Assembly: GCF_900100665.1 (NCBI RefSeq)
Contig: NZ_FNCS01000002.1
Location: forward strand, 186,001-250,000
DNA length: 64,000 nucleotides
Origin: Pelagibacterium luteolum
GTDB taxonomy: Bacteria; Pseudomonadota; Alphaproteobacteria; Rhizobiales; Devosiaceae
Direction: 5' to 3'
A program made the translations under genes and the position numbers. Each line of letters opens with the position of its first letter. Within the stretch, counting starts at the first letter, position 1. Of the stretch, positions 1 through 64,000 are shown piece by piece. The notes under the pieces were generated by a model. That model made no database searches, had not been told where the DNA came from, and saw nothing but the letters and a program-made list of their open reading frames with translations.

Positions 1-1206
1 GCCAAGGGCGTCGCCGCGCTCTATCGCTATTTCCGCGATCTCGACCTGGCCGAGGAAGCCTTCCAGGAAGCATCCCTGCGTGCGCTCAAATCATGGCCCA
101 GGAATGGGCCGCCCCGCGATCCCGCCGCCTGGCTGATCCTTGTGGGACGCAATTCGGGCATCGACAGCGTCCGCCGCCGCGCCCGGTTTACCGAACTCCC
201 CGAAGAGGACAAGATTTCCGACACGTCCGACGCCGAGACCGACATCGCCGATCGGATCGACGAGTCCCACTACCGCGACGACATCTTGCGCCTTCTCTTT
301 GTCTGCTGCCATCCGGACCTGCCGGCCACCCAGCAGATCGCCCTCGCGCTGCGCATCGTTTCGGGCCTTTCCGTCAAACAGATCGCTGGCGCCTTCCTCG
401 TATCCGAAGCCGCCATGGAACAGCGCATCACCCGCGCGAAAGCCCGCATCGCCAAGTCCGGCGCCCAGTTCGAAACCCCCGACGCCGCCGACCGGGCTGA
501 GCGCGTCGGCGCGGTCGCCGCCATGGCCTATCTGGTCTTCAACGAAGGCTATACCTCAGCCGGTGAGCGCGCCGAAACCCGCGCCACCTTCGCCGACGAG
601 GCCATCCGCCTCGCCCGCCTGCTGCTCGGCCTGTTCCCCTCCGAACCCGAACTCATGGGCCTTCTCGCCCTCATGCTCATCCAGCATTCGCGCGACGCCG
701 CCCGCTTCGACGCCGAGGGCGCCATTATCCTCCTCGACGATCAGGACCGCAGCCTCTGGAATCGCGCCATGATCGATGAGGGCCTTGCCTTGATCGACAA
801 GGCGATGCGCCACCGCACCCCCGGCATTTTCCAGGTTCAGGCCGCCATCGCCGCCATTCACGCCCACGCCAAAACCGCCGCCGAGACCGACTGGGCTGAG
901 ATCGACATCCTCTACCGCGTCCTCGAGCGCCTGCAGCCCTCCCCCGTCGTCACCCTCAACCGCGCCGTCGCGGTCTCGAAAACCGAGGGCCCACAAGCCG
1001 CGCTCGACCTCATCGAACCCCTCGCCGACGCGCTGGGCAATTACTTCTATTTCCACGGCCTCCGCGGCGGCCTTCTAAAAGACCTCGGCCGCACCGAAGA
1101 AGCCCGCCTCGCGTTCGACATCGCCATAGCCCACGCCAACACCAGCGCCGAAGCCCTCCACATCCGCGCCCACCTCGACCACCTCAGCACCCCGGAGAGC
1201 GTCTGA
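1..1206 (+). CDS. ECF42-like RNA polymerase sigma factor (5' end outside window)
   Basis: Frame 1 is open from the first base, so the start lies upstream of the window. The visible 401 residues begin inside sigma region 2 (ALYRYFRDLDLAEEAFQEA). Region 4 follows (IALALRIVSGLSVKQIAGAF, then an EQRITRAKARI recognition helix). About 230 further residues match the DUF6596/TPR-like extension (MAYLVFNEGYTSAGE; LNRAVAVSKTEGPQAALDLI; GLLKDLGRTEEARLAFDIA). That extension defines ECF42-type sigma factors, which are usually encoded beside a DGPF/YCII-domain protein. No such gene is visible here, so it may lie upstream. Role (inferred): transcription of a small stress or detoxification regulon. Confidence 0.9.
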   Translation, partial: AKGVAALYRYFRDLDLAEEAFQEASLRALKSWPRNGPPRDPAAWLILVGRNSGIDSVRRRARFTELPEEDKISDTSDAETDIADRIDESHYRDDILRLLFVCCHPDLPATQQIALALRIVSGLSVKQIAGAFLVSEAAMEQRITRAKARIAKSGAQFETPDAADRAERVGAVAAMAYLVFNEGYTSAGERAETRATFADEAIRLARLLLGLFPSEPELMGLLALMLIQHSRDAARFDAEGAIILLDDQDRSLWNRAMIDEGLALIDKAMRHRTPGIFQVQAAIAAIHAHAKTAAETDWAEIDILYRVLERLQPSPVVTLNRAVAVSKTEGPQAALDLIEPLADALGNYFYFHGLRGGLLKDLGRTEEARLAFDIAIAHANTSAEALHIRAHLDHLSTPESV

Positions 1207-1249
1207 CGGGCTGCGCGGCAACGCCCCTCGCCAACCACACCCTCCACGC

Positions 1250-1320
1250 GTCATCCCGGACTTGATCCGGACCCAGTATCCTCCGAGCATACTGGACCCC
1301 GGGTCTTCGCCCGGGGTGAC
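1250..1320. repeat. Dispersed inverted repeat, short form (copy 1)
   Basis: A 71-bp near-palindrome. It opens GTCATCCCGGACTTGATCCG, has CCAGTATCCTCCGAGCATACTGG in the middle, and closes CGCCCGGGGTGAC. The same arms recur near 45.5, 49.3 and 62.0 kb in 110-bp copies; here the two arms abut directly. It sits between two plus-strand genes and could fold in RNA as a long hairpin. Confidence 0.85.
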
Positions 1321-1435
1321 AGCCGATGGATGATCGGATGAGGGAGCACTGAGTCTCACCAAAAAAAAAATCCCCAAAAATGTCGGCGCCCTGCGCGCCC
1401 CATCGTCCTTTGCCCATCACATCCCGGAGACCATC

Positions 1436-2365
1436 ATGAACCCGAAATCCATTCTCGCCGCAGTCGCCATCGCCACGACGCTTTTCGCACTCCCAAGTCA
1501 CGCTCAGGAGGCTCCCATGGAGTCCACGGTCGATCCCATCCAGCTTATCGAAAATTTCCCCGCCCCCGATGAGGACGGCACCGTTAACGTCAATGGCCTC
1601 GAGATGTACTATCAGGTCCATGGCGAGGGCGAGCCGCTTGTGCTCATCCATGGCGGACTGATGACCATCGAAGCCTGGGGGCCGTTCCTCTCCGCCCTTG
1701 CCGAAACGCGGAAAGTCTATGCCATCGAGCTCGAAGGCCATGGCCGCACGGTCGATCTCGACCGCCCGCTCTCCATCCGCCAATTCGCCGACGATGTCGG
1801 GGGCTTTATCGACGCCATGGATATCGGCCCGGTCGATATCGTAGGCTATTCGATGGGCGGAGGCACCGCCACCGGCGTCGCCATCCTGCACCCCGATCAG
1901 GTCAAGAGCATCGTCGTCATCTCCGCCGCCTATCAATCGGACTCGATCTGGGACTCGGTGCGCGCCGGTTGGCCCTACATGACGGCCGAGATGATGGAGG
2001 GTACCCCGATGAAGGTCGCCTATGACGCCGTCGCGCCCCAGCCCGAACGCTTTGCCGGCTTCATCGACAAAATCCGCGAGTCGATGACCGTCGAAGGCGA
2101 TGTCTGGACCGAAGACGAGATTGCCGCGATTACCGCGCCCGTCCTGATGATGATAGGCGATCACGATCTTATCCAGCTCGACAAGGCGCTGGAGATGTAT
2201 CGCCTGCTCGGTGGACAGGCTTCGACCGGTCCAATGGGTCCCGACCTCAACCCGGACCGCCAGTTCTCGGTGATCCCCGCCGCCACTCACTACGACATCT
2301 ATTTCAAGACCGATCTCGTCATGCCGGTCATCACGGCATTCCTTGATGCCCAGTCCGGCTTATGA
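1436..2365 (+). CDS. Secreted alpha/beta-fold hydrolase
   Basis: A 309-residue protein with a Sec signal peptide (hydrophobic residues 5-20, then SHAQEA), so a periplasmic or extracellular enzyme. The alpha/beta-hydrolase core shows the oxyanion segment LVLIHGGLMT, the nucleophile elbow GYSMGGG, the acid region MIGDHDLIQ, and the likely catalytic His in ATHYDIYF. The substrate cannot be read from the sequence; esterase or lactonase activity is typical of the family. It lies 229 bp after the sigma factor, past a repeat, so a separate transcript is likely. Confidence 0.85.
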   Translation: MNPKSILAAVAIATTLFALPSHAQEAPMESTVDPIQLIENFPAPDEDGTVNVNGLEMYYQVHGEGEPLVLIHGGLMTIEAWGPFLSALAETRKVYAIELEGHGRTVDLDRPLSIRQFADDVGGFIDAMDIGPVDIVGYSMGGGTATGVAILHPDQVKSIVVISAAYQSDSIWDSVRAGWPYMTAEMMEGTPMKVAYDAVAPQPERFAGFIDKIRESMTVEGDVWTEDEIAAITAPVLMMIGDHDLIQLDKALEMYRLLGGQASTGPMGPDLNPDRQFSVIPAATHYDIYFKTDLVMPVITAFLDAQSGL

Positions 2366-2479
2366 AGTGATTCAATTCGCTCTCGGCCAGATTCAGGTCT
2401 ATGATGATCTGAATCTGGTCCTCTCGCCTAGCCTTTGTAAACAAAGCACAATTTCATCTCGAGCTTGAGGAGGCTCCAC

Positions 2480-2878
2480 ATGAAGATCAACCCCTATCTC
2501 AACTTCGCCGGCGATTGCCGCGAGGCCATGACGTTCTACCACTCGGTGCTCGGCCGCGATCTTGCAATGACCGCGCACAAGGATACGCCATCAGCCGCAC
2601 ACGTCCCGGCCGAAATGCAAAACCAGATCATGCACGCTGCCTTGACCACCGGCGAAGGAACGATCTTCGCCTCCGATGCCCCGATGGCGCAGGCCAACAG
2701 TTTTTCCGGAATCTACCTCTCGGTGCATCCAACGAGCGTCGCGGATGCCGAGCGCATCTTTACGGCCCTCAAAGACGGCGGCGAAGTCGAAATGAACCTT
2801 GAGGAGACCTTCTGGGCGAAACGCTTCGGCATGCTGCGGGATCGCTACGGCGTCAATTGGATGTTCAACGTCGATTGA
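2480..2878 (+). CDS. VOC family protein (PhnB/glyoxalase-like)
   Basis: A 132-residue single-domain vicinal-oxygen-chelate protein of the PhnB type: it starts MKINPYLNFAGDCREAMTFY and has ...HAALTTGEGTIFASDAP... and WAKRFGMLRDRYGVNWMFN near the end. The ATG at 2480 was chosen because GAGGAG lies 7 nt upstream; an in-frame start 15 nt earlier is less likely. PhnB-like VOC proteins often accompany ECF sigma factors with C-terminal extensions, which fits its neighbour. The substrate is unknown. Confidence 0.87.
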   Translation: MKINPYLNFAGDCREAMTFYHSVLGRDLAMTAHKDTPSAAHVPAEMQNQIMHAALTTGEGTIFASDAPMAQANSFSGIYLSVHPTSVADAERIFTALKDGGEVEMNLEETFWAKRFGMLRDRYGVNWMFNVD

Positions 2879-3031
2879 CGACCGAAAAATCGGACCTCGC
2901 GGCCGCCGAGTTGTCATACAACTAAGGCTGACCGCACAGCGGTGTCGCCAAATCAAGACCAGCGCTGTCGATCATCGGCACAAACGCCGATCTCGAACCA
3001 TATATGCGGGGTTATGCGGCGGGTGCCGAGC

Positions 3032-4579
3032 TTACCCGCCATCCTTCCAACGGATGCGATAGAGGTCGAACCGCCGATCGCGCAGATTTCTCACCGCCCC
3101 TTGTGAGCGGGCCCATTGCAGAGTCGAAATGTTGAGATCGGCCACCACGACCATCTCGACATTCTCGCTCGCCTCTGCCGCCACGCCATCCCGTGCGAAC
3201 GGCATGTCGGAGGGCGTAAAGATCGCCGAATGGGCATAGTTGATATCGAGATTGTCGACATTGGCCAGATTGCCCGTAATCCCTGACGTTACGACGTAGC
3301 ACTGGTTCTCGATCGTCCGCGCTTGGCAGCAATATTTGACCCGCAGATGGCCCTGCCGCGTGTCGGTGCAATAGGGCACGAACATGATCCGCGCGCCCTG
3401 ATCGGCCAGCCGTCGCGCCACCTCGGGGAACTCGCTGTCATAGCAGATCATCACCCCGATCGGCCCGCAATCGGTGTCGATCACGTCAACCGTATCGCCC
3501 CCGACAATGCCCCAATAATCGCGCTCATCGGGCGTCGGATGCATCTTTTCCTGCGCATGCACGGTGCCGTCGCGCAGGAACACGTAGCAGACGTTCTGGA
3601 TATCCTCATCCTCGGTAATCGTCGGGTGCGATCCGCCGATGATGTTGATGTTGAATTTCAGCGCCATCTGCTGCATGCGCTCGATGAATTGCGGCGTGTA
3701 TTCGGTCAGCCGCAGGATCGCTTCATGCGGAGGCTGTTCGGGCTCGCTCGACAGCAGCATCAGCGTGAACAGCTCGGGGAACACCACGAAATCCGAGCCG
3801 TAATCAGCCGCAACGTCCACGAAATACTGCATGTGGGTGAAGAACGCCTCGGCATCGGCAAAGCGCCGCGCTTCGAGCTGGACTGTCGTTACACGCACCG
3901 TCTCGCGGCTGCGCTGGTGCGCCGGCCGACGCTCGTCTTCCTCGTCATAGCGCGGATTGCGCCAGACCATCAGCGCGGCATGCCCGCCAGAAGCCTTGTC
4001 GTCGGGGTGATAGTTGCGCAGCAGCAATTCGGGCTCGAAGCCGAGCTTCATCTGAAAGCTCGCCACGGGATCGCGCACTTCGCGATCCTTCACGGCCTCG
4101 AAATAATCCTTGATACGCGGATAGTCCTTCTTGTTGCGCCGGTATCCGGGCAACCGTCCGCCAAAGGCGATGCCCTTGATCCAGAGCTCTTCGCACAACC
4201 TCTGGCGGGCCTCATAGAGCCTGCGTCCGATCCGGCTGCGCTGCCGTCCCGGATCGACGCATACTTCCACGCCATAGAGCCATTCGCCCTTGGCGTTGTG
4301 CAGGCTGCCGTAGCCAGCCCCAGTGATGTTTTCCCAGGTGTGCTGCTTGAAGATTTGCCGCTCGGCCAATTGCAGCGTTGCCGCATAGCCCACGATCGCC
4401 CCGTCATAGACAGCCACGAACTGGCCTTCGGGGAACGCATTGATTTGTCCCCGTATCGTCCCAGGCAGGTATGGTCCCTCTTCGGGATAGACCTTTTCAG
4501 TCAGCTTGATGATGGCCGGGATATCGCGAATCTTGGCGGTCCGCACTTCGAGGAGCGGCTTGTCGGAAAGTTTGGGCAC
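3032..4579 (-). CDS. GNAT N-acetyltransferase / carbon-nitrogen hydrolase fusion
   Basis: About 515 residues with two domains. Residues 1-210 are a GNAT acetyltransferase (EVCVDPGRQRSRIGRRLYEA is the acetyl-CoA loop). Residues 230-515 are a nitrilase-superfamily amidohydrolase with all three catalytic residues visible: Glu in VVFPELF, Lys in QEKMHPTPDERDYW and Cys in GVMICYDSEFPE. The GTG at 4579 (AAGAGA 7 nt upstream, protein starting MPKLS) is preferred; a second in-frame GTG at 4636 adds 19 residues. The family occurs widely as this fused form, and its substrate is not established. Confidence 0.9.
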   Translation of the reverse strand: MPKLSDKPLLEVRTAKIRDIPAIIKLTEKVYPEEGPYLPGTIRGQINAFPEGQFVAVYDGAIVGYAATLQLAERQIFKQHTWENITGAGYGSLHNAKGEWLYGVEVCVDPGRQRSRIGRRLYEARQRLCEELWIKGIAFGGRLPGYRRNKKDYPRIKDYFEAVKDREVRDPVASFQMKLGFEPELLLRNYHPDDKASGGHAALMVWRNPRYDEEDERRPAHQRSRETVRVTTVQLEARRFADAEAFFTHMQYFVDVAADYGSDFVVFPELFTLMLLSSEPEQPPHEAILRLTEYTPQFIERMQQMALKFNINIIGGSHPTITEDEDIQNVCYVFLRDGTVHAQEKMHPTPDERDYWGIVGGDTVDVIDTDCGPIGVMICYDSEFPEVARRLADQGARIMFVPYCTDTRQGHLRVKYCCQARTIENQCYVVTSGITGNLANVDNLDINYAHSAIFTPSDMPFARDGVAAEASENVEMVVVADLNISTLQWARSQGAVRNLRDRRFDLYRIRWKDGG

Positions 4580-4787
4580 GAGCGATTCTCTTGGATTTTG
4601 GAGCCAGATCGAAAGGCAATCGCGTGGGTTTTGCACTTATGACCGCAAAAATTCAACCGCCAGTCGGAATCCAGCGGTCACAGAGGACCTTCCTAGGGCA
4701 TCAAATAATATAACTCTGCTAAGTTGCCATATTACAAGACTTCATTTAGGGTTCTGATGTCAGATAACTCTAGGGAGGAGTAGAATT

Positions 4788-6113
4788 ATGACCCGGTCGT
4801 CCAGATTGGCAGCATTAAGTGCAGCGCTTGTCGCATCCATGTCGTTTTCCGCATTTGCATTGGCGCAGGAGGTCGACGACACTACGTTAGACTTGGCCCG
4901 CGAAGCCGCCCACACCGGCTGGGCAACAGCGGAAGGCGGCACCACGGGCGGGGCGGAAGCCGACGATACGCAGATCTACGTCGTCACGACCCGCGCCGAA
5001 CTTGTTGACGCACTTGGCGGCGACGTATCGGGCAATCGCGACAATGACGAACCGGCCATCATCTTCATTTCCGGCACCATCGATCTCACCGAAGACGATG
5101 ACGGAAACCCCCAGGATGCCGAGGCTTTCGCCCATCCCGACTGGGATTGGCATGCCTATCTCGCCGAATACGACCCAGCGGTTTACGGCATGGAGGAAGA
5201 GCCCGCCGGCCCGCTGGAAGATGCCCGTGCCGCATCGCAGCAGGCACAGGCCGAGCACATCAATATCTATGTCGGATCCAACAAGACGCTATTCGGGCTG
5301 GGCGACGACGCGGTCATCCGCCACGGCTCATTGCGGCTCAATGGCGTGTCCAACGTCATCATCCGCAATATCGAATTCCAGGACAGTTTCGACATGTTCC
5401 CCGGCTGGGACGGGACGGACGGATCGGAGGGCAACTGGAATTCTGAATACGACAATATCGAAATCCGCGAATCCACCCATGTCTGGCTCGACCACAATAC
5501 CTTCAACGATGGCGATCGCCCCGACTGGGAGGCCGGTGAGGTGTTCGGTCGCGTGCTGCAGCACCATGATGGCGTCACCGATATCGTGGCACAGTCCAAC
5601 TACGTGACCTTCAGCTGGAACAAGATCGACAATCACGACAAGACCCATATCATCGGCAACAGCGACAGCCGCACCGACGATGCTGATCATCTGAAAGTCA
5701 CCCTGCACCATAACCATTACATCAATTCGGGCCAACGCGCCCCGCGGGTCCGCTTCGGCGAGGTGCATGTGTTCAACAATCTCCACGAGCACACCGCCGA
5801 CTCCCAGCTCGGCTTTGTGTACTCTTACGGGGTGGGCCTCGATTCACATATCTATGCCGAGGCCAATGCCTTCGTCATGCCGGACGTGGCGCCAGACCGG
5901 ACCATCCGTCCATTCAACGGCGAAGCGATCCATGTTGTGGATACACTTTTCAACGGCGAGGAAATCGATCTTCTGGAGGCGTTCAACGCGGTCAATCCTG
6001 ATGCCCGGCTCGACGATACTGTGGGCTGGTCGCCGCAATATGCCTATGAGCTGACCCCGGTCGCAGAGGTCGAGGATGCGGTGCGCAGCGGCGCGGGATC
6101 AGGCAATCTCTAA
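4788..6113 (+). CDS. Secreted pectate lyase, polysaccharide lyase family 1
   Basis: A 441-residue protein with a cleavable signal peptide (ALVASMSFSAFALAQE). The beta-helix core has NVIIRNIEFQDSFDMFPGWD, the calcium/substrate motif VWLDHNTFNDGD and the catalytic-arginine region SGQRAPRVRFGEVHVFNN, as in PL1 pectate lyases that cleave polygalacturonate by beta-elimination. A strong GGGAGGAG ribosome-binding site lies 8 nt upstream of the ATG. The AT-rich 150-bp leader probably holds its promoter. A terminator follows immediately. It is convergent with the TRAP binding-protein gene. Confidence 0.93.
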   Translation: MTRSSRLAALSAALVASMSFSAFALAQEVDDTTLDLAREAAHTGWATAEGGTTGGAEADDTQIYVVTTRAELVDALGGDVSGNRDNDEPAIIFISGTIDLTEDDDGNPQDAEAFAHPDWDWHAYLAEYDPAVYGMEEEPAGPLEDARAASQQAQAEHINIYVGSNKTLFGLGDDAVIRHGSLRLNGVSNVIIRNIEFQDSFDMFPGWDGTDGSEGNWNSEYDNIEIRESTHVWLDHNTFNDGDRPDWEAGEVFGRVLQHHDGVTDIVAQSNYVTFSWNKIDNHDKTHIIGNSDSRTDDADHLKVTLHHNHYINSGQRAPRVRFGEVHVFNNLHEHTADSQLGFVYSYGVGLDSHIYAEANAFVMPDVAPDRTIRPFNGEAIHVVDTLFNGEEIDLLEAFNAVNPDARLDDTVGWSPQYAYELTPVAEVEDAVRSGAGSGNL

Positions 6114-6123
6114 GCTATTTTTT

Positions 6124-6153
6124 GGGGGCGGCCATCAAGCCGCCCACCTTTTT
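6124..6153 (+). terminator. Rho-independent terminator of the pectate lyase gene
   Basis: A 7-bp GC stem (GGGCGGC / GCCGCCC, loop CATCAA) starting 13 nt after the stop, followed by ACCTTTTT. It touches the stop codon of the convergent TRAP gene. Confidence 0.75.
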
Positions 6154-7177
6154 ATCTGGCGCTTTCCTCTGCCACCAGCGCCTGCGCACTTTCGTAAAGT
6201 GCGGCGCCGTCCAGCCCAGCAGCATCCATTTCCGTCAACCAATTGTCGATCGTCACCTGCGCAGCAGCACGCCAGCGAGCGGTTTCGCCGTCGTCCAGAA
6301 CAACGATCGTATTGCCCGCATCCACAGCTTCCTGCCGGCCCACGAGATCATCCACATCATTGGCCGCGCCGAACCGCCCAGCCCATTCCACGCCGGAATT
6401 TGCGTCGATCACAGCCTTTAAATCATCGGGCAAACCCTCATAGGCGGCGCGGTTCATGACGAAGGCGAAGGTTTGCGTATAGAAACCGTGATCGCCGGAA
6501 AACTCGGTGTGGTTGGTCACAAGTTCGCTGGTCCGCAGCGCCAGTGTCACCTGCCAGGGAATGGTCGCCCCATCGATAACCCCGCGCGACAGGCTCTCGG
6601 GCACCTCAGGAACCGGCATGCCGATAGCCTCGGCACCAAGGTCAGCGAGCATCGAACTGATGACCCGGGACCCGCCCCTGATCTTCATCCCCGCAAGATC
6701 CTCAAGCGCAGTGATCGGGCGATTGGAATGAAAAAGTCCAGGGCCATGGGTATGGACGGCGATCAGTTTAACGCCGGAAAACTCGTCCATCGCGTTGTCT
6801 TCGACATAGCGTTGAAAGGCGCGCGAGGTGTCCTCTGCATTCGTTACGAGAAACGGCATTTCAAACACTTCGGATTTTGGAAAACGCCCAGGCGTATAGC
6901 CGAGCACCGTCCAGATCAGATCGACCGCGCCGTCCTGTGCCTGGGAAAAAAGATCAGCCGGCGCACCGCCGAGCATCATGGATGGATAGAATTCGATCTG
7001 GATCCTGCCCTCGGATTCCGCTTCGATGGCCTCCGCCCAGGGGATCAGTCCCTCTCGCGGCACGCTGTCGGTCATGGGCAGGAACTGGTGAAGCCGGAGC
7101 GTCACCTCTTGTGCGTTGGCGGAAGGTAAAAGCGCGGCGCACACAAGTGCAACCGTCGCAAAACGTCTGGCGAACAT
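6152..7177 (-). CDS. TRAP transporter substrate-binding protein (DctP family)
   Basis: A 341-residue periplasmic binding protein. Signal peptide MFARRFATVALVCAALLPSANA; the mature part starts QEVTLRLHQFLP and contains the DctP hallmark region (LAGMKIRGGSRVISSML, then VPEVPESLSRGVIDGATIPW). The ATG at 7177 was chosen because GGGGA lies 7 nt upstream and it opens the signal peptide. No TRAP membrane subunits are adjacent, so it is either an orphan or served by a distant dctQM pair. The pectate lyase and mannosidase nearby suggest a sugar-acid or sugar ligand (inference). Confidence 0.9.
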   Translation of the reverse strand: MFARRFATVALVCAALLPSANAQEVTLRLHQFLPMTDSVPREGLIPWAEAIEAESEGRIQIEFYPSMMLGGAPADLFSQAQDGAVDLIWTVLGYTPGRFPKSEVFEMPFLVTNAEDTSRAFQRYVEDNAMDEFSGVKLIAVHTHGPGLFHSNRPITALEDLAGMKIRGGSRVISSMLADLGAEAIGMPVPEVPESLSRGVIDGATIPWQVTLALRTSELVTNHTEFSGDHGFYTQTFAFVMNRAAYEGLPDDLKAVIDANSGVEWAGRFGAANDVDDLVGRQEAVDAGNTIVVLDDGETARWRAAAQVTIDNWLTEMDAAGLDGAALYESAQALVAEESAR

Positions 7178-7261
7178 GAGAGGTCCCCATATGCGCGGGA
7201 CCAGCAAGGGTGCCTCTCACCCTGTGCGAGTTCGATCCCGCTCCGGGTGCATTGCAAAGCC

Positions 7262-7286
7262 CGGGCGCCGGTTCCCCCGGCGCCCG
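7262..7286 (-). terminator. Perfect 10-bp hairpin after the sugar dehydrogenase gene
   Basis: CGGGCGCCGG / CCGGCGCCCG with a 5-nt loop, 18 bp beyond the dehydrogenase stop and before the TRAP gene start. The T-tract is weak (CTTTG), so it may be a partial terminator or an mRNA stabiliser. Confidence 0.55.
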
Positions 7287-7303
7287 AATTGCTTAGCGCA
7301 TGC

Positions 7304-8440
7304 CTATTCCGCGCTCAACCGCAGAATCTGCGCAACCTCTCCATCGGTCACGAGATAGAGGGCTCCGTCGGGCCCTTGAACAACATCGCGGATACGATGG
7401 GGGAAGTCATCACCGAACAGGAATTCGTCACCGACAACGGTTTCGCCATCCATATCGATGCGGATCAGATCGGTGCCGGCCAAAGCGCCCATGAAGCCAT
7501 CGCCCTGCCAGTCGGGGAACATGTCGCCTGTGTAAAAGGCAAGGCCCGAGGGTGCCGGCGAGGGTGACCAAGTGCGTTCGGCTTCGACGAGTTCAGCCGG
7601 CAATTCGGCTGGCGGGTCGATTGGATCGCCGGAATATTCCGTACCTTCGGTCAGAAGTGGCCAGCCGAAATTGCCGCCCTCGACGATCTTGTTGAGTTCA
7701 TCGCCGCCGCGCGGTCCGTGTTCGGCGACCCAGAGCTGTCCGCTATCAGGATGCAGCGCAGCACCCTGCATGTTGCGGTGTCCATAGCTCCAGATTTCAG
7801 GCAGTGCACCTTCGGTATCCACAAACGGATTGTCATCGGGGACCGTGCCATCTGGCATGATGCGGATCACCTTGCCGAGATGGGAATCGAGGTCCTGTGC
7901 CTGCACGCGGAATTCAGCGTCGGACCGTTCACCGGTGGTGATGAACAGATAACCGTCATTGTCAAAGGTCAGGCGCGAGCCGAAGTGCAGCGTTGAGGGT
8001 AGTTTGGGCTGCTGCGAGAAGATGACTTCGAGTTCGGAGATCTCAGTCATGTCCTCGTTCAAAACGCCGCGTGCTACGGCTGTGGAATTGGTATCATCCT
8101 CGCCGGGTTCGGCGAAGCTGAGATAAATCATGCGGTTGGAGGCAAAGTCGGGGTCCAGCGCGATATCGAGCAAGCCGCCTTGACCGCGGAAATCGACCTC
8201 GGGGGTGCCGACGATGGGCTCGGAGATTTCGCCCTCGGCCGAGACATGGACCAGGCTGCCCGACCGTTGGGTGACGAGCATGCTGCCGTCATCGAGAAAA
8301 ACCAGGCCCCAGGGCGTTTCCAGTCCTTCGACGACAGGCGTCAGCGTTACAGACCCTGCTTCGGTTTCATATGTCTGAGCCAGGGCGGGTGCGGTCAACG
8401 CGGTCGCGCAGGCGAAAATGGCAAGCGATCTTTTGAGCAT
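7304..8440 (-). CDS. PQQ-dependent aldose sugar dehydrogenase (periplasmic)
   Basis: A 378-residue protein with a signal peptide (IFACATALTAPALAQT). It is a six-bladed soluble glucose dehydrogenase-like propeller: GLETPWGLVFLDDGSMLVTQ, QGGLLDIALDPDF, HFGSRLTFDNDGYLFITTGE, YGHRNMQGAALHP and EHGPRGGDELN are the GSDH/YliI-family landmarks. It probably oxidises aldose sugars with PQQ in the periplasm. GGAGGAAGCT precedes the ATG. No PQQ biosynthesis genes are in the window (the PqqD-like domain at 60 kb belongs to another kind of protein). Confidence 0.9.
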   Translation of the reverse strand: MLKRSLAIFACATALTAPALAQTYETEAGSVTLTPVVEGLETPWGLVFLDDGSMLVTQRSGSLVHVSAEGEISEPIVGTPEVDFRGQGGLLDIALDPDFASNRMIYLSFAEPGEDDTNSTAVARGVLNEDMTEISELEVIFSQQPKLPSTLHFGSRLTFDNDGYLFITTGERSDAEFRVQAQDLDSHLGKVIRIMPDGTVPDDNPFVDTEGALPEIWSYGHRNMQGAALHPDSGQLWVAEHGPRGGDELNKIVEGGNFGWPLLTEGTEYSGDPIDPPAELPAELVEAERTWSPSPAPSGLAFYTGDMFPDWQGDGFMGALAGTDLIRIDMDGETVVGDEFLFGDDFPHRIRDVVQGPDGALYLVTDGEVAQILRLSAE

Positions 8441-8534
8441 AGCTTCCTCCGTAATTGTTTTGAGTACGGAGGACCCAACACGGGGAATGCGGCGATGTTC
8501 CCGTCTCCCGCTTCACGAACGCTTGAAATCGGCC

Positions 8535-9245
8535 CTAATAGCCAGATGTTCCGGTCGTTCCGAACCATTTGGGATAGTCGGAAACAAGCAGATGGGTCGG
8601 ATCGACATCCTCGTCGATTGCCGAAAAGCGACCGATGGGATCAAGGAATGTGTTGTCGGTGCGGTCGTCATTGACGGTCGAGACTTCACCGATCAGCACG
8701 TCCCCTCCCTCGCCCCAGAATTTGTGCCAGTTGCCGGGAAGCAGTGTGACGCTTTCGCCGGGTGACAGTTCGAGAATACCGCCGGCGGGCAGCACGCGCT
8801 TGAGACCGTCGGTCACCACTTCGACATCGCCGGTCGTGTCGATGCCCTCATTGGTGCCGTCGTCATTGTAGAGCTGCAGCGCAAGCTTGGCGCCGCCGCG
8901 ATTGATGATGTCCTCTGCCTTGATGGTGTGCCGGTGCATGGGGGAAATCTGATCATGCCGGGAGATCATGATCTTTTCGGCGTACAGCATGCCCCGCCCT
9001 TTTTCGAGATCGGCGGCATTGCCATTGCGGACAGTGAAGAGAAAAAGCCCGAGCGCATCGAAATTCCCCTGTCCATAATCGGTAACGTCCCAACCAAGAC
9101 CAGCATTGAGGATGTTGCCGATTTCGCCCTCTCGATCCTTCATTTCCGAAGGCGACCAATAGGCGAATGGCGGCATGACATAGCCGAACGAGCGGATGAA
9201 TTCATCGGCCTCGGCAATGATCTCGTTGACGCGCGAACGTTTCAT
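8535..9245 (-). CDS. D-lyxose/D-mannose family sugar isomerase (cupin)
   Basis: A 236-residue cupin sugar isomerase. It starts MKRSRVNEIIAEADEFIRSF and has metal-binding His residues in SPMHRHTIKAEDI, plus ESVTLLPGNWHKFWGEGGDVLIGEVSTVNDD. The family interconverts D-lyxose/D-xylulose and D-mannose/D-fructose. The ATG at 9245 is chosen because AGGAG is 8 nt upstream; an in-frame GTG 15 nt earlier lies across that site. It starts 20 bp after the beta-mannosidase stop on the same strand, so a mannosidase-to-mannose-isomerase operon for mannan breakdown is likely. Confidence 0.88.
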   Translation of the reverse strand: MKRSRVNEIIAEADEFIRSFGYVMPPFAYWSPSEMKDREGEIGNILNAGLGWDVTDYGQGNFDALGLFLFTVRNGNAADLEKGRGMLYAEKIMISRHDQISPMHRHTIKAEDIINRGGAKLALQLYNDDGTNEGIDTTGDVEVVTDGLKRVLPAGGILELSPGESVTLLPGNWHKFWGEGGDVLIGEVSTVNDDRTDNTFLDPIGRFSAIDEDVDPTHLLVSDYPKWFGTTGTSGY

Positions 9246-9265
9246 CCGACTGCTCCTCACAAGTC

Positions 9266-11743
9266 TTAGTATGTTTGCGCCAAATGACTGATCTTCAAGC
9301 TGTTTTGCAGATCGGCGATATCGGGCGAAGCACCTTTTCGGGGTGAGAAGCTAAGGGTAACCGGCTGGCCCGGCAAGAGCGTCAGGCAGTTGTCCGAGAA
9401 GGTCCCGGCGCTATTGACATTGGCCGTGACAAAGAAGGCACAGGCATCGGTTTCCAACGTCAGTTCCGGGCCGTTCGGGCCGTCCGTCCAGCTGGTGCTA
9501 ACCGAGGATGCGGGCAGTTCGTAGTATTTGTAAGCGCGCGGCAAAAAGTCATTGCGACCGATGAGTTCGCCTGCCTTCGTGCGCCATTCAAAGACAAGGA
9601 ACTGCCCCTCGCCTATGTCCTCAAGCGGCACGCGAGCCAGTTCAGAGGCAGATTCAAGTCCGAGCGAAACGTCGAGTCTATGCAAGGACTTGGCGGGGCC
9701 GGCGATATCGGCGAGCACGACCTCGAGGGTGATGTCGGCCGGCGCGGGACCATCGTTCATTGCCTTGATAACAACCGTGTCGCCATCGGGCACGGCAACC
9801 ACGTTGATGGGGGCGAAGAAGCGTTTCGCGAGATAGTGCAGGAGCTTCCACTGTCCGCCATAATCGAGGCTCGACCAGCTTGCGACGGGCCAGATGTCGT
9901 TGATCTGCCAATAGAGCGTGCCCATGCATCGAGGCTTTGTGGAGCGCCAAAACTCGATGGCGGTCTTGATGGCCAGACCCTGCTGGACTTGTGAGAGAAA
10001 CACCATCTCCTCGAACCCTTTTGGGAAGCGGAAATAGCGGCACATGGTTTCGAGGATGCGGGCGTTGCCGCCATCGTTGCGCTGGTGGGTTTCCATCACC
10101 GGCGATGAGGGATTGCGGTCTCCCGGCTCGGTAAAGCTCTCGATGACGTTCATCGAGGTGAAGGACTGGAAGCCGAATTCGGATGCGAAGCGCGGCTGAA
10201 CGGTGCGGTAGTGCTCGAAGGGTTTTGCCGAGTGCCACACGTCCCAGAAATGCATGTCGCCGCGCGTATCGATGTGCCAGCCATCGGCGAAGTCCATGTA
10301 GCCCAGTGAGGGCGAGGACGGCCAGAAGCGGCGCTGAGGGTCTTCGTCCTCGACGATGTCGGAGAGGAGCTTCGACATGCGATCGTAGTTTGCGAGGTGC
10401 CGATCGCGGTTGGCTCTAGTTTCTGGGTACCAGTTGAGGGATCCGATAACCTCGTTGTCGCCGCACCATATGGCGATAGAGGCGTGGTGGGAGAGCCGGC
10501 GAACCTGCTGGGTGACCTCAATGGCTACATCGGCCAGGAAGACCCGGTCGGACGGATAGGGCATGCACGAGAACGTGAAATCGTGCCAGATGAGGATGCC
10601 CAGTTCGTCGCAGAGGTCGTAGAACCAGTCGGGCTCATACTGCCCGCCACCCCAAACGCGCAGCATGTTGTAATTTGCCGCCTTCGCGCTTTCGAGGAGA
10701 TCGCGGACGGCGTCGGGAGTAATGCGCGAGGGTATGGCGTCGGCGGGGATCCAGTTGGCGCCCATCATGGTGATATCGCGCCCGTTGATGCGGCACTTGA
10801 ATGAATGGTCGATGGCGTCCTTTTCGACGATCCATTCGAGCTGGCGCAGACCGATCTTGCGAAGGGTCACCTCGCCATCCACACTGGTTTTAAGCTCATA
10901 GAGCGGCTGGGCGCCCTGCCCGTTCGGCCACCAGATCTGCGCGTCTGACATGACGATGCGATGGGTGAAGAGGTTTTCGCCCGGCCGCACGGCGACCCTA
11001 CCGCCGACAGCCTGGCCATCGATAACGTGCTCGACGCTGATTTCGCCAGCGCCAAAGGCATGGACGCGGGTCTTTATTTCCAGCGTTACAGCGCCCTGTT
11101 CGTGATGCTGGTCGACCTGAACGCTCTCGGTGCGCGCAAGTGGGGAGCGGCGCAACTCCATGCGGCCATAGACCCCGATCGGCATAACGCAGATGCCCCA
11201 GTCCCAACCGGCATGGCAGGCTGTCTTGCGGACGAAATTGAGGTGAGCGACCTTCTGGTTCATCGCCGCATAAGGGATGGCGAAGGGGTGCGCATCGGCC
11301 CGCTCTTGCGCCACGTCCGGCACGGCGGCAAACGCGATCTGCAGCGTATTGGCGCCGGGCCGGACCTTGCCCGTCACATCGATATCGTAGCGGATGAACT
11401 GATTCTGGGTGTGGGCGATCACTTCGCCATTGAGCGACACCGACGCGATGCAATCGACCTCCGACAGCGTGAGGGTCAGAAAGCCATTTGCCATCTCCAT
11501 GGGCACATCGAATTTGCGCTCAACCGTCCAAGGGGTCTTGTAAACCCAGGCGACAGCGTCTTCGTTCTGACCGAAATAGGGATCCGGTATCTCGCCTGCC
11601 TCGAGCAACGCCGTGTGCACATCGCCGGGCAGAGTGATCTCGCCGCGCCACCCCCTTTCAGGCGCGACCAGCGTCCAGATTCCACCGAGATCGAGGGCTT
11701 TGTAATCGATTGCACTGCCGTCCTGGGCGTGGATTTCCGGCAT
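9266..11743 (-). CDS. Glycoside hydrolase family 2 beta-mannosidase
   Basis: An 825-residue GH2 enzyme: N-terminal jelly roll (GGIWTLVAPERGWRGEITLPG, then WVYKTPWTVERKFDVP), immunoglobulin-like domain, then a TIM barrel with MLRVWGGGQYEPDWFYDLCDE, acid/base Glu in WCGDNEV and nucleophile Glu in SEFGFQSF. It removes non-reducing mannose from beta-mannosides. No signal peptide is evident, so it acts in the cytoplasm on imported oligosaccharides. The ATG at 11743 follows GAGGAGGAGA. The frame stays open to 12121 but would then overlap the divergent methyltransferase gene, so the longer form is rejected. Confidence 0.93.
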   Translation of the reverse strand: MPEIHAQDGSAIDYKALDLGGIWTLVAPERGWRGEITLPGDVHTALLEAGEIPDPYFGQNEDAVAWVYKTPWTVERKFDVPMEMANGFLTLTLSEVDCIASVSLNGEVIAHTQNQFIRYDIDVTGKVRPGANTLQIAFAAVPDVAQERADAHPFAIPYAAMNQKVAHLNFVRKTACHAGWDWGICVMPIGVYGRMELRRSPLARTESVQVDQHHEQGAVTLEIKTRVHAFGAGEISVEHVIDGQAVGGRVAVRPGENLFTHRIVMSDAQIWWPNGQGAQPLYELKTSVDGEVTLRKIGLRQLEWIVEKDAIDHSFKCRINGRDITMMGANWIPADAIPSRITPDAVRDLLESAKAANYNMLRVWGGGQYEPDWFYDLCDELGILIWHDFTFSCMPYPSDRVFLADVAIEVTQQVRRLSHHASIAIWCGDNEVIGSLNWYPETRANRDRHLANYDRMSKLLSDIVEDEDPQRRFWPSSPSLGYMDFADGWHIDTRGDMHFWDVWHSAKPFEHYRTVQPRFASEFGFQSFTSMNVIESFTEPGDRNPSSPVMETHQRNDGGNARILETMCRYFRFPKGFEEMVFLSQVQQGLAIKTAIEFWRSTKPRCMGTLYWQINDIWPVASWSSLDYGGQWKLLHYLAKRFFAPINVVAVPDGDTVVIKAMNDGPAPADITLEVVLADIAGPAKSLHRLDVSLGLESASELARVPLEDIGEGQFLVFEWRTKAGELIGRNDFLPRAYKYYELPASSVSTSWTDGPNGPELTLETDACAFFVTANVNSAGTFSDNCLTLLPGQPVTLSFSPRKGASPDIADLQNSLKISHLAQTY

Positions 11744-11863
11744 GGTCACATCTCCTCCTCGACATGTGGGCTGAACAAGCGTTTGATTTGCGCCAAGGGT
11801 GCAGACCTTCCGGTCGAGTTGCAAGCCATCATAAGCGGCAAATGCGTGATGTTGGAGACGAAA

Positions 11864-12340
11864 ATGACTGAACCCGACAATCCCGGACTTCCGCATCTCC
11901 CGCCAACCTATCCTGTGGCCTTTCTTGTTCTGGCCGTGGTGCTCGACTTCGCACTGCCGATCGCGTTTCTCGCCCAACCCGCGGTCTTCGGTTGGCACAC
12001 CTTGGTCGGCCTGTTGCTCGTGGGGATTGGGCTTGGCCTCGATTTCTGGGGCTATTTCACAATGAAGGCCGCCGGCACGCATGCGGAGCCGTTCAAGCCG
12101 AGCCTGACGATCGTTGAGCATGGGCCATACAGGATATCGCGCAATCCGATGTATGTCGGGTTTCTCCTCGCCTATACAGGTCTGGCGCTGATCTTTTCGC
12201 TCGAATGGGCTCTGCTCGCGCTGCCTGTTCTGTGGCTTACGCTGGACCGCGTGGTTGTCAGGCGCGAGGAAGCCTATCTCACGCGCAAGTTCGGCGCGGT
12301 GTATACCGCTTACCTGGCCCGCACGCGGCGCTGGATCTGA
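11864..12340 (+). CDS. Isoprenylcysteine carboxyl methyltransferase family membrane protein
   Basis: 158 residues with about four membrane segments (AFLVLAVVLDFALPIAFL; LVGLLLVGIGLGLDFWGYF; VGFLLAYTGLALIF; ALLALPVLWLTL). The ICMT/PEMT cofactor motif is visible as HGPYRISRNPMYVG, followed by EEAYLTRKFGAVYTAYL near the C-terminus. It is probably an S-adenosylmethionine-dependent methyltransferase of the inner membrane with unknown substrate. The ATG at 11864 has GGAG 6 nt upstream; an in-frame ATG at 11849 is possible. It is divergent from the mannosidase gene. Confidence 0.85.
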   Translation: MTEPDNPGLPHLPPTYPVAFLVLAVVLDFALPIAFLAQPAVFGWHTLVGLLLVGIGLGLDFWGYFTMKAAGTHAEPFKPSLTIVEHGPYRISRNPMYVGFLLAYTGLALIFSLEWALLALPVLWLTLDRVVVRREEAYLTRKFGAVYTAYLARTRRWI

Positions 12341-12343
12341 GTC

Positions 12344-14230
12344 TTACTCTGCCGCCTCATCGGTATCGATGAAGCCGCCTGACTGACGCTCCCAAAGCCT
12401 GGCATAGATGCCGCCCTTGGCCAGAAGCACGGCGTGCGTGCCCTCTTCGACGATCCGCCCTTCCTGGAGGATCACGAGACGATCCATGGCAGCGATGGTG
12501 GAGAGACGGTGGGCGATGGCAATCACCGTCTTGCCCTTCATCAGCATGTCGAGCTGGCTCTGGATTGCCGCTTCCACTTCGCTATCGAGGGCAGAAGTCG
12601 CCTCGTCGAGCACGAGGATCGGGGCATCCTTGAGCAGCACGCGGGAAATGGCGATGCGCTGTCGCTGACCGCCCGAAAGCTTGACCCCGCGCTCGCCGAC
12701 ATGGGCGTCATAGCCGCGGCGCTTGCGGTTGTCCTCGAGCTCCATGATGAAGTCGTGTGCTTCGGCTTTTTGGGCCGCCGCCACGATCTCCTCATGTGTG
12801 GCACCGGGCTTGCCGAACATGATGTTGGCCCGGACTGAGCGATGCAGCAAAGCCGAATCCTGGCTGACGACGCCGATCTGGGCACGCAGGGATTCCTGAG
12901 TGACCTGAGAGATGTCCTGCCCGTCGATCAGAATACGGCCGGACTCGAGGTCGTAGAACCGCAGGAGCAAGCTTACCAATGTGGATTTTCCGGCGCCGGA
13001 ATGGCCGATGAGGCCAATCTTTTCCCCCGGGGCGACCGTCAGATCGACGCCCTCTATGATGCCGCTCTCACGCCCATAGTGGAAGCGGACATTTTCGAAT
13101 TTCACCTCGCCGCGCGTGACCTCAAGCGGCCGAGCGTCGGGCGCGTCGGTCAATTCGAGCGGCTGGGCGACGGTTTCCATAGCGTTCTGGATGACGCCGA
13201 AATTGCGCATGAGCCCACTCAATTGCCCCATCAGCCGGCCCTGCATCATGTTGAGGCGAAGGACCAGGCTCAGCGCAAACGCTACGGCGCCAACGCTTAT
13301 GGCGCTGGTCGACCACAGATGGATCGAGAGGATGCCGAAGGCGGAAATCATCACAGTGCTCAGCAGCCCCATGGCGGCGCGGACACCGGTGACCATGCGG
13401 GCGAGGCGGGTGGATGAGAAAAGATACCGCTCGAAACCGTCGCGGACGTAATTGTCGTTGTCCTCGGCGCTGCCGAACAGCCGTAGCGTCTGGACGTTGG
13501 CAAAGCTGTCCGTAACGCGACCATTGAGCATCGAGGCGTTTTCAGCGTTTTCGGCAGCGCGGGCCCGCATGCGCGGCACGAAATGGCGGGCGAGAACGGC
13601 GAAGAGCACGATCCAGAGAATGATCAGCCCGGCCATGCGCAGATCGAGTTGGGCGAAAAGGAACAGCGTCGTGCCGGCAAAGATGGTCAGCGCCCAGCCG
13701 ATCTGGATAACGCCTGCGGTGAAGTCATTGAGGGATGAAGAAACCTGCGAGACCTTGGTGACCAGACGTCCGGAGAAATCGTCACCGAAAAACCGCATCG
13801 ATTGGCGCGAGACGTAGGAATAGACCTGCCAGCGGACCATGGAGGCAAAGCCGCGTCCAATGGTTTGCTCTTCCACCAGCGCACCGAGCGCCGGAGCGAT
13901 AAATCGCCCGATGACAATGACGGCGAGCATGATGCCCAGTTCCACGCCGTGATCGGCCATGAGACCGGACCATCCGGCCTCGACCGAACCGGATTCCAGA
14001 ATGTCGATCAGCCGACCCATGTAAAAGAAGAACAGCGCTTCAAAGAGCGATGTGAGCCCGGCAAAGATGAGAACCAGCAGATAAGGGAGCTTTGCCTGGC
14101 TGATATAATGCCAGAGAAAGGCCCAGACATTGGCGGGCGGTTGCAGGTCCTCGCGCCGGTCGAACGGGTCGAGCCAGGTTTCGAACTTTTCGCTCAGCCA
14201 CAGGACAGGTTTGAGAAACGCAGACGCCAT
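12344..14230 (-). CDS. MsbA-type ABC exporter, permease-ATPase (paralog A)
   Basis: About 628 residues: a six-helix exporter domain (residues 40-330) followed by an ATPase domain with Walker A (GHSGAGKSTL), signature LSGGQRQRIAISRVL, Walker B ILVLDEATSALDSE and the H-loop AIAHRLST. The start at 14230 is the first ATG; the frame extends to a TTG at 14266, which is less likely. It lies 54 bp downstream of a paralog on the same strand, with a near-identical ATPase half. Both ATP sites look intact, so homodimers or a heterodimer are possible. Likely substrates are lipids or hydrophobic compounds (family knowledge). Confidence 0.92.
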   Translation of the reverse strand: MASAFLKPVLWLSEKFETWLDPFDRREDLQPPANVWAFLWHYISQAKLPYLLVLIFAGLTSLFEALFFFYMGRLIDILESGSVEAGWSGLMADHGVELGIMLAVIVIGRFIAPALGALVEEQTIGRGFASMVRWQVYSYVSRQSMRFFGDDFSGRLVTKVSQVSSSLNDFTAGVIQIGWALTIFAGTTLFLFAQLDLRMAGLIILWIVLFAVLARHFVPRMRARAAENAENASMLNGRVTDSFANVQTLRLFGSAEDNDNYVRDGFERYLFSSTRLARMVTGVRAAMGLLSTVMISAFGILSIHLWSTSAISVGAVAFALSLVLRLNMMQGRLMGQLSGLMRNFGVIQNAMETVAQPLELTDAPDARPLEVTRGEVKFENVRFHYGRESGIIEGVDLTVAPGEKIGLIGHSGAGKSTLVSLLLRFYDLESGRILIDGQDISQVTQESLRAQIGVVSQDSALLHRSVRANIMFGKPGATHEEIVAAAQKAEAHDFIMELEDNRKRRGYDAHVGERGVKLSGGQRQRIAISRVLLKDAPILVLDEATSALDSEVEAAIQSQLDMLMKGKTVIAIAHRLSTIAAMDRLVILQEGRIVEEGTHAVLLAKGGIYARLWERQSGGFIDTDEAAE

Positions 14231-14284
14231 GTCAGCCAATCTATGAGGGTCCGGCGCCTCGCGCAATTGCGAGACGCCGCATGC

Positions 14285-16150
<1,866 letters not shown>

Positions 16151-16536
16151 CGGACATCTCGGCAGGAAAGGTCAAAAAGCCCGCCGCGCATTCGCGGTCG
16201 GGAACTATGGGTCTTAATTTTGCAAGCCACAGCTTGATAAATTCAAATTCGCGTGTGGTCAAGCAATCGGCTGAGCAAGGACGCAGCGGGAACGAGGATC
16301 CCGACACACGTCATGGCACGTTCTCTCGAAGCGAATGCGCTATGGCCTGGAGACACCGCGCAGCATTAACCCTGTGGAAATAATTTTTCCAGCGCCTAAG
16401 TGACTCTGTCGATTCGACAATTCCGCGCCGGCCGCGAAAGGGCAAAATTTGCCTATGGACAAGAGTCCTCAAGACGATTCAATCTCTTAACATCACAAAG
16501 GGTTAGGGCAACCGTTTCAGAGCGGTTGGATTGGGT
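16151..16536. other. Divergent intergenic region, 386 bp
   Basis: Separates the minus-strand ABC exporter operon from the plus-strand sensor kinase. It is less GC-rich than the genes and must hold both promoters. I see no convincing coding frame, hairpin terminator or recognisable operator. Confidence 0.6.
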
Positions 16537-18216
16537 ATGGGATCGGCGGAAGCATCCGGCGTCAGCGGGAAAGGATTCGGTTCGGCAAAACTTCAGCGCA
16601 CACCACCGCTCGCGATCTCCGCGTCGACGGTCCTTATTGTGCTCTTCACCCTGACCGCGGGCGGCTGCTTCATAGCCTATGACGTGGCTCGCAGCATCAA
16701 CGACACCCGCGAGCGAGCCCATCTGATTGCCACGATGGCGGCGGCCCATATCGAGGCTGTCGGATCCGAAATTCAGCCAGACGCCATTTCGATACCACCT
16801 GCCTTGGCAGAGGATTTCCATCTTTCGCTAGCCGATGCGGAAGGCACGATCATTTTCGCGTCGCTGAACGCTGCGGAGATGGACGGGGACGACGTCATCG
16901 GCAGCAGTGTTTCAATTGCAGACGACGATAGTCGCGTCTCGGTTTTCCAGGACACCGCGACGGTTACGGAAGCGATCTTGCTCCGAGCCGGGATGGCGAG
17001 CGGCGCATTGATCCTTCTTGCATTTGCATTTTATGGCCTGAACCGCCGATCGTCGGCGCGACGCCTGGATGGCATTTTGCCGGCGCTGGAAGCAGTGCCT
17101 TACGGACTGGCGCATTGGCGCGAGGACGGGCTTCTGGTTTGCGCCAATTCGGCGTTCGCCAGACATCTCAAGCTCAGTGCTCAGCAGCTACTGCCGGGCA
17201 CGGGCTATGGCGATATCTCGCGTACGATCGCCGGGAAAATTACGGCGCGTCCAGTTCTCGACGCAGCACGCCAGCGGATGATCGAAATCGAACGGGAGGA
17301 TGGTTCGGTCATCCTGCTTGATGAGCGGCCCTGCCCTTCTGGTGGGTTCGTGACGATCGTCACCGACATCACCGACCGCAAGCACGCCGACCGTCTCCTG
17401 GGACGCATCCGGGAAGAGCAAAAACGTCTGGCGCGGCGTTATCACGAAGAAAAACTCAAGGCGGAAGCGTCGAGCCGGGCCAAAACGAGCTTTCTTGCCC
17501 ATGTCTCCCACGACATTCGAACACCGCTCAACCACATCATCGGCTTTGCGGACATGCTGCGGCTTGAAACGTTCGGACCATTGGGCGACCGGCGCTATCT
17601 GACCTATCTCGAGGACATCAAGTGCTCAGGCGAACAATTGCTGAAGTCATTCGCAGAAATTCTTGAGTTTGCCGAGATTGAGGGCGGGCGGAAAGCGCTC
17701 AAGCAGGAAACGCTCAGTGTCCGGGAGCTTTTGAAGGCGTCGGCAGCGCGGGTCGCCAAGAGGGCGGAAAATGCCGGCATTCGCCTGCAGGTCGAGGTGC
17801 GTGGCGAAGGCTCGCTTATCGGTGACCGGCACTACCTCGATCGCATGCTGGGCAATCTCCTGGACAATGCGATCCGGTTTACCGAGCGCGACGGTCTGGT
17901 TCGGCTAGGCGCATGGATTTCCCACGAAGGCGTCGTACTGGAGGTCACCGATACCGGGGCCGGTATGAACGAGGAGCAGATGAGCCGGCTCTCGCAGCCC
18001 TTTGCGCTCTCGGACGCTTCATTTGCCCGCCATCACGCTGGCATCGGGCTCGGCATCGCAACGGCCCGTGCAATTGCCGAACAGAGCGGTGGACGGCTGG
18101 CTATCGACTCGCTCGAAGGCATCGGCACCACGGTCGCGGTTTCCCTACCCCTCGTGCCGGCTGACACATCGCGCTCGGACCACCACGCGCCGAGCTTCAG
18201 CGCCCGAGCTGCCTGA
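16537..18216 (+). CDS. Membrane PAS-type sensor histidine kinase
   Basis: 559 residues. Two membrane segments (residues about 26-50 and 146-168) flank a periplasmic region. A degenerate PAS domain follows (LEAVPYGLAHWREDGLLVCANSAFARHL), then HisKA with the phospho-acceptor His near residue 325 (LAHVSHDIRTPLNHIIGF), and HATPase_c boxes N (LGNLLDNAIRFTE), G1 (VTDTGAGM) and G2 (GIGLGIATA). The ATG at 16537 is preferred to a TTG 6 nt upstream. No response regulator is adjacent, so it is an orphan kinase. The layout resembles alphaproteobacterial PleC/DivJ-type kinases, but no ortholog is assigned. Confidence 0.88.
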   Translation: MGSAEASGVSGKGFGSAKLQRTPPLAISASTVLIVLFTLTAGGCFIAYDVARSINDTRERAHLIATMAAAHIEAVGSEIQPDAISIPPALAEDFHLSLADAEGTIIFASLNAAEMDGDDVIGSSVSIADDDSRVSVFQDTATVTEAILLRAGMASGALILLAFAFYGLNRRSSARRLDGILPALEAVPYGLAHWREDGLLVCANSAFARHLKLSAQQLLPGTGYGDISRTIAGKITARPVLDAARQRMIEIEREDGSVILLDERPCPSGGFVTIVTDITDRKHADRLLGRIREEQKRLARRYHEEKLKAEASSRAKTSFLAHVSHDIRTPLNHIIGFADMLRLETFGPLGDRRYLTYLEDIKCSGEQLLKSFAEILEFAEIEGGRKALKQETLSVRELLKASAARVAKRAENAGIRLQVEVRGEGSLIGDRHYLDRMLGNLLDNAIRFTERDGLVRLGAWISHEGVVLEVTDTGAGMNEEQMSRLSQPFALSDASFARHHAGIGLGIATARAIAEQSGGRLAIDSLEGIGTTVAVSLPLVPADTSRSDHHAPSFSARAA

Positions 18217-18221
18217 CACGC

Positions 18222-21065
18222 CTATTCCTCTCTCATCGCCTCGTAGAATGCCTTAGCGGCATCGGCGACGTCACGCCGCATAACGACGATGTCCGCTTCC
18301 AGCCGGGCGAAGTCGGGGTAGTTCGTGCGACGGGCCACGAGTTCTCGGAATGCGGGGGTCCAGCCTTCGTCCTTTAGCGGATCAACAAGGCATGCGCTCA
18401 TCAGCTGCAGGATCGCTGCGTATGTCGCGTGGATTTCTGCCAGTCTTTCCCCTTGAGGCAGTATCGTGGTTTCGGCCAACCGCAGCAGCACTTTTGCAGG
18501 CGGCGCTTGAGGGCAATCGAGTTTCGCGCCTTCGAGCAATTGCGCGGTCTGCGCAATAAACTCGAGATCGACCAATCCGCCATCGAGAAGTTTGAGATCA
18601 AAGGTGTGACGGGGCGGGCGTTCTTTCGCCATGAGCGCGCGCATTTCAATGACGTCATCGATTATCTTGTTGCGGTCCCTGGGCTTGCTGAGAACCTCGG
18701 CGATTTCGCTAACCACAAGCTTATCGAGACCCGGATCGCCAAGGATCAGTCTGGCGCGGGTCAAGGCAAGATGCTCCCAGGTCCACGCTTCGTCGCGCTG
18801 GTAGGAGCGGAAGCGCTTGAGGCTCGTCGCAAGGGGGCCGGCATTGCCCGAGGGCCTGAGGCGCATATCGGCTTCGTAAAGCACGCCTTCCGCGGTCGGC
18901 GCCGAGATGGCCGATACCAGCCTCTGGGTGAGGCGAGTAAAATACGTCGAGACGTCGAGCGGGCGCTCACCATCCGATCCCGCACTCCCCTCCGGCACGT
19001 CGTAGAGCATGATGAAATCGAGGTCGGAGGTCAGCGTCATTTCGCGACTGGCCATCTTTCCAAAGCCCAGAAGCCCAACTTTCGCGCCGTCGATCACACC
19101 GTGACGTTCGGCAAAGCTTTTGCGGACGGAGGCAAACAAACGCGCCAAGAGGGTTTCGGCGAGTGCCGTAAACTGCCGCCCGGCTTGCTCGGCGCTCAAG
19201 GCACCGCCCACAAGGCCCGCGGCGATCAGGAATTTCTGCTCCTGGCCGATGATCCGCGCCCGATCGATCAAATCTTCATAGGACCGCGCGTCGGCGAGAA
19301 ACGCATCGACGCTGGCCACAAGGGTATCGGAAGTTGCTATGTCCCCGGCAAAGGATGGGTCGATCAACCCGTCGACAACATGAGCGCGATGGATGATCGC
19401 TTCGGCCAATCGAGGTGCCGACGACATGAAATCGAGCAGCAATTGGCGCAAATGCTCGTGGTTGCGCAGCAACGCGAACATCTGCACACCTGCCGGCAGG
19501 CGCGTCAGGAAATCGTTGAAGCGGGCAAATGCGATATCGGCGTTTCCACTCTCGGCGAAGGTCTTGAGCAGCAGCGGAATGAGTTCGGTCAGGTGCTCTC
19601 GCGCTTTGGCCGCTCGGGTCGCGGCATACCCGCCATAGTGCCACTTGCGGATTGTGGCAGACACCGCGGCCGGATCGGAAAAGCCGAGATTAGCGAGCGT
19701 TTCCAGTGTGTCGGGGTCGTCGTCCGAGCCGGTGAAGACCAGATTGCCCAACTCGCCGGAAAGGCTTTCGCCTTCGGAGAACAGTTCGGCATAATAGTCG
19801 CTTACCCGCGCGAGCGCCGCCCTGTAGTCGGCTTCAAATGCCGCGCGGCTGACCGAGCCCATGAGGCGCGCGATATCGTCGACCCCTTCTTGGGTCTCCG
19901 GCATTACGTGGGTTTGTTCGTCGCGGAGCATCTGGAGGCGGTTTTCGACGGCGCGGAGAAACCAATAGGTCTCTTCGAGATCGTTTGCCGCCTCGGCACT
20001 GATCCACTTGCCTTCGACAAGTGCGCGGAGCGCGGCAACCGTTGGCCGCACGCGCAAGTCAGGGTCGCGGCCACCAGCGATCAATTGCTGTGTCTGGACG
20101 AAAAACTCGATCTCGCGGATGCCACCCCGCCCAAGCTTGACGTTATGCCCGAGTACACGTTGCTCGCCGACCTTGCGGTGAATATTGATCTGGCGCTTCA
20201 TCGCCTGGATATCGGCGATCATCGCGAAATCGAGATGCTTGCGCCAGATGAACGGCGCCAATTCCTTGAGAAACTGGTTGCCAACCGAGATATCGCCCGC
20301 GCAGGGACGCGCCTTGATCCAGGCGGCACGCTCCCAGTTCTGCCCACGCGATTCATAATAGCTCAGCGCCGCGTCGACCGATATTGCCACGGGCGTGGAG
20401 CCCGGATCCGGACGCAAGCGCACGTCGGTGCGAAAAACGTAACCATCGCCCGTCCGGTCCTGCATGATCGAAACGAGCCGTCGGATCAAACGGACGTAGA
20501 ATTTATTGTGATCTTCGCCCTCAGCCAGCACGGATAGATGAGGATCGTAGAAGGCGACGATATCGATATCGGAGGAGTAATTGAGCTCCTGACCGCCATG
20601 CTTTCCCAGCGCGAATATCGCGAGGCCGGAATTGGCAGCGTTGGCTTTGTCCGCAGCTAAGGCGAGTTTTCCGGAACGAGCCGCCTCGGCCATGAGGAAA
20701 TCCAGCGTCGCTTCAAGCGCCGCGTCGGCGAGGTCGGACATGCATCGCGTAGTTTCACGCGCTGTCCAGACGCCGCCGATTTCGGCAATCGCCGAAAGCA
20801 ATGCGCCGCGTCCCTTGCCGATGCGCAACCGCGCGGCGAGACCGGCTTCCTCGCGCTCGGTGCCCGCCTCAACCATATCCTTTATGATCCTGGCAAAGCT
20901 CGCTTCCGGCGTCTGGGCCATGGCTTCTGCCAGCCAATCGGCGTTGCGGTCGGCCAACTCCTTCAGGTACGGCGCCGTAGCAAAGATGGTGCCGGTCAGA
21001 CCGTCATCATTGTTCGCGGCCTCTGCCATGGGCAGGGCTTTTAGCTGCGATGCCAGCGAACTCAT
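18222..21065 (-). CDS. glnE: Bifunctional glutamine synthetase adenylyltransferase/deadenylylase
   Basis: 947 residues with the GlnE layout: two nucleotidyltransferase domains, each with its metal-binding Asp pair (ELNYSSDIDIVAFYD near residue 160 and REMTLTSDLDFIMLYD near 680), and PII-uridylyl-transferase-like helical segments after each. It attaches and removes AMP on glutamine synthetase in response to PII and glutamine. Length is normal for alphaproteobacteria. It is the last gene of a degP - response regulator - histidine kinase - glnE run, starting 12 bp after the kinase stop. Confidence 0.96.
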   Translation of the reverse strand: MSSLASQLKALPMAEAANNDDGLTGTIFATAPYLKELADRNADWLAEAMAQTPEASFARIIKDMVEAGTEREEAGLAARLRIGKGRGALLSAIAEIGGVWTARETTRCMSDLADAALEATLDFLMAEAARSGKLALAADKANAANSGLAIFALGKHGGQELNYSSDIDIVAFYDPHLSVLAEGEDHNKFYVRLIRRLVSIMQDRTGDGYVFRTDVRLRPDPGSTPVAISVDAALSYYESRGQNWERAAWIKARPCAGDISVGNQFLKELAPFIWRKHLDFAMIADIQAMKRQINIHRKVGEQRVLGHNVKLGRGGIREIEFFVQTQQLIAGGRDPDLRVRPTVAALRALVEGKWISAEAANDLEETYWFLRAVENRLQMLRDEQTHVMPETQEGVDDIARLMGSVSRAAFEADYRAALARVSDYYAELFSEGESLSGELGNLVFTGSDDDPDTLETLANLGFSDPAAVSATIRKWHYGGYAATRAAKAREHLTELIPLLLKTFAESGNADIAFARFNDFLTRLPAGVQMFALLRNHEHLRQLLLDFMSSAPRLAEAIIHRAHVVDGLIDPSFAGDIATSDTLVASVDAFLADARSYEDLIDRARIIGQEQKFLIAAGLVGGALSAEQAGRQFTALAETLLARLFASVRKSFAERHGVIDGAKVGLLGFGKMASREMTLTSDLDFIMLYDVPEGSAGSDGERPLDVSTYFTRLTQRLVSAISAPTAEGVLYEADMRLRPSGNAGPLATSLKRFRSYQRDEAWTWEHLALTRARLILGDPGLDKLVVSEIAEVLSKPRDRNKIIDDVIEMRALMAKERPPRHTFDLKLLDGGLVDLEFIAQTAQLLEGAKLDCPQAPPAKVLLRLAETTILPQGERLAEIHATYAAILQLMSACLVDPLKDEGWTPAFRELVARRTNYPDFARLEADIVVMRRDVADAAKAFYEAMREE

Positions 21066-21077
21066 TGGGATAGAGCC

Positions 21078-22502
21078 TTACCTGACAGGAAAGGTGATGA
21101 CGGCCCTGGCACCCGGCGCGTTGTCCTCAAAAACGATATCGCCACCATGCAGGCGGACAACGGCTGACACCAGAGCGAGGCCGAGCCCCGCGCCCGGTTC
21201 GGTGCGGCTCGCCTCAAGCCGAGCGAAGCGCTCGAAGACGCGTGCTCTATCGGCGTCGGGTATCCCCGGTCCGTTGTCGGCCACTTCAATGATGATCCTC
21301 CCCGCTTCACTGCGCGCGGACACGATGATCCGCCCGCCCTCGCGCTCCTCGATATGGCCGTACTTTATGGCGTTTTCGACAAGATTCACAAGGGCTTGAC
21401 CAATGAGTTCACGGTTTGCGTGAAGCTTGAGACCCGGTTCGACCGCCGTTTCAAGTTCCATGCCCGCATCCTCGACGACGGGCGTATAGAGCTCTGCAAC
21501 ATCGGCGACCACTTCACTCAAATCGATGTCGGAAAAGCTTCCTGTCGAGGTTCCCGCCTCGGCGCGCGCAATGAGTAGAAGGGCATTGAAGGTGCGTATG
21601 AGCTGATCGGATTCGGCGATGGTGGTTTCCAGCGCCGCCCGCTGTGTTTCAGGATCTGCATTGTCCCGAAGGGCCGCTTCCGCCCTGTTGCGCAGGCGGG
21701 TGAGCGGGGTCTTGAGGTCGTGCGCGACGTTGTCGGTGACCTCCTTGAGCCCGATCATCAATTTCTCGATCCGCTCAAGCATGGCGTTGAGGCTGGTTGC
21801 AACCGCATCGAATTCGTCATTGCGTCCCGTCACGGGCACGCGCTCCGAAAGGCTGCCGGACATGATCTTGCTCGAGGTGCCGGTGATGCCGTCGATGCGG
21901 CGCAGAACGTAGCGCACAGTGAACCCACCCGCCAGAATCGAGAGCAGGATGATACCGACCGCGCCGGCAAAAAATGTGCGCAGGATGATCGCATTGAACC
22001 CTCGGCGCTCACCCACGTCGCGTCCGACAACCAGCCGCAGCCCGTTCGAGAGCTCCATGGATTCGACGACGGCGGTACCGTGAGTCTGAACCTCATCCTC
22101 GGGCCCGCCATAGATTTCACGGCCGCGTTCGTATTGCAGCTCAAACCGTCCGGTTTCCGCCAATACCGCAGGCGGAAATTCGGTGACGTTGCCAGCGATC
22201 ATCATGCCGGTGGGGTCGCCGAGATAATAAATGCCCGGACCCGGCCGATCGGCCAGGCGCTGAACGGCGAAGGCCAACGTGCGGACACCCGACCGGCTCG
22301 CCAGCAGCCTGATCTGTGTGATCTCCCGCTCGACCTCGCGGAACTGCTCGCGCTGGATCTGGATCGACGTCTGATAGGCGATGAGCGCGAGCAGCACGAT
22401 AGCAAAGCCCACGAAAATGGCGATGAACATCGCCGTCAGGCGAACGGTGGTCGTGCGCCAGAGATTGCGAAGGGAGAAATTGCGCGGCGCGCTCTCAGTC
22501 AC
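21078..22502 (-). CDS. HAMP-containing sensor histidine kinase
   Basis: 474 residues: membrane segment near residues 20-42, a periplasmic sensor, a second segment near 175-195, a HAMP linker (RRIDGITGTSSKIMSGSLSERVPV), HisKA (VTDNVAHDLKTPLTRLRN) and HATPase_c (LVNLVENAIKYG; VADNGPGIPDADRARVFERF; GAGLGLALV). The GTG start overlaps the response-regulator stop by 8 bp, so the two are translationally coupled and form a cognate pair. Its place between degP and glnE suggests an envelope-stress role, which is inference only. Confidence 0.92.
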   Translation of the reverse strand: MTESAPRNFSLRNLWRTTTVRLTAMFIAIFVGFAIVLLALIAYQTSIQIQREQFREVEREITQIRLLASRSGVRTLAFAVQRLADRPGPGIYYLGDPTGMMIAGNVTEFPPAVLAETGRFELQYERGREIYGGPEDEVQTHGTAVVESMELSNGLRLVVGRDVGERRGFNAIILRTFFAGAVGIILLSILAGGFTVRYVLRRIDGITGTSSKIMSGSLSERVPVTGRNDEFDAVATSLNAMLERIEKLMIGLKEVTDNVAHDLKTPLTRLRNRAEAALRDNADPETQRAALETTIAESDQLIRTFNALLLIARAEAGTSTGSFSDIDLSEVVADVAELYTPVVEDAGMELETAVEPGLKLHANRELIGQALVNLVENAIKYGHIEEREGGRIIVSARSEAGRIIIEVADNGPGIPDADRARVFERFARLEASRTEPGAGLGLALVSAVVRLHGGDIVFEDNAPGARAVITFPVR

Positions 22503-23166
22503 GGATCACATATCCCGCACCACGAACCGTCTGCAGAAGCTGACGTTCGTGGCCCTTGTCGACCTTTGCCCGCAGGCGCGACATGTGGACGTCGATGACG
22601 TTGGTCTGGGGGTCGAAATGATAGTCCCAGACGTTCTCGAGCAGCATGGTGCGAGTCACGACGCGACCGGCGTTCTTCATGAGATATTCGAGCAGCCGAA
22701 ACTCGCGCGGCTGAAGCTGGATCGTCTCGTTGTTGCGCTCGACCTTACGGGACAGCCTGTCGAGAACGAGATCACCGACCTGATAAGCCGTTGCGGCCTC
22801 GCTCGGCGCGGTACGGCGCGCCATGACTTCGATGCGAGCGAGGAGTTCGGAAAAGGCGTAGGGCTTGACCAGGTAGTCATCACCGCCAGCCCTGAGACCC
22901 GTCACACGATCATCGACCTCGCCAAGTGCCGACAGGATCAGCGCGGGCGTATTGTCGCCTTCGGCGCGCAGGGACTCGATGATGGAGAGACCATCTCGGC
23001 GCGGCAGCATGCGGTCGACGATCAACACCTCATACTCCATGCCTGACGCCATGGCATAGCCGGTCTCGCCGTCCGTCGCATGGTGGCAGACGTGACCAGC
23101 CTCATCGAGCGCCTGGATGAGATAGGACGCGGCCTCGCGATCGTCTTCAATGACCAGGATTTTCAA
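22495..23166 (-). CDS. OmpR/PhoB-family response regulator
   Basis: 223 residues: receiver domain with acidic pocket (VIEDDREA), phospho-acceptor Asp in VLIVDRMLPRRDGLS and Lys in YLVKPYAFSEL, then a winged-helix domain (LQPREFRLLEYLMKNAGRVVTRTMLLENVWD; VHMSRLRAKVDKGHE). Start chosen at the TTG at 23166, giving a protein beginning MKILVIEDD. The frame extends to an ATG at 23214, but that would put a GC hairpin inside the coding region. It is coupled to the kinase gene that follows. Confidence 0.92.
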   Translation of the reverse strand: MKILVIEDDREAASYLIQALDEAGHVCHHATDGETGYAMASGMEYEVLIVDRMLPRRDGLSIIESLRAEGDNTPALILSALGEVDDRVTGLRAGGDDYLVKPYAFSELLARIEVMARRTAPSEAATAYQVGDLVLDRLSRKVERNNETIQLQPREFRLLEYLMKNAGRVVTRTMLLENVWDYHFDPQTNVIDVHMSRLRAKVDKGHERQLLQTVRGAGYVIRD

Positions 23167-23188
23167 CGTCTTGCCCCCGGAATGGGAA

Positions 23189-23209
23189 CCGGCCCCGCAA
23201 AGGGGCCGG
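23189..23209 (-). terminator. GC-rich hairpin between degP and the response regulator
   Basis: CCGGCCCC / GGGGCCGG, a perfect 8-bp stem with a GCAAA loop, 11 bp past the degP stop. It lacks a clear T-tract, so it may stabilise the degP mRNA or attenuate read-through rather than terminate fully. Confidence 0.5.
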
Positions 23210-23219
23210 CTCATTAGGC

Positions 23220-24743
23220 TTATTCTTGGACTTCGAGCGGTACACCGACAAAGCGCACCGTACCGTCGCGGATCACCCGCAAGGAGATAGCCGTCTTGCC
23301 CTCGGAGGCCGCAGCATCGATCGCTGCATCGAGGTCCTCTGGAGCGCTTAAAGCGCCGCCATTGGCCTGTTCGATTACATCACCGGTGGCGATGCCGCGT
23401 CCAGCAGCAGGACCGTTGGGATCAACCGATTCCACCACCAGGCCCTCGCCTTCGGGATTGGTCATGACCGAAATCCCGATATCGGAGCTAGTAGCTTCGG
23501 GTTCCTGCTCTTCAACGTCTGCGGGCGGGGTAGGCTGTTCCGTCTCTTCTTCTGCAAGCCGCTCGAGCGTTACGGAAATATCGAGTTCCTCACCATCACG
23601 GATGATGCCAAGTTCGACGGACGTACCAGGCGAACGCTGGGAGATGACGCGCGAGAGTTCACGCGCATTATTGACGCCCTGCCCATCGACCGAAACGACG
23701 ACGTCGCCCGACTCAACGCCTGCGTCAGCAGCCGGTGCGCCTTCGATGGGCTCGGTCACGAGCGCACCATTGGCATTGGCAAGACCGAGTGCATCGGCCA
23801 GTTCGTCATTGAGGTCCTGCAGGGACACACCCAGGAACCCGCGAGTCACAACGCCATCGTTGACGAGCTGTGAGATCACGGTCTGTGCCGTAGCTGCAGG
23901 AATGGCGAAGGCGATACCCACATTGCCGCCCGAAGGCGAGAAGATGGCTGTATTGACGCCGACGACCTGGCCTTCGGTATTGAACGATGGGCCACCCGAG
24001 TTGCCGCGGTTGACCGCTGCGTCGATCTGCAGGAAGTCGTCATAGTAGGATGCGTTGATATCGCGGCCACGCGCCGAGACGATACCGGCTGTTACAGTGC
24101 CGCCAAGGCCGAATGGATTGCCGACCGCAACGACCCAATCGCCCACGCGCGCTTCTGCATCGGCGAACTCAACGAAAGGCAGATCGCTACGCTCTTCACG
24201 GACCTTGAGCAGGGCCAGATCGGTGCGCGGATCGGTGCCCACGACATCGACTGCCAGTTCGGTATCGTCTTCGAGCAGCACGGTCACTTCCGACGCATTC
24301 TCGATGACATGGTTGTTTGTCACGATATAGCCGTCAGCAGAAATGATGAAGCCCGAGCCAACAGCCTGCATGAACTCGCGCGGACGGTTGGGCCGCTGGG
24401 ATTCTGGCGAATTGAAGGGCTCTTCGAACTGCTCAAAGAAACGACGCAGCGGGTGGTCTTCAGGCAGATCGGGGAACTCGAACTCGAAGTTGGGGCCGCC
24501 GCGCTGCATCTGCTGCATCGGGACTTCGCTACGTACCTGGACCGACACGACTGCCGGCGACACAGATTCCACGAGATCCGCAAAACCCGTCATTGGCGGG
24601 TTGCCCACGTTCTCACCCACCTGTTGGGCGATGGCAGGCTGGGTATTCATAAATCCGGCGCCAAGGGTGCCGGCGGCGACGATCATCGCGATACCCGATG
24701 CCGCAATGAGTTTGCGCTTCGGTGTAGAAAGCATATTGGGCAT
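23220..24743 (-). CDS. degP: Periplasmic serine protease/chaperone DegP (Do family)
   Basis: 507 residues. An N-terminal signal or anchor (KRKLIAASGIAMIVAAGTLGAGF) precedes a trypsin-like domain with His in TNNHVIENA, Asp in DPRTDLALLKV and Ser in NRGNSGGPSF. Two PDZ domains follow (about 290-380 and 410-500; FLGVSLQDLNDELADALGL begins the first). It degrades misfolded envelope proteins. The ATG at 24743 has AGAGGA 8 nt upstream; an upstream in-frame start at 24767 adds eight residues and is less likely. It heads the degP - regulator - kinase - glnE run. Confidence 0.95.
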   Translation of the reverse strand: MPNMLSTPKRKLIAASGIAMIVAAGTLGAGFMNTQPAIAQQVGENVGNPPMTGFADLVESVSPAVVSVQVRSEVPMQQMQRGGPNFEFEFPDLPEDHPLRRFFEQFEEPFNSPESQRPNRPREFMQAVGSGFIISADGYIVTNNHVIENASEVTVLLEDDTELAVDVVGTDPRTDLALLKVREERSDLPFVEFADAEARVGDWVVAVGNPFGLGGTVTAGIVSARGRDINASYYDDFLQIDAAVNRGNSGGPSFNTEGQVVGVNTAIFSPSGGNVGIAFAIPAATAQTVISQLVNDGVVTRGFLGVSLQDLNDELADALGLANANGALVTEPIEGAPAADAGVESGDVVVSVDGQGVNNARELSRVISQRSPGTSVELGIIRDGEELDISVTLERLAEEETEQPTPPADVEEQEPEATSSDIGISVMTNPEGEGLVVESVDPNGPAAGRGIATGDVIEQANGGALSAPEDLDAAIDAAASEGKTAISLRVIRDGTVRFVGVPLEVQE

Positions 24744-24865
24744 GAAAACTATCCTCTTCTCACACACAGTAATGTCTGGTGTTGGATCACTATGTAGTAA
24801 GCCCCGGCTTTCCGCACAGTTGCGCCGAGATTAAATCTTCGTAATGGACCGGGCGGAAGTATGGC

Positions 24866-25624
24866 TTATCCGAACGCCGCTTGTCGCAGCATTTCGAGCG
24901 CGAGAACGGTCATCACGATCTTAAATATCTTGCGAAACTGGGCTTCCGGCATCGCGTCGAGCATGCGCGTGCCCACCATCGTCCCGAGCAGGCCGGTGAT
25001 CACCATGGCGATGATGAGCGGCACATAGGGCGCCAGCACGACACCAAAGATCGTGAAGGACGCGATCTTGGCAACGTTGTTGATGCCGACGAGCGTTGCG
25101 TGGGTCGCGATCAACTCCCTACGATCTTCGAGCTTGCGGAGGAAATTGGCGACCAAAGGCCCGATGGCGCCGATGACCATGCCCAGCGCTCCGATAATCC
25201 CGCCCGCGGCGAGGTCGGCGATCGGCCCGCGCCCGGATACGCGCGGCTGCGGTCCCCAGACGCTGTAGAGAATGAAGGCGGCGATCAGCACTCGAAACAG
25301 ATTATCGGGCAGCGATACCGCAATGCTGCCGCCCACGAGCGATCCGATGACCGTTCCGACGCCGAACCAGAGCACCAGATGCCATTGGATATGAACCCTT
25401 TGAATCACCGCCCGGCCGACATTTGATCCGAGCTGGATACAGCCATGAAAGGGAATGAGTACCGCCGGGGGCAGCGCCAGCCCCAGAGCAGCGAGCATTG
25501 CAATGCCGCCCCCGAGCGCAAAGACAGCCGTGATGGCCGATGTCAAAAAGCTGAAGGCGACCAGCGTTACGGCAAGCCATGGAGACATGCCGTCGGGCAA
25601 GAACAGTAATGGATCGAAAGGCAT
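24866..25624 (-). CDS. Sulfite exporter TauE/SafE family permease
   Basis: 252 residues with about eight membrane segments (VTLVAFSFLTSAITAVFALGG; IAMLAALGLALPPAVLIPFHG; LVLWFGVGTVIGSLVGG; GGIIGALGMVIGAIGPLVA; LIIAMVITGLLGTMVGTRML). The G-rich TauE/SafE repeats are present (FALGGGIAML; GLLGTMVGTRMLDAMPE). It probably exports sulfite, sulfoacetate or another small organic anion; the substrate cannot be read. It stands between ccmH and degP as a separate gene on the same strand. Confidence 0.87.
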   Translation of the reverse strand: MPFDPLLFLPDGMSPWLAVTLVAFSFLTSAITAVFALGGGIAMLAALGLALPPAVLIPFHGCIQLGSNVGRAVIQRVHIQWHLVLWFGVGTVIGSLVGGSIAVSLPDNLFRVLIAAFILYSVWGPQPRVSGRGPIADLAAGGIIGALGMVIGAIGPLVANFLRKLEDRRELIATHATLVGINNVAKIASFTIFGVVLAPYVPLIIAMVITGLLGTMVGTRMLDAMPEAQFRKIFKIVMTVLALEMLRQAAFG

Positions 25625-25687
25625 AGGCTGGCGGGCTCCTCTGCGCTTTTGTGGCAGAGGGGTCGAGTCCCGACAAGCCCCGGAGAG

Positions 25688-26152
25688 CTAGCCTTTTCTA
25701 AGTTGAGCCAACGCTTTTTCTTCTTCTTTTGTTAGCTTGGTTCGCTCGGTCTTGTGCTTGCGCAGCCTCATCGCGCTGACAATCGTTACAATCAGTCCGA
25801 TGATGAGGAGAATTGGGGTCGCCACCCACAGGACGATCGTATGCCCGGCGAACACTGGCCGCAGCAGAACGAACTCCCCATAGCGGGCCACGACATAGTC
25901 ATAAACCTCGGTATCGGTTTCGCCAGCGACCAAGCGTTCGCGCACCAACAATCGCAAATCGCGCGCCAGTTCGGCGTCGGAATCGTCGATGGACTGGTTC
26001 TGGCAGACAAGACACCGCAGATTGGCGGAGATGGACCGTGCGCGCTGCTCGAGAACCGGGTTGTCCAGCACTTCGTCTGGCTGGACGGCGAACCCTACGC
26101 CCGGCGCCATCAGGGACCATGCCGCAATAACAGCCATCACAAACCGCATCAT
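25688..26152 (-). CDS. ccmH: Cytochrome c-type biogenesis protein CcmH (thioredoxin-like reductant)
   Basis: 154 residues. Signal peptide (MRFVMAVIAAWSLMAPGVGFA), periplasmic domain with the redox pair LRCLVCQNQSI that reduces the apocytochrome CXXCH cysteines, and a C-terminal membrane anchor (TIVLWVATPILLIIGLIVTIVSAM). The ATG overlaps the ccmF stop by 4 bp (ATGA). A longer frame reaching 26449 lies inside ccmF and is rejected. It is the last gene of the ccmI-E-F-H operon. Confidence 0.95.
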   Translation of the reverse strand: MMRFVMAVIAAWSLMAPGVGFAVQPDEVLDNPVLEQRARSISANLRCLVCQNQSIDDSDAELARDLRLLVRERLVAGETDTEVYDYVVARYGEFVLLRPVFAGHTIVLWVATPILLIIGLIVTIVSAMRLRKHKTERTKLTKEEEKALAQLRKG

Positions 26153-28131
26153 TTGTTCGCTCCCGCCAGTTTCGCCTTGCGCCGAGGCTTTGCGGGGGCG
26201 CCGACGCGCATGCGGCGATCGGTCAGCGACAGGAACGCGCCCGACGCCATGATTATGGTCCCGAGCCAGATCAGCAGGACATAGGGCTTGTGCCACAGCC
26301 GCGCCACGCGCGCGTCCGGACCGACCCGTTCGCCGAACTGGATATACATCTGGCTGAACCCGTACGTGCCGATCCCCGCCTCGGTGGTCGGCGTTCCGCT
26401 CACCGGATAGACGCGGCGCTCCGAGGTAATAGTGCGCTCTCCGCCCCAAGGCGAAATCACCGCATAGCTGCCGCGGTCGGCACTGAAATTGGGTCCATCG
26501 GTGTGGATTTCACCTTCGTAAGTGATCGAATACCCCGCAATATCGACAGTCTCGCCCTGGCGCATCGAGGTCACGATCTCGGTCTGAAAGGCCGTGGCGC
26601 AGACCACGCCCAGCACCGTGACGCCCATGCCGAAATGGGCCAGCGCGGTCGACCATGCCGTACGCGGCAGCCCCCTGAGGCGCGCCATGCTCTGCCGGAA
26701 ACCGGTGCGCCCAAAGGCAGCGCGATCGACAAGGTCTGCGATCGCCCCGACCATCACCCAGAAGCCTATGGCCAGTCCGATGGGCGCCAGTGAGATTGGA
26801 AAGCCCATGAAACCATAGACGACCAGGCTGATGATCACGGTAACGATGATCGCCGCCATCAATCGCTGGGTCACGGCGCCCAAATCGCCACGCTTCCAGG
26901 CAAGGAAGGGCCCGAACGGGATAAGCAGGAGAAGCGGCACCATCAACGCACCGAAGGTGATGTCGAAGAATGGGGCACCAACAGTGATCCGCGCACCCGT
27001 GAGCGATTCCAGCACCAGCGGATACAGCGTCCCCACAAGCACGCCGGCGGTTGCAGCGGACAGGAAAAGATTGTTGAGGATCAGGGCGCCTTCTCGGCTA
27101 ATCGGCGCAAACAGACCGCCCGAGCGCAAGGCAGATGCACGCAGCGCAAACAGCGTGAAGGCCCCACCGATCAATGCCGCGAGCATCGCCAGAATGACCA
27201 TGCCCCTTGTCGGGTCCGACGCAAAGGAATGGACCGAGGTCAGAATGCCCGAGCGCACGAGGAAGGTTCCCAGCAGGCTCAGCGAGAACGTGATGATGGC
27301 CAGAAAGATCGTCCAGACCTTTAGCGCATTACGCTTTTCCATAACGATCGCAGAGTGCAGCAGCGCCGTGCCGGAAAGCCACGGCAGGAAGCTGGCATTT
27401 TCGACGGGATCCCAGAACCACCAGCCACCCCAGCCAAGCTCGTAATAGGCCCAGTATGAGCCCATGGCGATGCCCAGAGTCAGAAATGCCCAGCTCGCCA
27501 GTGTCCATGGCCGCACCCAACGCGCCCAGGCCGCATCGATCTTGCCGGAGATCAGTGCCGCCATGGCGAACGAGAAGCAAATCGAAAACCCGACATAGCC
27601 GAGATAGAGCAATGGAGGATGGATCGCGAGGCCGATGTCCTGCAGCACGGGATTGAGTTCGGTCCCGTCAAACGGCGCCGGGTCGAGGCGCCAGAACGGG
27701 TTCGAGGTGAATAGCACAAAAGCTGAGAATGCGGCGACCATCATGCCCTGATTGGACAGGACCAATGTGCGCAGATCGGACGGCAGATTGCGCCCGAACG
27801 CTGCTACCGCTGCACCGAACAGCACGAGGATAAGCACGAAGAGCAGCATGGAGCCTTCGTGATTGCCCCAGACGCTGGTGAATTTGTAGAGCATCGGCTG
27901 CAGCGAGTGGGAATGTGAGACCGCGAGTTGGACCGAGAAATCATCGGCCATGAACGCCTGGCACAACGCAGCAAACGCAAAGCCGACCAATGCAAACTGC
28001 AGAATGGCCGCCTGGCTCACGAAGCGATCTGCCAAGGCGTTTCCGCGCCAGAGCGTAAACCCGATAATCGCCTGTGCTGCCGCGAGGATGCAGGCGAGGA
28101 TCAGCGCGAAATGTCCCAGTTCGATGATCAC
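26149..28131 (-). CDS. ccmF: Cytochrome c heme lyase subunit CcmF
   Basis: 660 residues with about 14-15 membrane helices. The heme-handling WWD motif is intact (GWGGWWFWDPVENASFLPWLSG), and flanking histidines are present (IHPPLLYLGYVGFSI; VTSMRQGETV in the periplasmic loop). It ligates heme to apocytochrome c with CcmH and CcmI. The GTG at 28131 (IIELGHFALI...) was chosen because AGGGGAG lies just upstream and it begins 5 bp after the ccmE stop; an upstream TTG at 28158 overlaps ccmE. Confidence 0.95.
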   Translation of the reverse strand: MIIELGHFALILACILAAAQAIIGFTLWRGNALADRFVSQAAILQFALVGFAFAALCQAFMADDFSVQLAVSHSHSLQPMLYKFTSVWGNHEGSMLLFVLILVLFGAAVAAFGRNLPSDLRTLVLSNQGMMVAAFSAFVLFTSNPFWRLDPAPFDGTELNPVLQDIGLAIHPPLLYLGYVGFSICFSFAMAALISGKIDAAWARWVRPWTLASWAFLTLGIAMGSYWAYYELGWGGWWFWDPVENASFLPWLSGTALLHSAIVMEKRNALKVWTIFLAIITFSLSLLGTFLVRSGILTSVHSFASDPTRGMVILAMLAALIGGAFTLFALRASALRSGGLFAPISREGALILNNLFLSAATAGVLVGTLYPLVLESLTGARITVGAPFFDITFGALMVPLLLLIPFGPFLAWKRGDLGAVTQRLMAAIIVTVIISLVVYGFMGFPISLAPIGLAIGFWVMVGAIADLVDRAAFGRTGFRQSMARLRGLPRTAWSTALAHFGMGVTVLGVVCATAFQTEIVTSMRQGETVDIAGYSITYEGEIHTDGPNFSADRGSYAVISPWGGERTITSERRVYPVSGTPTTEAGIGTYGFSQMYIQFGERVGPDARVARLWHKPYVLLIWLGTIIMASGAFLSLTDRRMRVGAPAKPRRKAKLAGANK

Positions 28132-28136
28132 GGCGG

Positions 28137-28580
28137 TTAGCTCCCCTCGCCTTGCCAAACGCCTTCGTTGCGTAGCGTGTCGGCCACTTCGCGCGGCATG
28201 TAGGTCTCATCATGCTTGGCGAGCACATTGGTGGCGAGGAACGTGCCGTCGGGCTGCATGCTGCCCTCGGCGACCACGCCCTGCCCTTCGCGAAACAGGT
28301 CGGGCAGGATGCCGTTGAAAAGCGCCGTCATCTGGCTCTCGCCATCATGCACGACAAAAACATTGGTTTCGCCGTTCTGCTCCCAGCTTCCGTCCATCAC
28401 CAGGCCGCCGAGGCGGATGGGTGTGCCATTGGCCACGCCGTTTTCGGCGATTTCGGTCGGCGAATAGAAGAAGACGATCTGGTCGCGCAACGCTGTCAGG
28501 ATCAGGCCGGCGGCCAACGCCAGCACGAGTCCGAGTCCGGCGATAACGCCAAGTCGTTTCTGCTTGCGGGTCCAGGCCAA
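28137..28580 (-). CDS. ccmE: Cytochrome c maturation heme chaperone CcmE
   Basis: 147 residues: an N-terminal membrane anchor (RLGVIAGLGLVLALAAGLILTAL), then the OB-fold heme-binding domain with IRLGGLVMDGSW and the heme-attachment His in VLAKHDETYMP near residue 123. It carries heme from CcmC to CcmF. The start codon is TTG with GGAG 9 nt upstream, placed 4 bp after the ccmI stop. Length is typical. Confidence 0.95.
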   Translation of the reverse strand: MAWTRKQKRLGVIAGLGLVLALAAGLILTALRDQIVFFYSPTEIAENGVANGTPIRLGGLVMDGSWEQNGETNVFVVHDGESQMTALFNGILPDLFREGQGVVAEGSMQPDGTFLATNVLAKHDETYMPREVADTLRNEGVWQGEGS

Positions 28581-28583
28581 TCT

Positions 28584-29672
28584 CTATTGCTCCGAATTCA
28601 GTCCAAGGTCTTGTGCGTAAGTTTGCAGCGCCAGCCGATCCTGGCCCTCAAGTGCGGCGAGACCGCGTTCGACGTCTTCGAGCGCAGCTGCGTCGCCATC
28701 GAGTTGCTGACGCGATCGGACGAGCTGCATCCATTCGTCGGCACTGCCGCCATCTTGATACAGGCGTGCGGCCATTCCGTCGACCATACCGCGGATCATC
28801 ACATCCATGGTGGCGTCCGGCTCGCTGTCACCGAGCGTCGTACCCTGAAGCCCGGCTTGCGCTGCGACCAGTCCCTGCCGCGCCGTTGGGATCCAGGCTT
28901 CCTCACCCGTCCCGATGGCCAGCAATTCCTGCCACATGGCAACTGCCTCCTCGTAATCTTCGGCTTGGGTCATCTGACCGGCGAGATAGAATCGCGACCG
29001 CACATGCGTTGGGTCCGCTTCGGCCGCTTCGAAAAGCAGGGCCGTCGCTTCCTCTGTGGGCTCTCCGCCATTGGCCATGGCGAGGGCCTCTGCGAGGCTT
29101 GTCTGGCGATCGGGCGTCGGCTCTTCGAGCTCCAGCACGCGACGCCAGGCCGCGACGGCCTCGTCAAATCGCTGCTGCTCCATGTAGATTGGCGCCAGAA
29201 CCAGCCAGCCACGCACGTCATTTGGCGTCTCGACCATCTGCGCCTCGACGCGCGCCACGGCGTCTTCGATGCTGATCTGGGCGTCGGGCACGAACGTCTC
29301 GCGCTCTGACAGTGGCTGCGCTGGAAGATCGGCGCGGCCGATGAGCGCATAGAGCCCGATACTTGCGGCGGCGACCACCGGCAGAGTACCCATGAGCACC
29401 AGCCTGCCGCTGCGACCGGGCCGGACGGCCGCGGTCTCCTTCTCGTGCCGGATCACCTCACGGGCAAGCTCGGCGCGCGCAGCATCAGCCTCTTCGGGGG
29501 ACATGCGCCCGCTCTCGACGTCGCGATCGATTCCCTCGAGCTGGGTGCGGAAAAAGGCGAGCGCGGCGTCGGGCGCCACAGCGTCGCCGGTAACCTTCTG
29601 GCCGCGCCGCATACCGACCCACAGCACGCCGATACACACCAGCGCCAACCCAATTACGAAAATCCAGAGCAA
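28584..29672 (-). CDS. ccmI: Cytochrome c biogenesis apocytochrome chaperone CcmI
   Basis: 362 residues. Two membrane segments (LWIFVIGLALVCIGVLWVGM; SGRLVLMGTLPVVAAASIGLYALIG) flank a cytoplasmic loop. The periplasmic C-terminal half has TPR-like repeats (GWLVLAPIYMEQQRFDEAVAAWRRVLEL; LAEALAMANGGEPTEEATALLFEA) that hold the apocytochrome. A TTG start is used; no better start is visible upstream. It is the first gene of the ccmI-E-F-H operon, so the promoter should lie in the roughly 145-bp gap before the divergent FAD gene. Confidence 0.93.
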   Translation of the reverse strand: MLWIFVIGLALVCIGVLWVGMRRGQKVTGDAVAPDAALAFFRTQLEGIDRDVESGRMSPEEADAARAELAREVIRHEKETAAVRPGRSGRLVLMGTLPVVAAASIGLYALIGRADLPAQPLSERETFVPDAQISIEDAVARVEAQMVETPNDVRGWLVLAPIYMEQQRFDEAVAAWRRVLELEEPTPDRQTSLAEALAMANGGEPTEEATALLFEAAEADPTHVRSRFYLAGQMTQAEDYEEAVAMWQELLAIGTGEEAWIPTARQGLVAAQAGLQGTTLGDSEPDATMDVMIRGMVDGMAARLYQDGGSADEWMQLVRSRQQLDGDAAALEDVERGLAALEGQDRLALQTYAQDLGLNSEQ

Positions 29673-29817
29673 GATAGAGGCTAACCCTTGAAAACCATTG
29701 TGAGACCGTTTCTATAGGCCAAACCCGTGCGGAATAAAGGCTTTGTCCGGGGCGCGCTTTGCCGCACCCATAAGTTTTCGCCCGCCCTCCAGGTTCTGAG
29801 GACATCTTACGACCGAT

Positions 29818-30873
29818 ATGACTGCGCAAGCCAAAACCATTGCCGTCGTCGGTTCGACACCATTCGCGTGGCTCTTAGCAGGCCTTCTGGCCGCTGACCA
29901 CTCACGAGCAATTGTGCTGGTCTCCGCGCCGCACGATTCTCACCGCCTTTCGCTGCCCCCGTCCCTGTCCGTCGCGCCGATCACGCGTCCGGAAACATGG
30001 GCCCGGCTGACCGAGATCGCAGCCCCGGCTGCGCGTCGCCTCTCGCGTATCGCACCACGCCTCGCGCGCCGTACGGACGTTATATTCGGCGCGCGTTCGC
30101 CCGCGGCGCGAAACGCTCTGAGCCATATGCGTCATCTGATGGCTGGCTTTGGCCATGCCGTCGAACCGGCACACGCGATCCCTGACAGTTCAGCCATCAG
30201 GGTCCGCGATGCCTGGGCCTTCGACGGTGATGCCTTTAAGGGCGCAGCAGCACCATGGTTGGCCGCCGCCAATGTTGCGATCGTGAACTCCGCTAGTGGG
30301 CTTAAGGTGCGCCGGGACGGCAGCGCCAGCTTTGGTGCGACCAATTTCGATCTTGTCGTCCTGGCCGACGATCAGTCGATCGTCGACCGGTTGTCGGCCG
30401 AGGATGTGGCCGGATTTGCCAGCATGGCCAACGCTATCGGCATCCACACATCGCCTGTCCCGCCCATGAGCAATGCAGTCACTATCGACCTCGATAGCGG
30501 TGCGACTATGCTGCGCGACACGACCGGGAAACTCATCGCCACCGCTTATGATGAAGACGAAAAGGGTCTGGATCGCATCCGCGCCAGCATGCCGCGCACC
30601 ATCGCACCGCGCCTCGCCGCCAAGACCCGGTTCAAATGTCTGCACACCCACGATGGGGCGCCGGTGATCGGCACGCCCCGTCGCTCGCGGATGTTTATCA
30701 TTGCCGGGCTTGGCGCTCTCGATCTGGTATTTGCACCCATGCTCGCCCGGCTCATCGCAGGCGATGCAAGCGGTGTGGAAGCCGAATGGGCCGCAGCTCA
30801 CGCCGCCGACCTGCGCCAGCCGCGCGTGGAGGTTGCCGAATATGTTCCCGGTCGCCTCGGAGATGAACGATGA
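29818..30873 (+). CDS. FAD-dependent oxidoreductase, DAO-like small subunit
   Basis: 351 residues. An N-terminal Rossmann strand-turn-helix with a degenerate dinucleotide motif (IAVVGSTPFAWLLAGLL) and a C-terminal DAO-like segment (THDGAPVIGTPRRSRMFIIAGLGALDLVFAPMLARLIAG) indicate an FAD amine/amino-acid oxidase fold. The middle is divergent. Its stop overlaps the start of the next gene by 4 bp (ATGA), so the two probably form a two-subunit flavoenzyme like sarcosine or opine oxidases (inference). The altered GXGXXG suggests weakened FAD binding in this subunit. Confidence 0.7.
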   Translation: MTAQAKTIAVVGSTPFAWLLAGLLAADHSRAIVLVSAPHDSHRLSLPPSLSVAPITRPETWARLTEIAAPAARRLSRIAPRLARRTDVIFGARSPAARNALSHMRHLMAGFGHAVEPAHAIPDSSAIRVRDAWAFDGDAFKGAAAPWLAAANVAIVNSASGLKVRRDGSASFGATNFDLVVLADDQSIVDRLSAEDVAGFASMANAIGIHTSPVPPMSNAVTIDLDSGATMLRDTTGKLIATAYDEDEKGLDRIRASMPRTIAPRLAAKTRFKCLHTHDGAPVIGTPRRSRMFIIAGLGALDLVFAPMLARLIAGDASGVEAEWAAAHAADLRQPRVEVAEYVPGRLGDER

Positions 30874-32849
30874 GTGCCGGGCCCAACAGACTTGGCGGCG
30901 TGGTGCCGCCCGAATTTGCCAAACCGGTCATCGACCGCGCCAGGCCGATACGCTTTCGCCTCGATGGCCGCACCTATGCGGCCTATGCTGGCGACACGGT
31001 TCTCTCGGCGCTCCTTGCAAACGGCGTCACGGCGGTAGGGAAGGCCGATAGCAGCCCGCTGACGCTCGACGCGGCAAGTGCGCCACCCATCTGCCTCGTC
31101 GGCAACGAGGCCCGGCCCGACCTCGCCATGCCCATGGATTTATGCCCAACCGTCGATGGCGCCAATTTCGTGTCATTGGGGACGACGCGGGGTAAATCGG
31201 CCGGATGGGCTGGGCGTCTCATGACGCACAAGACAAGTCTTGGTCTCACCTATACCGATACGGACCCCGCCCCTGGCGGATGGATCGACACCCCGGCCTC
31301 GCGCCAATCCTCTACCGAAATCGTTGTCGTGGGCGGTGGCGTTGCTGGCCTCTCCGCCGCGCTTGCCGCTGCGGAGCAGGGATTGAGGGTTACCATTGTC
31401 GAACGCGAACCGGTTCTGGGCGGCATATCGCCGTTTTTCGGGCGCGCCGATGGGGAGCCTGTTCCAGACGAATTGATCGCCAAACTGTCCGGTGAGATTG
31501 CCTCATCCAACCTCATCACAGTCTATCTCGACACCATGGCTTTCGACCTGCAGGGCACCACACTTCGTGCCCTTCGGATCGCGCGCACCGGCGGCATGCC
31601 GGAGCCGGAACATCTTGCCATCACCGGCAACACTATCGTTTTGGCCACCGGCGCCAGCGGCCGTCTACCCGTATTTCCGGGTAATCTGCTGCCGGGGGTA
31701 ATCGAGGCGTCCGCCGCGTGGCGGCTCGCCGCGCGCTACAATGTCTGGCCGGCGGGCACGGCGCACGTCCACACAGGAACCAATGCGGGTTATCGCATGG
31801 CCTTGCTCGGCGCCGCCGCCGAACGCAGTATCGAGCGCACGACCGATCCACGCCACGCGCCCCAAACCCGGTTTATCGAGTTCTGCAAGGCTTACGGATA
31901 TCGCTTAGGCTGGGGCGTCTCGATCGCTTCGGCAACCCCGCAAAATGGCGCCCTGCGCGTCGAACTCATCGATAGCCTCAACGGCAAGGCAACGCAGGAT
32001 AGCCTCGTCTGCCATCGACTGATCGTATCTGGCGGATGGCAGCCCGATCTCGATCTCTGGCTGAAATCAGGCGGCGGCGTGCGTTGGGACAAGGACGCCC
32101 AGCAGGTGATGGCTGACGGGGACCGCCCCGACATAAAACTCGCCGGTGCGGTGGCTGGATATCAAAGTCTTACGGGTTGTGCGGATCACGGTAGGGCCGT
32201 TCTTTCGGACGACGGCACTGGCGACAAAATCCTCGTCGCGGACCCGCGTATAGATCCGGTCTTTGAAACGCCGGACGGTCTTTTGACCGTGACCGCACCT
32301 CGCGAGCGCTCCGCCGCGCCCGCATGGGTCTGCCCCGCCCGCATTACGCGCCTGCCCCGGCCCGGCGCGACGGGACTGGCCGGATTCGTCCGTCGACCCG
32401 AGGGCAAGCGGGCGCTGGCCCCGCGCGCCCATAACCATCTCGATATCTTGGGAGTGCTTGTGAGTGGCGCTGCCGAGCCCGATCATCTCAGCCGCTACGC
32501 CCAGGAGCACTGCATGCTTCCTGTGAGGCTCGAGCCCTTGGTGCCGACAGCCGTCTCGAGCGTCCGTCCCGATCCATTGCCATCCTATCTCGGCCACCGC
32601 TTTGGTCCAGGTCAAGTCCGCTGGTCTCTGACGTTGGAAAGCGCGCGTACGTTCGATCCGGGGTGTCTTGTGTTTCTCAACACCGATGAGCGCTCACCCC
32701 TCGCCGCAGTTGGCGTCGTCGTTGTCGGAACCTCGTCGGCTATAGAAATCCTCGCTACGGGAGATCGCCTCTCAGACGGCGATACGGTCTATGTGCGCGA
32801 CGGTCTGGCCGTCGTCCCAGCTCGATTAAAGCCGCTTCCTACGAGCTGA
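30870..32849 (+). CDS. Sarcosine/opine oxidase alpha-like FAD oxidoreductase
   Basis: 659 residues. Residues 25-120 resemble the Fer2_4/alpha-subunit N-domain (IRFRLDGRTYAAYAGDTVLSALLANGV). A full NAD/FAD Rossmann motif follows (EIVVVGGGVAGLSAALAAAEQGLRVTIVEREPVLGG), then pyridine-nucleotide-disulfide-type oxidoreductase sequence with GNTIVLATGASGR. The last roughly 70 residues (VFLNTDERSPLAAVGVVVVG) look like a remnant of the aminomethyltransferase beta-barrel that sarcosine oxidase alpha carries at full length (about 1000 residues). It is therefore a compact form. The substrate is probably a secondary amine or amino acid. Confidence 0.8.
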   Translation: MSAGPNRLGGVVPPEFAKPVIDRARPIRFRLDGRTYAAYAGDTVLSALLANGVTAVGKADSSPLTLDAASAPPICLVGNEARPDLAMPMDLCPTVDGANFVSLGTTRGKSAGWAGRLMTHKTSLGLTYTDTDPAPGGWIDTPASRQSSTEIVVVGGGVAGLSAALAAAEQGLRVTIVEREPVLGGISPFFGRADGEPVPDELIAKLSGEIASSNLITVYLDTMAFDLQGTTLRALRIARTGGMPEPEHLAITGNTIVLATGASGRLPVFPGNLLPGVIEASAAWRLAARYNVWPAGTAHVHTGTNAGYRMALLGAAAERSIERTTDPRHAPQTRFIEFCKAYGYRLGWGVSIASATPQNGALRVELIDSLNGKATQDSLVCHRLIVSGGWQPDLDLWLKSGGGVRWDKDAQQVMADGDRPDIKLAGAVAGYQSLTGCADHGRAVLSDDGTGDKILVADPRIDPVFETPDGLLTVTAPRERSAAPAWVCPARITRLPRPGATGLAGFVRRPEGKRALAPRAHNHLDILGVLVSGAAEPDHLSRYAQEHCMLPVRLEPLVPTAVSSVRPDPLPSYLGHRFGPGQVRWSLTLESARTFDPGCLVFLNTDERSPLAAVGVVVVGTSSAIEILATGDRLSDGDTVYVRDGLAVVPARLKPLPTS

Positions 32850-34080
32850 CGGCGCGCTTGCTCGCCAAATCACGGGCGCGTCGCAGAATGTCTGCATACT
32901 CGGCGTTGAAGCGGATTTCGGCCATCTTGATCCCCGCATCGACGCGGTCTCGCGCCGCCGCATTTCCGGGGTCGGCGCGGTAGGCATCGAGCGCGCGAGA
33001 CATCAAGACTTCCAAGGTTTGCCCGGTATCGCTCCACGCTTTGTCGAGCAGCGCGTTGACTGCCAGCGAATCTCGCGAATTGCGCACGGTCATCAGCAGA
33101 TAGAGCCCGTTAAACCCCTGTAAGACATCGTCATGATCGATGAAATCGGCGCCTTCGCGCGGCTTACGCAGGGCTTGGGTTATGTTGCCGTTGATCTCGC
33201 GCACGGGACGCTCCAGCCGCTCGGATATCCGGCCGGTCAGATCGGTGATGATCTTCCCCCAGCGCGAGCGCCTTTCGATCTCGAGATTATAGTTGAGGGC
33301 ACGCATCAGCCTGTGAAACCGGTCGATCGCCTTGCAGGCGAAGTCGACATCCGAAAACACCGAAGGCTGGCTGACAAGCTTGCCGATCTGTCCCTGCGCG
33401 CGGCTCAGCACCGCCTCGACCAGCGGCCCATAGCCCGCCGCGACCACATGGCCCTCGCTTTGGCCGCCTGACAGCGAAACCACCGCCGCCAACATGCGGC
33501 TGGGGTTACTCATGTGCCCCACCATGGCCTGCATCCAGAGCGCGCGGGTCACCGGGTTTGTGATGGTGATCGTCTGTAGGGCCGTCGCAAGAGCCCCCTC
33601 GTCACCAAGATTGCCCACCGCAGTGCCGAACCGCGCCGCCTGGATCAGCAGGGCCTGTCGACGCAGTGCCATGATGATGACCGGCAGGCTCTTTCGCGCA
33701 TCTTGGCCACCCATCTGGATGGTGTTGCGCCGGGTTAGTTCGAAGTCGGCCTTTTCGGCGACATCATTGGCCTTCAGCGCCTCCAGAAACTCCGGCAGCA
33801 ACTGCTCGAACGCACCCTTGGGCTCGGCTCCGGCCATGATGGCGTCGCCCAATCGTGCAGCGGGCGACGCGCCAACGTCACGGGCCAGCCACGTCCACAC
33901 CGAGGTCGCTACCTCGATGTCGATCGCCCCTGGAAAATCATGAAAAATCGGCTGCGATACCAGAATGTCGGGCATTGCCCCAAGATACGCGGCCAGCGCA
34001 GCATCGGCCCAGCCTCGATCACGCCCCGGCGAGCGGTTCGGAGCTGAATTAGCGCCAGAAAGCGTATCGGCGGTGGGCAT
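32839..34080 (-). CDS. Conserved protein of unknown function
   Basis: 413 residues; no family recognised. It has no signal peptide or membrane segment and is mostly helical. It contains ITNPVTRALWMQAMVGHMSNPSRMLAAVVSLSGGQSEG and a cluster of aromatic/charged residues FHRLMRALNYNLEIERRSRWGKIITDL. The two ends are Ala/Arg-rich. Length and codon use look native. Its 3' end overlaps the convergent FAD gene by 11 bp. A soluble, perhaps scaffold or regulatory, protein is all that can be said. Confidence 0.7.
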   Translation of the reverse strand: MPTADTLSGANSAPNRSPGRDRGWADAALAAYLGAMPDILVSQPIFHDFPGAIDIEVATSVWTWLARDVGASPAARLGDAIMAGAEPKGAFEQLLPEFLEALKANDVAEKADFELTRRNTIQMGGQDARKSLPVIIMALRRQALLIQAARFGTAVGNLGDEGALATALQTITITNPVTRALWMQAMVGHMSNPSRMLAAVVSLSGGQSEGHVVAAGYGPLVEAVLSRAQGQIGKLVSQPSVFSDVDFACKAIDRFHRLMRALNYNLEIERRSRWGKIITDLTGRISERLERPVREINGNITQALRKPREGADFIDHDDVLQGFNGLYLLMTVRNSRDSLAVNALLDKAWSDTGQTLEVLMSRALDAYRADPGNAAARDRVDAGIKMAEIRFNAEYADILRRARDLASKRAVSS

Positions 34081-34163
34081 GGGGCGAAAACCGGAGCGTC
34101 GTCAATGTCGAGCGGAAGGTAACATTACCGGCAATAGGGTAAAGAAAGATTTGTCATATGAAA

Positions 34164-34190
34164 AAGGGGCGCTCAAGGCGCCCCTTTAGT
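34164..34190 (-). terminator. Rho-independent terminator after the lipoprotein gene
   Basis: A perfect 10-bp stem AAAGGGGCGC / GCGCCCCTTT with a TCAAG-type loop. Read on the minus strand it ends in TTTTTC, 17 bp past the lipoprotein stop. Confidence 0.85.
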
Positions 34191-34206
34191 CTCATCATGT
34201 GCCCGA

Positions 34207-34689
34207 TCAGGCCGATACCGTCCACGCCCCATCGACCTCGCGACAAGCCTGGCCGGATGCCGTATAGGTCTGGCCGGAAATGGTCACCCGGTGGGTAAAT
34301 TCGCGGCAGTCGAGGCTGTTGACCCGAACATACGGACCAACCGAAACCGATCCGTTAGCACCGCCCGAATTCCATGTACGCGGTGCGCCTGGGCGGCCAA
34401 ACTGGAGCGCATAAAACTGTGCGTCATTAGCCGCTGAACGCTGTGCAGGGGTCAACTGGTTGAGCGCGGCACCGTCGATGTAGTTGTAGCTGCCTGGATC
34501 AAGACGGGCCTGCTGCAGCGCTGGGGCCTGTGGCTCCGGCGTGGTCATCGTGGGCATCGGATTGGTAATGACCGTTGGCTGCGGCATCGGCGCACTGGCC
34601 GTCTGCATCGATCCCATTGTCCCCGTACGCGAACAGGCAGCCACAGTCAGGGCCAACCCGATCAATGCTATCGCCCTCAAAATCTTCAT
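34207..34689 (-). CDS. Outer-membrane lipoprotein with 17-kDa surface-antigen-type C-terminus
   Basis: 160 residues. A lipoprotein signal with lipobox LTVAAC (Cys near residue 19) is followed by a Pro/Met/Thr-rich linker. The C-terminal domain has paired Cys residues in the pattern CREFTHRVTISGQTYTASGQACREVDGAW, as in the rickettsial 17-kDa surface antigen family, where this small beta domain anchors in the outer membrane. The ATG at 34689 has AAAGG upstream; the longer frame from 34740 lacks a signal at its start. A terminator follows. Confidence 0.8.
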   Translation of the reverse strand: MKILRAIALIGLALTVAACSRTGTMGSMQTASAPMPQPTVITNPMPTMTTPEPQAPALQQARLDPGSYNYIDGAALNQLTPAQRSAANDAQFYALQFGRPGAPRTWNSGGANGSVSVGPYVRVNSLDCREFTHRVTISGQTYTASGQACREVDGAWTVSA

Positions 34690-34754
34690 ATCGAAATACC
34701 TTTCATCGGACTGGTCCGCTTTAATTGTGTCACTTCGCAAATAGTGCGGCCAAA

Positions 34755-36125
34755 TTAGGGGAGTGCCCCCGCTCCGGACCGCCGTGCTGCCGGCAGGGTC
34801 AATATAGCCTTAAGCCCGCCAAGAGTTGATCGCGTCAAGACAAGTTGTCCGCCATATACGTCCACAAGCTCCTTGACGATGTCGAGCCCAAGTCCACTCC
34901 CGGGCGTTTTTTCGTCGAGCCTGACACCGCGGCGCAACACCGCCCTGGCGTCCTCGTCCGACAACCCCGGCCCATCATCCTCAACGATGATCGAGATGCT
35001 GCGGTTCCCTGCTTCAGTCACGTCATGGGCAGAAAGCTTGACCGAAGCCTTCGCCCACTTGCAGGCATTATCCAGAAGATTGCCGGCCATCTCTTCAAGA
35101 TCGCCCTCATCGCCCCGGAACCAGGCAAGGCTCTCCGGCAGGTCGATGGCCACGTCATGGCCTTTGTGAAGCTTGCCCATCACGCGCCCCAGACGCTCCA
35201 GAACGGCGTGCGTATCGGTCCGCTTGCCCACGACGCTCGACCGCGCCGCCAGACGCGCCTTTTCGAGATAGGTGGAAACGATGCGGGTCATGTTGTCGGT
35301 CTCGGCCAAGACGGCGCTGCCCAGCGCGGTCTTTTGCCCGTCCGCCTCGTTGCGCAGCACGGCGAGAGGAGTCTTGAGACCATGGGCAAGGTTACCCACC
35401 TGCGCCCGCGCGCGTTCGATGATCTGGGTGTTTGAGCGCAAGAGCTCATTGACCTCGTCGGCCAATGGCGAAATCTCCTGCGGAAAACTTCCCTCGACCG
35501 CTGAGCGTTCGCCCTCGCGCACGGCCTCGACGGCTTCTCGCAGTCGCTCGATGGGCCGAAGGGCAAACCGGGCGATCATGCCACTCATGGCCGCTAGGAT
35601 GATCCCCACCACCGCCAAAACGATGATCGCCTGACCGCGAAACGCGACCACACGCCCTTCGACATCGGAATAATTGCCCGTGACGGTGATAACGACCCGC
35701 CCGATACTGTCGAGCGTAATCCAGCGCTCCACCGCCCGCAGTGTCTGCCCGAAATCATCGGTGACCATGCCGGCCCGCGTGCCTGAGCCGGAAAACGCGC
35801 CGACCAATTCAGGCAGGACGGTGCCGACCAGCGACGGGGAGAAATTGATGAGTTGTCCCGCTTCGTCACGGATCTGCCAGTACCAGCCCGACGTCGGACG
35901 CGAAAACCGCGTGTCGGCAAGGCCCATGTCGGGAGATGAGGGGGAATTGGCTTCCAGCGTCTGCCCCACCAAAGAGGATATCTGAAAATCGAGACTTTCG
36001 GTGAGATCGCGATCGAGCGCCTGGGAATAAAGCTCCGTCAGAAGAAAGGCCGTCGCGACGAGCGCCACGATCAGCCAACCCGCCGAGAGCCAGAACAGCC
36101 TGAACGCGATCGATCCGCGTGTCAT
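34755..36125 (-). CDS. feuQ: PhoQ/FeuQ-like sensor histidine kinase
   Basis: 456 residues: a membrane segment (residues 8-30), a periplasmic sensor of about 130 residues, a second segment (AIIVLAVVGIILAAMSGMIARFAL), HAMP (RPIERLREAVEAVREGERS), HisKA with His in VGNLAHGLKTPLAVLRNEAD, and HATPase_c (NLLDNACKWA; VEDDGPGLSDEDARAVL; GSGLGLDIV). Its start overlaps the regulator stop by one base (TGATG). With the upstream small periplasmic protein it matches the FeuN-FeuP-FeuQ order known from Sinorhizobium; the symbol is inferred from synteny and similarity. Confidence 0.85.
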   Translation of the reverse strand: MTRGSIAFRLFWLSAGWLIVALVATAFLLTELYSQALDRDLTESLDFQISSLVGQTLEANSPSSPDMGLADTRFSRPTSGWYWQIRDEAGQLINFSPSLVGTVLPELVGAFSGSGTRAGMVTDDFGQTLRAVERWITLDSIGRVVITVTGNYSDVEGRVVAFRGQAIIVLAVVGIILAAMSGMIARFALRPIERLREAVEAVREGERSAVEGSFPQEISPLADEVNELLRSNTQIIERARAQVGNLAHGLKTPLAVLRNEADGQKTALGSAVLAETDNMTRIVSTYLEKARLAARSSVVGKRTDTHAVLERLGRVMGKLHKGHDVAIDLPESLAWFRGDEGDLEEMAGNLLDNACKWAKASVKLSAHDVTEAGNRSISIIVEDDGPGLSDEDARAVLRRGVRLDEKTPGSGLGLDIVKELVDVYGGQLVLTRSTLGGLKAILTLPAARRSGAGALP

Positions 36126-36784
36126 CAGTCCGCCAGGATCTGGTAGCCGAGCCCGCGAATGGTCTGGATCAGTTCTTCAGGCAGCTTCTTGCGCAAGCGT
36201 CCAACGAACACTTCGATCGTATTGGAATCCCTGTCGAAATCCTGATCGTAAAGATGCTCGGTCAATTCGGTGCGCGAAATCACCTTGCCCTTGTGCATCA
36301 TCAGATACGCCAATAGCCGGAATTCGTGGCTGGTCAGCTTGATCGCCTGTCCGCCGACCGTTACGCGCCCAGCCTTGGTATCGAGCCGAACCGTTCCGGC
36401 GGTGATTTCGTTGCTCGCATGCCCCGCCGCCCGGCGCACCAGCGCCCGCAACCGTGCCAGAACCTCCTCCATATGAAAGGGCTTGGCCACGTAGTCGTCA
36501 GCGCCCGCGTCGATCCCCTGCACCTTGTCGCTCCAGCGATCGCGCGCTGTAAGCAGCAAAACGGGCATCATGCGGTTTTCGCGCCGCCAGGCTTCGAGCA
36601 CCGAAATTCCGTCCATGCGCGGCAGCCCGATATCGAGCACGACAGCGTCATAGGGTTCAGTCTCGCCGAGGAAATGGCCCTCTTCACCATCCATGGCGCT
36701 ATCACAGACATAACCCGCGTCGGTCAGGGCTTCACAAAGCTGGCGATTGAGGTTTTCGTCGTCCTCGACAACAAGGATACGCAT
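36125..36784 (-). CDS. feuP: PhoP/FeuP-like OmpR-family response regulator
   Basis: 219 residues: receiver with VVEDDENLNRQL, phospho-acceptor Asp in DAVVLDIGLPRMDG and Lys in DDYVAKPFHMEE; winged helix with IKLTSHEFRLLAYLMMHKGKVI and a C-terminal IEVFVGRLRKKLPEELIQTIRGLGYQI. It is coupled to the kinase gene downstream and lies 18 bp after the small periplasmic gene. In Sinorhizobium FeuP controls ndvA (cyclic glucan export) and other envelope genes; whether this regulator does so is unknown. Confidence 0.87.
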   Translation of the reverse strand: MRILVVEDDENLNRQLCEALTDAGYVCDSAMDGEEGHFLGETEPYDAVVLDIGLPRMDGISVLEAWRRENRMMPVLLLTARDRWSDKVQGIDAGADDYVAKPFHMEEVLARLRALVRRAAGHASNEITAGTVRLDTKAGRVTVGGQAIKLTSHEFRLLAYLMMHKGKVISRTELTEHLYDQDFDRDSNTIEVFVGRLRKKLPEELIQTIRGLGYQILAD

Positions 36785-36802
36785 TAAGTCCCCCCGGACA
36801 AA

Positions 36803-37102
36803 TTACTGTGCGTTGAGCGTGAGATTGCGCGCTTCGCCCGAGGCTTCCAGCACGGCGAGTACATAGACGAGCGCCCCGCCCTGGTCACAGACCCTGACAC
36901 TGAGCACTTCGGTGGACGGGTCAATCCCCTCCCGCGACAATACGGCCGCCACCGGCTGGATACGGCCCTCGGAGAGCGCAGCCTGGATGGTCGCATTATC
37001 CCAACACCCGCCCTGCGCCACAGCGGGCGCAGCGCCCGCCGAAGCAAAGAGCCCGAGCGCAAGAATCAGCATTGAGATGCGGGAAGCGAAAGACTTTTTC
37101 AT
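36803..37102 (-). CDS. Small periplasmic PepSY-like protein, candidate FeuN inhibitor
   Basis: 99 residues. Signal peptide (ISMLILALGLFASAGAAPAVAQ) and a mature domain of about 65 residues with two cysteines (GGCWDNATIQAALSEGRI; VLSVRVCDQGGALVYVLAVLEASG). The fold reads as PepSY-like. It sits directly upstream of the regulator and kinase on the same strand. In Sinorhizobium a small periplasmic protein in this position (FeuN) represses the FeuQ kinase, so the same role is proposed here. The ATG at 37102 opens the signal peptide; the frame extends to 37264 without a better start. Confidence 0.8.
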   Translation of the reverse strand: MKKSFASRISMLILALGLFASAGAAPAVAQGGCWDNATIQAALSEGRIQPVAAVLSREGIDPSTEVLSVRVCDQGGALVYVLAVLEASGEARNLTLNAQ

Positions 37103-37148
37103 GGACCGACTTTTACAGCCAGATTGCTGAACTGCAAATGAATGGCGT

Positions 37149-37343
37149 TCAGAATGATTTGGGAAGTCCGGCCTGTTTGAGAGCGGCATTGGCGGTATGG
37201 CGCGACTTGATGGCGCCGTCGACGGTAAAGTGCCGTCCGTTGACCGGCGAAAACCATATTTCATGGTCGCCTCGCCCCTGCCGCACGAGATAACAGCCAG
37301 CAGCTTTCAAAATCCGCTTCAGCTCCGGGGTGAAGCTGGGCAT
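37149..37343 (-). CDS. hicA: HicA-family mRNA interferase toxin
   Basis: 64 residues of the HicA/YcfA double-stranded-RNA-binding-like fold: TPELKRILKAAGCYLVRQGRGDHEIWFSP, with the catalytic His in RGDHEIW, and a conserved end FTVDGAIKSRHTANAALKQAG. It degrades mRNA when free of its partner. It starts 3 bp after the HicB-like stop, so the antitoxin gene comes first, the reverse of the classical hicA-hicB order. Confidence 0.88.
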   Translation of the reverse strand: MPSFTPELKRILKAAGCYLVRQGRGDHEIWFSPVNGRHFTVDGAIKSRHTANAALKQAGLPKSF

Positions 37344-37346
37344 CGA

Positions 37347-37592
37347 TCAATGCTGAAGGGCCGGTATGCGGCCCGTCTTGGCGGCGACCATATGGAATGG
37401 CACGTCATGGCCCAGGTCGAAATCACCATTATTGTTGAGTTCGAGCAGGTCGGGAAGCGCGTTCGCCACCTTATCGTACAATGCATCGACGGACGCCGCT
37501 TCGAGCGCCAGCCCGTCGATGTCTGACGACGTTGCCACCCACACGCCAGCCTCGTCGTCCCAATCGGCCCGCACCACGATGATCGAATGCAT
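37347..37592 (-). CDS. hicB: HicB-like (DUF1902) antitoxin
   Basis: 81 residues with a HicB/DUF1902 fold: SIIVVRADWDDEAGVWVATSSDIDGLALEAASVDALYDKVANALPDLLELN. No helix-turn-helix or ribbon-helix-helix DNA-binding tail is visible, so operon autoregulation may be absent or need the complex. The ATG at 37592 has AGGAG 10 nt upstream. It forms an operon with hicA beside the 3' end of the GTA cluster. Confidence 0.85.
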   Translation of the reverse strand: MHSIIVVRADWDDEAGVWVATSSDIDGLALEAASVDALYDKVANALPDLLELNNNGDFDLGHDVPFHMVAAKTGRIPALQH

Positions 37593-37649
37593 TGCATCCA
37601 CGCTCCTGTTGGATCGCAATACTATAGGTGCGGTTGTGCGAAGTGCAAC

Positions 37650-38399
37650 TTACACCTTCCCCAACTCGCTCTTGAGCCCGCGGCGCAGGAAGATCACCGC
37701 CAGCGCTTCCATCACCAGATGCGGCCCGGACATGCCGCCGAAGGCATCGATTTCGAGCCCAAAGCTCTGCGCCATCCCCACCAGCAGCATCAGCGCGCCG
37801 ACGATGTAGGTCTTGTGTCCATCGAAAATGCTCATGTCATCAACTCCGATCGTTTCGCTTGTCAAAGGTTTGAGAGGCACATCGGCGAGCGCATTGGCGC
37901 GGATGTCGGCCACCCGGCTCGTCCATCCGCGTCCAAAGCTCGCCCATGTCGAAAGGCGCTGCAAAAAGCTCATGCGCTGGTCGCACAGTGCCTCGACCAG
38001 CGTGCGCGTGTCGCGCTTTGCGATCGCCGCTAGCGTCACGGGCCCGACGAACCCGTCCTGAACGACCCCCACCAGCGCCTGCAACGCCCTGATCGCCCGG
38101 TCCGGCCCCGAATTGACCGCATAATCGAACAGCGCAAGATCCAGCCCCGCCGGCATCGACCCGGCTTTCGACCGATCCCAATACTGCGCCTTGTAGATCG
38201 CCGCCGCCTCCGCCCGCGTCAGGGCCGCGACCTCGGATTTGGGCACATCCCACCATGGCGAGACACCGCGCCAGCGCGCCAGCGTCTTGTGGGTAATCCC
38301 CATATTGGTCGCCCCGCCCGGATCGGCGGGATGATCCACATAGCCGCCCTCGTGCTTTAAAATCAGCGCAAGGCAGCGCGTCCAGCGTGATGCCGGCAT
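37650..38399 (-). CDS. GH108 phage-type endolysin fused to a holin-like membrane tail
   Basis: 249 residues. Residues 1-170 are a GH108 muramidase: catalytic Glu in ILKHEGGYVDHPADPGGATNMGIT and the PG-binding part ALFDYAVNSGPDRAIRALQALVGVVQDGFVGPVTLAAI. Residues 190-249 hold a membrane segment (KTYIVGALMLLVGMAQSFGL) and a second hydrophobic helix (VMEALAVIFLRRGL), like small phage holins encoded beside such enzymes. An internal in-frame ATG at 37835, with GGAG 8 nt upstream, could make the holin part alone. It ends the GTA cluster and is likely the lysis gene. Confidence 0.85.
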   Translation of the reverse strand: MPASRWTRCLALILKHEGGYVDHPADPGGATNMGITHKTLARWRGVSPWWDVPKSEVAALTRAEAAAIYKAQYWDRSKAGSMPAGLDLALFDYAVNSGPDRAIRALQALVGVVQDGFVGPVTLAAIAKRDTRTLVEALCDQRMSFLQRLSTWASFGRGWTSRVADIRANALADVPLKPLTSETIGVDDMSIFDGHKTYIVGALMLLVGMAQSFGLEIDAFGGMSGPHLVMEALAVIFLRRGLKSELGKV

Positions 38400-38425
38400 C
38401 GTCAGTCTCCCTCAATTATAGAAAT

Positions 38426-39367
38426 TCAGTCGTTGTCGCGAAACGAAAGCTCGATCCAATGGGGTCCGCGCCGAACCAGCATCAAGCTGTCCTTGAAGGC
38501 AGCGAGCTCCCGATCGCCGCCGAGTTTCAAATTCCCGATCCCATCGCGAAAGGTCAGCGTGGTCCCCATCGTCCCGGTGGCGATCAACATGGCGCCATCA
38601 AAGCCGCCAGTGATCGTATCGATCTCGTCGCTTGTCCCGGTCTCGGGCGCCGGTACGGCATAACTCGTCGTCACCGTCAGCACCCCATCCGCCACAACGG
38701 GAAAGCTCACAGCGCTCCCCATCATCTGGTCGAACCTGACGAACCCCTCCGCCGTGAGCGTCAGCGCCGTGGCAAAATCGGAGCCGTCGGCGCTCGTCTT
38801 GAAGGCAAAGTCGTCATTCCCCGCCAGCCCGATCTCCGCCCGCCCCGAAAATCCGGTCTGGAACAGCACGGTCGCGCTATCGCCCGACGCTTCCTTATTG
38901 AGCGTCAACCGCACATCACCGCTGCCGCCCTCGGCATCCTGCACAGCGGTGAACAGCGCCGCCTCGGACCGCACCATCAGCCGGTTGATATCGTCTGCAA
39001 CGCCCCCGATACCCACCCGGTCCACCTGGTCGAGCACGCCCGTCCAGTCACCATCGCGATAGAAGCAAACCCGTCCCGCATCCGCATCCCAGGCCAGCCA
39101 CCCCTCGACAGGCGTCGCAAACCGCCACCCTCCAAGGGTCCAGCTTGCCACCGCGCCATCATGCCCCGCCCACGCCCCGGTCGGCGCATCGCCGATGCCG
39201 TAGCTTGCCCCCTCGTCGGGATTGTCGGGCGGATCATCGCGCCCGATCTCGGCCAGCCGCAACTGTACGATCGCATCGAGCAGCAGCAGCGCCTCATTGT
39301 GCGTCACATGCTTTTGCGCCTGTTCGGGCGCCATCAGCGGCAGATCCAGCCGCGTCGTCGTCGTCAT
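38426..39367 (-). CDS. DUF2793 GTA-associated tail/fiber-type protein
   Basis: 313 residues. The N-terminal half is DUF2793 (LDLPLMAPEQAQKHVTHNEALLLLDAIVQL; AWDADAGRVCFYRDGDW), a domain seen directly after gp15 in Rhizobiales GTA and prophage clusters. The C-terminal half is beta-rich with short repeats. It starts immediately after the gp15 stop with no gap. It probably extends the baseplate or is a receptor-binding fiber; this is inferred from position. Confidence 0.8.
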   Translation of the reverse strand: MTTTTRLDLPLMAPEQAQKHVTHNEALLLLDAIVQLRLAEIGRDDPPDNPDEGASYGIGDAPTGAWAGHDGAVASWTLGGWRFATPVEGWLAWDADAGRVCFYRDGDWTGVLDQVDRVGIGGVADDINRLMVRSEAALFTAVQDAEGGSGDVRLTLNKEASGDSATVLFQTGFSGRAEIGLAGNDDFAFKTSADGSDFATALTLTAEGFVRFDQMMGSAVSFPVVADGVLTVTTSYAVPAPETGTSDEIDTITGGFDGAMLIATGTMGTTLTFRDGIGNLKLGGDRELAAFKDSLMLVRRGPHWIELSFRDND

Positions 39368-42300
39368 CTAAACCTCTCCATGCGCCGCCAGCCCCGGCCC
39401 CAGCACCGGGCTGACCTGTTGAACCGTCCAGCCAAATCCCGCCGGCACGCCGCCAAAATCGGCCTCCTGCGCCGCCGTCGAATAGCTCCAGCCGCTCTCT
39501 CCCACATCGACCTGGCGCACCCGAGCATCGCCATCGAAGACGCAAACCCGATACCGCTCGGGCGCGATGTCCAGCGGCACCTCGCCAAAGCTCCAGTCAT
39601 TGCCGCCCACCCGGCTGCGCCGTATCCACGACAGCGCCAACGCGCCCGTTTCGTCCCGCCGCGCCGTCAGATGCACCGGCGCCAGCGGCAGCACCGGCTC
39701 GGAGCCCATCGCCACCGCCTCCGTTCGCCCTTCGACATCGGCCGGCCCGGCAAAAACCCGCACATCGCGCGTGCCACTCAATTCGCCCTGCCCGAGCGCC
39801 ATCCGCAGGCATGCGGCGTTGATCACCATCACCGCCTGCCCGCTCGCCGCCGCCCCCGGCACCGTGCCTCGCAATCCGCGCAGCAGCCCCGAGAGCCGAT
39901 ACCGCCTCGGCGCGACAAGCTCCGCCGTTTCGAACCCGACCAGCTCCCAGCCCCCGCCATCCGACTGCACCGCAATTCGGTTGGCGGACGCCAGCACCGT
40001 CATCGGCTCGCCCGACGCCACATGCCCGCTCGAGAGTTCGATCTCCATCGTCTCGCCTCGCGCCCAGACACCCAATGGCCCTGCCTCAAGTCTCGCCGTC
40101 AAAACACCCACGGTGCCGCGCGCCGAAATCGTCCCCAGCGTCACCCCGCTCGCCGCATCGCGCAGCGTGATCGGTCCGGGCCAGGGCTGGGCATAGGCCG
40201 CCGCTACCAGCTCGCTCCCGCCCGCCCCATCGGGCAAATGCGCGATCACCACCAGCGGCTGTGCCGCGATCGGTGGCCGCACCACACTCCAGCGCCGCTC
40301 TGTCGGCGACACGGCAATCGTCGCCGCATCCCCATGCGCCAGCGTCGACACCCGTCGCTCGAACCCGTCCCGCACCGCCTCGATTCGAAACGGCTCTTCA
40401 CCCTCCAGCGTCACCAGATCGCCGGGCTCCAGCGCGAGCGCCGATGGTGGCAGCGCGAAATCGAGCGCGTCGGAGGCCGTCGCCTGCCGCATCAGCATCG
40501 CCCTGGCCGCAAACCGCGCCGCGTCCGCCTCCAGCACCAGCCCGCTCTCGGCCCCAACGTTCCGCGCGCCCACTGGCGACACCGCCAGAACCGCGGATGT
40601 GCGATAATCGATATCGCGGTCGAAATGATTGAGCGTCAGCCGCCCCGCGGTTTCCGCCGGGTCGCCGCGCCTGCGGCTCGTCACCGGCCCATCGCCCCGC
40701 TCCAGATCGTCCGCCTCCAGCCCCAGCACCGCCCCCACCTCGGGCGAAATCCACTCGATCTTTCCCAACCGGTCGCGCACCGCAAGCCCGCCCGCCTCGG
40801 CGAGATTGGCCGCGACGTCGCGCAAGCTCGCCACCGCCTCGACGCCGAGTCCCGTCACCATCGGCGGCACCGCATCGATCCGCCCGGTCGCAACGCCATA
40901 TTCATCGGCGATCGCCGCCAGCATTTCGCCGAGCCCCGCCGCGCCCAAACGCCCGTTCAGCCAATGCCCGGTCGAATAATTCGCCGCGTCAGCCCACACA
41001 TCGGCCAGCCCCGGAAACGCCGGATAGGGCCGCGCGTCCCAGCACCAGATGTAAATCCGGTCGGTATCGAGCATCCGCCCGCCATAGACCGGCGATGTCG
41101 GATTGTGCGCCCCCGTCGCCCGCCAATACTGGTGGCACGCCCGCAGCGCCTGCCGCTGCACCAGGGCATCGGGCCGCCCGGTCGAAAATGCCGGCCGCTT
41201 ATCCTCTGAACTCTTGGGGTCCCCAAACGCATTCGGCCCGTTCGGCCCCTTGTCCACCGCCCCGCACCCGAATTCCGTCAGCCAGACCGGTTTCGACCGC
41301 GGCACCCAATCGGTCGTCGTCCCACTGCGCACCCCGCCCACGCGGTTATGGTGCGGTTGGCTCCACCAATTGACCAGATCCTTGTAGCGCCAGACCCAGT
41401 CCTCCCCATGCGCTCCGTCCGAAATCGGGGTCCGCGCCTGCGCCGCCCGATCCGCGACCGAGGCATAGAACCAGTCGAACCCCTCGCCCCCGGCAATATT
41501 GCCCTTCAAATACTCAAGCTCATAGATCGACCGCGCCTTTTGCGCATCGAGATGCCCCTGCCCGTCCCGCCAGTCGGCCATCGGCATATAATTGTCGATC
41601 CCCACGGCATCGATATTCTCATCGGCCCACAGCGGATCGAGATGGAAAATCTTGTCCCCCGGCGCGCCCTCCGGCTGCAGCCCGGAATATTCCGACCAGT
41701 CTGCCGCATAGGTGATTTTTGTCCCACCCCCGACGATCCCCCGCACGTCCGCCGCCAGTGCCTTCAACGCATCGACAAACGGAAACTGGGTTGCCCCCGA
41801 CCGCACCCAGGTCAGATGCCGCATTTCCGACCCGATGAGAAACGCCTCGACGCCCCCGGCTTCTTCGGCCAACGCCGCATAGTGCAAGATCATCTCGCGA
41901 TAGCCATTGGTGATGAACGCCGCCACCTGCGCCCCCGCCCCAGCCGTACCGTCCGGTGATCCGGCAACACCCGGCGCCGGATGGCACGTAATCCGCCCCC
42001 TCCAAGGATGGGCCGGCTGCCCGGCCCCAAGCGTAAACGGATCGATCAGCCCATTGCCCACCGGCACGTCCATCATCACGAACGGATAGAGCGTCACCGA
42101 AATCCCGCGCGCCCTCAAATCCCTGATCGCCGCGATCACCGATGCATCCGACGGCGTCCCGCCATAGGCCGGTCCACCCGCGTGCTCGCTCACCACATTG
42201 GCCGCACCGCGCGTCAGCCCGGCCACCGCCCATTCGGTCCCCTCGACCTGCCGTCCCGCCGCCTCGACGCGCGGCTCGACAACGCATTCTCCGCACCGCA

Positions 42301-43111
42301 GATCGGTCCCGAACCAGCTCACCACCAGCCCGACATGCTTTAGATTGGGGCACAGCGCCAAAAGCTCGTCGATCGACACATCCCAGTTCGAGCGCAACCC
42401 GCTCGCATGGGTATTTTCCGCCTCGGTCTCCCCGCGCCCGACCACCCGGACACGCGGCGCGGGGTCATAGCCGAATTCAGTGGATCCGGGGATCACGCAC
42501 ATCGCCCGTATGTCGCGCTCCAGGTCCCCCACCGGACGGCACACTTCCACCGAGATATTGGGTATGCGATTTCCGAACGGGGTCAGGTCCAGCCGCTCGA
42601 AAACGATATAGCACAGCCCCCGATATGCCGGCGCCTCGCCCTGCTTTGCGGCAATGAGCCCATCAGCATTTTGTGTCCGCGTCCCGCGATAAAACCGCAG
42701 CGAAAGCCCTTCGGTCTCAAGCACACGCCCATCGGCCCAAATGCGCCCCATATGGGCAACTTCGCCCTCGCACAGCGCCACGGCAAAACTCGCCGCGATC
42801 GCCTCCTCCTCAGCCTGTCGCCCAAACCCTTTCGATCCCGAATTTTCCGGCGTGATCCGCTCGAGTTCGGTCGCCCAGATCACATTCCCGGCTACCCGGC
42901 ACCAGCCATAAACGCGTGGAATGGCACCGCCTTCGCTAGACCCTGTCAGCCGGACATCGCTCCCCTGTGCAACCGGCCGTTCGCCAAAAATCGCCCCATC
43001 GATGGCGCTCCCCGCCAGCGCCCCCAGCGCCCGCCCGATCGTCGCCCCGATCGGCCCAGCCACAGCGCCGCCGACCATCTGGCCAGCCAGCGTTAATGCA
43101 AGAGTTGCCAT
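39368..43111 (-). CDS. GTA baseplate megatron protein (gp15), TIM-barrel-like tail protein
   Basis: 1247 residues. An N-terminal Gly/Ala-rich hydrophobic stretch (LTLAGQMVGGAVAGPIGATIGRALGALAGSA), then conserved phage-tail sequence, a TIM-barrel-like domain around residues 440-740 (EAFLIGSEMRHLTWVRSG; TYAADWSEYSGLQPEGAPGD; DAVGIDNYMPMADWRDGQG; WLTEFGCGAVDKGPNGPN) and a C-terminal putative tail domain. It is the counterpart of RcGTA gp15, the large baseplate protein that contacts the outer membrane during DNA delivery. Length is close to the family norm. Confidence 0.92.
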   Translation of the reverse strand: MATLALTLAGQMVGGAVAGPIGATIGRALGALAGSAIDGAIFGERPVAQGSDVRLTGSSEGGAIPRVYGWCRVAGNVIWATELERITPENSGSKGFGRQAEEEAIAASFAVALCEGEVAHMGRIWADGRVLETEGLSLRFYRGTRTQNADGLIAAKQGEAPAYRGLCYIVFERLDLTPFGNRIPNISVEVCRPVGDLERDIRAMCVIPGSTEFGYDPAPRVRVVGRGETEAENTHASGLRSNWDVSIDELLALCPNLKHVGLVVSWFGTDLRCGECVVEPRVEAAGRQVEGTEWAVAGLTRGAANVVSEHAGGPAYGGTPSDASVIAAIRDLRARGISVTLYPFVMMDVPVGNGLIDPFTLGAGQPAHPWRGRITCHPAPGVAGSPDGTAGAGAQVAAFITNGYREMILHYAALAEEAGGVEAFLIGSEMRHLTWVRSGATQFPFVDALKALAADVRGIVGGGTKITYAADWSEYSGLQPEGAPGDKIFHLDPLWADENIDAVGIDNYMPMADWRDGQGHLDAQKARSIYELEYLKGNIAGGEGFDWFYASVADRAAQARTPISDGAHGEDWVWRYKDLVNWWSQPHHNRVGGVRSGTTTDWVPRSKPVWLTEFGCGAVDKGPNGPNAFGDPKSSEDKRPAFSTGRPDALVQRQALRACHQYWRATGAHNPTSPVYGGRMLDTDRIYIWCWDARPYPAFPGLADVWADAANYSTGHWLNGRLGAAGLGEMLAAIADEYGVATGRIDAVPPMVTGLGVEAVASLRDVAANLAEAGGLAVRDRLGKIEWISPEVGAVLGLEADDLERGDGPVTSRRRGDPAETAGRLTLNHFDRDIDYRTSAVLAVSPVGARNVGAESGLVLEADAARFAARAMLMRQATASDALDFALPPSALALEPGDLVTLEGEEPFRIEAVRDGFERRVSTLAHGDAATIAVSPTERRWSVVRPPIAAQPLVVIAHLPDGAGGSELVAAAYAQPWPGPITLRDAASGVTLGTISARGTVGVLTARLEAGPLGVWARGETMEIELSSGHVASGEPMTVLASANRIAVQSDGGGWELVGFETAELVAPRRYRLSGLLRGLRGTVPGAAASGQAVMVINAACLRMALGQGELSGTRDVRVFAGPADVEGRTEAVAMGSEPVLPLAPVHLTARRDETGALALSWIRRSRVGGNDWSFGEVPLDIAPERYRVCVFDGDARVRQVDVGESGWSYSTAAQEADFGGVPAGFGWTVQQVSPVLGPGLAAHGEV

Positions 43112-43185
43112 AGTCCCCGTCCGTTATCCTTGCGCACCGCATTGCGCCTATATGCCTTCGCCCGAGCCTCGCGTGCCCCACCACC

Positions 43186-43224
43186 GTCATCCCGGACTTG
43201 ATCCGGGACCCAGTATGCTCCGCG
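43186..43224. repeat. Half copy of the dispersed inverted repeat (copy 2)
   Basis: GTCATCCCGGACTTGATCCG followed by GGACCCAGTATGCTCCGCG: the left arm of the 110-bp family without its right arm. It lies between gp15 and gp14. Confidence 0.8.
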
Positions 43225-43258
43225 CCAGCATTTCCAGCGCCCACACCCCCCGAGCCTA

Positions 43259-43298
43259 CTCCCTCTCCCTCGGAGGAGAGGGTTGGGGTGAGGGGGCC
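43259..43298. repeat. Second REP-like repeat family, copy A
   Basis: CTCCCTCTCCCTCGGAGGAG followed by AGGGTTGGGGTGAGGGGGCC. The palindromic head CTCCCTCTCCCT/AGGAGAGGG and the GGTTGGGGTGAGGGGG tail recur at 45370 and, more diverged, at 51796. Confidence 0.7.
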
Positions 43299-43306
43299 CT
43301 GAGCGC

Positions 43307-43741
43307 TCAACCAGGCTTTGCCTCCGGAAACCGAAACACCCCCGCCACCCGCTTTTGCCAGTTCTCATCGAACGCCACCTCGACTACCCCCAGATGCTCC
43401 TGCGCATGAACGAACCGCCCGGCCTCTACCATCACGCCGCAATGGCGCGCCGGCCTGTGCCGCAGCAATGCCAACAGCACCACATCCCCCGGATGCGCCG
43501 CGCCGTTGACCCGTGCGAGATATCGCAGCGCCCCATCTTCCAGCGCCGTCCCGGCCCCAAGATCGCGCCAGTCAGGCCCATACGCCGGCACAGCAACCGC
43601 TTCCCCGCCCAGTGCCTGCCAGATGCCCCGCACCAGCCCCAGGCAGTCCGCCCCCGCCCCGCGCGTGGCCGCCTGATGCCTATAGGGCGTCCCGATCCAC
43701 CGCCGCGCCTCGGCCACAACCTGATCGGCCATCCCGCTCAT
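43307..43741 (-). CDS. GTA NlpC/P60 tail peptidase (gp14)
   Basis: 144 residues of the NlpC/P60 family. Catalytic Cys in GAGADCLGLVRGIW, catalytic His in RPARHCGVMVEAG and the third polar residue region RFVHAQEH. In RcGTA this protein sits in the tail tip and cuts peptidoglycan during DNA entry. Its ATG overlaps the gp13 stop by 4 bp. A 195-bp gap with two repeats separates it from gp15. Confidence 0.92.
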   Translation of the reverse strand: MSGMADQVVAEARRWIGTPYRHQAATRGAGADCLGLVRGIWQALGGEAVAVPAYGPDWRDLGAGTALEDGALRYLARVNGAAHPGDVVLLALLRHRPARHCGVMVEAGRFVHAQEHLGVVEVAFDENWQKRVAGVFRFPEAKPG

Positions 43742-44616
43742 CGCACCAGTGCCTCGCCATCCAGCCGGTCGGTCGCGCTGGGATATCGCAGCACGAAATC
43801 ATTGCCCGGAATGTGCGGAAACCCCTGAAAATTCGCGCCATTGCCGAACTTTGTCCGGCACGTCGCAAACTGCTTGTCGCATCCGGCAAAAACCCTCAGC
43901 GTGTCGCCGATCTCCACCCAGTCGCTCACCGCCCGCGCAAAGCCCAGCCGGTTCCCCGCCTGGGCCAAAATCGCCTCGCGCACGCCATCACGCTTCCCGC
44001 TTATCCACTGCGCGGTACCATCGACGAACCACCCGTCGGCAAACCCGCCCAGTTCCGACACCACGACCGTCCTGGCGTCCGCCATCCCGGTCACCGTCAC
44101 ATCCGCCCGATATGCCGCACCATCCAGATCGACCCCGCACCGCCCATCCCCCAAATGCGCATCGCACATGTGCTGGTAGAGTCGCCCCCTCGGTGCATTG
44201 AGCTGATGCTGCGCCGAGCGCAACTCGGCCCGGAACACTCCGTCCTCGCGGACGATTTCGCCGATCGTATCCACCCGGATCAGCTCGCGCTGGCCGATGA
44301 CCCGCCAGTTCACCCGCCAGCTTTCGATCCGCGCCCCGTCATAGCGCCCCAGCGCAATTTCATCCTCTGCGATCGCCGCCGAAGACAGCACGCCCAGCAC
44401 TTCCGAGGTCTGCGTCTGCGCCCCCAGCCGCTGCACCGTCTCGCTGCCGTCCAGCCCATCGGCCGGCGCATAATTCACCCCGCCAAACGCAAGCGGCACG
44501 TCATGATCGGTAAACCCAAGCACCGCCCCATCGGCCCGCTCCAGTTTCCAACACCAGCAGAGCGTCGTTGCCCCGCTCGCGATATGGGCCGCAAAGCCCT
44601 CGGAAAAATCCCTCAT
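43738..44616 (-). CDS. GTA baseplate hub protein (gp13, DUF2163)
   Basis: 292 residues of the DUF2163/phage BR0599 family. The N-terminal half begins MRDFSEGFAAHIASGATTLCW. The C-terminal half holds four spaced cysteines (HMCDAHLGDGRCGVD; VFAGCDKQFATC) before FGNGANFQGFPHIPGND, the pattern proposed to bind an iron-sulfur cluster in tail hub proteins. It forms the hub joining tail tube and baseplate. ATGA overlaps couple it to both neighbours. Confidence 0.9.
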   Translation of the reverse strand: MRDFSEGFAAHIASGATTLCWCWKLERADGAVLGFTDHDVPLAFGGVNYAPADGLDGSETVQRLGAQTQTSEVLGVLSSAAIAEDEIALGRYDGARIESWRVNWRVIGQRELIRVDTIGEIVREDGVFRAELRSAQHQLNAPRGRLYQHMCDAHLGDGRCGVDLDGAAYRADVTVTGMADARTVVVSELGGFADGWFVDGTAQWISGKRDGVREAILAQAGNRLGFARAVSDWVEIGDTLRVFAGCDKQFATCRTKFGNGANFQGFPHIPGNDFVLRYPSATDRLDGEALVR

Positions 44617-45215
44617 TCGCCCAACACCTCGATCACCGGAATGTTCGGCGCCATCGCGGCATCGAACTCTGACAGCTCGACCTCCAGCCGGTCCGTATCG
44701 AACCGTACCGGCACGTCGAACGCGAACCCCGCCCGCACCGCTGCGCCCGTCGCCGGCGCGTCGTCCAGCGTCACTAACCCCGTCAGCGCATCGACCGAAA
44801 ACGCCTCCACCGCGGCCCCGCCCACCGAAACCGAAACGCTCCCCGCCACCGGCTTTGTGATGGGGCGGTCATAGGCGTCAAAATCCCCGCCATAGCGCTT
44901 GACGAGTTGAAACTGCGTACGGCTCCCGTCCCCTGTCCCGATCCGCTGGTCGGCCCCCGACATCCAGTCCAGCCCGTCGCGCCATAAAAACGAATGAAAC
45001 CGCCCCCGCCGCTCCTCGAAAAACGCCAGCACCGCCTGCATGTCGGCCCGCGATTTGACCCCATACCCGGCATTGTAGCGCCGCCGCGCGTGCGCCCACC
45101 GCTGATTGCGCTCCTCGCGCCCCGACGCCAGGGTCACCACATCGGTCAACCGCACCGGCCCACCCTGCGCCCCCAGCGCGATATCGAGCGGAAACCGCAC
45201 CTGATGAAACGCCAT
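44613..45215 (-). CDS. GTA distal tail protein (gp12, DUF2460/TIGR02217)
   Basis: 200 residues matching DUF2460: MAFHQVRFPLDIALGAQGGP at the start, RNQRWAHARRRYNAGYGVKSRADMQAVLAFFEERRG, and FLWRDGLDWMSG. It is the counterpart of RcGTA gp12, the distal tail adaptor. The ATG at 45215 has GAGAGGA upstream; the frame runs to 45245 without a better start. A 374-bp non-coding gap lies upstream. Confidence 0.92.
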   Translation of the reverse strand: MAFHQVRFPLDIALGAQGGPVRLTDVVTLASGREERNQRWAHARRRYNAGYGVKSRADMQAVLAFFEERRGRFHSFLWRDGLDWMSGADQRIGTGDGSRTQFQLVKRYGGDFDAYDRPITKPVAGSVSVSVGGAAVEAFSVDALTGLVTLDDAPATGAAVRAGFAFDVPVRFDTDRLEVELSEFDAAMAPNIPVIEVLGE

Positions 45216-45369
45216 GAATTGTCCTCTCGATTGTTTGCACCGCATGGGGTCCGCCCCCTGCCCTCATGACAGGAGTATCCCCACCACGTACTCGCGTTTG
45301 CCCACCGCTCCGCCGCGTTCCCCCACCCCGTCGGCGTTTTCCCATCACCCAAATCCCGCCCCAACCTGA

Positions 45370-45409
45370 CTCCCTCTCCCTTGGGGGAGAGGGTTGGGGT
45401 GAGGGGGCC
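45370..45409. repeat. Second REP-like repeat family, copy B
   Basis: CTCCCTCTCCCTTGGGGGAG followed by AGGGTTGGGGTGAGGGGGCC, matching copy A with few changes. The following TAGCTGAGT resembles the end of the 51796 copy (TTGCTGAGT). Confidence 0.7.
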
Positions 45410-45452
45410 TAGCTGAGTCAGTAAAAGCCTCAACCCTGCCCCACCCACCACC

Positions 45453-45562
45453 GTCATCCCGGCCCTGCGCCGGGACCCAGTATGCTCCGCGCCAGAGACC
45501 GAACTAGGTCATCGCCTAAACCCTCGGAGCATACTGGATCCCGGGTCTCCGCCCAGGATGAC
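45453..45562. repeat. Dispersed 110-bp inverted repeat (copy 3)
   Basis: Left arm GTCATCCCGGCCCTGCGCCG ... CCCAGTATGCTCC, right arm GGAGCATACTGGATCCCGGG ... GCCCAGGATGAC, separated by a non-repeated centre. Total length is 110 bp, the same as copies 4 and 5. Confidence 0.85.
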
Positions 45563-45589
45563 GCCGGTGCAGGAGGCAGCACACTGCCC

Positions 45590-46138
45590 TTACGTCCCCC
45601 GCGACCCCCGCCGCACCGCCCGCAACAGCATCGCGCTCACTTCCGCCTCCGCCGCCGCAAAGCTCCGCGCATCGCTTGCCGTCACATTGAAATTCACCGT
45701 CACGCTCCCGCCCCCGCCGCCGGCAACACCCAGCCGCCCATCGGCCCCACGTCGTAGGGGCATGATCGCCTCCGGCCCCGCCTCGCCTGCCAGCCCCCAT
45801 TGCCCGGCCATCGGGAAATAGGTTGGCGCCGACAACACCCCACCCTTGGCAAAGGGCTTCACCCGCCCCAAAGCCGGATTCAGCCCCGTAAACAGGCTCT
45901 CGATCCCGCCCCCGACCATTTCGCCCAACGGCTTGAGCGCCGCTTTCAGCGCAATATCGGCAAACGCCCGCCCGATATCGCCAAGCAGCGTCCGCAAACT
46001 TCGCCCCTCCATGATCGCTCCCCGCAACCCCCGCGTCAGGCTCCCCGAAACTGACGATCCCAGATCCCGGATGCGCTCCAGCTCCACCGAAACGTCCGAC
46101 AGTTCCGCCTCAAAACTCTCGCCGAAAATCTCGCTCAT
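45590..46138 (-). CDS. GTA tail tape-measure protein (gp11)
   Basis: 182 residues. The N-terminal helical part (FEAELSDVSVELERIRDLGSSVSGSLTRGLRGAIMEGRSLRTLL) is followed by a Gly-rich hydrophobic middle (LGEMVGGGIESLFTG) and a domain with GGVLSAPTYFPMAGQWGLAGEAGPEAIMPL, the phage tape-measure C-terminal motif. It is much shorter than phage tape measures, as expected for the short GTA tail. Its ATG overlaps the preceding stop by 4 bp. Confidence 0.9.
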   Translation of the reverse strand: MSEIFGESFEAELSDVSVELERIRDLGSSVSGSLTRGLRGAIMEGRSLRTLLGDIGRAFADIALKAALKPLGEMVGGGIESLFTGLNPALGRVKPFAKGGVLSAPTYFPMAGQWGLAGEAGPEAIMPLRRGADGRLGVAGGGGGSVTVNFNVTASDARSFAAAEAEVSAMLLRAVRRGSRGT

Positions 46139-46335
46139 CGCCCCTCTCCATCTGGATGCCGCGCCATCAGCGCATCGAACGCATCGCGCCCCAGCGGCGC
46201 TGCCCGCCCGCGCCCCGCCAGCCCCTCATGGGCCGCCGCGATCTCGCGCGGCGTCATCGCCCAGAACGCCTGTGGCGCCAGCCGCAGCGTCCCCAGCCCG
46301 AACCCCATGACATCGGCCCAGGGAAACCCGCTCAT
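46135..46335 (-). CDS. GTA tail assembly chaperone (gp10.1, rcc01693-like)
   Basis: 66 residues: GFPWADVMGFGLGTLRLAPQAFWAMTPREIAAAHEG is the signature of the small rcc01693/DUF2376-type phage protein encoded between gp10 and the tape measure. It probably acts as a tail assembly chaperone with gp10. ATGA overlaps link it to both neighbours, and the start at 46335 is fixed by that coupling. Confidence 0.9.
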   Translation of the reverse strand: MSGFPWADVMGFGLGTLRLAPQAFWAMTPREIAAAHEGLAGRGRAAPLGRDAFDALMARHPDGEGR

Positions 46336-46646
46336 TGCGCCGCCCCGAACGTCGCCTCGAGCAGCCGCACGCAAATCCGCGCCGCCCCCGTCAACCCGCC
46401 CTCGATCGAGAGTCGCGCCAGATCGTCATCGGTGACAGCGTTCCCCGCGCCACGCAGCCCGGCGCCCAAAATCGCCGTCAAATCCCGTGCCGATACCCGC
46501 CCCTCGGCAAACCGCTCGACCAGCCCGTTGAGGTCGCCTGTCTGCAACCGAGCCTCCAGCTCCGCCAACGCGCCCAGCGTCAGGCACAGCGTTTTCGTCT
46601 CGCCGCCGATCTCGGCGTCGATTTCACCCCGTTGGGGATTGGCCAT
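46332..46646 (-). CDS. GTA gp10 family tail assembly protein
   Basis: 104 residues matching the GTA-gp10 family: NPQRGEIDAEIGGETKTLCLTLGALAELEARLQTGDLNGLVERF and a C-terminal ARICVRLLEATFGAA. It is likely a tail-chaperone partner of gp10.1. The gene immediately upstream in normal GTAs is gp9, but here a divergent toxin-antitoxin pair intervenes. Confidence 0.88.
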   Translation of the reverse strand: MANPQRGEIDAEIGGETKTLCLTLGALAELEARLQTGDLNGLVERFAEGRVSARDLTAILGAGLRGAGNAVTDDDLARLSIEGGLTGAARICVRLLEATFGAAQ

Positions 46647-46722
46647 GGCTGGCCCTCCATATCTGTGTTAGCTTGTGCTCGTTGCGACTATGTTGTGTTT
46701 ACATGTACACAGGGAGGCGAAC

Positions 46723-46992
46723 ATGCCCGCCACCACCACGCTCACCGTCCGCTTGTCGGCCGAAACCAAAGCCAAGCTCGACCGCCTGGCCAAGATCACA
46801 GAGCGCTCGAAATCGTTTCTCGCCGCCAAGGCGCTGGACGAGCATGTGACCCGCGAACTCGAAATCTGCGAAGGCATCCTTGAGGGGATTGCCGAGGCTG
46901 ACGCGGGCCGCACCGTACCGCATGAGGACGTCATGGCCGAAATGCAGGCCATTATCGATGCCGCTTCTGCCGAGCAGCGCAAGCGGGCCTGA
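46723..46992 (+). CDS. ParD/CopG-type antitoxin
   Basis: 89 residues. The N-terminal ribbon-helix-helix domain (TTTLTVRLSAETKAKLDRLAKITERSKSFLAAKALDEHVTREL) binds DNA, and the acidic C-terminal tail should wrap the toxin. AGGGAGG precedes the ATG. It lies on the opposite strand from the GTA genes around it, between gp10 and gp9, and is followed 3 bp later by the toxin gene. Confidence 0.9.
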   Translation: MPATTTLTVRLSAETKAKLDRLAKITERSKSFLAAKALDEHVTRELEICEGILEGIAEADAGRTVPHEDVMAEMQAIIDAASAEQRKRA

Positions 46993-46995
46993 CCG

Positions 46996-47277
46996 GTGCG
47001 GACCACACGGTGGACAAACGCCGCACAAGCCGACTTGCGTGGTGTCATCGCTTACATTGCCACTGATAATTCTTACCACGCTCAAACGGTTAAAGACCGT
47101 ATTCAGACCGCCGCCGACGGTCTGGCGCGATACAACACAGGTCGGCCAAGCCGTTTCCCGAACACTTACGAAAAGCTCGTCAGCGGATTGCCCTACATCC
47201 TCGTTTATCGCGTCGAGAAATCTACAATCGTCGTCCTGCGCCTCATCCACACCGCCCAATCCTACCCGCCGCGTTAG
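46996..47277 (+). CDS. RelE/ParE-family toxin
   Basis: 93 residues of the ParE fold: RWTNAAQADLRGVIAYIATDNSYHAQTVKDRIQTAADGLARYNTGRPSR and YEKLVSGLPYILVYRVEKSTIVVLRLIHTAQSYP. ParE members poison gyrase, RelE members cut mRNA; the sequence reads closer to ParE. It starts with GTG, 3 bp after the antitoxin stop. It is the only plus-strand operon inside the GTA cluster. Confidence 0.9.
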   Translation: MRTTRWTNAAQADLRGVIAYIATDNSYHAQTVKDRIQTAADGLARYNTGRPSRFPNTYEKLVSGLPYILVYRVEKSTIVVLRLIHTAQSYPPR

Positions 47278-47370
47278 GCGACTGGTCAGTCAGCGATCCC
47301 GGCTCGACCTACGCCCCATCCCGCGATGACGGCGCCGCACGCAGGAAATTCACCAACCCCTCCACCTTCA

Positions 47371-47391
47371 CCCCGGGATTTATTCCCGGGG
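47371..47391. repeat. Short hairpin related to the dispersed repeat
   Basis: CCCCGGGA / TCCCGGGG with a TTTAT loop, followed by GTCCAG. It resembles one arm of the 110-bp family and lies between the convergent toxin and gp9 genes. It may also act as a weak bidirectional terminator. Confidence 0.5.
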
Positions 47392-47436
47392 TCCAGCGCC
47401 ACCTCGCCCCTGCGCCAGCGTCATCGGCGCCCTCGC

Positions 47437-47850
47437 CTACCCCGCTGCGAACGTGATCTCCCCGGCACTCTCCAGCGCCAGCTCGAACGTCACTTCCCCC
47501 GCATGGTCGCCGGCAAATTCCAGCGCCACGATCTGGAATGGTCCTTCGACCACCCCGAAATCGGGCAAAATCAATTGCCAGTTGCGGATCGTCCCGCCGA
47601 AAAACAGCGCCCGCACCTGGGCATCCGACGCCCTGTCCTTAAAAATCCCCGCGCCCGAAACCGAGGCCCGCTTGATCCCGCCGCCGGCCAGAAGTTCCCG
47701 CCACCGCCCGGCGCTCTCGGCATCTGTCGTATCCACGCTCGCCGCGTTGAAGGCGAGCTGCTTGGTCCGCAGCCCCGCCACCGTCAAAAAACTCCCCGAC
47801 CCGGTCTGGTCGAGTTTGAGCAACATGTCTTTGCCACTCTGGGCCGTCAT
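47437..47850 (-). CDS. GTA major tail (tube) protein (gp9, TP901-1 family)
   Basis: 137 residues matching the TP901-1 major tail family: AQSGKDMLLKLDQTGSGSFLTVAGLRTKQLAFNAASVDTTDAESAGRWRELL at the start and AGEVTFELALESAGEITFAA at the end. It forms the tail tube and normally lies right before gp10; here the toxin-antitoxin insertion separates them by about 790 bp. Confidence 0.93.
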   Translation of the reverse strand: MTAQSGKDMLLKLDQTGSGSFLTVAGLRTKQLAFNAASVDTTDAESAGRWRELLAGGGIKRASVSGAGIFKDRASDAQVRALFFGGTIRNWQLILPDFGVVEGPFQIVALEFAGDHAGEVTFELALESAGEITFAAG

Positions 47851-47914
47851 CGCGTGTTCCTTCGATAAAAATTTCGAAACAATGTGGCCGCGTCAGCCGA
47901 AGGCTGAAACGCCC

Positions 47915-48322
47915 TCACCCCACCGCCTCCGAAAACAACCGCAGCTCCACGGCCGCCCTTGCCCGCCCCGTCGCCAGGTCGATCGCCGTCTCGGTCCGCA
48001 CGTGCCGGCGATGCGTCACAACATGCCCGCCCGTTTCCAGCGCCCCGCCCAGCGCCACGGCCTCGATCCGATCGGCGATCTGGATCGCCTTGATGCGCGA
48101 AGGCTGCGGGCTCCAGCAATGCACGGTCACCCGGTGCTCGAACCCCGGAGCATCGTCGCCGTCGCGCGGCACCGCATCATGGCGGAGGATCGCCACATAG
48201 GGCGGCTGCATCCCTCTGGGCGGCGCGTCGAAAACGGCGCCCTCCCCGATCAATAGCGCCAGCCCCGCATCCGCGCCCCATGCCGAAACCAGCCCCGTCT
48301 GAATATCTTCGAGCGCCGTCAT
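47915..48322 (-). CDS. GTA tail terminator/completion protein (gp8, DUF3168)
   Basis: 135 residues of DUF3168: DIQTGLVSAWGADAGLALLIGEGAVFDAPPRGMQPPYVAI, then TVHCWSPQPSRIKAIQIADRIEAVAL. This family closes the tail end at the head-tail joint. The ATG at 48322 overlaps the gp7 stop (ATGA); the longer frame to 48541 overlaps gp7 and is rejected. Confidence 0.9.
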   Translation of the reverse strand: MTALEDIQTGLVSAWGADAGLALLIGEGAVFDAPPRGMQPPYVAILRHDAVPRDGDDAPGFEHRVTVHCWSPQPSRIKAIQIADRIEAVALGGALETGGHVVTHRRHVRTETAIDLATGRARAAVELRLFSEAVG

Positions 48323-48660
48323 CCCACCACCGCCGTTTCCACGCACAGGCAGTCGAGATAGGCTTTGCGCCCATTGATATCTTCCGCCTCGACCACCTCC
48401 AGCGCCCGCCCGCGATAAACGATGCGATCGCCGGGACTCACATCCTTGCGAAACCGCAACGTCACGGCGTGGGTCGATGTCGCCGCGCGTCCATCGCCCT
48501 CGCGCATGATCCGCGCCGAGCGCGAGCGCACCCTGGCCCACACCGAGGTCATGGGAAAAAACATTGTCTCATGCCCGCCACCGGGCATCGGCGCCATCTC
48601 GCGCTTTTGCAGTTGTACCCGATCCCTCAGGCTGCCGACCGGCGGCACCGCCCCCCTCAC
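48319..48660 (-). CDS. GTA head closure protein (gp7)
   Basis: 113 residues of the phage head-tail joining family: GSLRDRVQLQKREM, VWARVRSRSARIM and LRFRKDVSPGDRIVYRGRALEVVEAEDINGRKAYLDCLCVE. It plugs the connector after DNA packaging. The start is GTG, overlapping the gp6 stop (GTGA). Confidence 0.9.
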   Translation of the reverse strand: MRGAVPPVGSLRDRVQLQKREMAPMPGGGHETMFFPMTSVWARVRSRSARIMREGDGRAATSTHAVTLRFRKDVSPGDRIVYRGRALEVVEAEDINGRKAYLDCLCVETAVVG

Positions 48661-49235
48661 AGCCGCACCCGTTTGTAGGGCGCGACCAACCGATCGAACC
48701 CCGCCGGCACCGGTGCCCCGGCACCCGAAACGATCACCGCATCGCGGTTTTCATACCAATACGCCACCAGCGTCTTGAGCGAATGCACGAGGTCGGACGG
48801 CACCTCGTCAGGCTCGGTCCCGAACCCGGCGACGTAATCGATCTCGATCCCGTTACGCTCCCTCAGCACTGGCGCCCCGTCCACCACGCGTGGACAGATG
48901 ATCCGCGCCGGCACCGCCTGCCCGTCGGGCAAAAACTGGTCCACATCGACCTGGTACTCGACGCCAGCGACGTCATAGGCCCTGATCTCGCTGATCGTAA
49001 TCATCGGTGACATCGGCAACCGGATCGCCCGATCCTCGGGCCATCCATCGCGCACCACCCGCCAGGTCTGCGCCAAAAGCGCCCGCCCCGTCACGCCCTC
49101 GACATGGATACGCGCCGCCGCGATCAACGCCTCGATCAGCCCGTCTTCCGCCTCGTCCTCTACGCGCAAAAACGCCTTCATCTCGACAAGCGAAACCGGC
49201 TCCCGGGCGGGTCCCGCCAGAAGATAGGAAGTCAT
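48657..49235 (-). CDS. GTA head-tail connector/adaptor protein (gp6)
   Basis: 192 residues. VSLVEMKAFLRVEDEAEDGLIEALIAAARIHVEGVTGRALLAQTW is the Gp6-like head-tail connector motif, and the C-terminal SDLVHSLKTLVAYWYENRDAV is also typical. It joins portal and stopper proteins. It is followed by closely coupled gp7 and gp8, and preceded by a 323-bp gap with a repeat. Confidence 0.9.
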   Translation of the reverse strand: MTSYLLAGPAREPVSLVEMKAFLRVEDEAEDGLIEALIAAARIHVEGVTGRALLAQTWRVVRDGWPEDRAIRLPMSPMITISEIRAYDVAGVEYQVDVDQFLPDGQAVPARIICPRVVDGAPVLRERNGIEIDYVAGFGTEPDEVPSDLVHSLKTLVAYWYENRDAVIVSGAGAPVPAGFDRLVAPYKRVRL

Positions 49236-49558
49236 GATTGTTCTCTTTTGTTAGTTGGTTTTTAGCGATGGGGCGAACCGCTGCTCGCCCAACCCTAGAC
49301 CTGTCACCCCGGGCGAAGACCCGGGGCCCAGTATGCTCAGCAGTGCGGATCAAGCCGCAGCGGGCCAGACCACCTCGGTGCATACTGGATCCCGGCTCAA
49401 GGCCGGGATGACAGGCGATGGGGCCATCGAAGGGCCGTTGCCCGCGATCGGATCAGGGTGTGGCGAAAGCGGTATTGGCAGAGAACCGGAGCGCAGCGTG
49501 TACTTTGGTACGTGAGCACCGGAAGCGCACGTCAATGCCGCCTGCAGCCCGCCCTCAT
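49236..49558. other. Non-coding gap between gp5 and gp6
   Basis: 323 bp containing the 110-bp inverted repeat at 49303-49412 and about 140 bp of further sequence with no recognised feature. Confidence 0.6.
49303..49412. repeat. Dispersed 110-bp inverted repeat (copy 4)
   Basis: Left arm GTCACCCCGGGCGAAGACCC ... CCCAGTATGCTCAG, right arm CATACTGGATCCCGGCTCAA ... GGCCGGGATGAC. Exactly 110 bp. Confidence 0.85.
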
Positions 49559-50783
49559 TCATTCGCCGAATTTCAACAGCTTGATCGCATCGAAATCGGC
49601 AATCCCACCGCCCACGCGCTTGGTCGTATAAAACAGCACGTAAGGCTTGGCCGAATAGGGATCACGCAGGATATTCACGCCCTGCCGGTCGACAATCAGA
49701 TAGCCACGTCTGAAATCCCCGAACGCCGCCGAAAAACTGTCCGCAGCGATATCGGGCATGTCCTCGGCCTCTACCAGCGGAAAGCCCATCAGGCTCGCGC
49801 GCCCCTCGGGCGAAGCCGCCGGCTGCCAGAGGTAATTGCCCTCGGCATCCTTGAGTTTGCGCACCGCCCCTTGCGTACGCCGGTTCATCAGCCAGGTCGC
49901 GTTCTGCCGATAACCGGCCTTGAGCGCATAAACGAGATCGATCAGCGCATCCGCCGGCTCGCTCGCCCCGAACCCGCCATCGGTGCCGGTCGCCACATAG
50001 CCCAGCTTCTCCCAGGCCCAATCGCCCTCCTCGACAGTATCGGCGGTCAGAAAGCCGGTCGGTTTGTTGACGCCGTCGCCCAGCACGACGCCGCCGTCTC
50101 CTGCTCGGCAAATGCCGCATTCACTTCCTGGGCAATCCACTGGCCCACATCGACGGCCGCATCGTCCAAAAACGCCTGCGTCGCCGCCGGCATGGCGTAG
50201 AGTTCCATGGTCGGAAATGTCAGCTCGTCGATCACCTGCGCATTGGTCTGCGCCCGCGCCGCCGTCTCGCCGACCCAGCCCACCTGTGGGCCCGTCACGG
50301 TGATAGGCTTTTTATAGACCGACGACGACACCTGCCGGACGCCGCAAATGGCGCGCATCGGCGAATGCCCGCCAGAAGCGTCGCGATCTCGGTCTCGGTT
50401 TCGCTCGGCACCAGATAGCCGCCATCGGGGTTCGACGCCACCGAAAGCGCCTTTTCCTCGCCGCGCTTCACATAGGCGGAAAAGGCGTCCTTGTATTCGT
50501 CGCCCGCCACCACGCGACCGCCATCCAACGCCGGACGCGCCTTGTCCACCGCTGCCTTATCGAGCGCGGATTTGTGCCCATCGAGAATGGCGTTGAGCTT
50601 TTCAAGCTTGCCCTCGAGCAACCCGTCGGCCGAGCCGCGCTTTTCGAGTTCGCCCAGGCGCTGGTCGTTGGTCGATTTGAACTCTTCGAACGCCGACATG
50701 AACTCGCCGAACAGCACGTTCATATCCCCAGCCGACATCGCCGCCACCTTGGTCTCAAGGCGCGGTTCGCTATGTTTTGTCAT
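49559..50783 (-). pseudogene. GTA/HK97-type major capsid protein (gp5), broken by two frameshifts
   Basis: Three overlapping minus-strand frames together spell one HK97-fold capsid of about 408 residues: 50783-50295 (scaffold-like start, ending SNPDGGYLVPSETETEIATLLAGI), 50358-50047 (MRAICGVRQVSSSVYKKPITVTG ... ALNAAFAEQE region) and 50140-49559 (GGVVLGDGVNKPTGFLTADT ... IADFDAIKLLKFGE). Phase changes at about 50364 and 50098 both fit loss of one base, in an AAA run and in a GG/CC pair. Either the capsid gene is inactive, so the GTA cannot make particles, or these are assembly errors. All other GTA frames are intact. Confidence 0.85.
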
Positions 50784-50852
50784 CGATTTTCCCTTGTTTA
50801 CTTAAGAAGTTTTATTCGCCTAAGCGTCTCGCCATTTCGCGACGCCTCTCAC

Positions 50853-50881
50853 CGTCATCCTGGGCGAAGACCCGGCGTGAC
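50853..50881. repeat. Half copy of the dispersed repeat
   Basis: GTCATCCTGGGCGAAGACCC followed by GGCGTGAC: one arm of the family folded on itself, between gp5 and gp4. Confidence 0.6.
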
Positions 50882-50907
50882 GGCGGCAGGTGGCAAGTCC
50901 CAGTCCG

Positions 50908-51396
50908 CTAACGGCGCATCATCCGCGTCGCTGCGCCCAGTCGCGCCGCCAGCCGGCTGTCCCCGTCCGGCACTGACGCAATCCGCGCCGCCTCCATCAT
51001 CGGGAACGTCACGATCGAGATTTCCCACAGATCCACGGCCCAGAGCCGCCGTGTGCCCGTCCGCCCTTCCCGGGTCGCGCGCACAGCCCGAAACCCGATC
51101 GAAAGCCCATCGATGGCCCGATGCGCGATCAGCGCCCGCAGGCTCTGCGCCCTTGGCACCCCATCGATCAGCCGGCCCGACACCTTGAGCCCGAACCCGT
51201 CCTCGACGATCTCGTCCCAAAGCCCGATGGGCTCCTTGGGGTCATGCTGAAACAACAGCCGCACCCTGTCGGTGCCCCGTTTGGCCAGCGTGTCGCGAAA
51301 TGCGCCCGGCATCACGATGTCGCCCCCACCATCGACACGCCCGAACACCGATGCGTAACCGGCAAATCGCCCCTCGGCGTCGATCGCCAGCGTCAT
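50908..51396 (-). CDS. GTA HK97-family prohead protease (gp4)
   Basis: 162 residues of the HK97 prohead protease family: GYASVFGRVDGGGDIVMPGAF, then LFQHDPKEPIGLWDEIVEDG with the catalytic His, and IDGLSIGFRAV with the catalytic Ser. It trims the capsid N-terminus during maturation. Its ATG overlaps the stop of a 45-residue coupled ORF (ATGA). Confidence 0.92.
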   Translation of the reverse strand: MTLAIDAEGRFAGYASVFGRVDGGGDIVMPGAFRDTLAKRGTDRVRLLFQHDPKEPIGLWDEIVEDGFGLKVSGRLIDGVPRAQSLRALIAHRAIDGLSIGFRAVRATREGRTGTRRLWAVDLWEISIVTFPMMEAARIASVPDGDSRLAARLGAATRMMRR

Positions 51397-51530
51397 CGCG
51401 ACACCTCCGGCTTGCGCTCCATGGACTTACCCGGACGCTTGGCCAGCGTGCCCGCCAAATTCCAGGCAAACTGCCGAAACACATCGGTCGCCTGCCCCTC
51501 CTTGATTGTCGTCCGCTTTCCCCTGCGCAT
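51393..51530 (-). CDS. Small coupled ORF between gp3.5 and gp4, unknown
   Basis: 45 residues (MRRGKRTTIKEGQATDVFRQ, then FAWNLAGTLAKRPGKSMERK...), strongly basic, no recognised family. Its ATG overlaps the gp3.5 stop by one base (TGATG) and its stop overlaps the gp4 start (ATGA), so it is translationally coupled on both sides, which argues that it is real. A longer frame to 51740 lies inside gp3.5 and is rejected. Confidence 0.6.
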   Translation of the reverse strand: MRRGKRTTIKEGQATDVFRQFAWNLAGTLAKRPGKSMERKPEVSR

Positions 51531-51718
51531 CAGTCCTTGTCCCTGAACAATCGATTGAGATGGGCGATTTCGGTCACAAAAGTGTTGAACCGCCGGTTCG
51601 CCGCCGACAGCTCCTTGAGCAGCATCAGCGCCACCGCGCTCGCCCCGCCCGCCCACAAAAACAACGCCACATGCGCCAGATCGCCCTTCGCCAGCACCGT
51701 GGCTATGATCTCGTCCAT
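51530..51718 (-). CDS. GTA head formation protein (gp3.5, rcc01685-like)
   Basis: 62 residues: MDEIIATVLAKGDLAHVALF, a hydrophobic helix (LAHVALFLWAGGASAVALMLL), then a helical tail KELSAANRRFNTFVTEIAHLNRLFRD. Position between portal and protease and its small helical-membrane character match the rcc01685-type head formation protein. The ATG at 51718 has AAGGA 6 nt upstream. Family assignment rests on position and general pattern. Confidence 0.7.
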   Translation of the reverse strand: MDEIIATVLAKGDLAHVALFLWAGGASAVALMLLKELSAANRRFNTFVTEIAHLNRLFRDKD

Positions 51719-51795
51719 TTCCGTTCCTTCCCGGCCCCAAAGCATCGGCTACCGCAGACCACGACCCACACTCCTCGAAAAGCCGCAGCCAGACG

Positions 51796-51835
51796 CCCCC
51801 TCCCTTGGGGGGAGAGCTGGCGTGAGAGGGGTTTG
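51796..51835. repeat. Second REP-like repeat family, copy C (diverged)
   Basis: CCCCCTCCCTTGGGGGGAGA followed by GCTGGCGTGAGAGGGG, a diverged member of the family at 43259 and 45370. It lies between gp3 and gp3.5. Confidence 0.55.
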
Positions 51836-51893
51836 CTGAGTTAGCGAGGGGTCATCGTCTCACCCCGCCACCGCGATCCAGCGCCGGCCATCC

Positions 51894-53051
51894 TCACCGC
51901 CCCCCGAACCCCAGCAACTCGCGCTTTTCGTCATCGGTGAGAAAACTCGCATTCCCCACCCGCTCCCAGTCCTTGGCACGATCCGCCGCCAGCGCCTCGA
52001 TCCCATCGAAATCGGGAACCAGTTCCACTCCGCCAAACGCCGGTGACAGCCAATGACCCAAGGCACCGACAATGGCGTGCACCAGCGGGATCACCGTCTG
52101 TCGCCACAGCGCCCGGTTGGCTTCGGCATAGTTTGAATATGTATTGTCGCCCTGGATCCCCAGCAGCATCGGCGGCACCCCGAACGCCAGCGCGATCTCG
52201 CGCGCCGCAGCGTTCTTGGCGTCGAGAAAATCCATGTCGCGCGGCGATAGCGCCATCGAGCGCCAGTCGAGCCCGCCTTCCAGCACCATCGGCCGCCCGG
52301 CATTGGCCGCGCCCGCAAATCCGTCTTCGAGTTCAGATTTCAGCCGCTGATACTGATCCTCGGTCAAATTCCCCGAAGCCGCGCTATAGACCAGCGCCCC
52401 GGATGGCCGCGCAGCGTTTTCCAGCAGCGCCCGGTTCCAGGCCGTCGCCGCGTTGTGCGTCTCAAGGCTCCCCTGCGCCGCTGCCAGAGGCGCCTGCCCA
52501 TAATGATCATCGATCGGATCGAAGAGCTTCAGATGCAGCACCCGCGCCACCGGCTCGCTATCGAGCATCAGCCGCTGGGTTTTCCCGCCAGCCGTATAGG
52601 CGTAGCCCACCGGCCATCCGTCCTTGCCCGCGATCACTGCCATGCGATCAGGGCGCAATCCATATAGCCCCTTGACCTCCCCCTCGACGATCGCCGCATC
52701 GAGATACGCGTTGCCCGCGATCAGTAGATAGGACACCAGGCCTTCGATCAGCGCCTTGCCGTCCTCGCGTCGGTTTGGCCGCCGCAGCAGCGTCAGTAAG
52801 GGATGATCGGTCAAAACCTTATCCCCGTCCCGCACCTCCAGCGGCACCCGCGCCGCACTCTCGGCCACCATCCTCACGCAGCGATAGACCACGGGGTTTT
52901 TCGCAAACCCCTCATTGGCCAGCGCCGCAAACCCTTTTTTCGCGCCCCCGCTCAAGCCCAGAGGCGAAAGCGTAAACATCGTCTGCGCCACGGCCTTTGT
53001 CTCAGGCACACGCACCGAACCACCCCACAGGCGGTCGAGCCAGTTTGGCAT
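51894..53051 (-). CDS. GTA portal protein (gp3, HK97 family)
   Basis: 385 residues of the HK97 portal family: KNPVVYRCVRMVAESAARVPLEV, HPLLTLLRRPNRREDGKALIEGLVSYLLIAGNAYL, ERSMALSPRDMDFLDAKN-type region and FGVPPMLLGIQGDNTYSNYAEANRALWR. It forms the DNA entry/exit ring. It is the first gene of the second GTA transcription unit: a terminator and a repeated 32-bp element lie directly upstream. Confidence 0.94.
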   Translation of the reverse strand: MPNWLDRLWGGSVRVPETKAVAQTMFTLSPLGLSGGAKKGFAALANEGFAKNPVVYRCVRMVAESAARVPLEVRDGDKVLTDHPLLTLLRRPNRREDGKALIEGLVSYLLIAGNAYLDAAIVEGEVKGLYGLRPDRMAVIAGKDGWPVGYAYTAGGKTQRLMLDSEPVARVLHLKLFDPIDDHYGQAPLAAAQGSLETHNAATAWNRALLENAARPSGALVYSAASGNLTEDQYQRLKSELEDGFAGAANAGRPMVLEGGLDWRSMALSPRDMDFLDAKNAAAREIALAFGVPPMLLGIQGDNTYSNYAEANRALWRQTVIPLVHAIVGALGHWLSPAFGGVELVPDFDGIEALAADRAKDWERVGNASFLTDDEKRELLGFGGR

Positions 53052-53113
53052 TGCAATCTTCCTATTTGGGTAAGTTCATCAGGAACGCCGCAGCATCCCC
53101 ATCATATCCAAAC

Positions 53114-53145
53114 CATACCCCACCAGCGTGACGCGGGGATAAGTT
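53114..53145 (-). promoter_or_regulatory. Repeated GTA upstream element, copy A (before gp3)
   Basis: On the plus strand CATACCC, 5 variable bases, then GCGTGACGCGGGGATAAGTT. The same 20-mer and CATACCC with identical spacing occur at 55059-55090 before gp1. It lies 62 bp upstream of gp3 and just past the terminase terminator, so it is a candidate promoter or activator site. Confidence 0.65.
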
Positions 53146-53162
53146 CGCGCATATGGCAAAGA

Positions 53163-53186
53163 AAAACCCCGCCGGAGCGGGGTTTT
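53163..53186 (-). terminator. Rho-independent terminator after the terminase gene
   Basis: A perfect 10-bp stem AAAACCCCGC / GCGGGGTTTT with a CGGA loop. Read on the minus strand it ends GGGGTTTTTCTTT. It lies about 60 bp past the terminase stop and separates gp1-gp2 from gp3 onward. Confidence 0.85.
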
Positions 53187-53244
53187 ACGTGCGAATTAGG
53201 CTGTTCAACACCTCTGTGGAAGTCAAGACAAGTGTGGAGCTTCG

Positions 53245-54540
53245 TCAAATCCGCACCCGCGGCACCGGCCCGTCCCGCAGCAACAGCTCCGTGACCGCCC
53301 ACACCAAGGCGTCCAACCGGTCCGGCGAGTGCCCCTCGGCCAACCCATCGGGCCCAAACGCGCAGAGTTCGTCTTCCAGCGCCTCGAACATCCCCGCATG
53401 ATGCACACGCCCCTGGGCATAGAGCGCTGCCACCGGTTCCGCCCGCACCCATTTGCCGCGATTGGCCCGGACGGCGCGCACCGGCACGCTCGCGTCGACC
53501 TGGCCGAGCACCTGCTCTACCAGATCGCCGCCCTGGTTTACTTCGGCAACGATAACGTCGGCTTGGAATTCGTGAAACGCCGTCACGGCAACGCGCGCCC
53601 AGCCCATTGGTGAGGTCCCCTGCACGGTCCGGTCGGCCAGCACCACCGCCTTGTCGCCCCAGCGCCCCGCCACCACGATGCCGCACGCATCGGAGGTCGA
53701 TTTCCCCGTCACCGGCGGATCGACCGCCACCACGACGCGGCCCAGCCCGGGCACTTCGTCCAGCCGCCCCGCATCGATCTGCGCCCGGTTCCACAGCGCC
53801 CCCGGCACGTCCTCGACGAGTTCACCCTCGATTTCCTGCCGCGCCAGCACCGTGTTGCGATATTGCGAGAGGATATAGGCGATGAAATTGGGCGATAGAT
53901 TCTCTTCATTGATGATCGTGGGCATACGCTGCACCACCGTCCCCGGCTCATTGATCAAGCGCTTGAAAAGCTTTGTCGATCTCGGCGTCGTCGTCACCAA
54001 TTGCCGCGGCCGCGCGCCGACGCGCAGGCCGAACTGCAGCATGTCCCACGCCCCTTGCGCCTTGGGCCATTTCGCCAGCTCGTCACACCATGCGGCCGCA
54101 AATTGCGGGCCGCGAAACCGCTCGGGATCGTTGGCCGGCATCAATATTGCCTTGGCGCCATTGGGCCAGACCACCACCCCACGCCCCGCCTCGAATTTGG
54201 GCTGCTGACCCGGCGGATGCACCTTGAGCACCCCCGAAAGCCCCTCGACCATGATGGCCCGGGCCTCGGTCATCGTTTCGCCCACCAGCGCAATGGGGCT
54301 AACCGGGAATTGGCCCGTCGCCAGCTCCCGCACCCATTCCGCGCCGGCTCGCGTCTTGCCCGATCCGCGTCCGCCGGTCAAAATCCATGTCGTCCAGTCA
54401 CCCTCGGGCGCCTGCTGATCGGGTCGGCCGATGAGCTCCCAGTTGAAGGCCAGCCTGGTCATCGCGTCATTGTCGGCCTTTTCAAGCGCCGCGACATGAC
54501 GCGCCTTATCCTCCTCGGTGTATTTCTCACTCTGTTTCAA
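53245..54540 (-). CDS. GTA terminase large subunit (gp2)
   Basis: 431 residues. ATPase domain with Walker A WILTGGRGSGKTRAGAEWVR, Walker B-type region IALVGETMTEARAIMVEG and the coupling segment LVTTTPRSTKLFKRL; then the RNase H-like nuclease domain beginning VVVAVDPPVTGKSTSDACGIVV with its acidic residue, and IVAEVNQGGDLVEQVL. It packages host DNA into GTA heads. A TTG start overlaps the gp1 stop by 14 bp. Confidence 0.94.
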   Translation of the reverse strand: MKQSEKYTEEDKARHVAALEKADNDAMTRLAFNWELIGRPDQQAPEGDWTTWILTGGRGSGKTRAGAEWVRELATGQFPVSPIALVGETMTEARAIMVEGLSGVLKVHPPGQQPKFEAGRGVVVWPNGAKAILMPANDPERFRGPQFAAAWCDELAKWPKAQGAWDMLQFGLRVGARPRQLVTTTPRSTKLFKRLINEPGTVVQRMPTIINEENLSPNFIAYILSQYRNTVLARQEIEGELVEDVPGALWNRAQIDAGRLDEVPGLGRVVVAVDPPVTGKSTSDACGIVVAGRWGDKAVVLADRTVQGTSPMGWARVAVTAFHEFQADVIVAEVNQGGDLVEQVLGQVDASVPVRAVRANRGKWVRAEPVAALYAQGRVHHAGMFEALEDELCAFGPDGLAEGHSPDRLDALVWAVTELLLRDGPVPRVRI

Positions 54541-54958
54541 GCGCTTTCACCCGCCGGATCAGTTTCTCGCGCACCGCTTCAAGTTCCGGGTCGAGCCGCG
54601 CTGTCTTCCTCGTTTCGGCCTTGTTGTGCACATCCTGCAGTTCGGTGAGCTTTTCGTATGTCTTGGTGATCGTTTCGATCAGTTTGGTATCGGCCATATC
54701 GAATGCCTCGTTGGTGTCCAGCTTGGCTTCAAGCAGGGCGATCTGCCGTTCCAGCAGATGCATGAGTTTGTTGATGATCACCCGCCGCTGTCCCCGGCTC
54801 GTCCAGAGCCGCCGTGGGCGCCAGATTTCCTTGATCTTGCGATGGTTGATCCGGTCGAGTGTCACGCTGTGCTTTTCGGCGATCGCGCGCACGGAAATTT
54901 CGCCCGCTTCATAGTCGGCGCGAACCATCGCCCAGTCCGGTTCCCCGGTCTCGGTCAT
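54527..54958 (-). CDS. GTA terminase small subunit-like protein (gp1)
   Basis: 143 residues. An N-terminal helix-turn-helix (WAMVRADYEAGEISVRAIAEKHSVTLDRINHRKIKE) is followed by basic sequence and a long coiled coil (LMHLLERQIALLEAKLDTNEAFDMADTKLIETITKTYEKLTELQ). This DNA-binding plus coiled-coil layout and the position right before the large terminase indicate the small terminase (gp1). It is the first gene of the GTA cluster. Confidence 0.85.
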   Translation of the reverse strand: MTETGEPDWAMVRADYEAGEISVRAIAEKHSVTLDRINHRKIKEIWRPRRLWTSRGQRRVIINKLMHLLERQIALLEAKLDTNEAFDMADTKLIETITKTYEKLTELQDVHNKAETRKTARLDPELEAVREKLIRRVKALETE

Positions 54959-55058
54959 GGATCAATCCTCGTGTGGTTGGAGAAGGGTGGTGAGACGGGC
55001 AACCGTCAGTGGCAGGAGGTAAACCCCATCGGGCCGCACCAATCTCACCATGCCACAA

Positions 55059-55090
55059 ACATACCCGCCCGGCGTGACGCGGGGATAAGT
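55059..55090 (-). promoter_or_regulatory. Repeated GTA upstream element, copy B (before gp1)
   Basis: CATACCC, 5 variable bases, GCGTGACGCGGGGATAAGTT, identical in its conserved parts to the copy before gp3. It lies 100 bp upstream of gp1, in the gap to the divergent PepSY gene at 55161. Confidence 0.65.
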
Positions 55091-55160
55091 TTGTCGCTGG
55101 GTAATGAAACCGGACGCCATCGACAGCGTTAAGCAGGCGCAACACAATGGGAAAAAATCC

Positions 55161-55415
55161 ATGCGCCAACTTGCTCTTGCCCTTCTCCTCTCCACAGCTC
55201 CCCTCGCACCGGCCCTCGCCCAGGACAATGACTGGCCGAGCGAAACCGATATCAGCATCGAAGAAGCGATCGAAATCGCCTATGGCGAGGGCATCGCCAC
55301 CTTGCGCGAAGTCTCTTTTGACGATGGCCGCTGGGACATCGAGGGCCTGAGCGCCGACGGTGCAGAGATCGAGTTTGAAATCGACGGCGCATCGGGCGAC
55401 ATCGTCGGTCGCTGA
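55161..55415 (+). CDS. Small periplasmic PepSY-domain protein
   Basis: 84 residues. Signal peptide (MRQLALALLLSTAPLAPALA) and a mature PepSY-like domain: SIEEAIEIAYGEGIATLREVSFDDGRWDIEGLSADGAEIEFEIDGASGDI. PepSY domains often inhibit proteases or sense periplasmic state. The ATG at 55161 opens the signal peptide. The stop overlaps the next start (TGATG), so it forms an operon with the DUF2945 gene. Confidence 0.85.
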   Translation: MRQLALALLLSTAPLAPALAQDNDWPSETDISIEEAIEIAYGEGIATLREVSFDDGRWDIEGLSADGAEIEFEIDGASGDIVGR

Positions 55416-55627
55416 TGCCACTGCGCAAAGGCAGCAAAGTCCGGTGGCACTGGTCGAACGGCACCGCCACCGGCAAAATTTTAGAGCGCTTCACCGATGA
55501 GGTGGAGCGCACCATCAAGGGTGCCACGATCAAGCGCAAAGCCACGCCGGACAACCCCGCCTTCCTCATCGAAACCGAAGATGGCGATCGCGTACTGAAA
55601 TCGAAATCCGAGGTTGAGCGCGCCTGA
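55415..55627 (+). CDS. DUF2945/HVA1-family TUDOR-like protein
   Basis: 70 residues: LRKGSKVRWHWSNGTATGKILERFTDEVERTIKGATIKRKATPDNPAFLIETEDGDRVLKSKSEV. This is the DUF2945 (HVA1, TUDOR-like) pattern of a small SH3-type barrel. No signal peptide, so cytoplasmic. Function is unknown; it is translationally coupled to the PepSY gene. Confidence 0.88.
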   Translation: MPLRKGSKVRWHWSNGTATGKILERFTDEVERTIKGATIKRKATPDNPAFLIETEDGDRVLKSKSEVERA

Positions 55628-55669
55628 TAGCGGCTCCACTGTCACGATCCTGCCGAAAAGGTCCCGCGC

Positions 55670-56653
55670 ATGCACCGCACACTCATCAGTCTCCTGGCCG
55701 CCTCTGTCGCCCTGCCCGCCTTGGCTCAGGATCAGTCGATCCTGGATATGGGCCGCGAGCGCACGGAAGCCTTCTTGGCCGGAGATCTCGATGCCATCTG
55801 GTCCGATATGACGCCAGACATGCAGGCGGGTCTCGGTTCGCTCGAGGCCTTCGAAACCTTCCAGAGCCAGGTCGAAACCGATCTTGGCGAGGAAACCGCA
55901 ATCCTCGATGAAACGACCACCGACGCCAGCGGCCTCGACATCTATACCCGCATCGGCCAGTGGTCGGGCCTCGATACGCCCATCGTCATCGACTGGGCGT
56001 TCGATAGTGAGGGCATGATCGCGGGCTTTGTCGTCCAGCCTCAGCCACAAGCTGCCGAGAGTGCTTATCTCGACTACGAAACCCAGGCCGATCTCCGCCT
56101 CCCCTTTGACGGCGAATGGTACGTCTTCTGGGGTGGCCGAGAGATCGCCGACAATTATCACGCCGCCGAGCCCTCGCAGCGTTTCGCCCTCGATTTCGTC
56201 GTCAACCAGGATGGCCAATCCTATTCGGGCGACGCCTCCGACCTTGAAAGCTATCACTGCTGGGGCCGCGAAATCCTGGCGCCCGCCGATGGTCAGGTCG
56301 TCGCCACCGTCAACGATCTCCCCGACCTGCCGATCGGCGAAACCGATCCCGCAAACCCGGCCGGCAACCACGTTATTCTGGCCCTAGCCGAAAACGAATT
56401 CGCCTTCCTCGGCCATCTCCAGCAAGGCTCGGTCACGGTCCAGCAGGGCCAGGAGATCGCGCAGGGAGACGTAATCGGTCTCTGCGGCAATTCGGGCAAC
56501 ACATCCGAACCCCACCTCCACATCCACCTTCAGACCACTCCGGTGCTTTTCGAAGGCGAAGGCCTGCCCGCCCAGTTCCAGACCTACCTCGCCAACGGCG
56601 AACCGGTTGACCGCGGCGAACCCCTCAGGGGCGAGACTGTAGCGGCGGAGTAG
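55670..56653 (+). CDS. Secreted M23-family metallopeptidase
   Basis: 327 residues. Signal peptide (LISLLAASVALPALAQD), an N-terminal domain with a repeated helical pattern (MGRERTEAFLAGDLDAIWSDMTPDMQAGLGS), then an M23 peptidase domain: first zinc His and Asp in YHAAEPSQRFALDF, GREILAPADGQVVATVNDLPD, and the second His pair in EPHLHIHLQ. It probably cleaves peptidoglycan cross-bridges. Its 3' end overlaps the convergent gene by 29 bp. Confidence 0.9.
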   Translation: MHRTLISLLAASVALPALAQDQSILDMGRERTEAFLAGDLDAIWSDMTPDMQAGLGSLEAFETFQSQVETDLGEETAILDETTTDASGLDIYTRIGQWSGLDTPIVIDWAFDSEGMIAGFVVQPQPQAAESAYLDYETQADLRLPFDGEWYVFWGGREIADNYHAAEPSQRFALDFVVNQDGQSYSGDASDLESYHCWGREILAPADGQVVATVNDLPDLPIGETDPANPAGNHVILALAENEFAFLGHLQQGSVTVQQGQEIAQGDVIGLCGNSGNTSEPHLHIHLQTTPVLFEGEGLPAQFQTYLANGEPVDRGEPLRGETVAAE

Positions 56654-57125
56654 TCGCCTCCGGCACGCGCGGCGCGCAGTACGCCAACGCGGTATTGATC
56701 GTCGTCAACGACCCCGTCAGGTCGATAAACCGAAACTCGGCGTCGACGTCATCGACATGCCGCAAATAGACGAATGCGCCAAAGCGCAGGCGCTCCTCGA
56801 GCCATTCCGCATCGCTCTCAACGAACCGCGCTCCATACGGCGCATCATCGGCAGCTACCGCCTCGCCGGTAAAATTCTCCCGATCCGCCGTCATCTCCCA
56901 CCGCCCGACATCTCCGCCGGCGCGGCTCGTCCACACATGTACCCCCGTCGAAAAATCATCCTCGCACCGCACCACAAGGCAGGCAAAATCCTCCGCTACC
57001 GCCTCCCGATCACATCCGACCGCCGCCCTGTCCCCCTCCCCCTGCAACGCCGAAAAGCTCCACCCCGCCCCCTGCGCCAAAGCCGGCCCCGCCGCCATCG
57101 CCAAAGCGAAAATCACTGCCCGCAT
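56625..57125 (-). CDS. Secreted protein of unknown function
   Basis: 166 residues with a signal peptide (MRAVIFALAMAAGPALAQGA). The mature part has three cysteines (VGCDREAVAEDFACLVVRCEDDF) and ends FRFIDLTGSLTTINTALAYCAPR. No family recognised. Convergent overlap of 29 bp with the M23 gene. Confidence 0.7.
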   Translation of the reverse strand: MRAVIFALAMAAGPALAQGAGWSFSALQGEGDRAAVGCDREAVAEDFACLVVRCEDDFSTGVHVWTSRAGGDVGRWEMTADRENFTGEAVAADDAPYGARFVESDAEWLEERLRFGAFVYLRHVDDVDAEFRFIDLTGSLTTINTALAYCAPRVPEATTPPLQSRP

Positions 57126-57348
57126 CCCGCTGCCTTTCGTGCCGTTTCAGTCATCAGCGCCTACCTCGAGCATCACGATCCTACCGCGCCGCCGCGAGAC
57201 CGATAGAAGCGCTTTCGAACCCATTTCCGACGTCCGAGTCCAGCCAATACTGCCGAATAGCAGCCACTTACAACCAGCCTTGTCGCTTGATCAATTGTAT
57301 CCGCTCGCGCATGATCTTTCCCATCAATGCTGATCTGCATAAGGAAAG

Positions 57349-57801
57349 TTGTTGGGTAAGCTAGTTGGGTTTTCTGGTCCAGTCTGGCGACTGATTCCTG
57401 CTACCGCAGCAGCCACGCCCGCAATGCCAGCGACGGCTATCGAAGGTCGGTTTCATCATTCTGGACAGACGGCGGCGTACGCTTCGCTAAGCGTCGAGGG
57501 GACCGCCGTAGCCATCAAGCGATACCTCAACGATGGCGTTTCGCGTGTATTAGTGCCAATGTGGTTAGAGGCCCCTTTCATTTCCGACCAAAGAGAAAAT
57601 CCAGAAGCATCAATAGTCTGGCAAGACGCACGCGCGTGTGGTGAGGTTGCTCCAACTTGGGCCGTTTCTGACCGTGCGCGCGCAATTGGCGCGCTTGCCA
57701 TGCTGTATTCCTCGCGATCAAGGCCAGACCTTACACACGTGGTGGTATTCGACCCCGCCTGCCTCACATATGTCGGGCCAACTACGGTTTTTAAACCGTA
57801 G
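57349..57801 (+). CDS. RES-domain protein (NAD+ phosphorylase toxin family)
   Basis: 150 residues. VWRLIPATAAATPAMPATAIEGRFHHSGQTAAYASLSVEGTAVAIKRY matches the RES pattern (conserved Arg, GRFHxxG, Tyr and Glu). RES toxins break down NAD+. TTG is the only in-frame start after an upstream stop; AAGGA lies just before it. The usual Xre/DUF2384 antitoxin is not adjacent. Codon use and base composition differ from the neighbours, suggesting transfer. Confidence 0.72.
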   Translation: MLGKLVGFSGPVWRLIPATAAATPAMPATAIEGRFHHSGQTAAYASLSVEGTAVAIKRYLNDGVSRVLVPMWLEAPFISDQRENPEASIVWQDARACGEVAPTWAVSDRARAIGALAMLYSSRSRPDLTHVVVFDPACLTYVGPTTVFKP

Positions 57802-57990
57802 AGCCGAGCAAATAGATATGCGCGTCGACTCTAATCTCGCCAACAGCGTTCAGGCTCTTCCCGTCGTTCCATGTGACAAATCGCTTGGTGACGGACGACT
57901 GGTCGGTGACGATGCATCTGCAGATATTTCGTGCCCGTAAATAAGCACCGAAAGCGGGGGTTTGATTCCGCTGATTACGCATGTGTCCGA

Positions 57991-58818
57991 ATGACTGCAT
58001 CGCGGGGTCGCAAGCCGTATCCACCGGAAATGAAGAAATTCAATGACAGCCGATTCGGGAAAGTCATCGAGCCTGAGTCTCCCAGCGAACTACTCGACCT
58101 TATCGCCTTTGGCAGCGATGGAACTGGCACGACAGTGCGGATGTGGAGAGGGCAGTCGGATGAGCAATGGCTCATCGACAGCGCAGCATACAGAAAGATG
58201 CTCCTGTCCAAAAATGACGAACGCATGGAATGGCATGTTGCCCACTATGAGAAACGGCTGCTCGAGAAGGCAAGGCACAAAGGCTACGGCATATTAGATG
58301 GGAGAAACCTAAGCGATTTCGAATTGCTCGCGCGGCTTCAACACCATGGGGCCGCTACTCGTTTGATTGACACCAGCCGCAGTGGGTTGATTGCCCTCTA
58401 CTTCGCCTGTCTCGGCAACTTTGACCGGGCAGGAATGCTTTTCGGCATCCACACTGACTATTTGGGTGGCGGCGAAGGTAAGCTACTGGACGAGACGTAC
58501 GATGAGCGAGTGAAGTCTATCGAAAAATACAATCACCCGCAGACGTGGGAGCCGCCTGTCGTTTCGCCTCGGATCGCTGCTCAACATTCCCAGTTCATCT
58601 ATAGCACTACAAAAGTCGGCCTCCCGCACGGAAGTCTCGCAATCGAAAAATTAGATTACCTGCTTGCCATCAGGATTCCAGCACAAGAAAAGCAGGTATA
58701 TCTGGCGATGCTCTCAGCGAATTTTGACGTCAATCACCTGTCGCTCTTCCCTGACATCGATGGGTTCGGCATCGCTTATGGGTCAGGTCTTGAACAGTGG
58801 GCGAATGAGCGCTGGTAG
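57991..58818 (+). CDS. FRG-domain protein
   Basis: 275 residues. The FRG domain spans about residues 40-150: VRMWRGQSDEQWLIDSAAYRK, then ELLARLQHHGAATRLIDTSRSGLIALYFACL. The C-terminal half (KLLDETYDERVKSIEKYNHPQTWEPPVVSPRIAAQHSQF; VGLPHGSLAIEKLDYLLAIRIPAQEK) is typical of FRG proteins. The function is unclear; the domain appears in mobile and defence contexts. Start uncertain: ATG 57991 used, GTG 57931 or ATG 58030 possible. It follows the RES gene on the same strand in less GC-rich DNA. Confidence 0.8.
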   Translation: MTASRGRKPYPPEMKKFNDSRFGKVIEPESPSELLDLIAFGSDGTGTTVRMWRGQSDEQWLIDSAAYRKMLLSKNDERMEWHVAHYEKRLLEKARHKGYGILDGRNLSDFELLARLQHHGAATRLIDTSRSGLIALYFACLGNFDRAGMLFGIHTDYLGGGEGKLLDETYDERVKSIEKYNHPQTWEPPVVSPRIAAQHSQFIYSTTKVGLPHGSLAIEKLDYLLAIRIPAQEKQVYLAMLSANFDVNHLSLFPDIDGFGIAYGSGLEQWANERW

Positions 58819-58925
58819 TCACCTTCAAGCTTTAATTGATTGATTATTTAATGGCGGGATCTCTCGCTGCAACTTTCCAAAACCTGCCGGTCCGCAAACC
58901 ACCCCAAAGCAGCCGCCCTCGCCGC

Positions 58926-59138
58926 TTATTCCGGACTTTCCGGCTGCTGCCATAAATCGGTAAGCGAAACGCCTTTTCGTCCCCAATTGTCCGTGTCCAC
59001 CTCATCGATGATGACGAATATGTACTCGGGGTTGCGTCCAAGCTCTTCGACCAAAACGTCTGTCATGCGACGGATGACGGACCGCTTTTGCTTAGGGGAC
59101 GCAACGCCCTTGGCGATTTCGACCCTTACAATTGGCAA
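58926..59138 (-). CDS. 4-oxalocrotonate tautomerase family protein
   Basis: 70 residues: PIVRVEIAKGVASPKQKRSVIRRMTDVLVEELGRNPEYIFVIIDEVDTDNWGRKGVSL. The catalytic N-terminal Pro of the family must follow the initiator. This is satisfied only by the TTG at 59138, which has GGGAGG 5 nt upstream; the longer frame to 59189 would bury the Pro. It interconverts keto and enol acids; the actual substrate is unknown. Confidence 0.87.
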   Translation of the reverse strand: MPIVRVEIAKGVASPKQKRSVIRRMTDVLVEELGRNPEYIFVIIDEVDTDNWGRKGVSLTDLWQQPESPE

Positions 59139-59314
59139 AGTTCCCTCCCACTGGCCCCAGCCAGACACCGCCCCATGGCTTCTTCGCACAGACTAGCGCA
59201 TTCAGCTGACCACCAGCAAACCCCCGCATTCTCCCCGTCCCTCCCCACGCGCGCTTGACCCGCGCTCACAAATCCGCTTTCCCTTCGCGCGCAACACGCC
59301 CCGGAGTTCCCTTC

Positions 59315-60106
59315 ATGCGCGGCCAGCTCGCTCTGTTCCTTTCCTCCCGCCGTTGGGAGCAGTTCATCATCGCGGTGATCGTCATCAACGCGATCACGCT
59401 CGGGCTGGAAACCTCGCCCGAAATCATGGCGGCCATCGGCCCGGCGCTCATCGCCCTCGACAGCGTCATCCTTGCGATCTTCGTCGTCGAGATCGCGCTG
59501 CGCCTTTATGCGAACGGGCTGAAATTTTTCCGCGATCCGTGGTCGATCTTCGATTTCGCCATCGTCGCCATCGCGCTCATTCCCTCTTCCGGCCCGTTCA
59601 CCGTGCTGCGCGCGCTGCGCATCCTGCGCGTGCTGCGGCTGATTTCGGTCGTGCCCTCGCTGCGCAAGGTCATCGGCGGGCTGATCTCCGCCCTGCCCGG
59701 CCTCGGCTCGATTTTCGTCCTGCTGCTGCTGGTGTTTTACGTCTTTGCGGTCATGTCGACCAAGCTCTACGGCCCGACATTCCCCGAATGGTTCGGCTCG
59801 ATCGGCGCCTCGCTCTATACGCTGTTCCAGGTGATGACACTGGAAAGCTGGTCCATGGGCATCGTCCGGCCCGTCATGGACGTCCATCCGGAAGCCTGGA
59901 TGTTCTTTATTCCCTTCATCGCCTGCACGGCCTTCACGGTGCTCAACCTGTTTATCGGTGTCATCGTTTCGGCCATGCAGGAAGAGCATGATTCAAACGC
60001 GGAAGCCGATCGCGCCGCCATCCACTCGGAAACCGGCCTCGTCCTCGCCGAGGTCAAGGCCCTTCGCGCCGAAGTGGCCGAACTGCGCAAGGAGCGGCTA
60101 GGCTGA
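59315..60106 (+). CDS. Bacterial voltage-gated sodium-type ion channel
   Basis: 263 residues with six membrane segments. The S4 voltage sensor shows regularly spaced arginines (TVLRALRILRVLRLISVVPSLRKVI), and the pore loop carries the selectivity filter TLESWSM like NaChBac/NavAb. S5-S6 follow (FVLLLLVFYVFAVMSTKLYGP; FIACTAFTVLNLFIGVIVSAM), then a coiled-coil tail (LAEVKALRAEVAELRKERL). It probably conducts Na+ upon depolarisation. The ATG at 59315 has GGAG upstream. Confidence 0.92.
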   Translation: MRGQLALFLSSRRWEQFIIAVIVINAITLGLETSPEIMAAIGPALIALDSVILAIFVVEIALRLYANGLKFFRDPWSIFDFAIVAIALIPSSGPFTVLRALRILRVLRLISVVPSLRKVIGGLISALPGLGSIFVLLLLVFYVFAVMSTKLYGPTFPEWFGSIGASLYTLFQVMTLESWSMGIVRPVMDVHPEAWMFFIPFIACTAFTVLNLFIGVIVSAMQEEHDSNAEADRAAIHSETGLVLAEVKALRAEVAELRKERLG

Positions 60107-61321
60107 AACGATCAGCCCATTGCGCTCAAGGTCGGCAAACAACGCCTCGGCGTCCGTCATCACGACGATCCGCGGCGTGTCCGCAAAGGCGTCCGCCAGC
60201 AGCGCCCCCGCTTCGCGCGCCGAGATCGGCTCCTCGAGCAGTGCCCACACAGCCCCCGCGAGCGCGTTGAGGTTGAGCACCGTCGTATCGTCCCTATCGA
60301 ACAGGAACACCTCGTCACCCACCCGCTTGGCCACGATGCCGGGTGCGCGCATAAAAGTCGCCTCGGGCGCAATGGCCCGACCGCGGGCACGCCCCGACCG
60401 GGGCGCAATCTCCAGCGGCGTACCGGGCTCGGGCTGCCCCTCCACCAGCCCTGCCGCATCGACCGGCCAGGCTGCAAATTTGTCCATCAGCAATGCCGCC
60501 GCATCATCGAGGCTGCTGTAAAACAGCCTTATGCACGGCACGCTTTCGAGCAGCCCTTCCAGGCGCCCGGTCAGCGCGCTGGCCGGGCCGGTGCGCACCA
60601 TGTTGCGCAGCAGCAGATGCCGCAGCGCCTCGGCCCGATCGGCGGGGGCAAATCCTGCCGGCCCATCGGCGCGCCGGTCCAGTAGCAGCACGACGCCAAT
60701 CGGCGCCGTGCGCCCATGCGGCGCGATATTGGACGTGTCGAGGTAGCAATACCGCCCGTCATCGGCCGCTGCGTGGTCGCGCACATGGCCCGCCAGCGTT
60801 TCGCCCGACCCCTCCGGCAGCGGCAGGCGCGGACGCGGCGGCACGCCAAGCGCCAGCCCGAAATTGTCCGGCGCTGTAATGGGCAGCATGTCGTCGGCAT
60901 AAACCAGCACCGGTTCGGCCGCCATCCGCGCGGCCAGCGTGCTTTTCCCCATGCGCGCGGTCCCGGTGGCAATCACCAGCCGACCGGCAATTTCAAAACT
61001 CATGGCGTGCAGGCAAAGGTGATCCGGATGCGCGGCAAGAAACGACTGCGCTGCATCCACGATCGCGCCGCACGCCGCCCCTACCGAAGACAGCCCGTGC
61101 AAAGGTTCATCGAGAAAGGGCGAGGTCACCGAATAATAGCCCTGGTCTCCCACGACCGAAATCGGCGCCGCATCGGGTTCGGTGGAAACCTGCGGCCATC
61201 CGGCCAGCACCGTCCTTACGTGCTCGGCCACCCGCCCCGCATCAACGCACACAACCGGATGCGTCGTACCGGCAAACTGCATCTTGTCGATTGCGGGCGC
61301 CTTGCGCTTTGCGATGTCCAT
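60098..61321 (-). CDS. HprK-like kinase fused to a PqqD-type peptide-binding domain
   Basis: 407 residues. Residues 95-300 look HprK-like: FEIAGRLVIATGTARMGKSTLAARMA has a P-loop (GTARMGKS, about residues 120-127), followed by VLVYADDMLPIT and LLLDRRADGP. The last roughly 82 residues match PqqD (APGIVAKRVGDEVFLFDRDDTTVLNLNALAGAVWALLEEPISAREAGALL), the domain that binds leader peptides in RiPP systems. Separate HprK-like kinases are known to phosphorylate peptides; this is a fusion. A hairpin separates it from the Ser/Arg-repeat gene upstream. The ATG at 61321 is preferred over 61375, which would place that hairpin inside the coding sequence. Confidence 0.8.
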   Translation of the reverse strand: MDIAKRKAPAIDKMQFAGTTHPVVCVDAGRVAEHVRTVLAGWPQVSTEPDAAPISVVGDQGYYSVTSPFLDEPLHGLSSVGAACGAIVDAAQSFLAAHPDHLCLHAMSFEIAGRLVIATGTARMGKSTLAARMAAEPVLVYADDMLPITAPDNFGLALGVPPRPRLPLPEGSGETLAGHVRDHAAADDGRYCYLDTSNIAPHGRTAPIGVVLLLDRRADGPAGFAPADRAEALRHLLLRNMVRTGPASALTGRLEGLLESVPCIRLFYSSLDDAAALLMDKFAAWPVDAAGLVEGQPEPGTPLEIAPRSGRARGRAIAPEATFMRAPGIVAKRVGDEVFLFDRDDTTVLNLNALAGAVWALLEEPISAREAGALLADAFADTPRIVVMTDAEALFADLERNGLIVSA

Positions 61322-61342
61322 GTGTCTCGTCCCCAAAAGTGC

Positions 61343-61369
61343 GAAGGCGCGACGGGTGGCCGCGCCTTC
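61343..61369 (-). terminator. Intercistronic hairpin between repeat protein and kinase genes
   Basis: A perfect 9-bp stem GAAGGCGCG / CGCGCCTTC with a 9-nt loop; on the minus strand it is followed by GCACTTTTGGGG. It may be an attenuator that makes more of the small protein than of the kinase. Confidence 0.6.
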
Positions 61370-61378
61370 GATCATCGA

Positions 61379-61735
61379 TTATGCCCCCTGGCTGCGCAAC
61401 CACGCCAGCCACTGGTCCATCGTCCATCCCGGGGGTGGGCCGGCCCGACGGGCACCGGGGCGGCTCGGACCGCTTCCACGGCGCGTCCCCGACGTAACCC
61501 GGCTCGGCGCACTGGCGCGGCTCGGTGCGCTGGCCCGGCTCGGGGCACTCGCCCGGCTCGGTGCACTGGCACGGCTCGCAGCGCTGGGGGCACTGCCACC
61601 CGAGGCATGCGCCTGGCTGAGCGATAGCATCACCGGCGCCATATAGGCGACGCCTGCAGCAAGGCCCAACTTGGCCAGCAGCTTCCGCCGCGACTGGGAG
61701 GGAGCATCCTTATCGTGTTCGGGCAGATCGTTCAT
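61379..61735 (-). CDS. Small Ser/Arg-repeat protein with twin-arginine leader
   Basis: 118 residues. A Tat-like leader (SRRKLLAKLGLAAGVAYMAP, then VMLSLSQAHASG) is followed by SGGSAPSAASRASAPSRASA-type repeats (five 18-bp DNA units, SRASAP), a basic Pro/Arg-rich region and a tryptophan-rich end (PPPGWTMDQWLAWLRSQGA). The leader resembles that of the S8 peptidase gene at 63.6 kb at about 18 of 30 positions. It is followed by the HprK-PqqD kinase and carries the same promoter motif as the peptidase. It is a candidate substrate of the kinase or peptidase. Confidence 0.75.
   Translation of the reverse strand: MNDLPEHDKDAPSQSRRKLLAKLGLAAGVAYMAPVMLSLSQAHASGGSAPSAASRASAPSRASAPSRASAPSRASAPSRVTSGTRRGSGPSRPGARRAGPPPGWTMDQWLAWLRSQGA
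61500..61589. repeat. Tandem 18-bp coding repeat (five units)
   Basis: Units of 18 bp, each starting CGGCTCGG (the last CGGCTCGC), encode SRASAP or a close variant on the minus strand. The units differ by one to three bases. Coding repeat, in frame. Confidence 0.85.
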
Positions 61736-61785
61736 TGTCTCAGATCCTTCTTCACTGTCGTTGACTGTCGTCGTGGCCACTGAAG

Positions 61786-61815
61786 GCATAACGATGCGAT
61801 CTGCGCTTTATTCCC
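61786..61815 (-). promoter_or_regulatory. Candidate ECF sigma promoter of the Ser/Arg-repeat gene
   Basis: On the minus strand GGGAATAA, 14 nt (AGCGCAGATCGCAT), CGTTAT, about 50 bp before the ATG. The same boxes occur before the subtilase gene and before the sigma factor gene. Confidence 0.6.
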
Positions 61816-61951
61816 GCCGCCTGATTTTTTCTTCCCATCTACGGATCGCCACAGGGCCCCTCGGGTCAAGCCCAGGGTGACGGGTGGCGTAGAAGGCAGT
61901 CGATCGACTTGTTGCCCATTAGTTGATCTCACACGCATCATCCCCACCACT

Positions 61952-62061
61952 GTCATCCCGGGCGAAGACCCGGGATCCAGTATGCTCCGTGGAACCAAGT
62001 TGGCGCCGAAGACACCATCATGCGCCGAGCATACTGGGTCCCGGCTCAAGGCCGGGATGAC
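61952..62061. repeat. Dispersed 110-bp inverted repeat (copy 5)
   Basis: Left arm GTCATCCCGGGCGAAGACCC ... CCAGTATGCTCCG, right arm GAGCATACTGGGTCCCGGCT ... GGCCGGGATGAC. Exactly 110 bp, as copies 3 and 4. Confidence 0.85.
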
Positions 62062-62214
62062 GGTGGGGCAAGGTGAGGGAATAGCCCACACCACGGCCTC
62101 CCCAAGCCAAGCCAGACCGGGGAATGACGGTTGGGGGTAATGTGCGCATGTGAGTCCGAAGCAATTTAGGGACCGGTTGCGTTCAGGGATACGCGGGCCG
62201 CCTCCCCCGCCACC

Positions 62215-62252
62215 GTCATCCTCGGGCTTGACCCGAGGACCCACGCAGCGCC
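62215..62252. repeat. Half copy of the dispersed repeat
   Basis: GTCATCCTCGGGCTTGACCC followed by GAGGACCCACGCAGCGCC; one arm only, just past the subtilase stop. Confidence 0.55.
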
Positions 62253-62266
62253 CGCCGCGACCACCC

Positions 62267-63580
62267 TTACGCTGGCAAAAGGCAGAGCGTACTCGCGTCC
62301 ACGAGCCCCCAGCCATAGACCCCGTCCCACCCCGCATCGCCAAGATCGACGGCGCGATCGGCAAGGAGCGTCACGGTTTCCTCGATCGGCAGGTCCGGAT
62401 TTTCCAGCCGCGCCACGGCCAGTGCCGCGGTCACGAACGGTGCAGCGTAGCTCGTGCCCGAGCGCAATCGGCCGCCAGAGACCGACGCCGCCGTCCACAG
62501 TCCCACCCCCGGTGCGGCAAAGCGGATATGTTCGCCCGTGACCGCCTGCCGATAGACCGTGCCCTGACTGTCGATGGCCGTCACCGCCACCACATGGCCG
62601 TAAGCGGGGGGATAAAGCGGCTCGGCCCTCGGCCCATCATTGCCCGCCGCAGCGACCAGCGCGATGCCCCGCTCATGAAGAAGCAGTGTCGCCTCTTCGA
62701 GCAGCTCATTGCCCGGACCGGCAAAACTCATATTGATGATATCGACCCCGGCATCGGCGAGTTGGTCCAGGGCCTGCAGCAGAGAATAAGCGTCCGCCGC
62801 ATCCCCCGCCGTATCGGCATGAAACGCATCGACCGCCACAAGCCGCGCATTGGGCAAAAGCCCCGGCGTGCGCGTATCGGCCCGCCCGATCAACAGGGCC
62901 GCGACCGCAGTTCCGTGCACCAGCCCCGCCGCCGCCCGCCCGTCGGTATCCGCGCTCAGCATCTCGAGCGATTGCCCGGCCAGCGCCTCGTGGTCGGGAT
63001 TGATCCCTGTGTCGATCATCCCAATCACCGGTGCCGCCGTGCAGGGCTCGGGCTGCGGCCACCCAACCAGCGAAAACGCCGCGCATTCATCGTCGACGCA
63101 CAGCATTTCGCTGGTGCGATAAAGGTCGTTGTGGTGCACGGCGCCGACCGGCAAAAGCGCGATGGCCCGCGCCATGGCCTGATCGTAGCTCAGCCCAGCA
63201 GGCGCCCGGAACCGCCCCACCCATTTACCCAGCAGCCCCAATTGCCTGCGGCTGATCAAGAGGAACCCATCGTCTTCGAGCAGCGCAAATCCCTCATCGG
63301 CATCCAGCGCCACCACCAGTTCGACCGGCCGCGCCGGCGCCGGGCGCGAGGGTTGCGCCTGCGGCTGCGGCGTCGCACGCGATGGCACCGAGGCGCGCGA
63401 TGGGCGTGTCGCGCGCGATGCACGCGATGCGCCGCTTACGGAATCGGACGCGCGTGCCGCGCTCAATTGCAGAACCGTCGGCGCCACATAGACCATTGCC
63501 GCCGTCAGCCCCAGCCGGGCCAGCAGCGCGCGCCGGCGCATCGATTTCGGTTGGCTCGCGCCGTCATTGTCCATCACCAT
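62267..63580 (-). CDS. S8 subtilisin-like peptidase with Ser/Arg-repeat linker
   Basis: 437 residues. A Tat-like leader (MRRRALLARLGLTAAMVYVA...) close to that of the small repeat protein is followed by an Ser/Arg/Pro-rich linker (SRASRATRPSRASVPSRATP). The peptidase domain has the full triad: Asp in VIGMIDTGIN, His in LVHGTAVAALLIG and Ser in SGTSYAAPFVTAAL. The start is at 63580 (MVMDND) or 63574, which has the better-spaced GAGG. An ECF-type motif lies just upstream. It probably acts outside the cytoplasm, perhaps on the repeat protein. Confidence 0.88.
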   Translation of the reverse strand: MVMDNDGASQPKSMRRRALLARLGLTAAMVYVAPTVLQLSAARASDSVSGASRASRATRPSRASVPSRATPQPQAQPSRPAPARPVELVVALDADEGFALLEDDGFLLISRRQLGLLGKWVGRFRAPAGLSYDQAMARAIALLPVGAVHHNDLYRTSEMLCVDDECAAFSLVGWPQPEPCTAAPVIGMIDTGINPDHEALAGQSLEMLSADTDGRAAAGLVHGTAVAALLIGRADTRTPGLLPNARLVAVDAFHADTAGDAADAYSLLQALDQLADAGVDIINMSFAGPGNELLEEATLLLHERGIALVAAAGNDGPRAEPLYPPAYGHVVAVTAIDSQGTVYRQAVTGEHIRFAAPGVGLWTAASVSGGRLRSGTSYAAPFVTAALAVARLENPDLPIEETVTLLADRAVDLGDAGWDGVYGWGLVDASTLCLLPA

Positions 63581-63607
63581 GGTCCTCTCGTTCGCACCTC
63601 TGCGCAC

Positions 63608-63636
63608 AAAACGCCGTCGGCCCCAAGTTTATTCCC
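63608..63636 (-). promoter_or_regulatory. Candidate ECF sigma promoter of the S8 peptidase gene
   Basis: On the minus strand GGGAATAA, 15 nt, CGTTTT; predicted start about 22 nt before the ATG. Same boxes as before the repeat gene. Confidence 0.6.
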
Positions 63637-63677
63637 CTCCACGCAACAGCGTCAGTCCAAAATAATCCGATCCGCGC

Positions 63678-63705
63678 AGAATAATTTCAGAAACGCTGCG
63701 TTATG
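63678..63705 (+). promoter_or_regulatory. Candidate ECF autoregulatory promoter
   Basis: CAGAATAA, 14 nt (TTTCAGAAACGCTG), CGTTAT on the plus strand, about 32 bp before the sigma factor GTG. It suggests self-activation. Confidence 0.5.
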
Positions 63706-63737
63706 GTGACGTAACAGCCTCGGGACGGGTCCAGACC

Positions 63738-64000
63738 GTGAGTGACGAGATACGCCATCGGATGGTTGCACTGCTGCCCCGGTTGCGCGCCTTTGCGCGG
63801 AGCCTGACCCGCAATGCTGCGGATGCCGACGATCTTGTGCAGCAAACCTGCGAGAAAGCTCTGGCCGGGCTGTCCGGGTTCACCCCCGGCACCAAGCTTG
63901 AAAGCTGGCTGTTCAGGATCATGCACAACCAGTGGATCGACGTCACCCGCCGGCGCCGGCCCACCCTCGATATCGAATCCGAAGGGCTGGCGGAAACGCT
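63738..64000 (+). CDS. ECF sigma factor (3' end outside window)
   Basis: Starts GTG; 87 visible residues include sigma region 2: VALLPRLRAFARSLTRNAADADDLVQQTCEKALAG and the region 2.3-2.4 helix FTPGTKLESWLFRIMHNQWIDVTRRRR. The rest, including region 4 and any anti-sigma factor, is cut off by the window end. It is divergent from the S8 peptidase, and it probably drives the three GGGAATAA-type promoters, including its own (inference). Confidence 0.88.
   Translation, partial: MSDEIRHRMVALLPRLRAFARSLTRNAADADDLVQQTCEKALAGLSGFTPGTKLESWLFRIMHNQWIDVTRRRRPTLDIESEGLAET

Follow-up and report, generated by a model that had tools for sequence, protein, structure and literature searches.

The question raised by this locus of Pelagibacterium luteolum is whether an ECF sigma factor, a small repeat protein, an HprK-like kinase and a subtilase encoded close together form one system, and what the kinase would act upon. 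All four genes pointed out by an earlier note on this DNA were found at the end of the window, the 64,000-nucleotide stretch that was analysed, the sigma gene being completed from the genome. The kinase (60098-61375, minus strand; 425 residues), identified by Pfam, AF2 and Foldseek, is HprK/PEPCK-like with a C-terminal PqqD/RRE domain. The open reading frame directly upstream encodes a small precursor-like protein of 118 residues (61379-61735, minus strand; start chosen by promoter position), in which a Tat-like leader containing YMAPVM precedes SRASAP repeats. The leader comprises residues 1-44 (61604-61735, minus strand) and displays R16R17, L23G24, Y31xxP34 and A42xA44; the repeats, already described in the earlier note, are coded by 4.5 copies of an 18-bp tandem repeat (61498-61578, minus strand). 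The S8 subtilase (62267-63580, minus strand), recognised by Pfam Peptidase_S8 (PF00082; 105.6 bits, gathering score 21.8, E 4e-30) and by a leader match, carries the same leader, here with YVAPTV, and a Ser/Arg/Ala/Pro linker, where a poorer 18-bp repeat (63370-63432) bears out the similar Ser/Arg repeats previously noticed. The window holds the 5' part of the ECF sigma gene (63738-64000, plus strand; Sigma70_r2 E 6e-16, Sigma70_r4_2 E 9e-14), which continues beyond the window end to encode 175 residues in all (L003 3739-4266). It is followed, outside the window, by an anti-sigma gene with a zinc-finger-like N-terminal start (zf-HC2 16.8 bits, below the Pfam cut-off of 22.2); one membrane segment was judged by eye in its product. 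Both genes are divergent from the subtilase and from the small protein-kinase operon. A reading of the locus as a defence system was dropped, PADLOC giving only general subtilase/IetS similarity.

A promoter motif is common to these genes. GAATAA-N(13-16)-CGTT matches three times in the window, against a mean of 0.13 in shuffled sequences, and none of 100 shuffles reached three. The sites precede the small protein-kinase operon (N14; 61790-61813, minus strand), the subtilase (N15; 63610-63634, minus strand) and the sigma/anti-sigma genes (N14; 63679-63702, plus strand). The motif proposed earlier is real, but three sites rather than four serve the four genes, since the small protein and kinase reading frames are 3 nt apart and depend on a single site. 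Two of the sites lie directly against the listed reading-frame starts, which makes ATG 61735 for the small protein and ATG 63580 or 63574 for the subtilase the probable true starts. The whole genome contains six sites, three of them in this cluster, and a backward control pattern gives five; the remaining three are thus at chance level. In Arsenicitalea aurantiaca (G014) the gene order is the same as in the window, and the only three sites in 3.7 Mb all occupy the matching places in the cluster (control, none). In genome G364, the leader-kinase operon carries the GAATAA motif and a separate contig, with the motif there too, encodes sigma factor, anti-sigma factor and a poly-Asp S8 protease (four sites in total versus two for the control).

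The fusion of an HprK-like P-loop domain to a PqqD domain, as originally described, was upheld. The RRE domain (residues 355-422; 60110-60313, minus strand), delimited by Pfam, profile match and alignment, passes PqqD (PF05402; E 8e-8, 33 bits, gathering score 23.4), and a profile of seven relatives matches HprK in the PDB at E 1e-4 over 64 residues that span the His, P-loop and Asp-Asp stretch. Pfam Hpr_kinase_C gives only 11 bits (cut-off 33.3), and the match of the kinase part to TIGR04352 is weak (E 1.2e-4) and far beneath the cut-off. AF2 produced a confident two-domain model (pLDDT 89, pTM 0.84), for which a Foldseek search returned PEPCK first (E 4e-7) and HprK/P lower in the list (1kkl; E 1.3e-3), the C-terminal part matching the lasso RRE TbiB1 with leader (5v1v; TMt 0.78). 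Sequence-profile searches with the RRE part recovered TbiB1 (E 2e-9) and 9x8z (E 7e-9), the latter being LppB (PMC13381572). All 15 fused homologues keep His123, Gly143, Lys144, Asp161 and Asp162, and 14 of them keep S145. From its P-loop GKS, catalytic His and Asp-Asp pair, the fused protein is assigned to the HprK-like kinase superfamily.

Kinase matches were found in 30 of 397 genomes of the order sample (profile A1, E 1e-6), weak distant kinases included, and, with profile A2 at E 1e-15, in 39 of 385 genomes of the class sample and nine of 398 of the phylum sample; the three samples overlap. Kinase and RRE occur both fused and split among these relatives, and in one family (L085-L088) the RRE lies 27-30 kb from the kinase or on another contig. 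A tree of 53 chosen loci (left out were duplicates, PqqD-only loci, some weak matches and the broken kinase of genome G038) contains a clade of 29 kinases (support 95/96); for 27 of them the locus also encodes a leader protein, always on the same strand. The leader gene lies directly upstream in 26 of these loci (reading-frame ends -56 to +188 nt) and downstream in one (L008). The two clade members that lack a leader in the locus are Pelagibacterium montanilacus, whose kinase is intact and whose draft genome yielded no leader protein, and L062, a doubtful member placed on a very long branch. Another group of 15 kinases has leaders in four. Some leaderless loci of that group adjoin genes that by eye resemble HlyD adaptors. 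Several loci carry two or more leader genes, and genome G051 encodes two further leader proteins on other contigs.

The first leader profile, trained on 11 leaders from the window's order, was applied to 33 kinase loci that had not been used for training and detected a leader in 22. Among 70 chosen genomes, a leader was found in nine of the 11 with a kinase versus one of the 59 others; several of the 11 had contributed leaders to the training, and the informative figures are those for the 59 genomes and the held-out loci. The single match among the 59 is weak and comes from G070, which, like G044, G045, G076 and G079, has weak distant kinase or PqqD matches. Genome G038, in which the kinase is broken, gave no leader match at E 0.001; its S8 proteins retain a decayed leader-like stretch before poly-Asp. 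Relatives of the kinase-leader pair occur in many other Proteobacteria, across orders and outside the class. The earlier note had regarded kinase homologues occurring without the repeat protein or the sigma factor as contrary evidence, and this applies in part: the sigma factor is present in only three of 30 kinase neighbourhoods searched, and was rejected as a core component, and for P. montanilacus no leader protein was found.

Alignment of 26 leaders gave the consensus RRxALARLGLAxxAAYxAPVLLxLxxAxA, in which both Arg, Leu10, Leu13, Gly14 and Pro24 are invariant and the Tyr is conserved in at least 90%. YxxPx[LVIMF] sits inside the hydrophobic region and is present in 26 of the 27 nearest leaders of the kinase clade; judged by sequence, this core equals the one that RREs of lasso and LPP systems use, most discrete lasso RREs being reported to bind [Y/W]xxPx[L/V/I/A/F/Y] (PMC13381572). 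A search of the window's genome with the small-protein leader returned two matches at E<0.5, itself and the subtilase (E 8e-8), as expected from the common leader noticed before. Because YVAP is present in the subtilase leaders of both this genome and Arsenicitalea, these should be recognised by the RRE too. To the eye the leader resembles a twin-arginine signal, and models agree weakly: with a threshold of E<=1, Tat models recognise 13 of the 26 leader segments; the window leader scores 16.2 with NCBIfam TIGR01409, slightly below the cut-off of 16.7.

In the RRE, N370 and D408 align with N33 and D70 of LppB, two residues that contact the leader: a bond links D70 to the Tyr, while N33 keeps the kinked Pro in position (PMC13381572). 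D408 is found in all 15 fused kinases and N370 in 14, and among the 24 clade loci where an RRE was found the counts are 22 and 20, respectively. Outside the clade Asp408 is also kept (14 of the 15 with a residue there), while four leader-paired RREs have Asp or Glu at 370; four RREs inside the clade have Asp. These residues were rejected as a sign of leader pairing, Asn370 tracking the clade and Asp408 being general; they fit YxxP binding without proving it. Searched against the PDB with phmmer, the leader gave no match. When the small protein and kinase were modelled with AF2 as one chain, a check that the earlier note had suggested, the leader was partly helical at pLDDT 32-45 and showed no sign of docking, which, with a shallow alignment and a monomer program, is weak evidence against binding. 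Overall, the proposal that the kinase recognises the leader gains support from the YxxP motif, the leader gene in the clade loci and the largely kept RRE residues.

The subtilase belongs to a module that also exists without the kinase. At E 1e-40, 14 of 61 genomes encode an S8 relative. Two of them have the kinase in the locus, and for ten of the other 12 the locus was read (G013 and G053 being left out). The sigma factor adjoins in eight of these ten, the GAATAA motif is present in six, and eight have an acidic stretch (D+E >= 0.20 of residues 31-90), while the two non-acidic relatives have linkers rich in Gly/Lys or Lys/Arg/Ala. In the kinase-less Pelagibacterium genomes G001 and G008 a small poly-Asp protein lies beside the S8 gene, preceded in G001 by the GAATAA motif. 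The window and Arsenicitalea, with the kinase in the same locus, have Ser-rich repeats in place of acidic stretches and a YxxP leader in place of an ordinary signal. Phosphoserine may stand in for aspartate in these linkers, a lead that comes from hypervariable linkers in only two genomes, with small proteins differing in orientation and signal type; as a general rule the swap is weakened by the two non-acidic S8 relatives and by one Asp-Ser leader tail (L066). Among the 30 kinase neighbourhoods searched, only that of Arsenicitalea contains an S8 homologue matching beyond the leader part. On two counts the subtilase seems to be another client and not a maturase: the S8/sigma module occurs without the kinase, and the subtilase bears the leader.

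Serine makes up 5-40% of 35 tails (only 60 residues being counted in the longest proteins), reaching at least 10% in 30 and falling below it in five. Repeat types differ widely between lineages (SRPSYSRP, RPSRPSGPS, SRSKSRSR, DASDAS), and in many of the proteins Ser comes immediately after the leader (SGGS, SSGG, SDSV). In the LPP system of Bacillota, the HprK-like LppK is required for Ser phosphorylation of the precursor in a heterologous host, and stacks multiple phosphates on S3 only (PMC13381572). The kinase described here probably phosphorylates its partner, and the Ser repeats would be candidate sites.

LPP is the closest known system (PMC13381572, Popov et al. 2026). It has in common with this locus an HprK-like kinase, an RRE, a YxxP leader motif and a precursor with a conserved N-terminal part and a highly variable C-terminus. 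The RRE is discrete in LPP, whereas here it is fused, or split in relatives, and LPP also has an SpI-like leader peptidase, an NTP transferase and an MsbA-like exporter; by Pfam, none of these three families, nor a lasso macrolactam cyclase, was found in ten ORFs chosen from the surroundings (55.7-60.1 kb of the window and 5.1-12.5 kb of L003). In addition, the leader here would double as an export signal of Tat-like type, the promoter is ECF-type and the host belongs to the Proteobacteria, in contrast with LPP, stated by its authors to be restricted to Bacillota; the words 'Proteobacteria', 'Pseudomonadota' and 'twin-arginine' do not occur in the main text of that paper. Paeninodin-type phosphorylated lasso peptides likewise combine an HprK-like kinase and a discrete RRE with a [Y/W]xxP leader (PMC13381572); the locus here differs by its long repeat proteins and by the lack of a lasso cyclase in those ten ORFs. 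Both kinase and PqqD domain are related to those of the HPr-rel-A system, although the scores lie far from its cut-offs (21.3 against 200 for TIGR04352, 14.2 against 35 for TIGR04353). HprK/P (1jb1, 1kkl) has the same P-loop, His, Asp-Asp and PEPCK-like fold, but lacks the RRE domain and has another substrate, and the alignment extends over only 64 residues. The ECF sigma/anti-sigma/S8 module of Hyphomicrobiales has the same sigma factor, anti-sigma factor, protease and, in six of ten loci, GAATAA motif, along with the small poly-Asp protein in two Pelagibacterium; it differs in having no adjoining kinase, an ordinary signal and mostly acidic linkers. Among the literature matches listed, none describes an RRE-HprK kinase paired with Tat-type leaders, and the main text of PMC12710340 does not contain the word 'kinase'. 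For the earlier note the fused kinase with its precursor-like protein was no named system; HprK-RRE pairs with precursors do exist in Bacillota, as LPP and paeninodin illustrate.

The gene pairing, leader motif, catalytic residues, YxxP-compatible pocket and common promoter seen in the sequence lead us to propose, as the reading we favour with some reserve, a Proteobacterial, phospho-RiPP-like system of ECF-sigma-controlled, RRE-guided phosphorylation and export. We infer its leader binding, phosphorylation, modified sites, step order and export route as follows. The RRE half would bind YxxPx[LVIMF] within the Tat-like signals that both the small protein and the subtilase carry, and the HprK-like half would then phosphorylate one or more serines in the Ser-rich part after the leader. 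Until modification is complete, the bound RRE would also keep the hydrophobic signal covered; export of the product, probably through Tat, would come next, with cleavage of the signal behind AxA. An unlikely though serious variant is that, as in LPP and paeninodin, a single Ser close to where the leader is cut (AHA|SGGS) receives several phosphates, the repeats being a spacer. The restriction of LppK to S3 (PMC13381572), the Ser directly after many leaders and the Ser-poor tails speak for it; the serine content of at least 10% in 30 of 35 tails, in unlike repeat contexts, speaks against it.

Other readings fare less well. The fused protein might be a Tat-signal chaperone whose RRE binds the signal while the P-loop domain retains or frees it at the expense of ATP, with no protein phosphorylation. 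The YxxP motif within the signal's hydrophobic region, the great variation of the tails and the NCBIfam description of PqqD-type proteins as peptide chaperones would suit this role, but the invariance of the HprK catalytic His and both Asp in 15 fused homologues and the genuine kinase activity of the LPP enzyme (PMC13381572) make it improbable. We give equally little credence to the earlier view that the subtilase matures the phosphorylated small protein: promoter motif and leader are indeed common to both in two genomes, but relatives that lack the kinase also have the S8/sigma/anti-sigma module, and of the 30 kinase neighbourhoods searched only one gave an S8 match beyond the leader part. 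That an ordinary S8/ECF module and a kinase operon unrelated to it lie together by chance is scarcely credible; the two modules do occur apart, yet promoter and leader are common to both in two genera and the kinase-leader pair is met again in different orders and beyond the class.

Returning to the proposed phosphorylation and export system, a broader version is put forward tentatively, as a possibility short of an even chance: exported phosphoproteins may be widespread in Proteobacteria, with the Tat signal serving as RRE leader, the RRE-kinase marking the client and gating its export, and polyphosphoserine tails replacing the poly-Asp tails of kinase-less relatives in the same regulon. If true, the range of RRE-guided phosphorylation, beyond small peptides of Bacillota, would take in an enzyme and exported repeat proteins of Proteobacteria. 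It would also suggest a new use of signal peptides, in which export address and modification tag are combined, and the contrast within one genus between Asp tails and Ser tails with a kinase would make the purpose of the phosphates directly testable.

The leader proteins, defined by a Tat-like signal that nearly always contains YxxP, have short C-termini of aromatic and basic character, as exemplified by the small protein of the window (61379-61430) and by loci L065, L067 and L014, with terminal sequences such as WLAWLRSQGA, VRNIFR, LRRIFS and MRRIFGG. When the small protein and the kinase were modelled as one chain with AF2, this end formed a helix of modest confidence. These aromatic/basic ends perhaps constitute a second recognition or anchor element. 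The L015 leader protein (2685-3224, genome G051) displays a Gly/Arg-rich tail terminating in a PepSY-like domain, which scored 24.0 bits, at the cut-off. In the window, palindromic GTCATCCCGGG-type elements, spotted by eye between the small protein and the subtilase (61940-62250), look like dispersed repeats.

Small poly-Asp/Arg proteins adjoin the S8 subtilase gene in two kinase-less Pelagibacterium genomes (L157 966-1424, G001; L198 5755-6174, G008), both with an export-type appearance and long poly-Asp/Arg runs at the C-terminal end. In G038, where the kinase is broken, the S8 protein (L160 733-2274) comprises a decayed leader-like stretch, lacking the twin arginine and the Tyr, followed by poly-Asp.

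The HprK-like kinases of L074 (6274-8820) and L072 (5892-8439), the latter with an N-terminal PqqD domain, are close to the HPr-rel-A kind; they are accompanied by a nucleotidyltransferase (NTP_transf_5 in L074) and by a small twin-arginine protein without a clear YxxP. In L085-L088 (G517, G714, G791 and G625) the kinase lies directly next to the leader gene; no RRE adjoins the pair, its match lying 27-30 kb away or on a separate contig. A separate branch (L094, L098 and L099; L091-L093; L095-L097) combines split kinase and RRE without a leader gene, and several of its loci adjoin genes that look HlyD adaptor-like or response regulator-like. This leaderless branch possibly represents another exported-peptide system.
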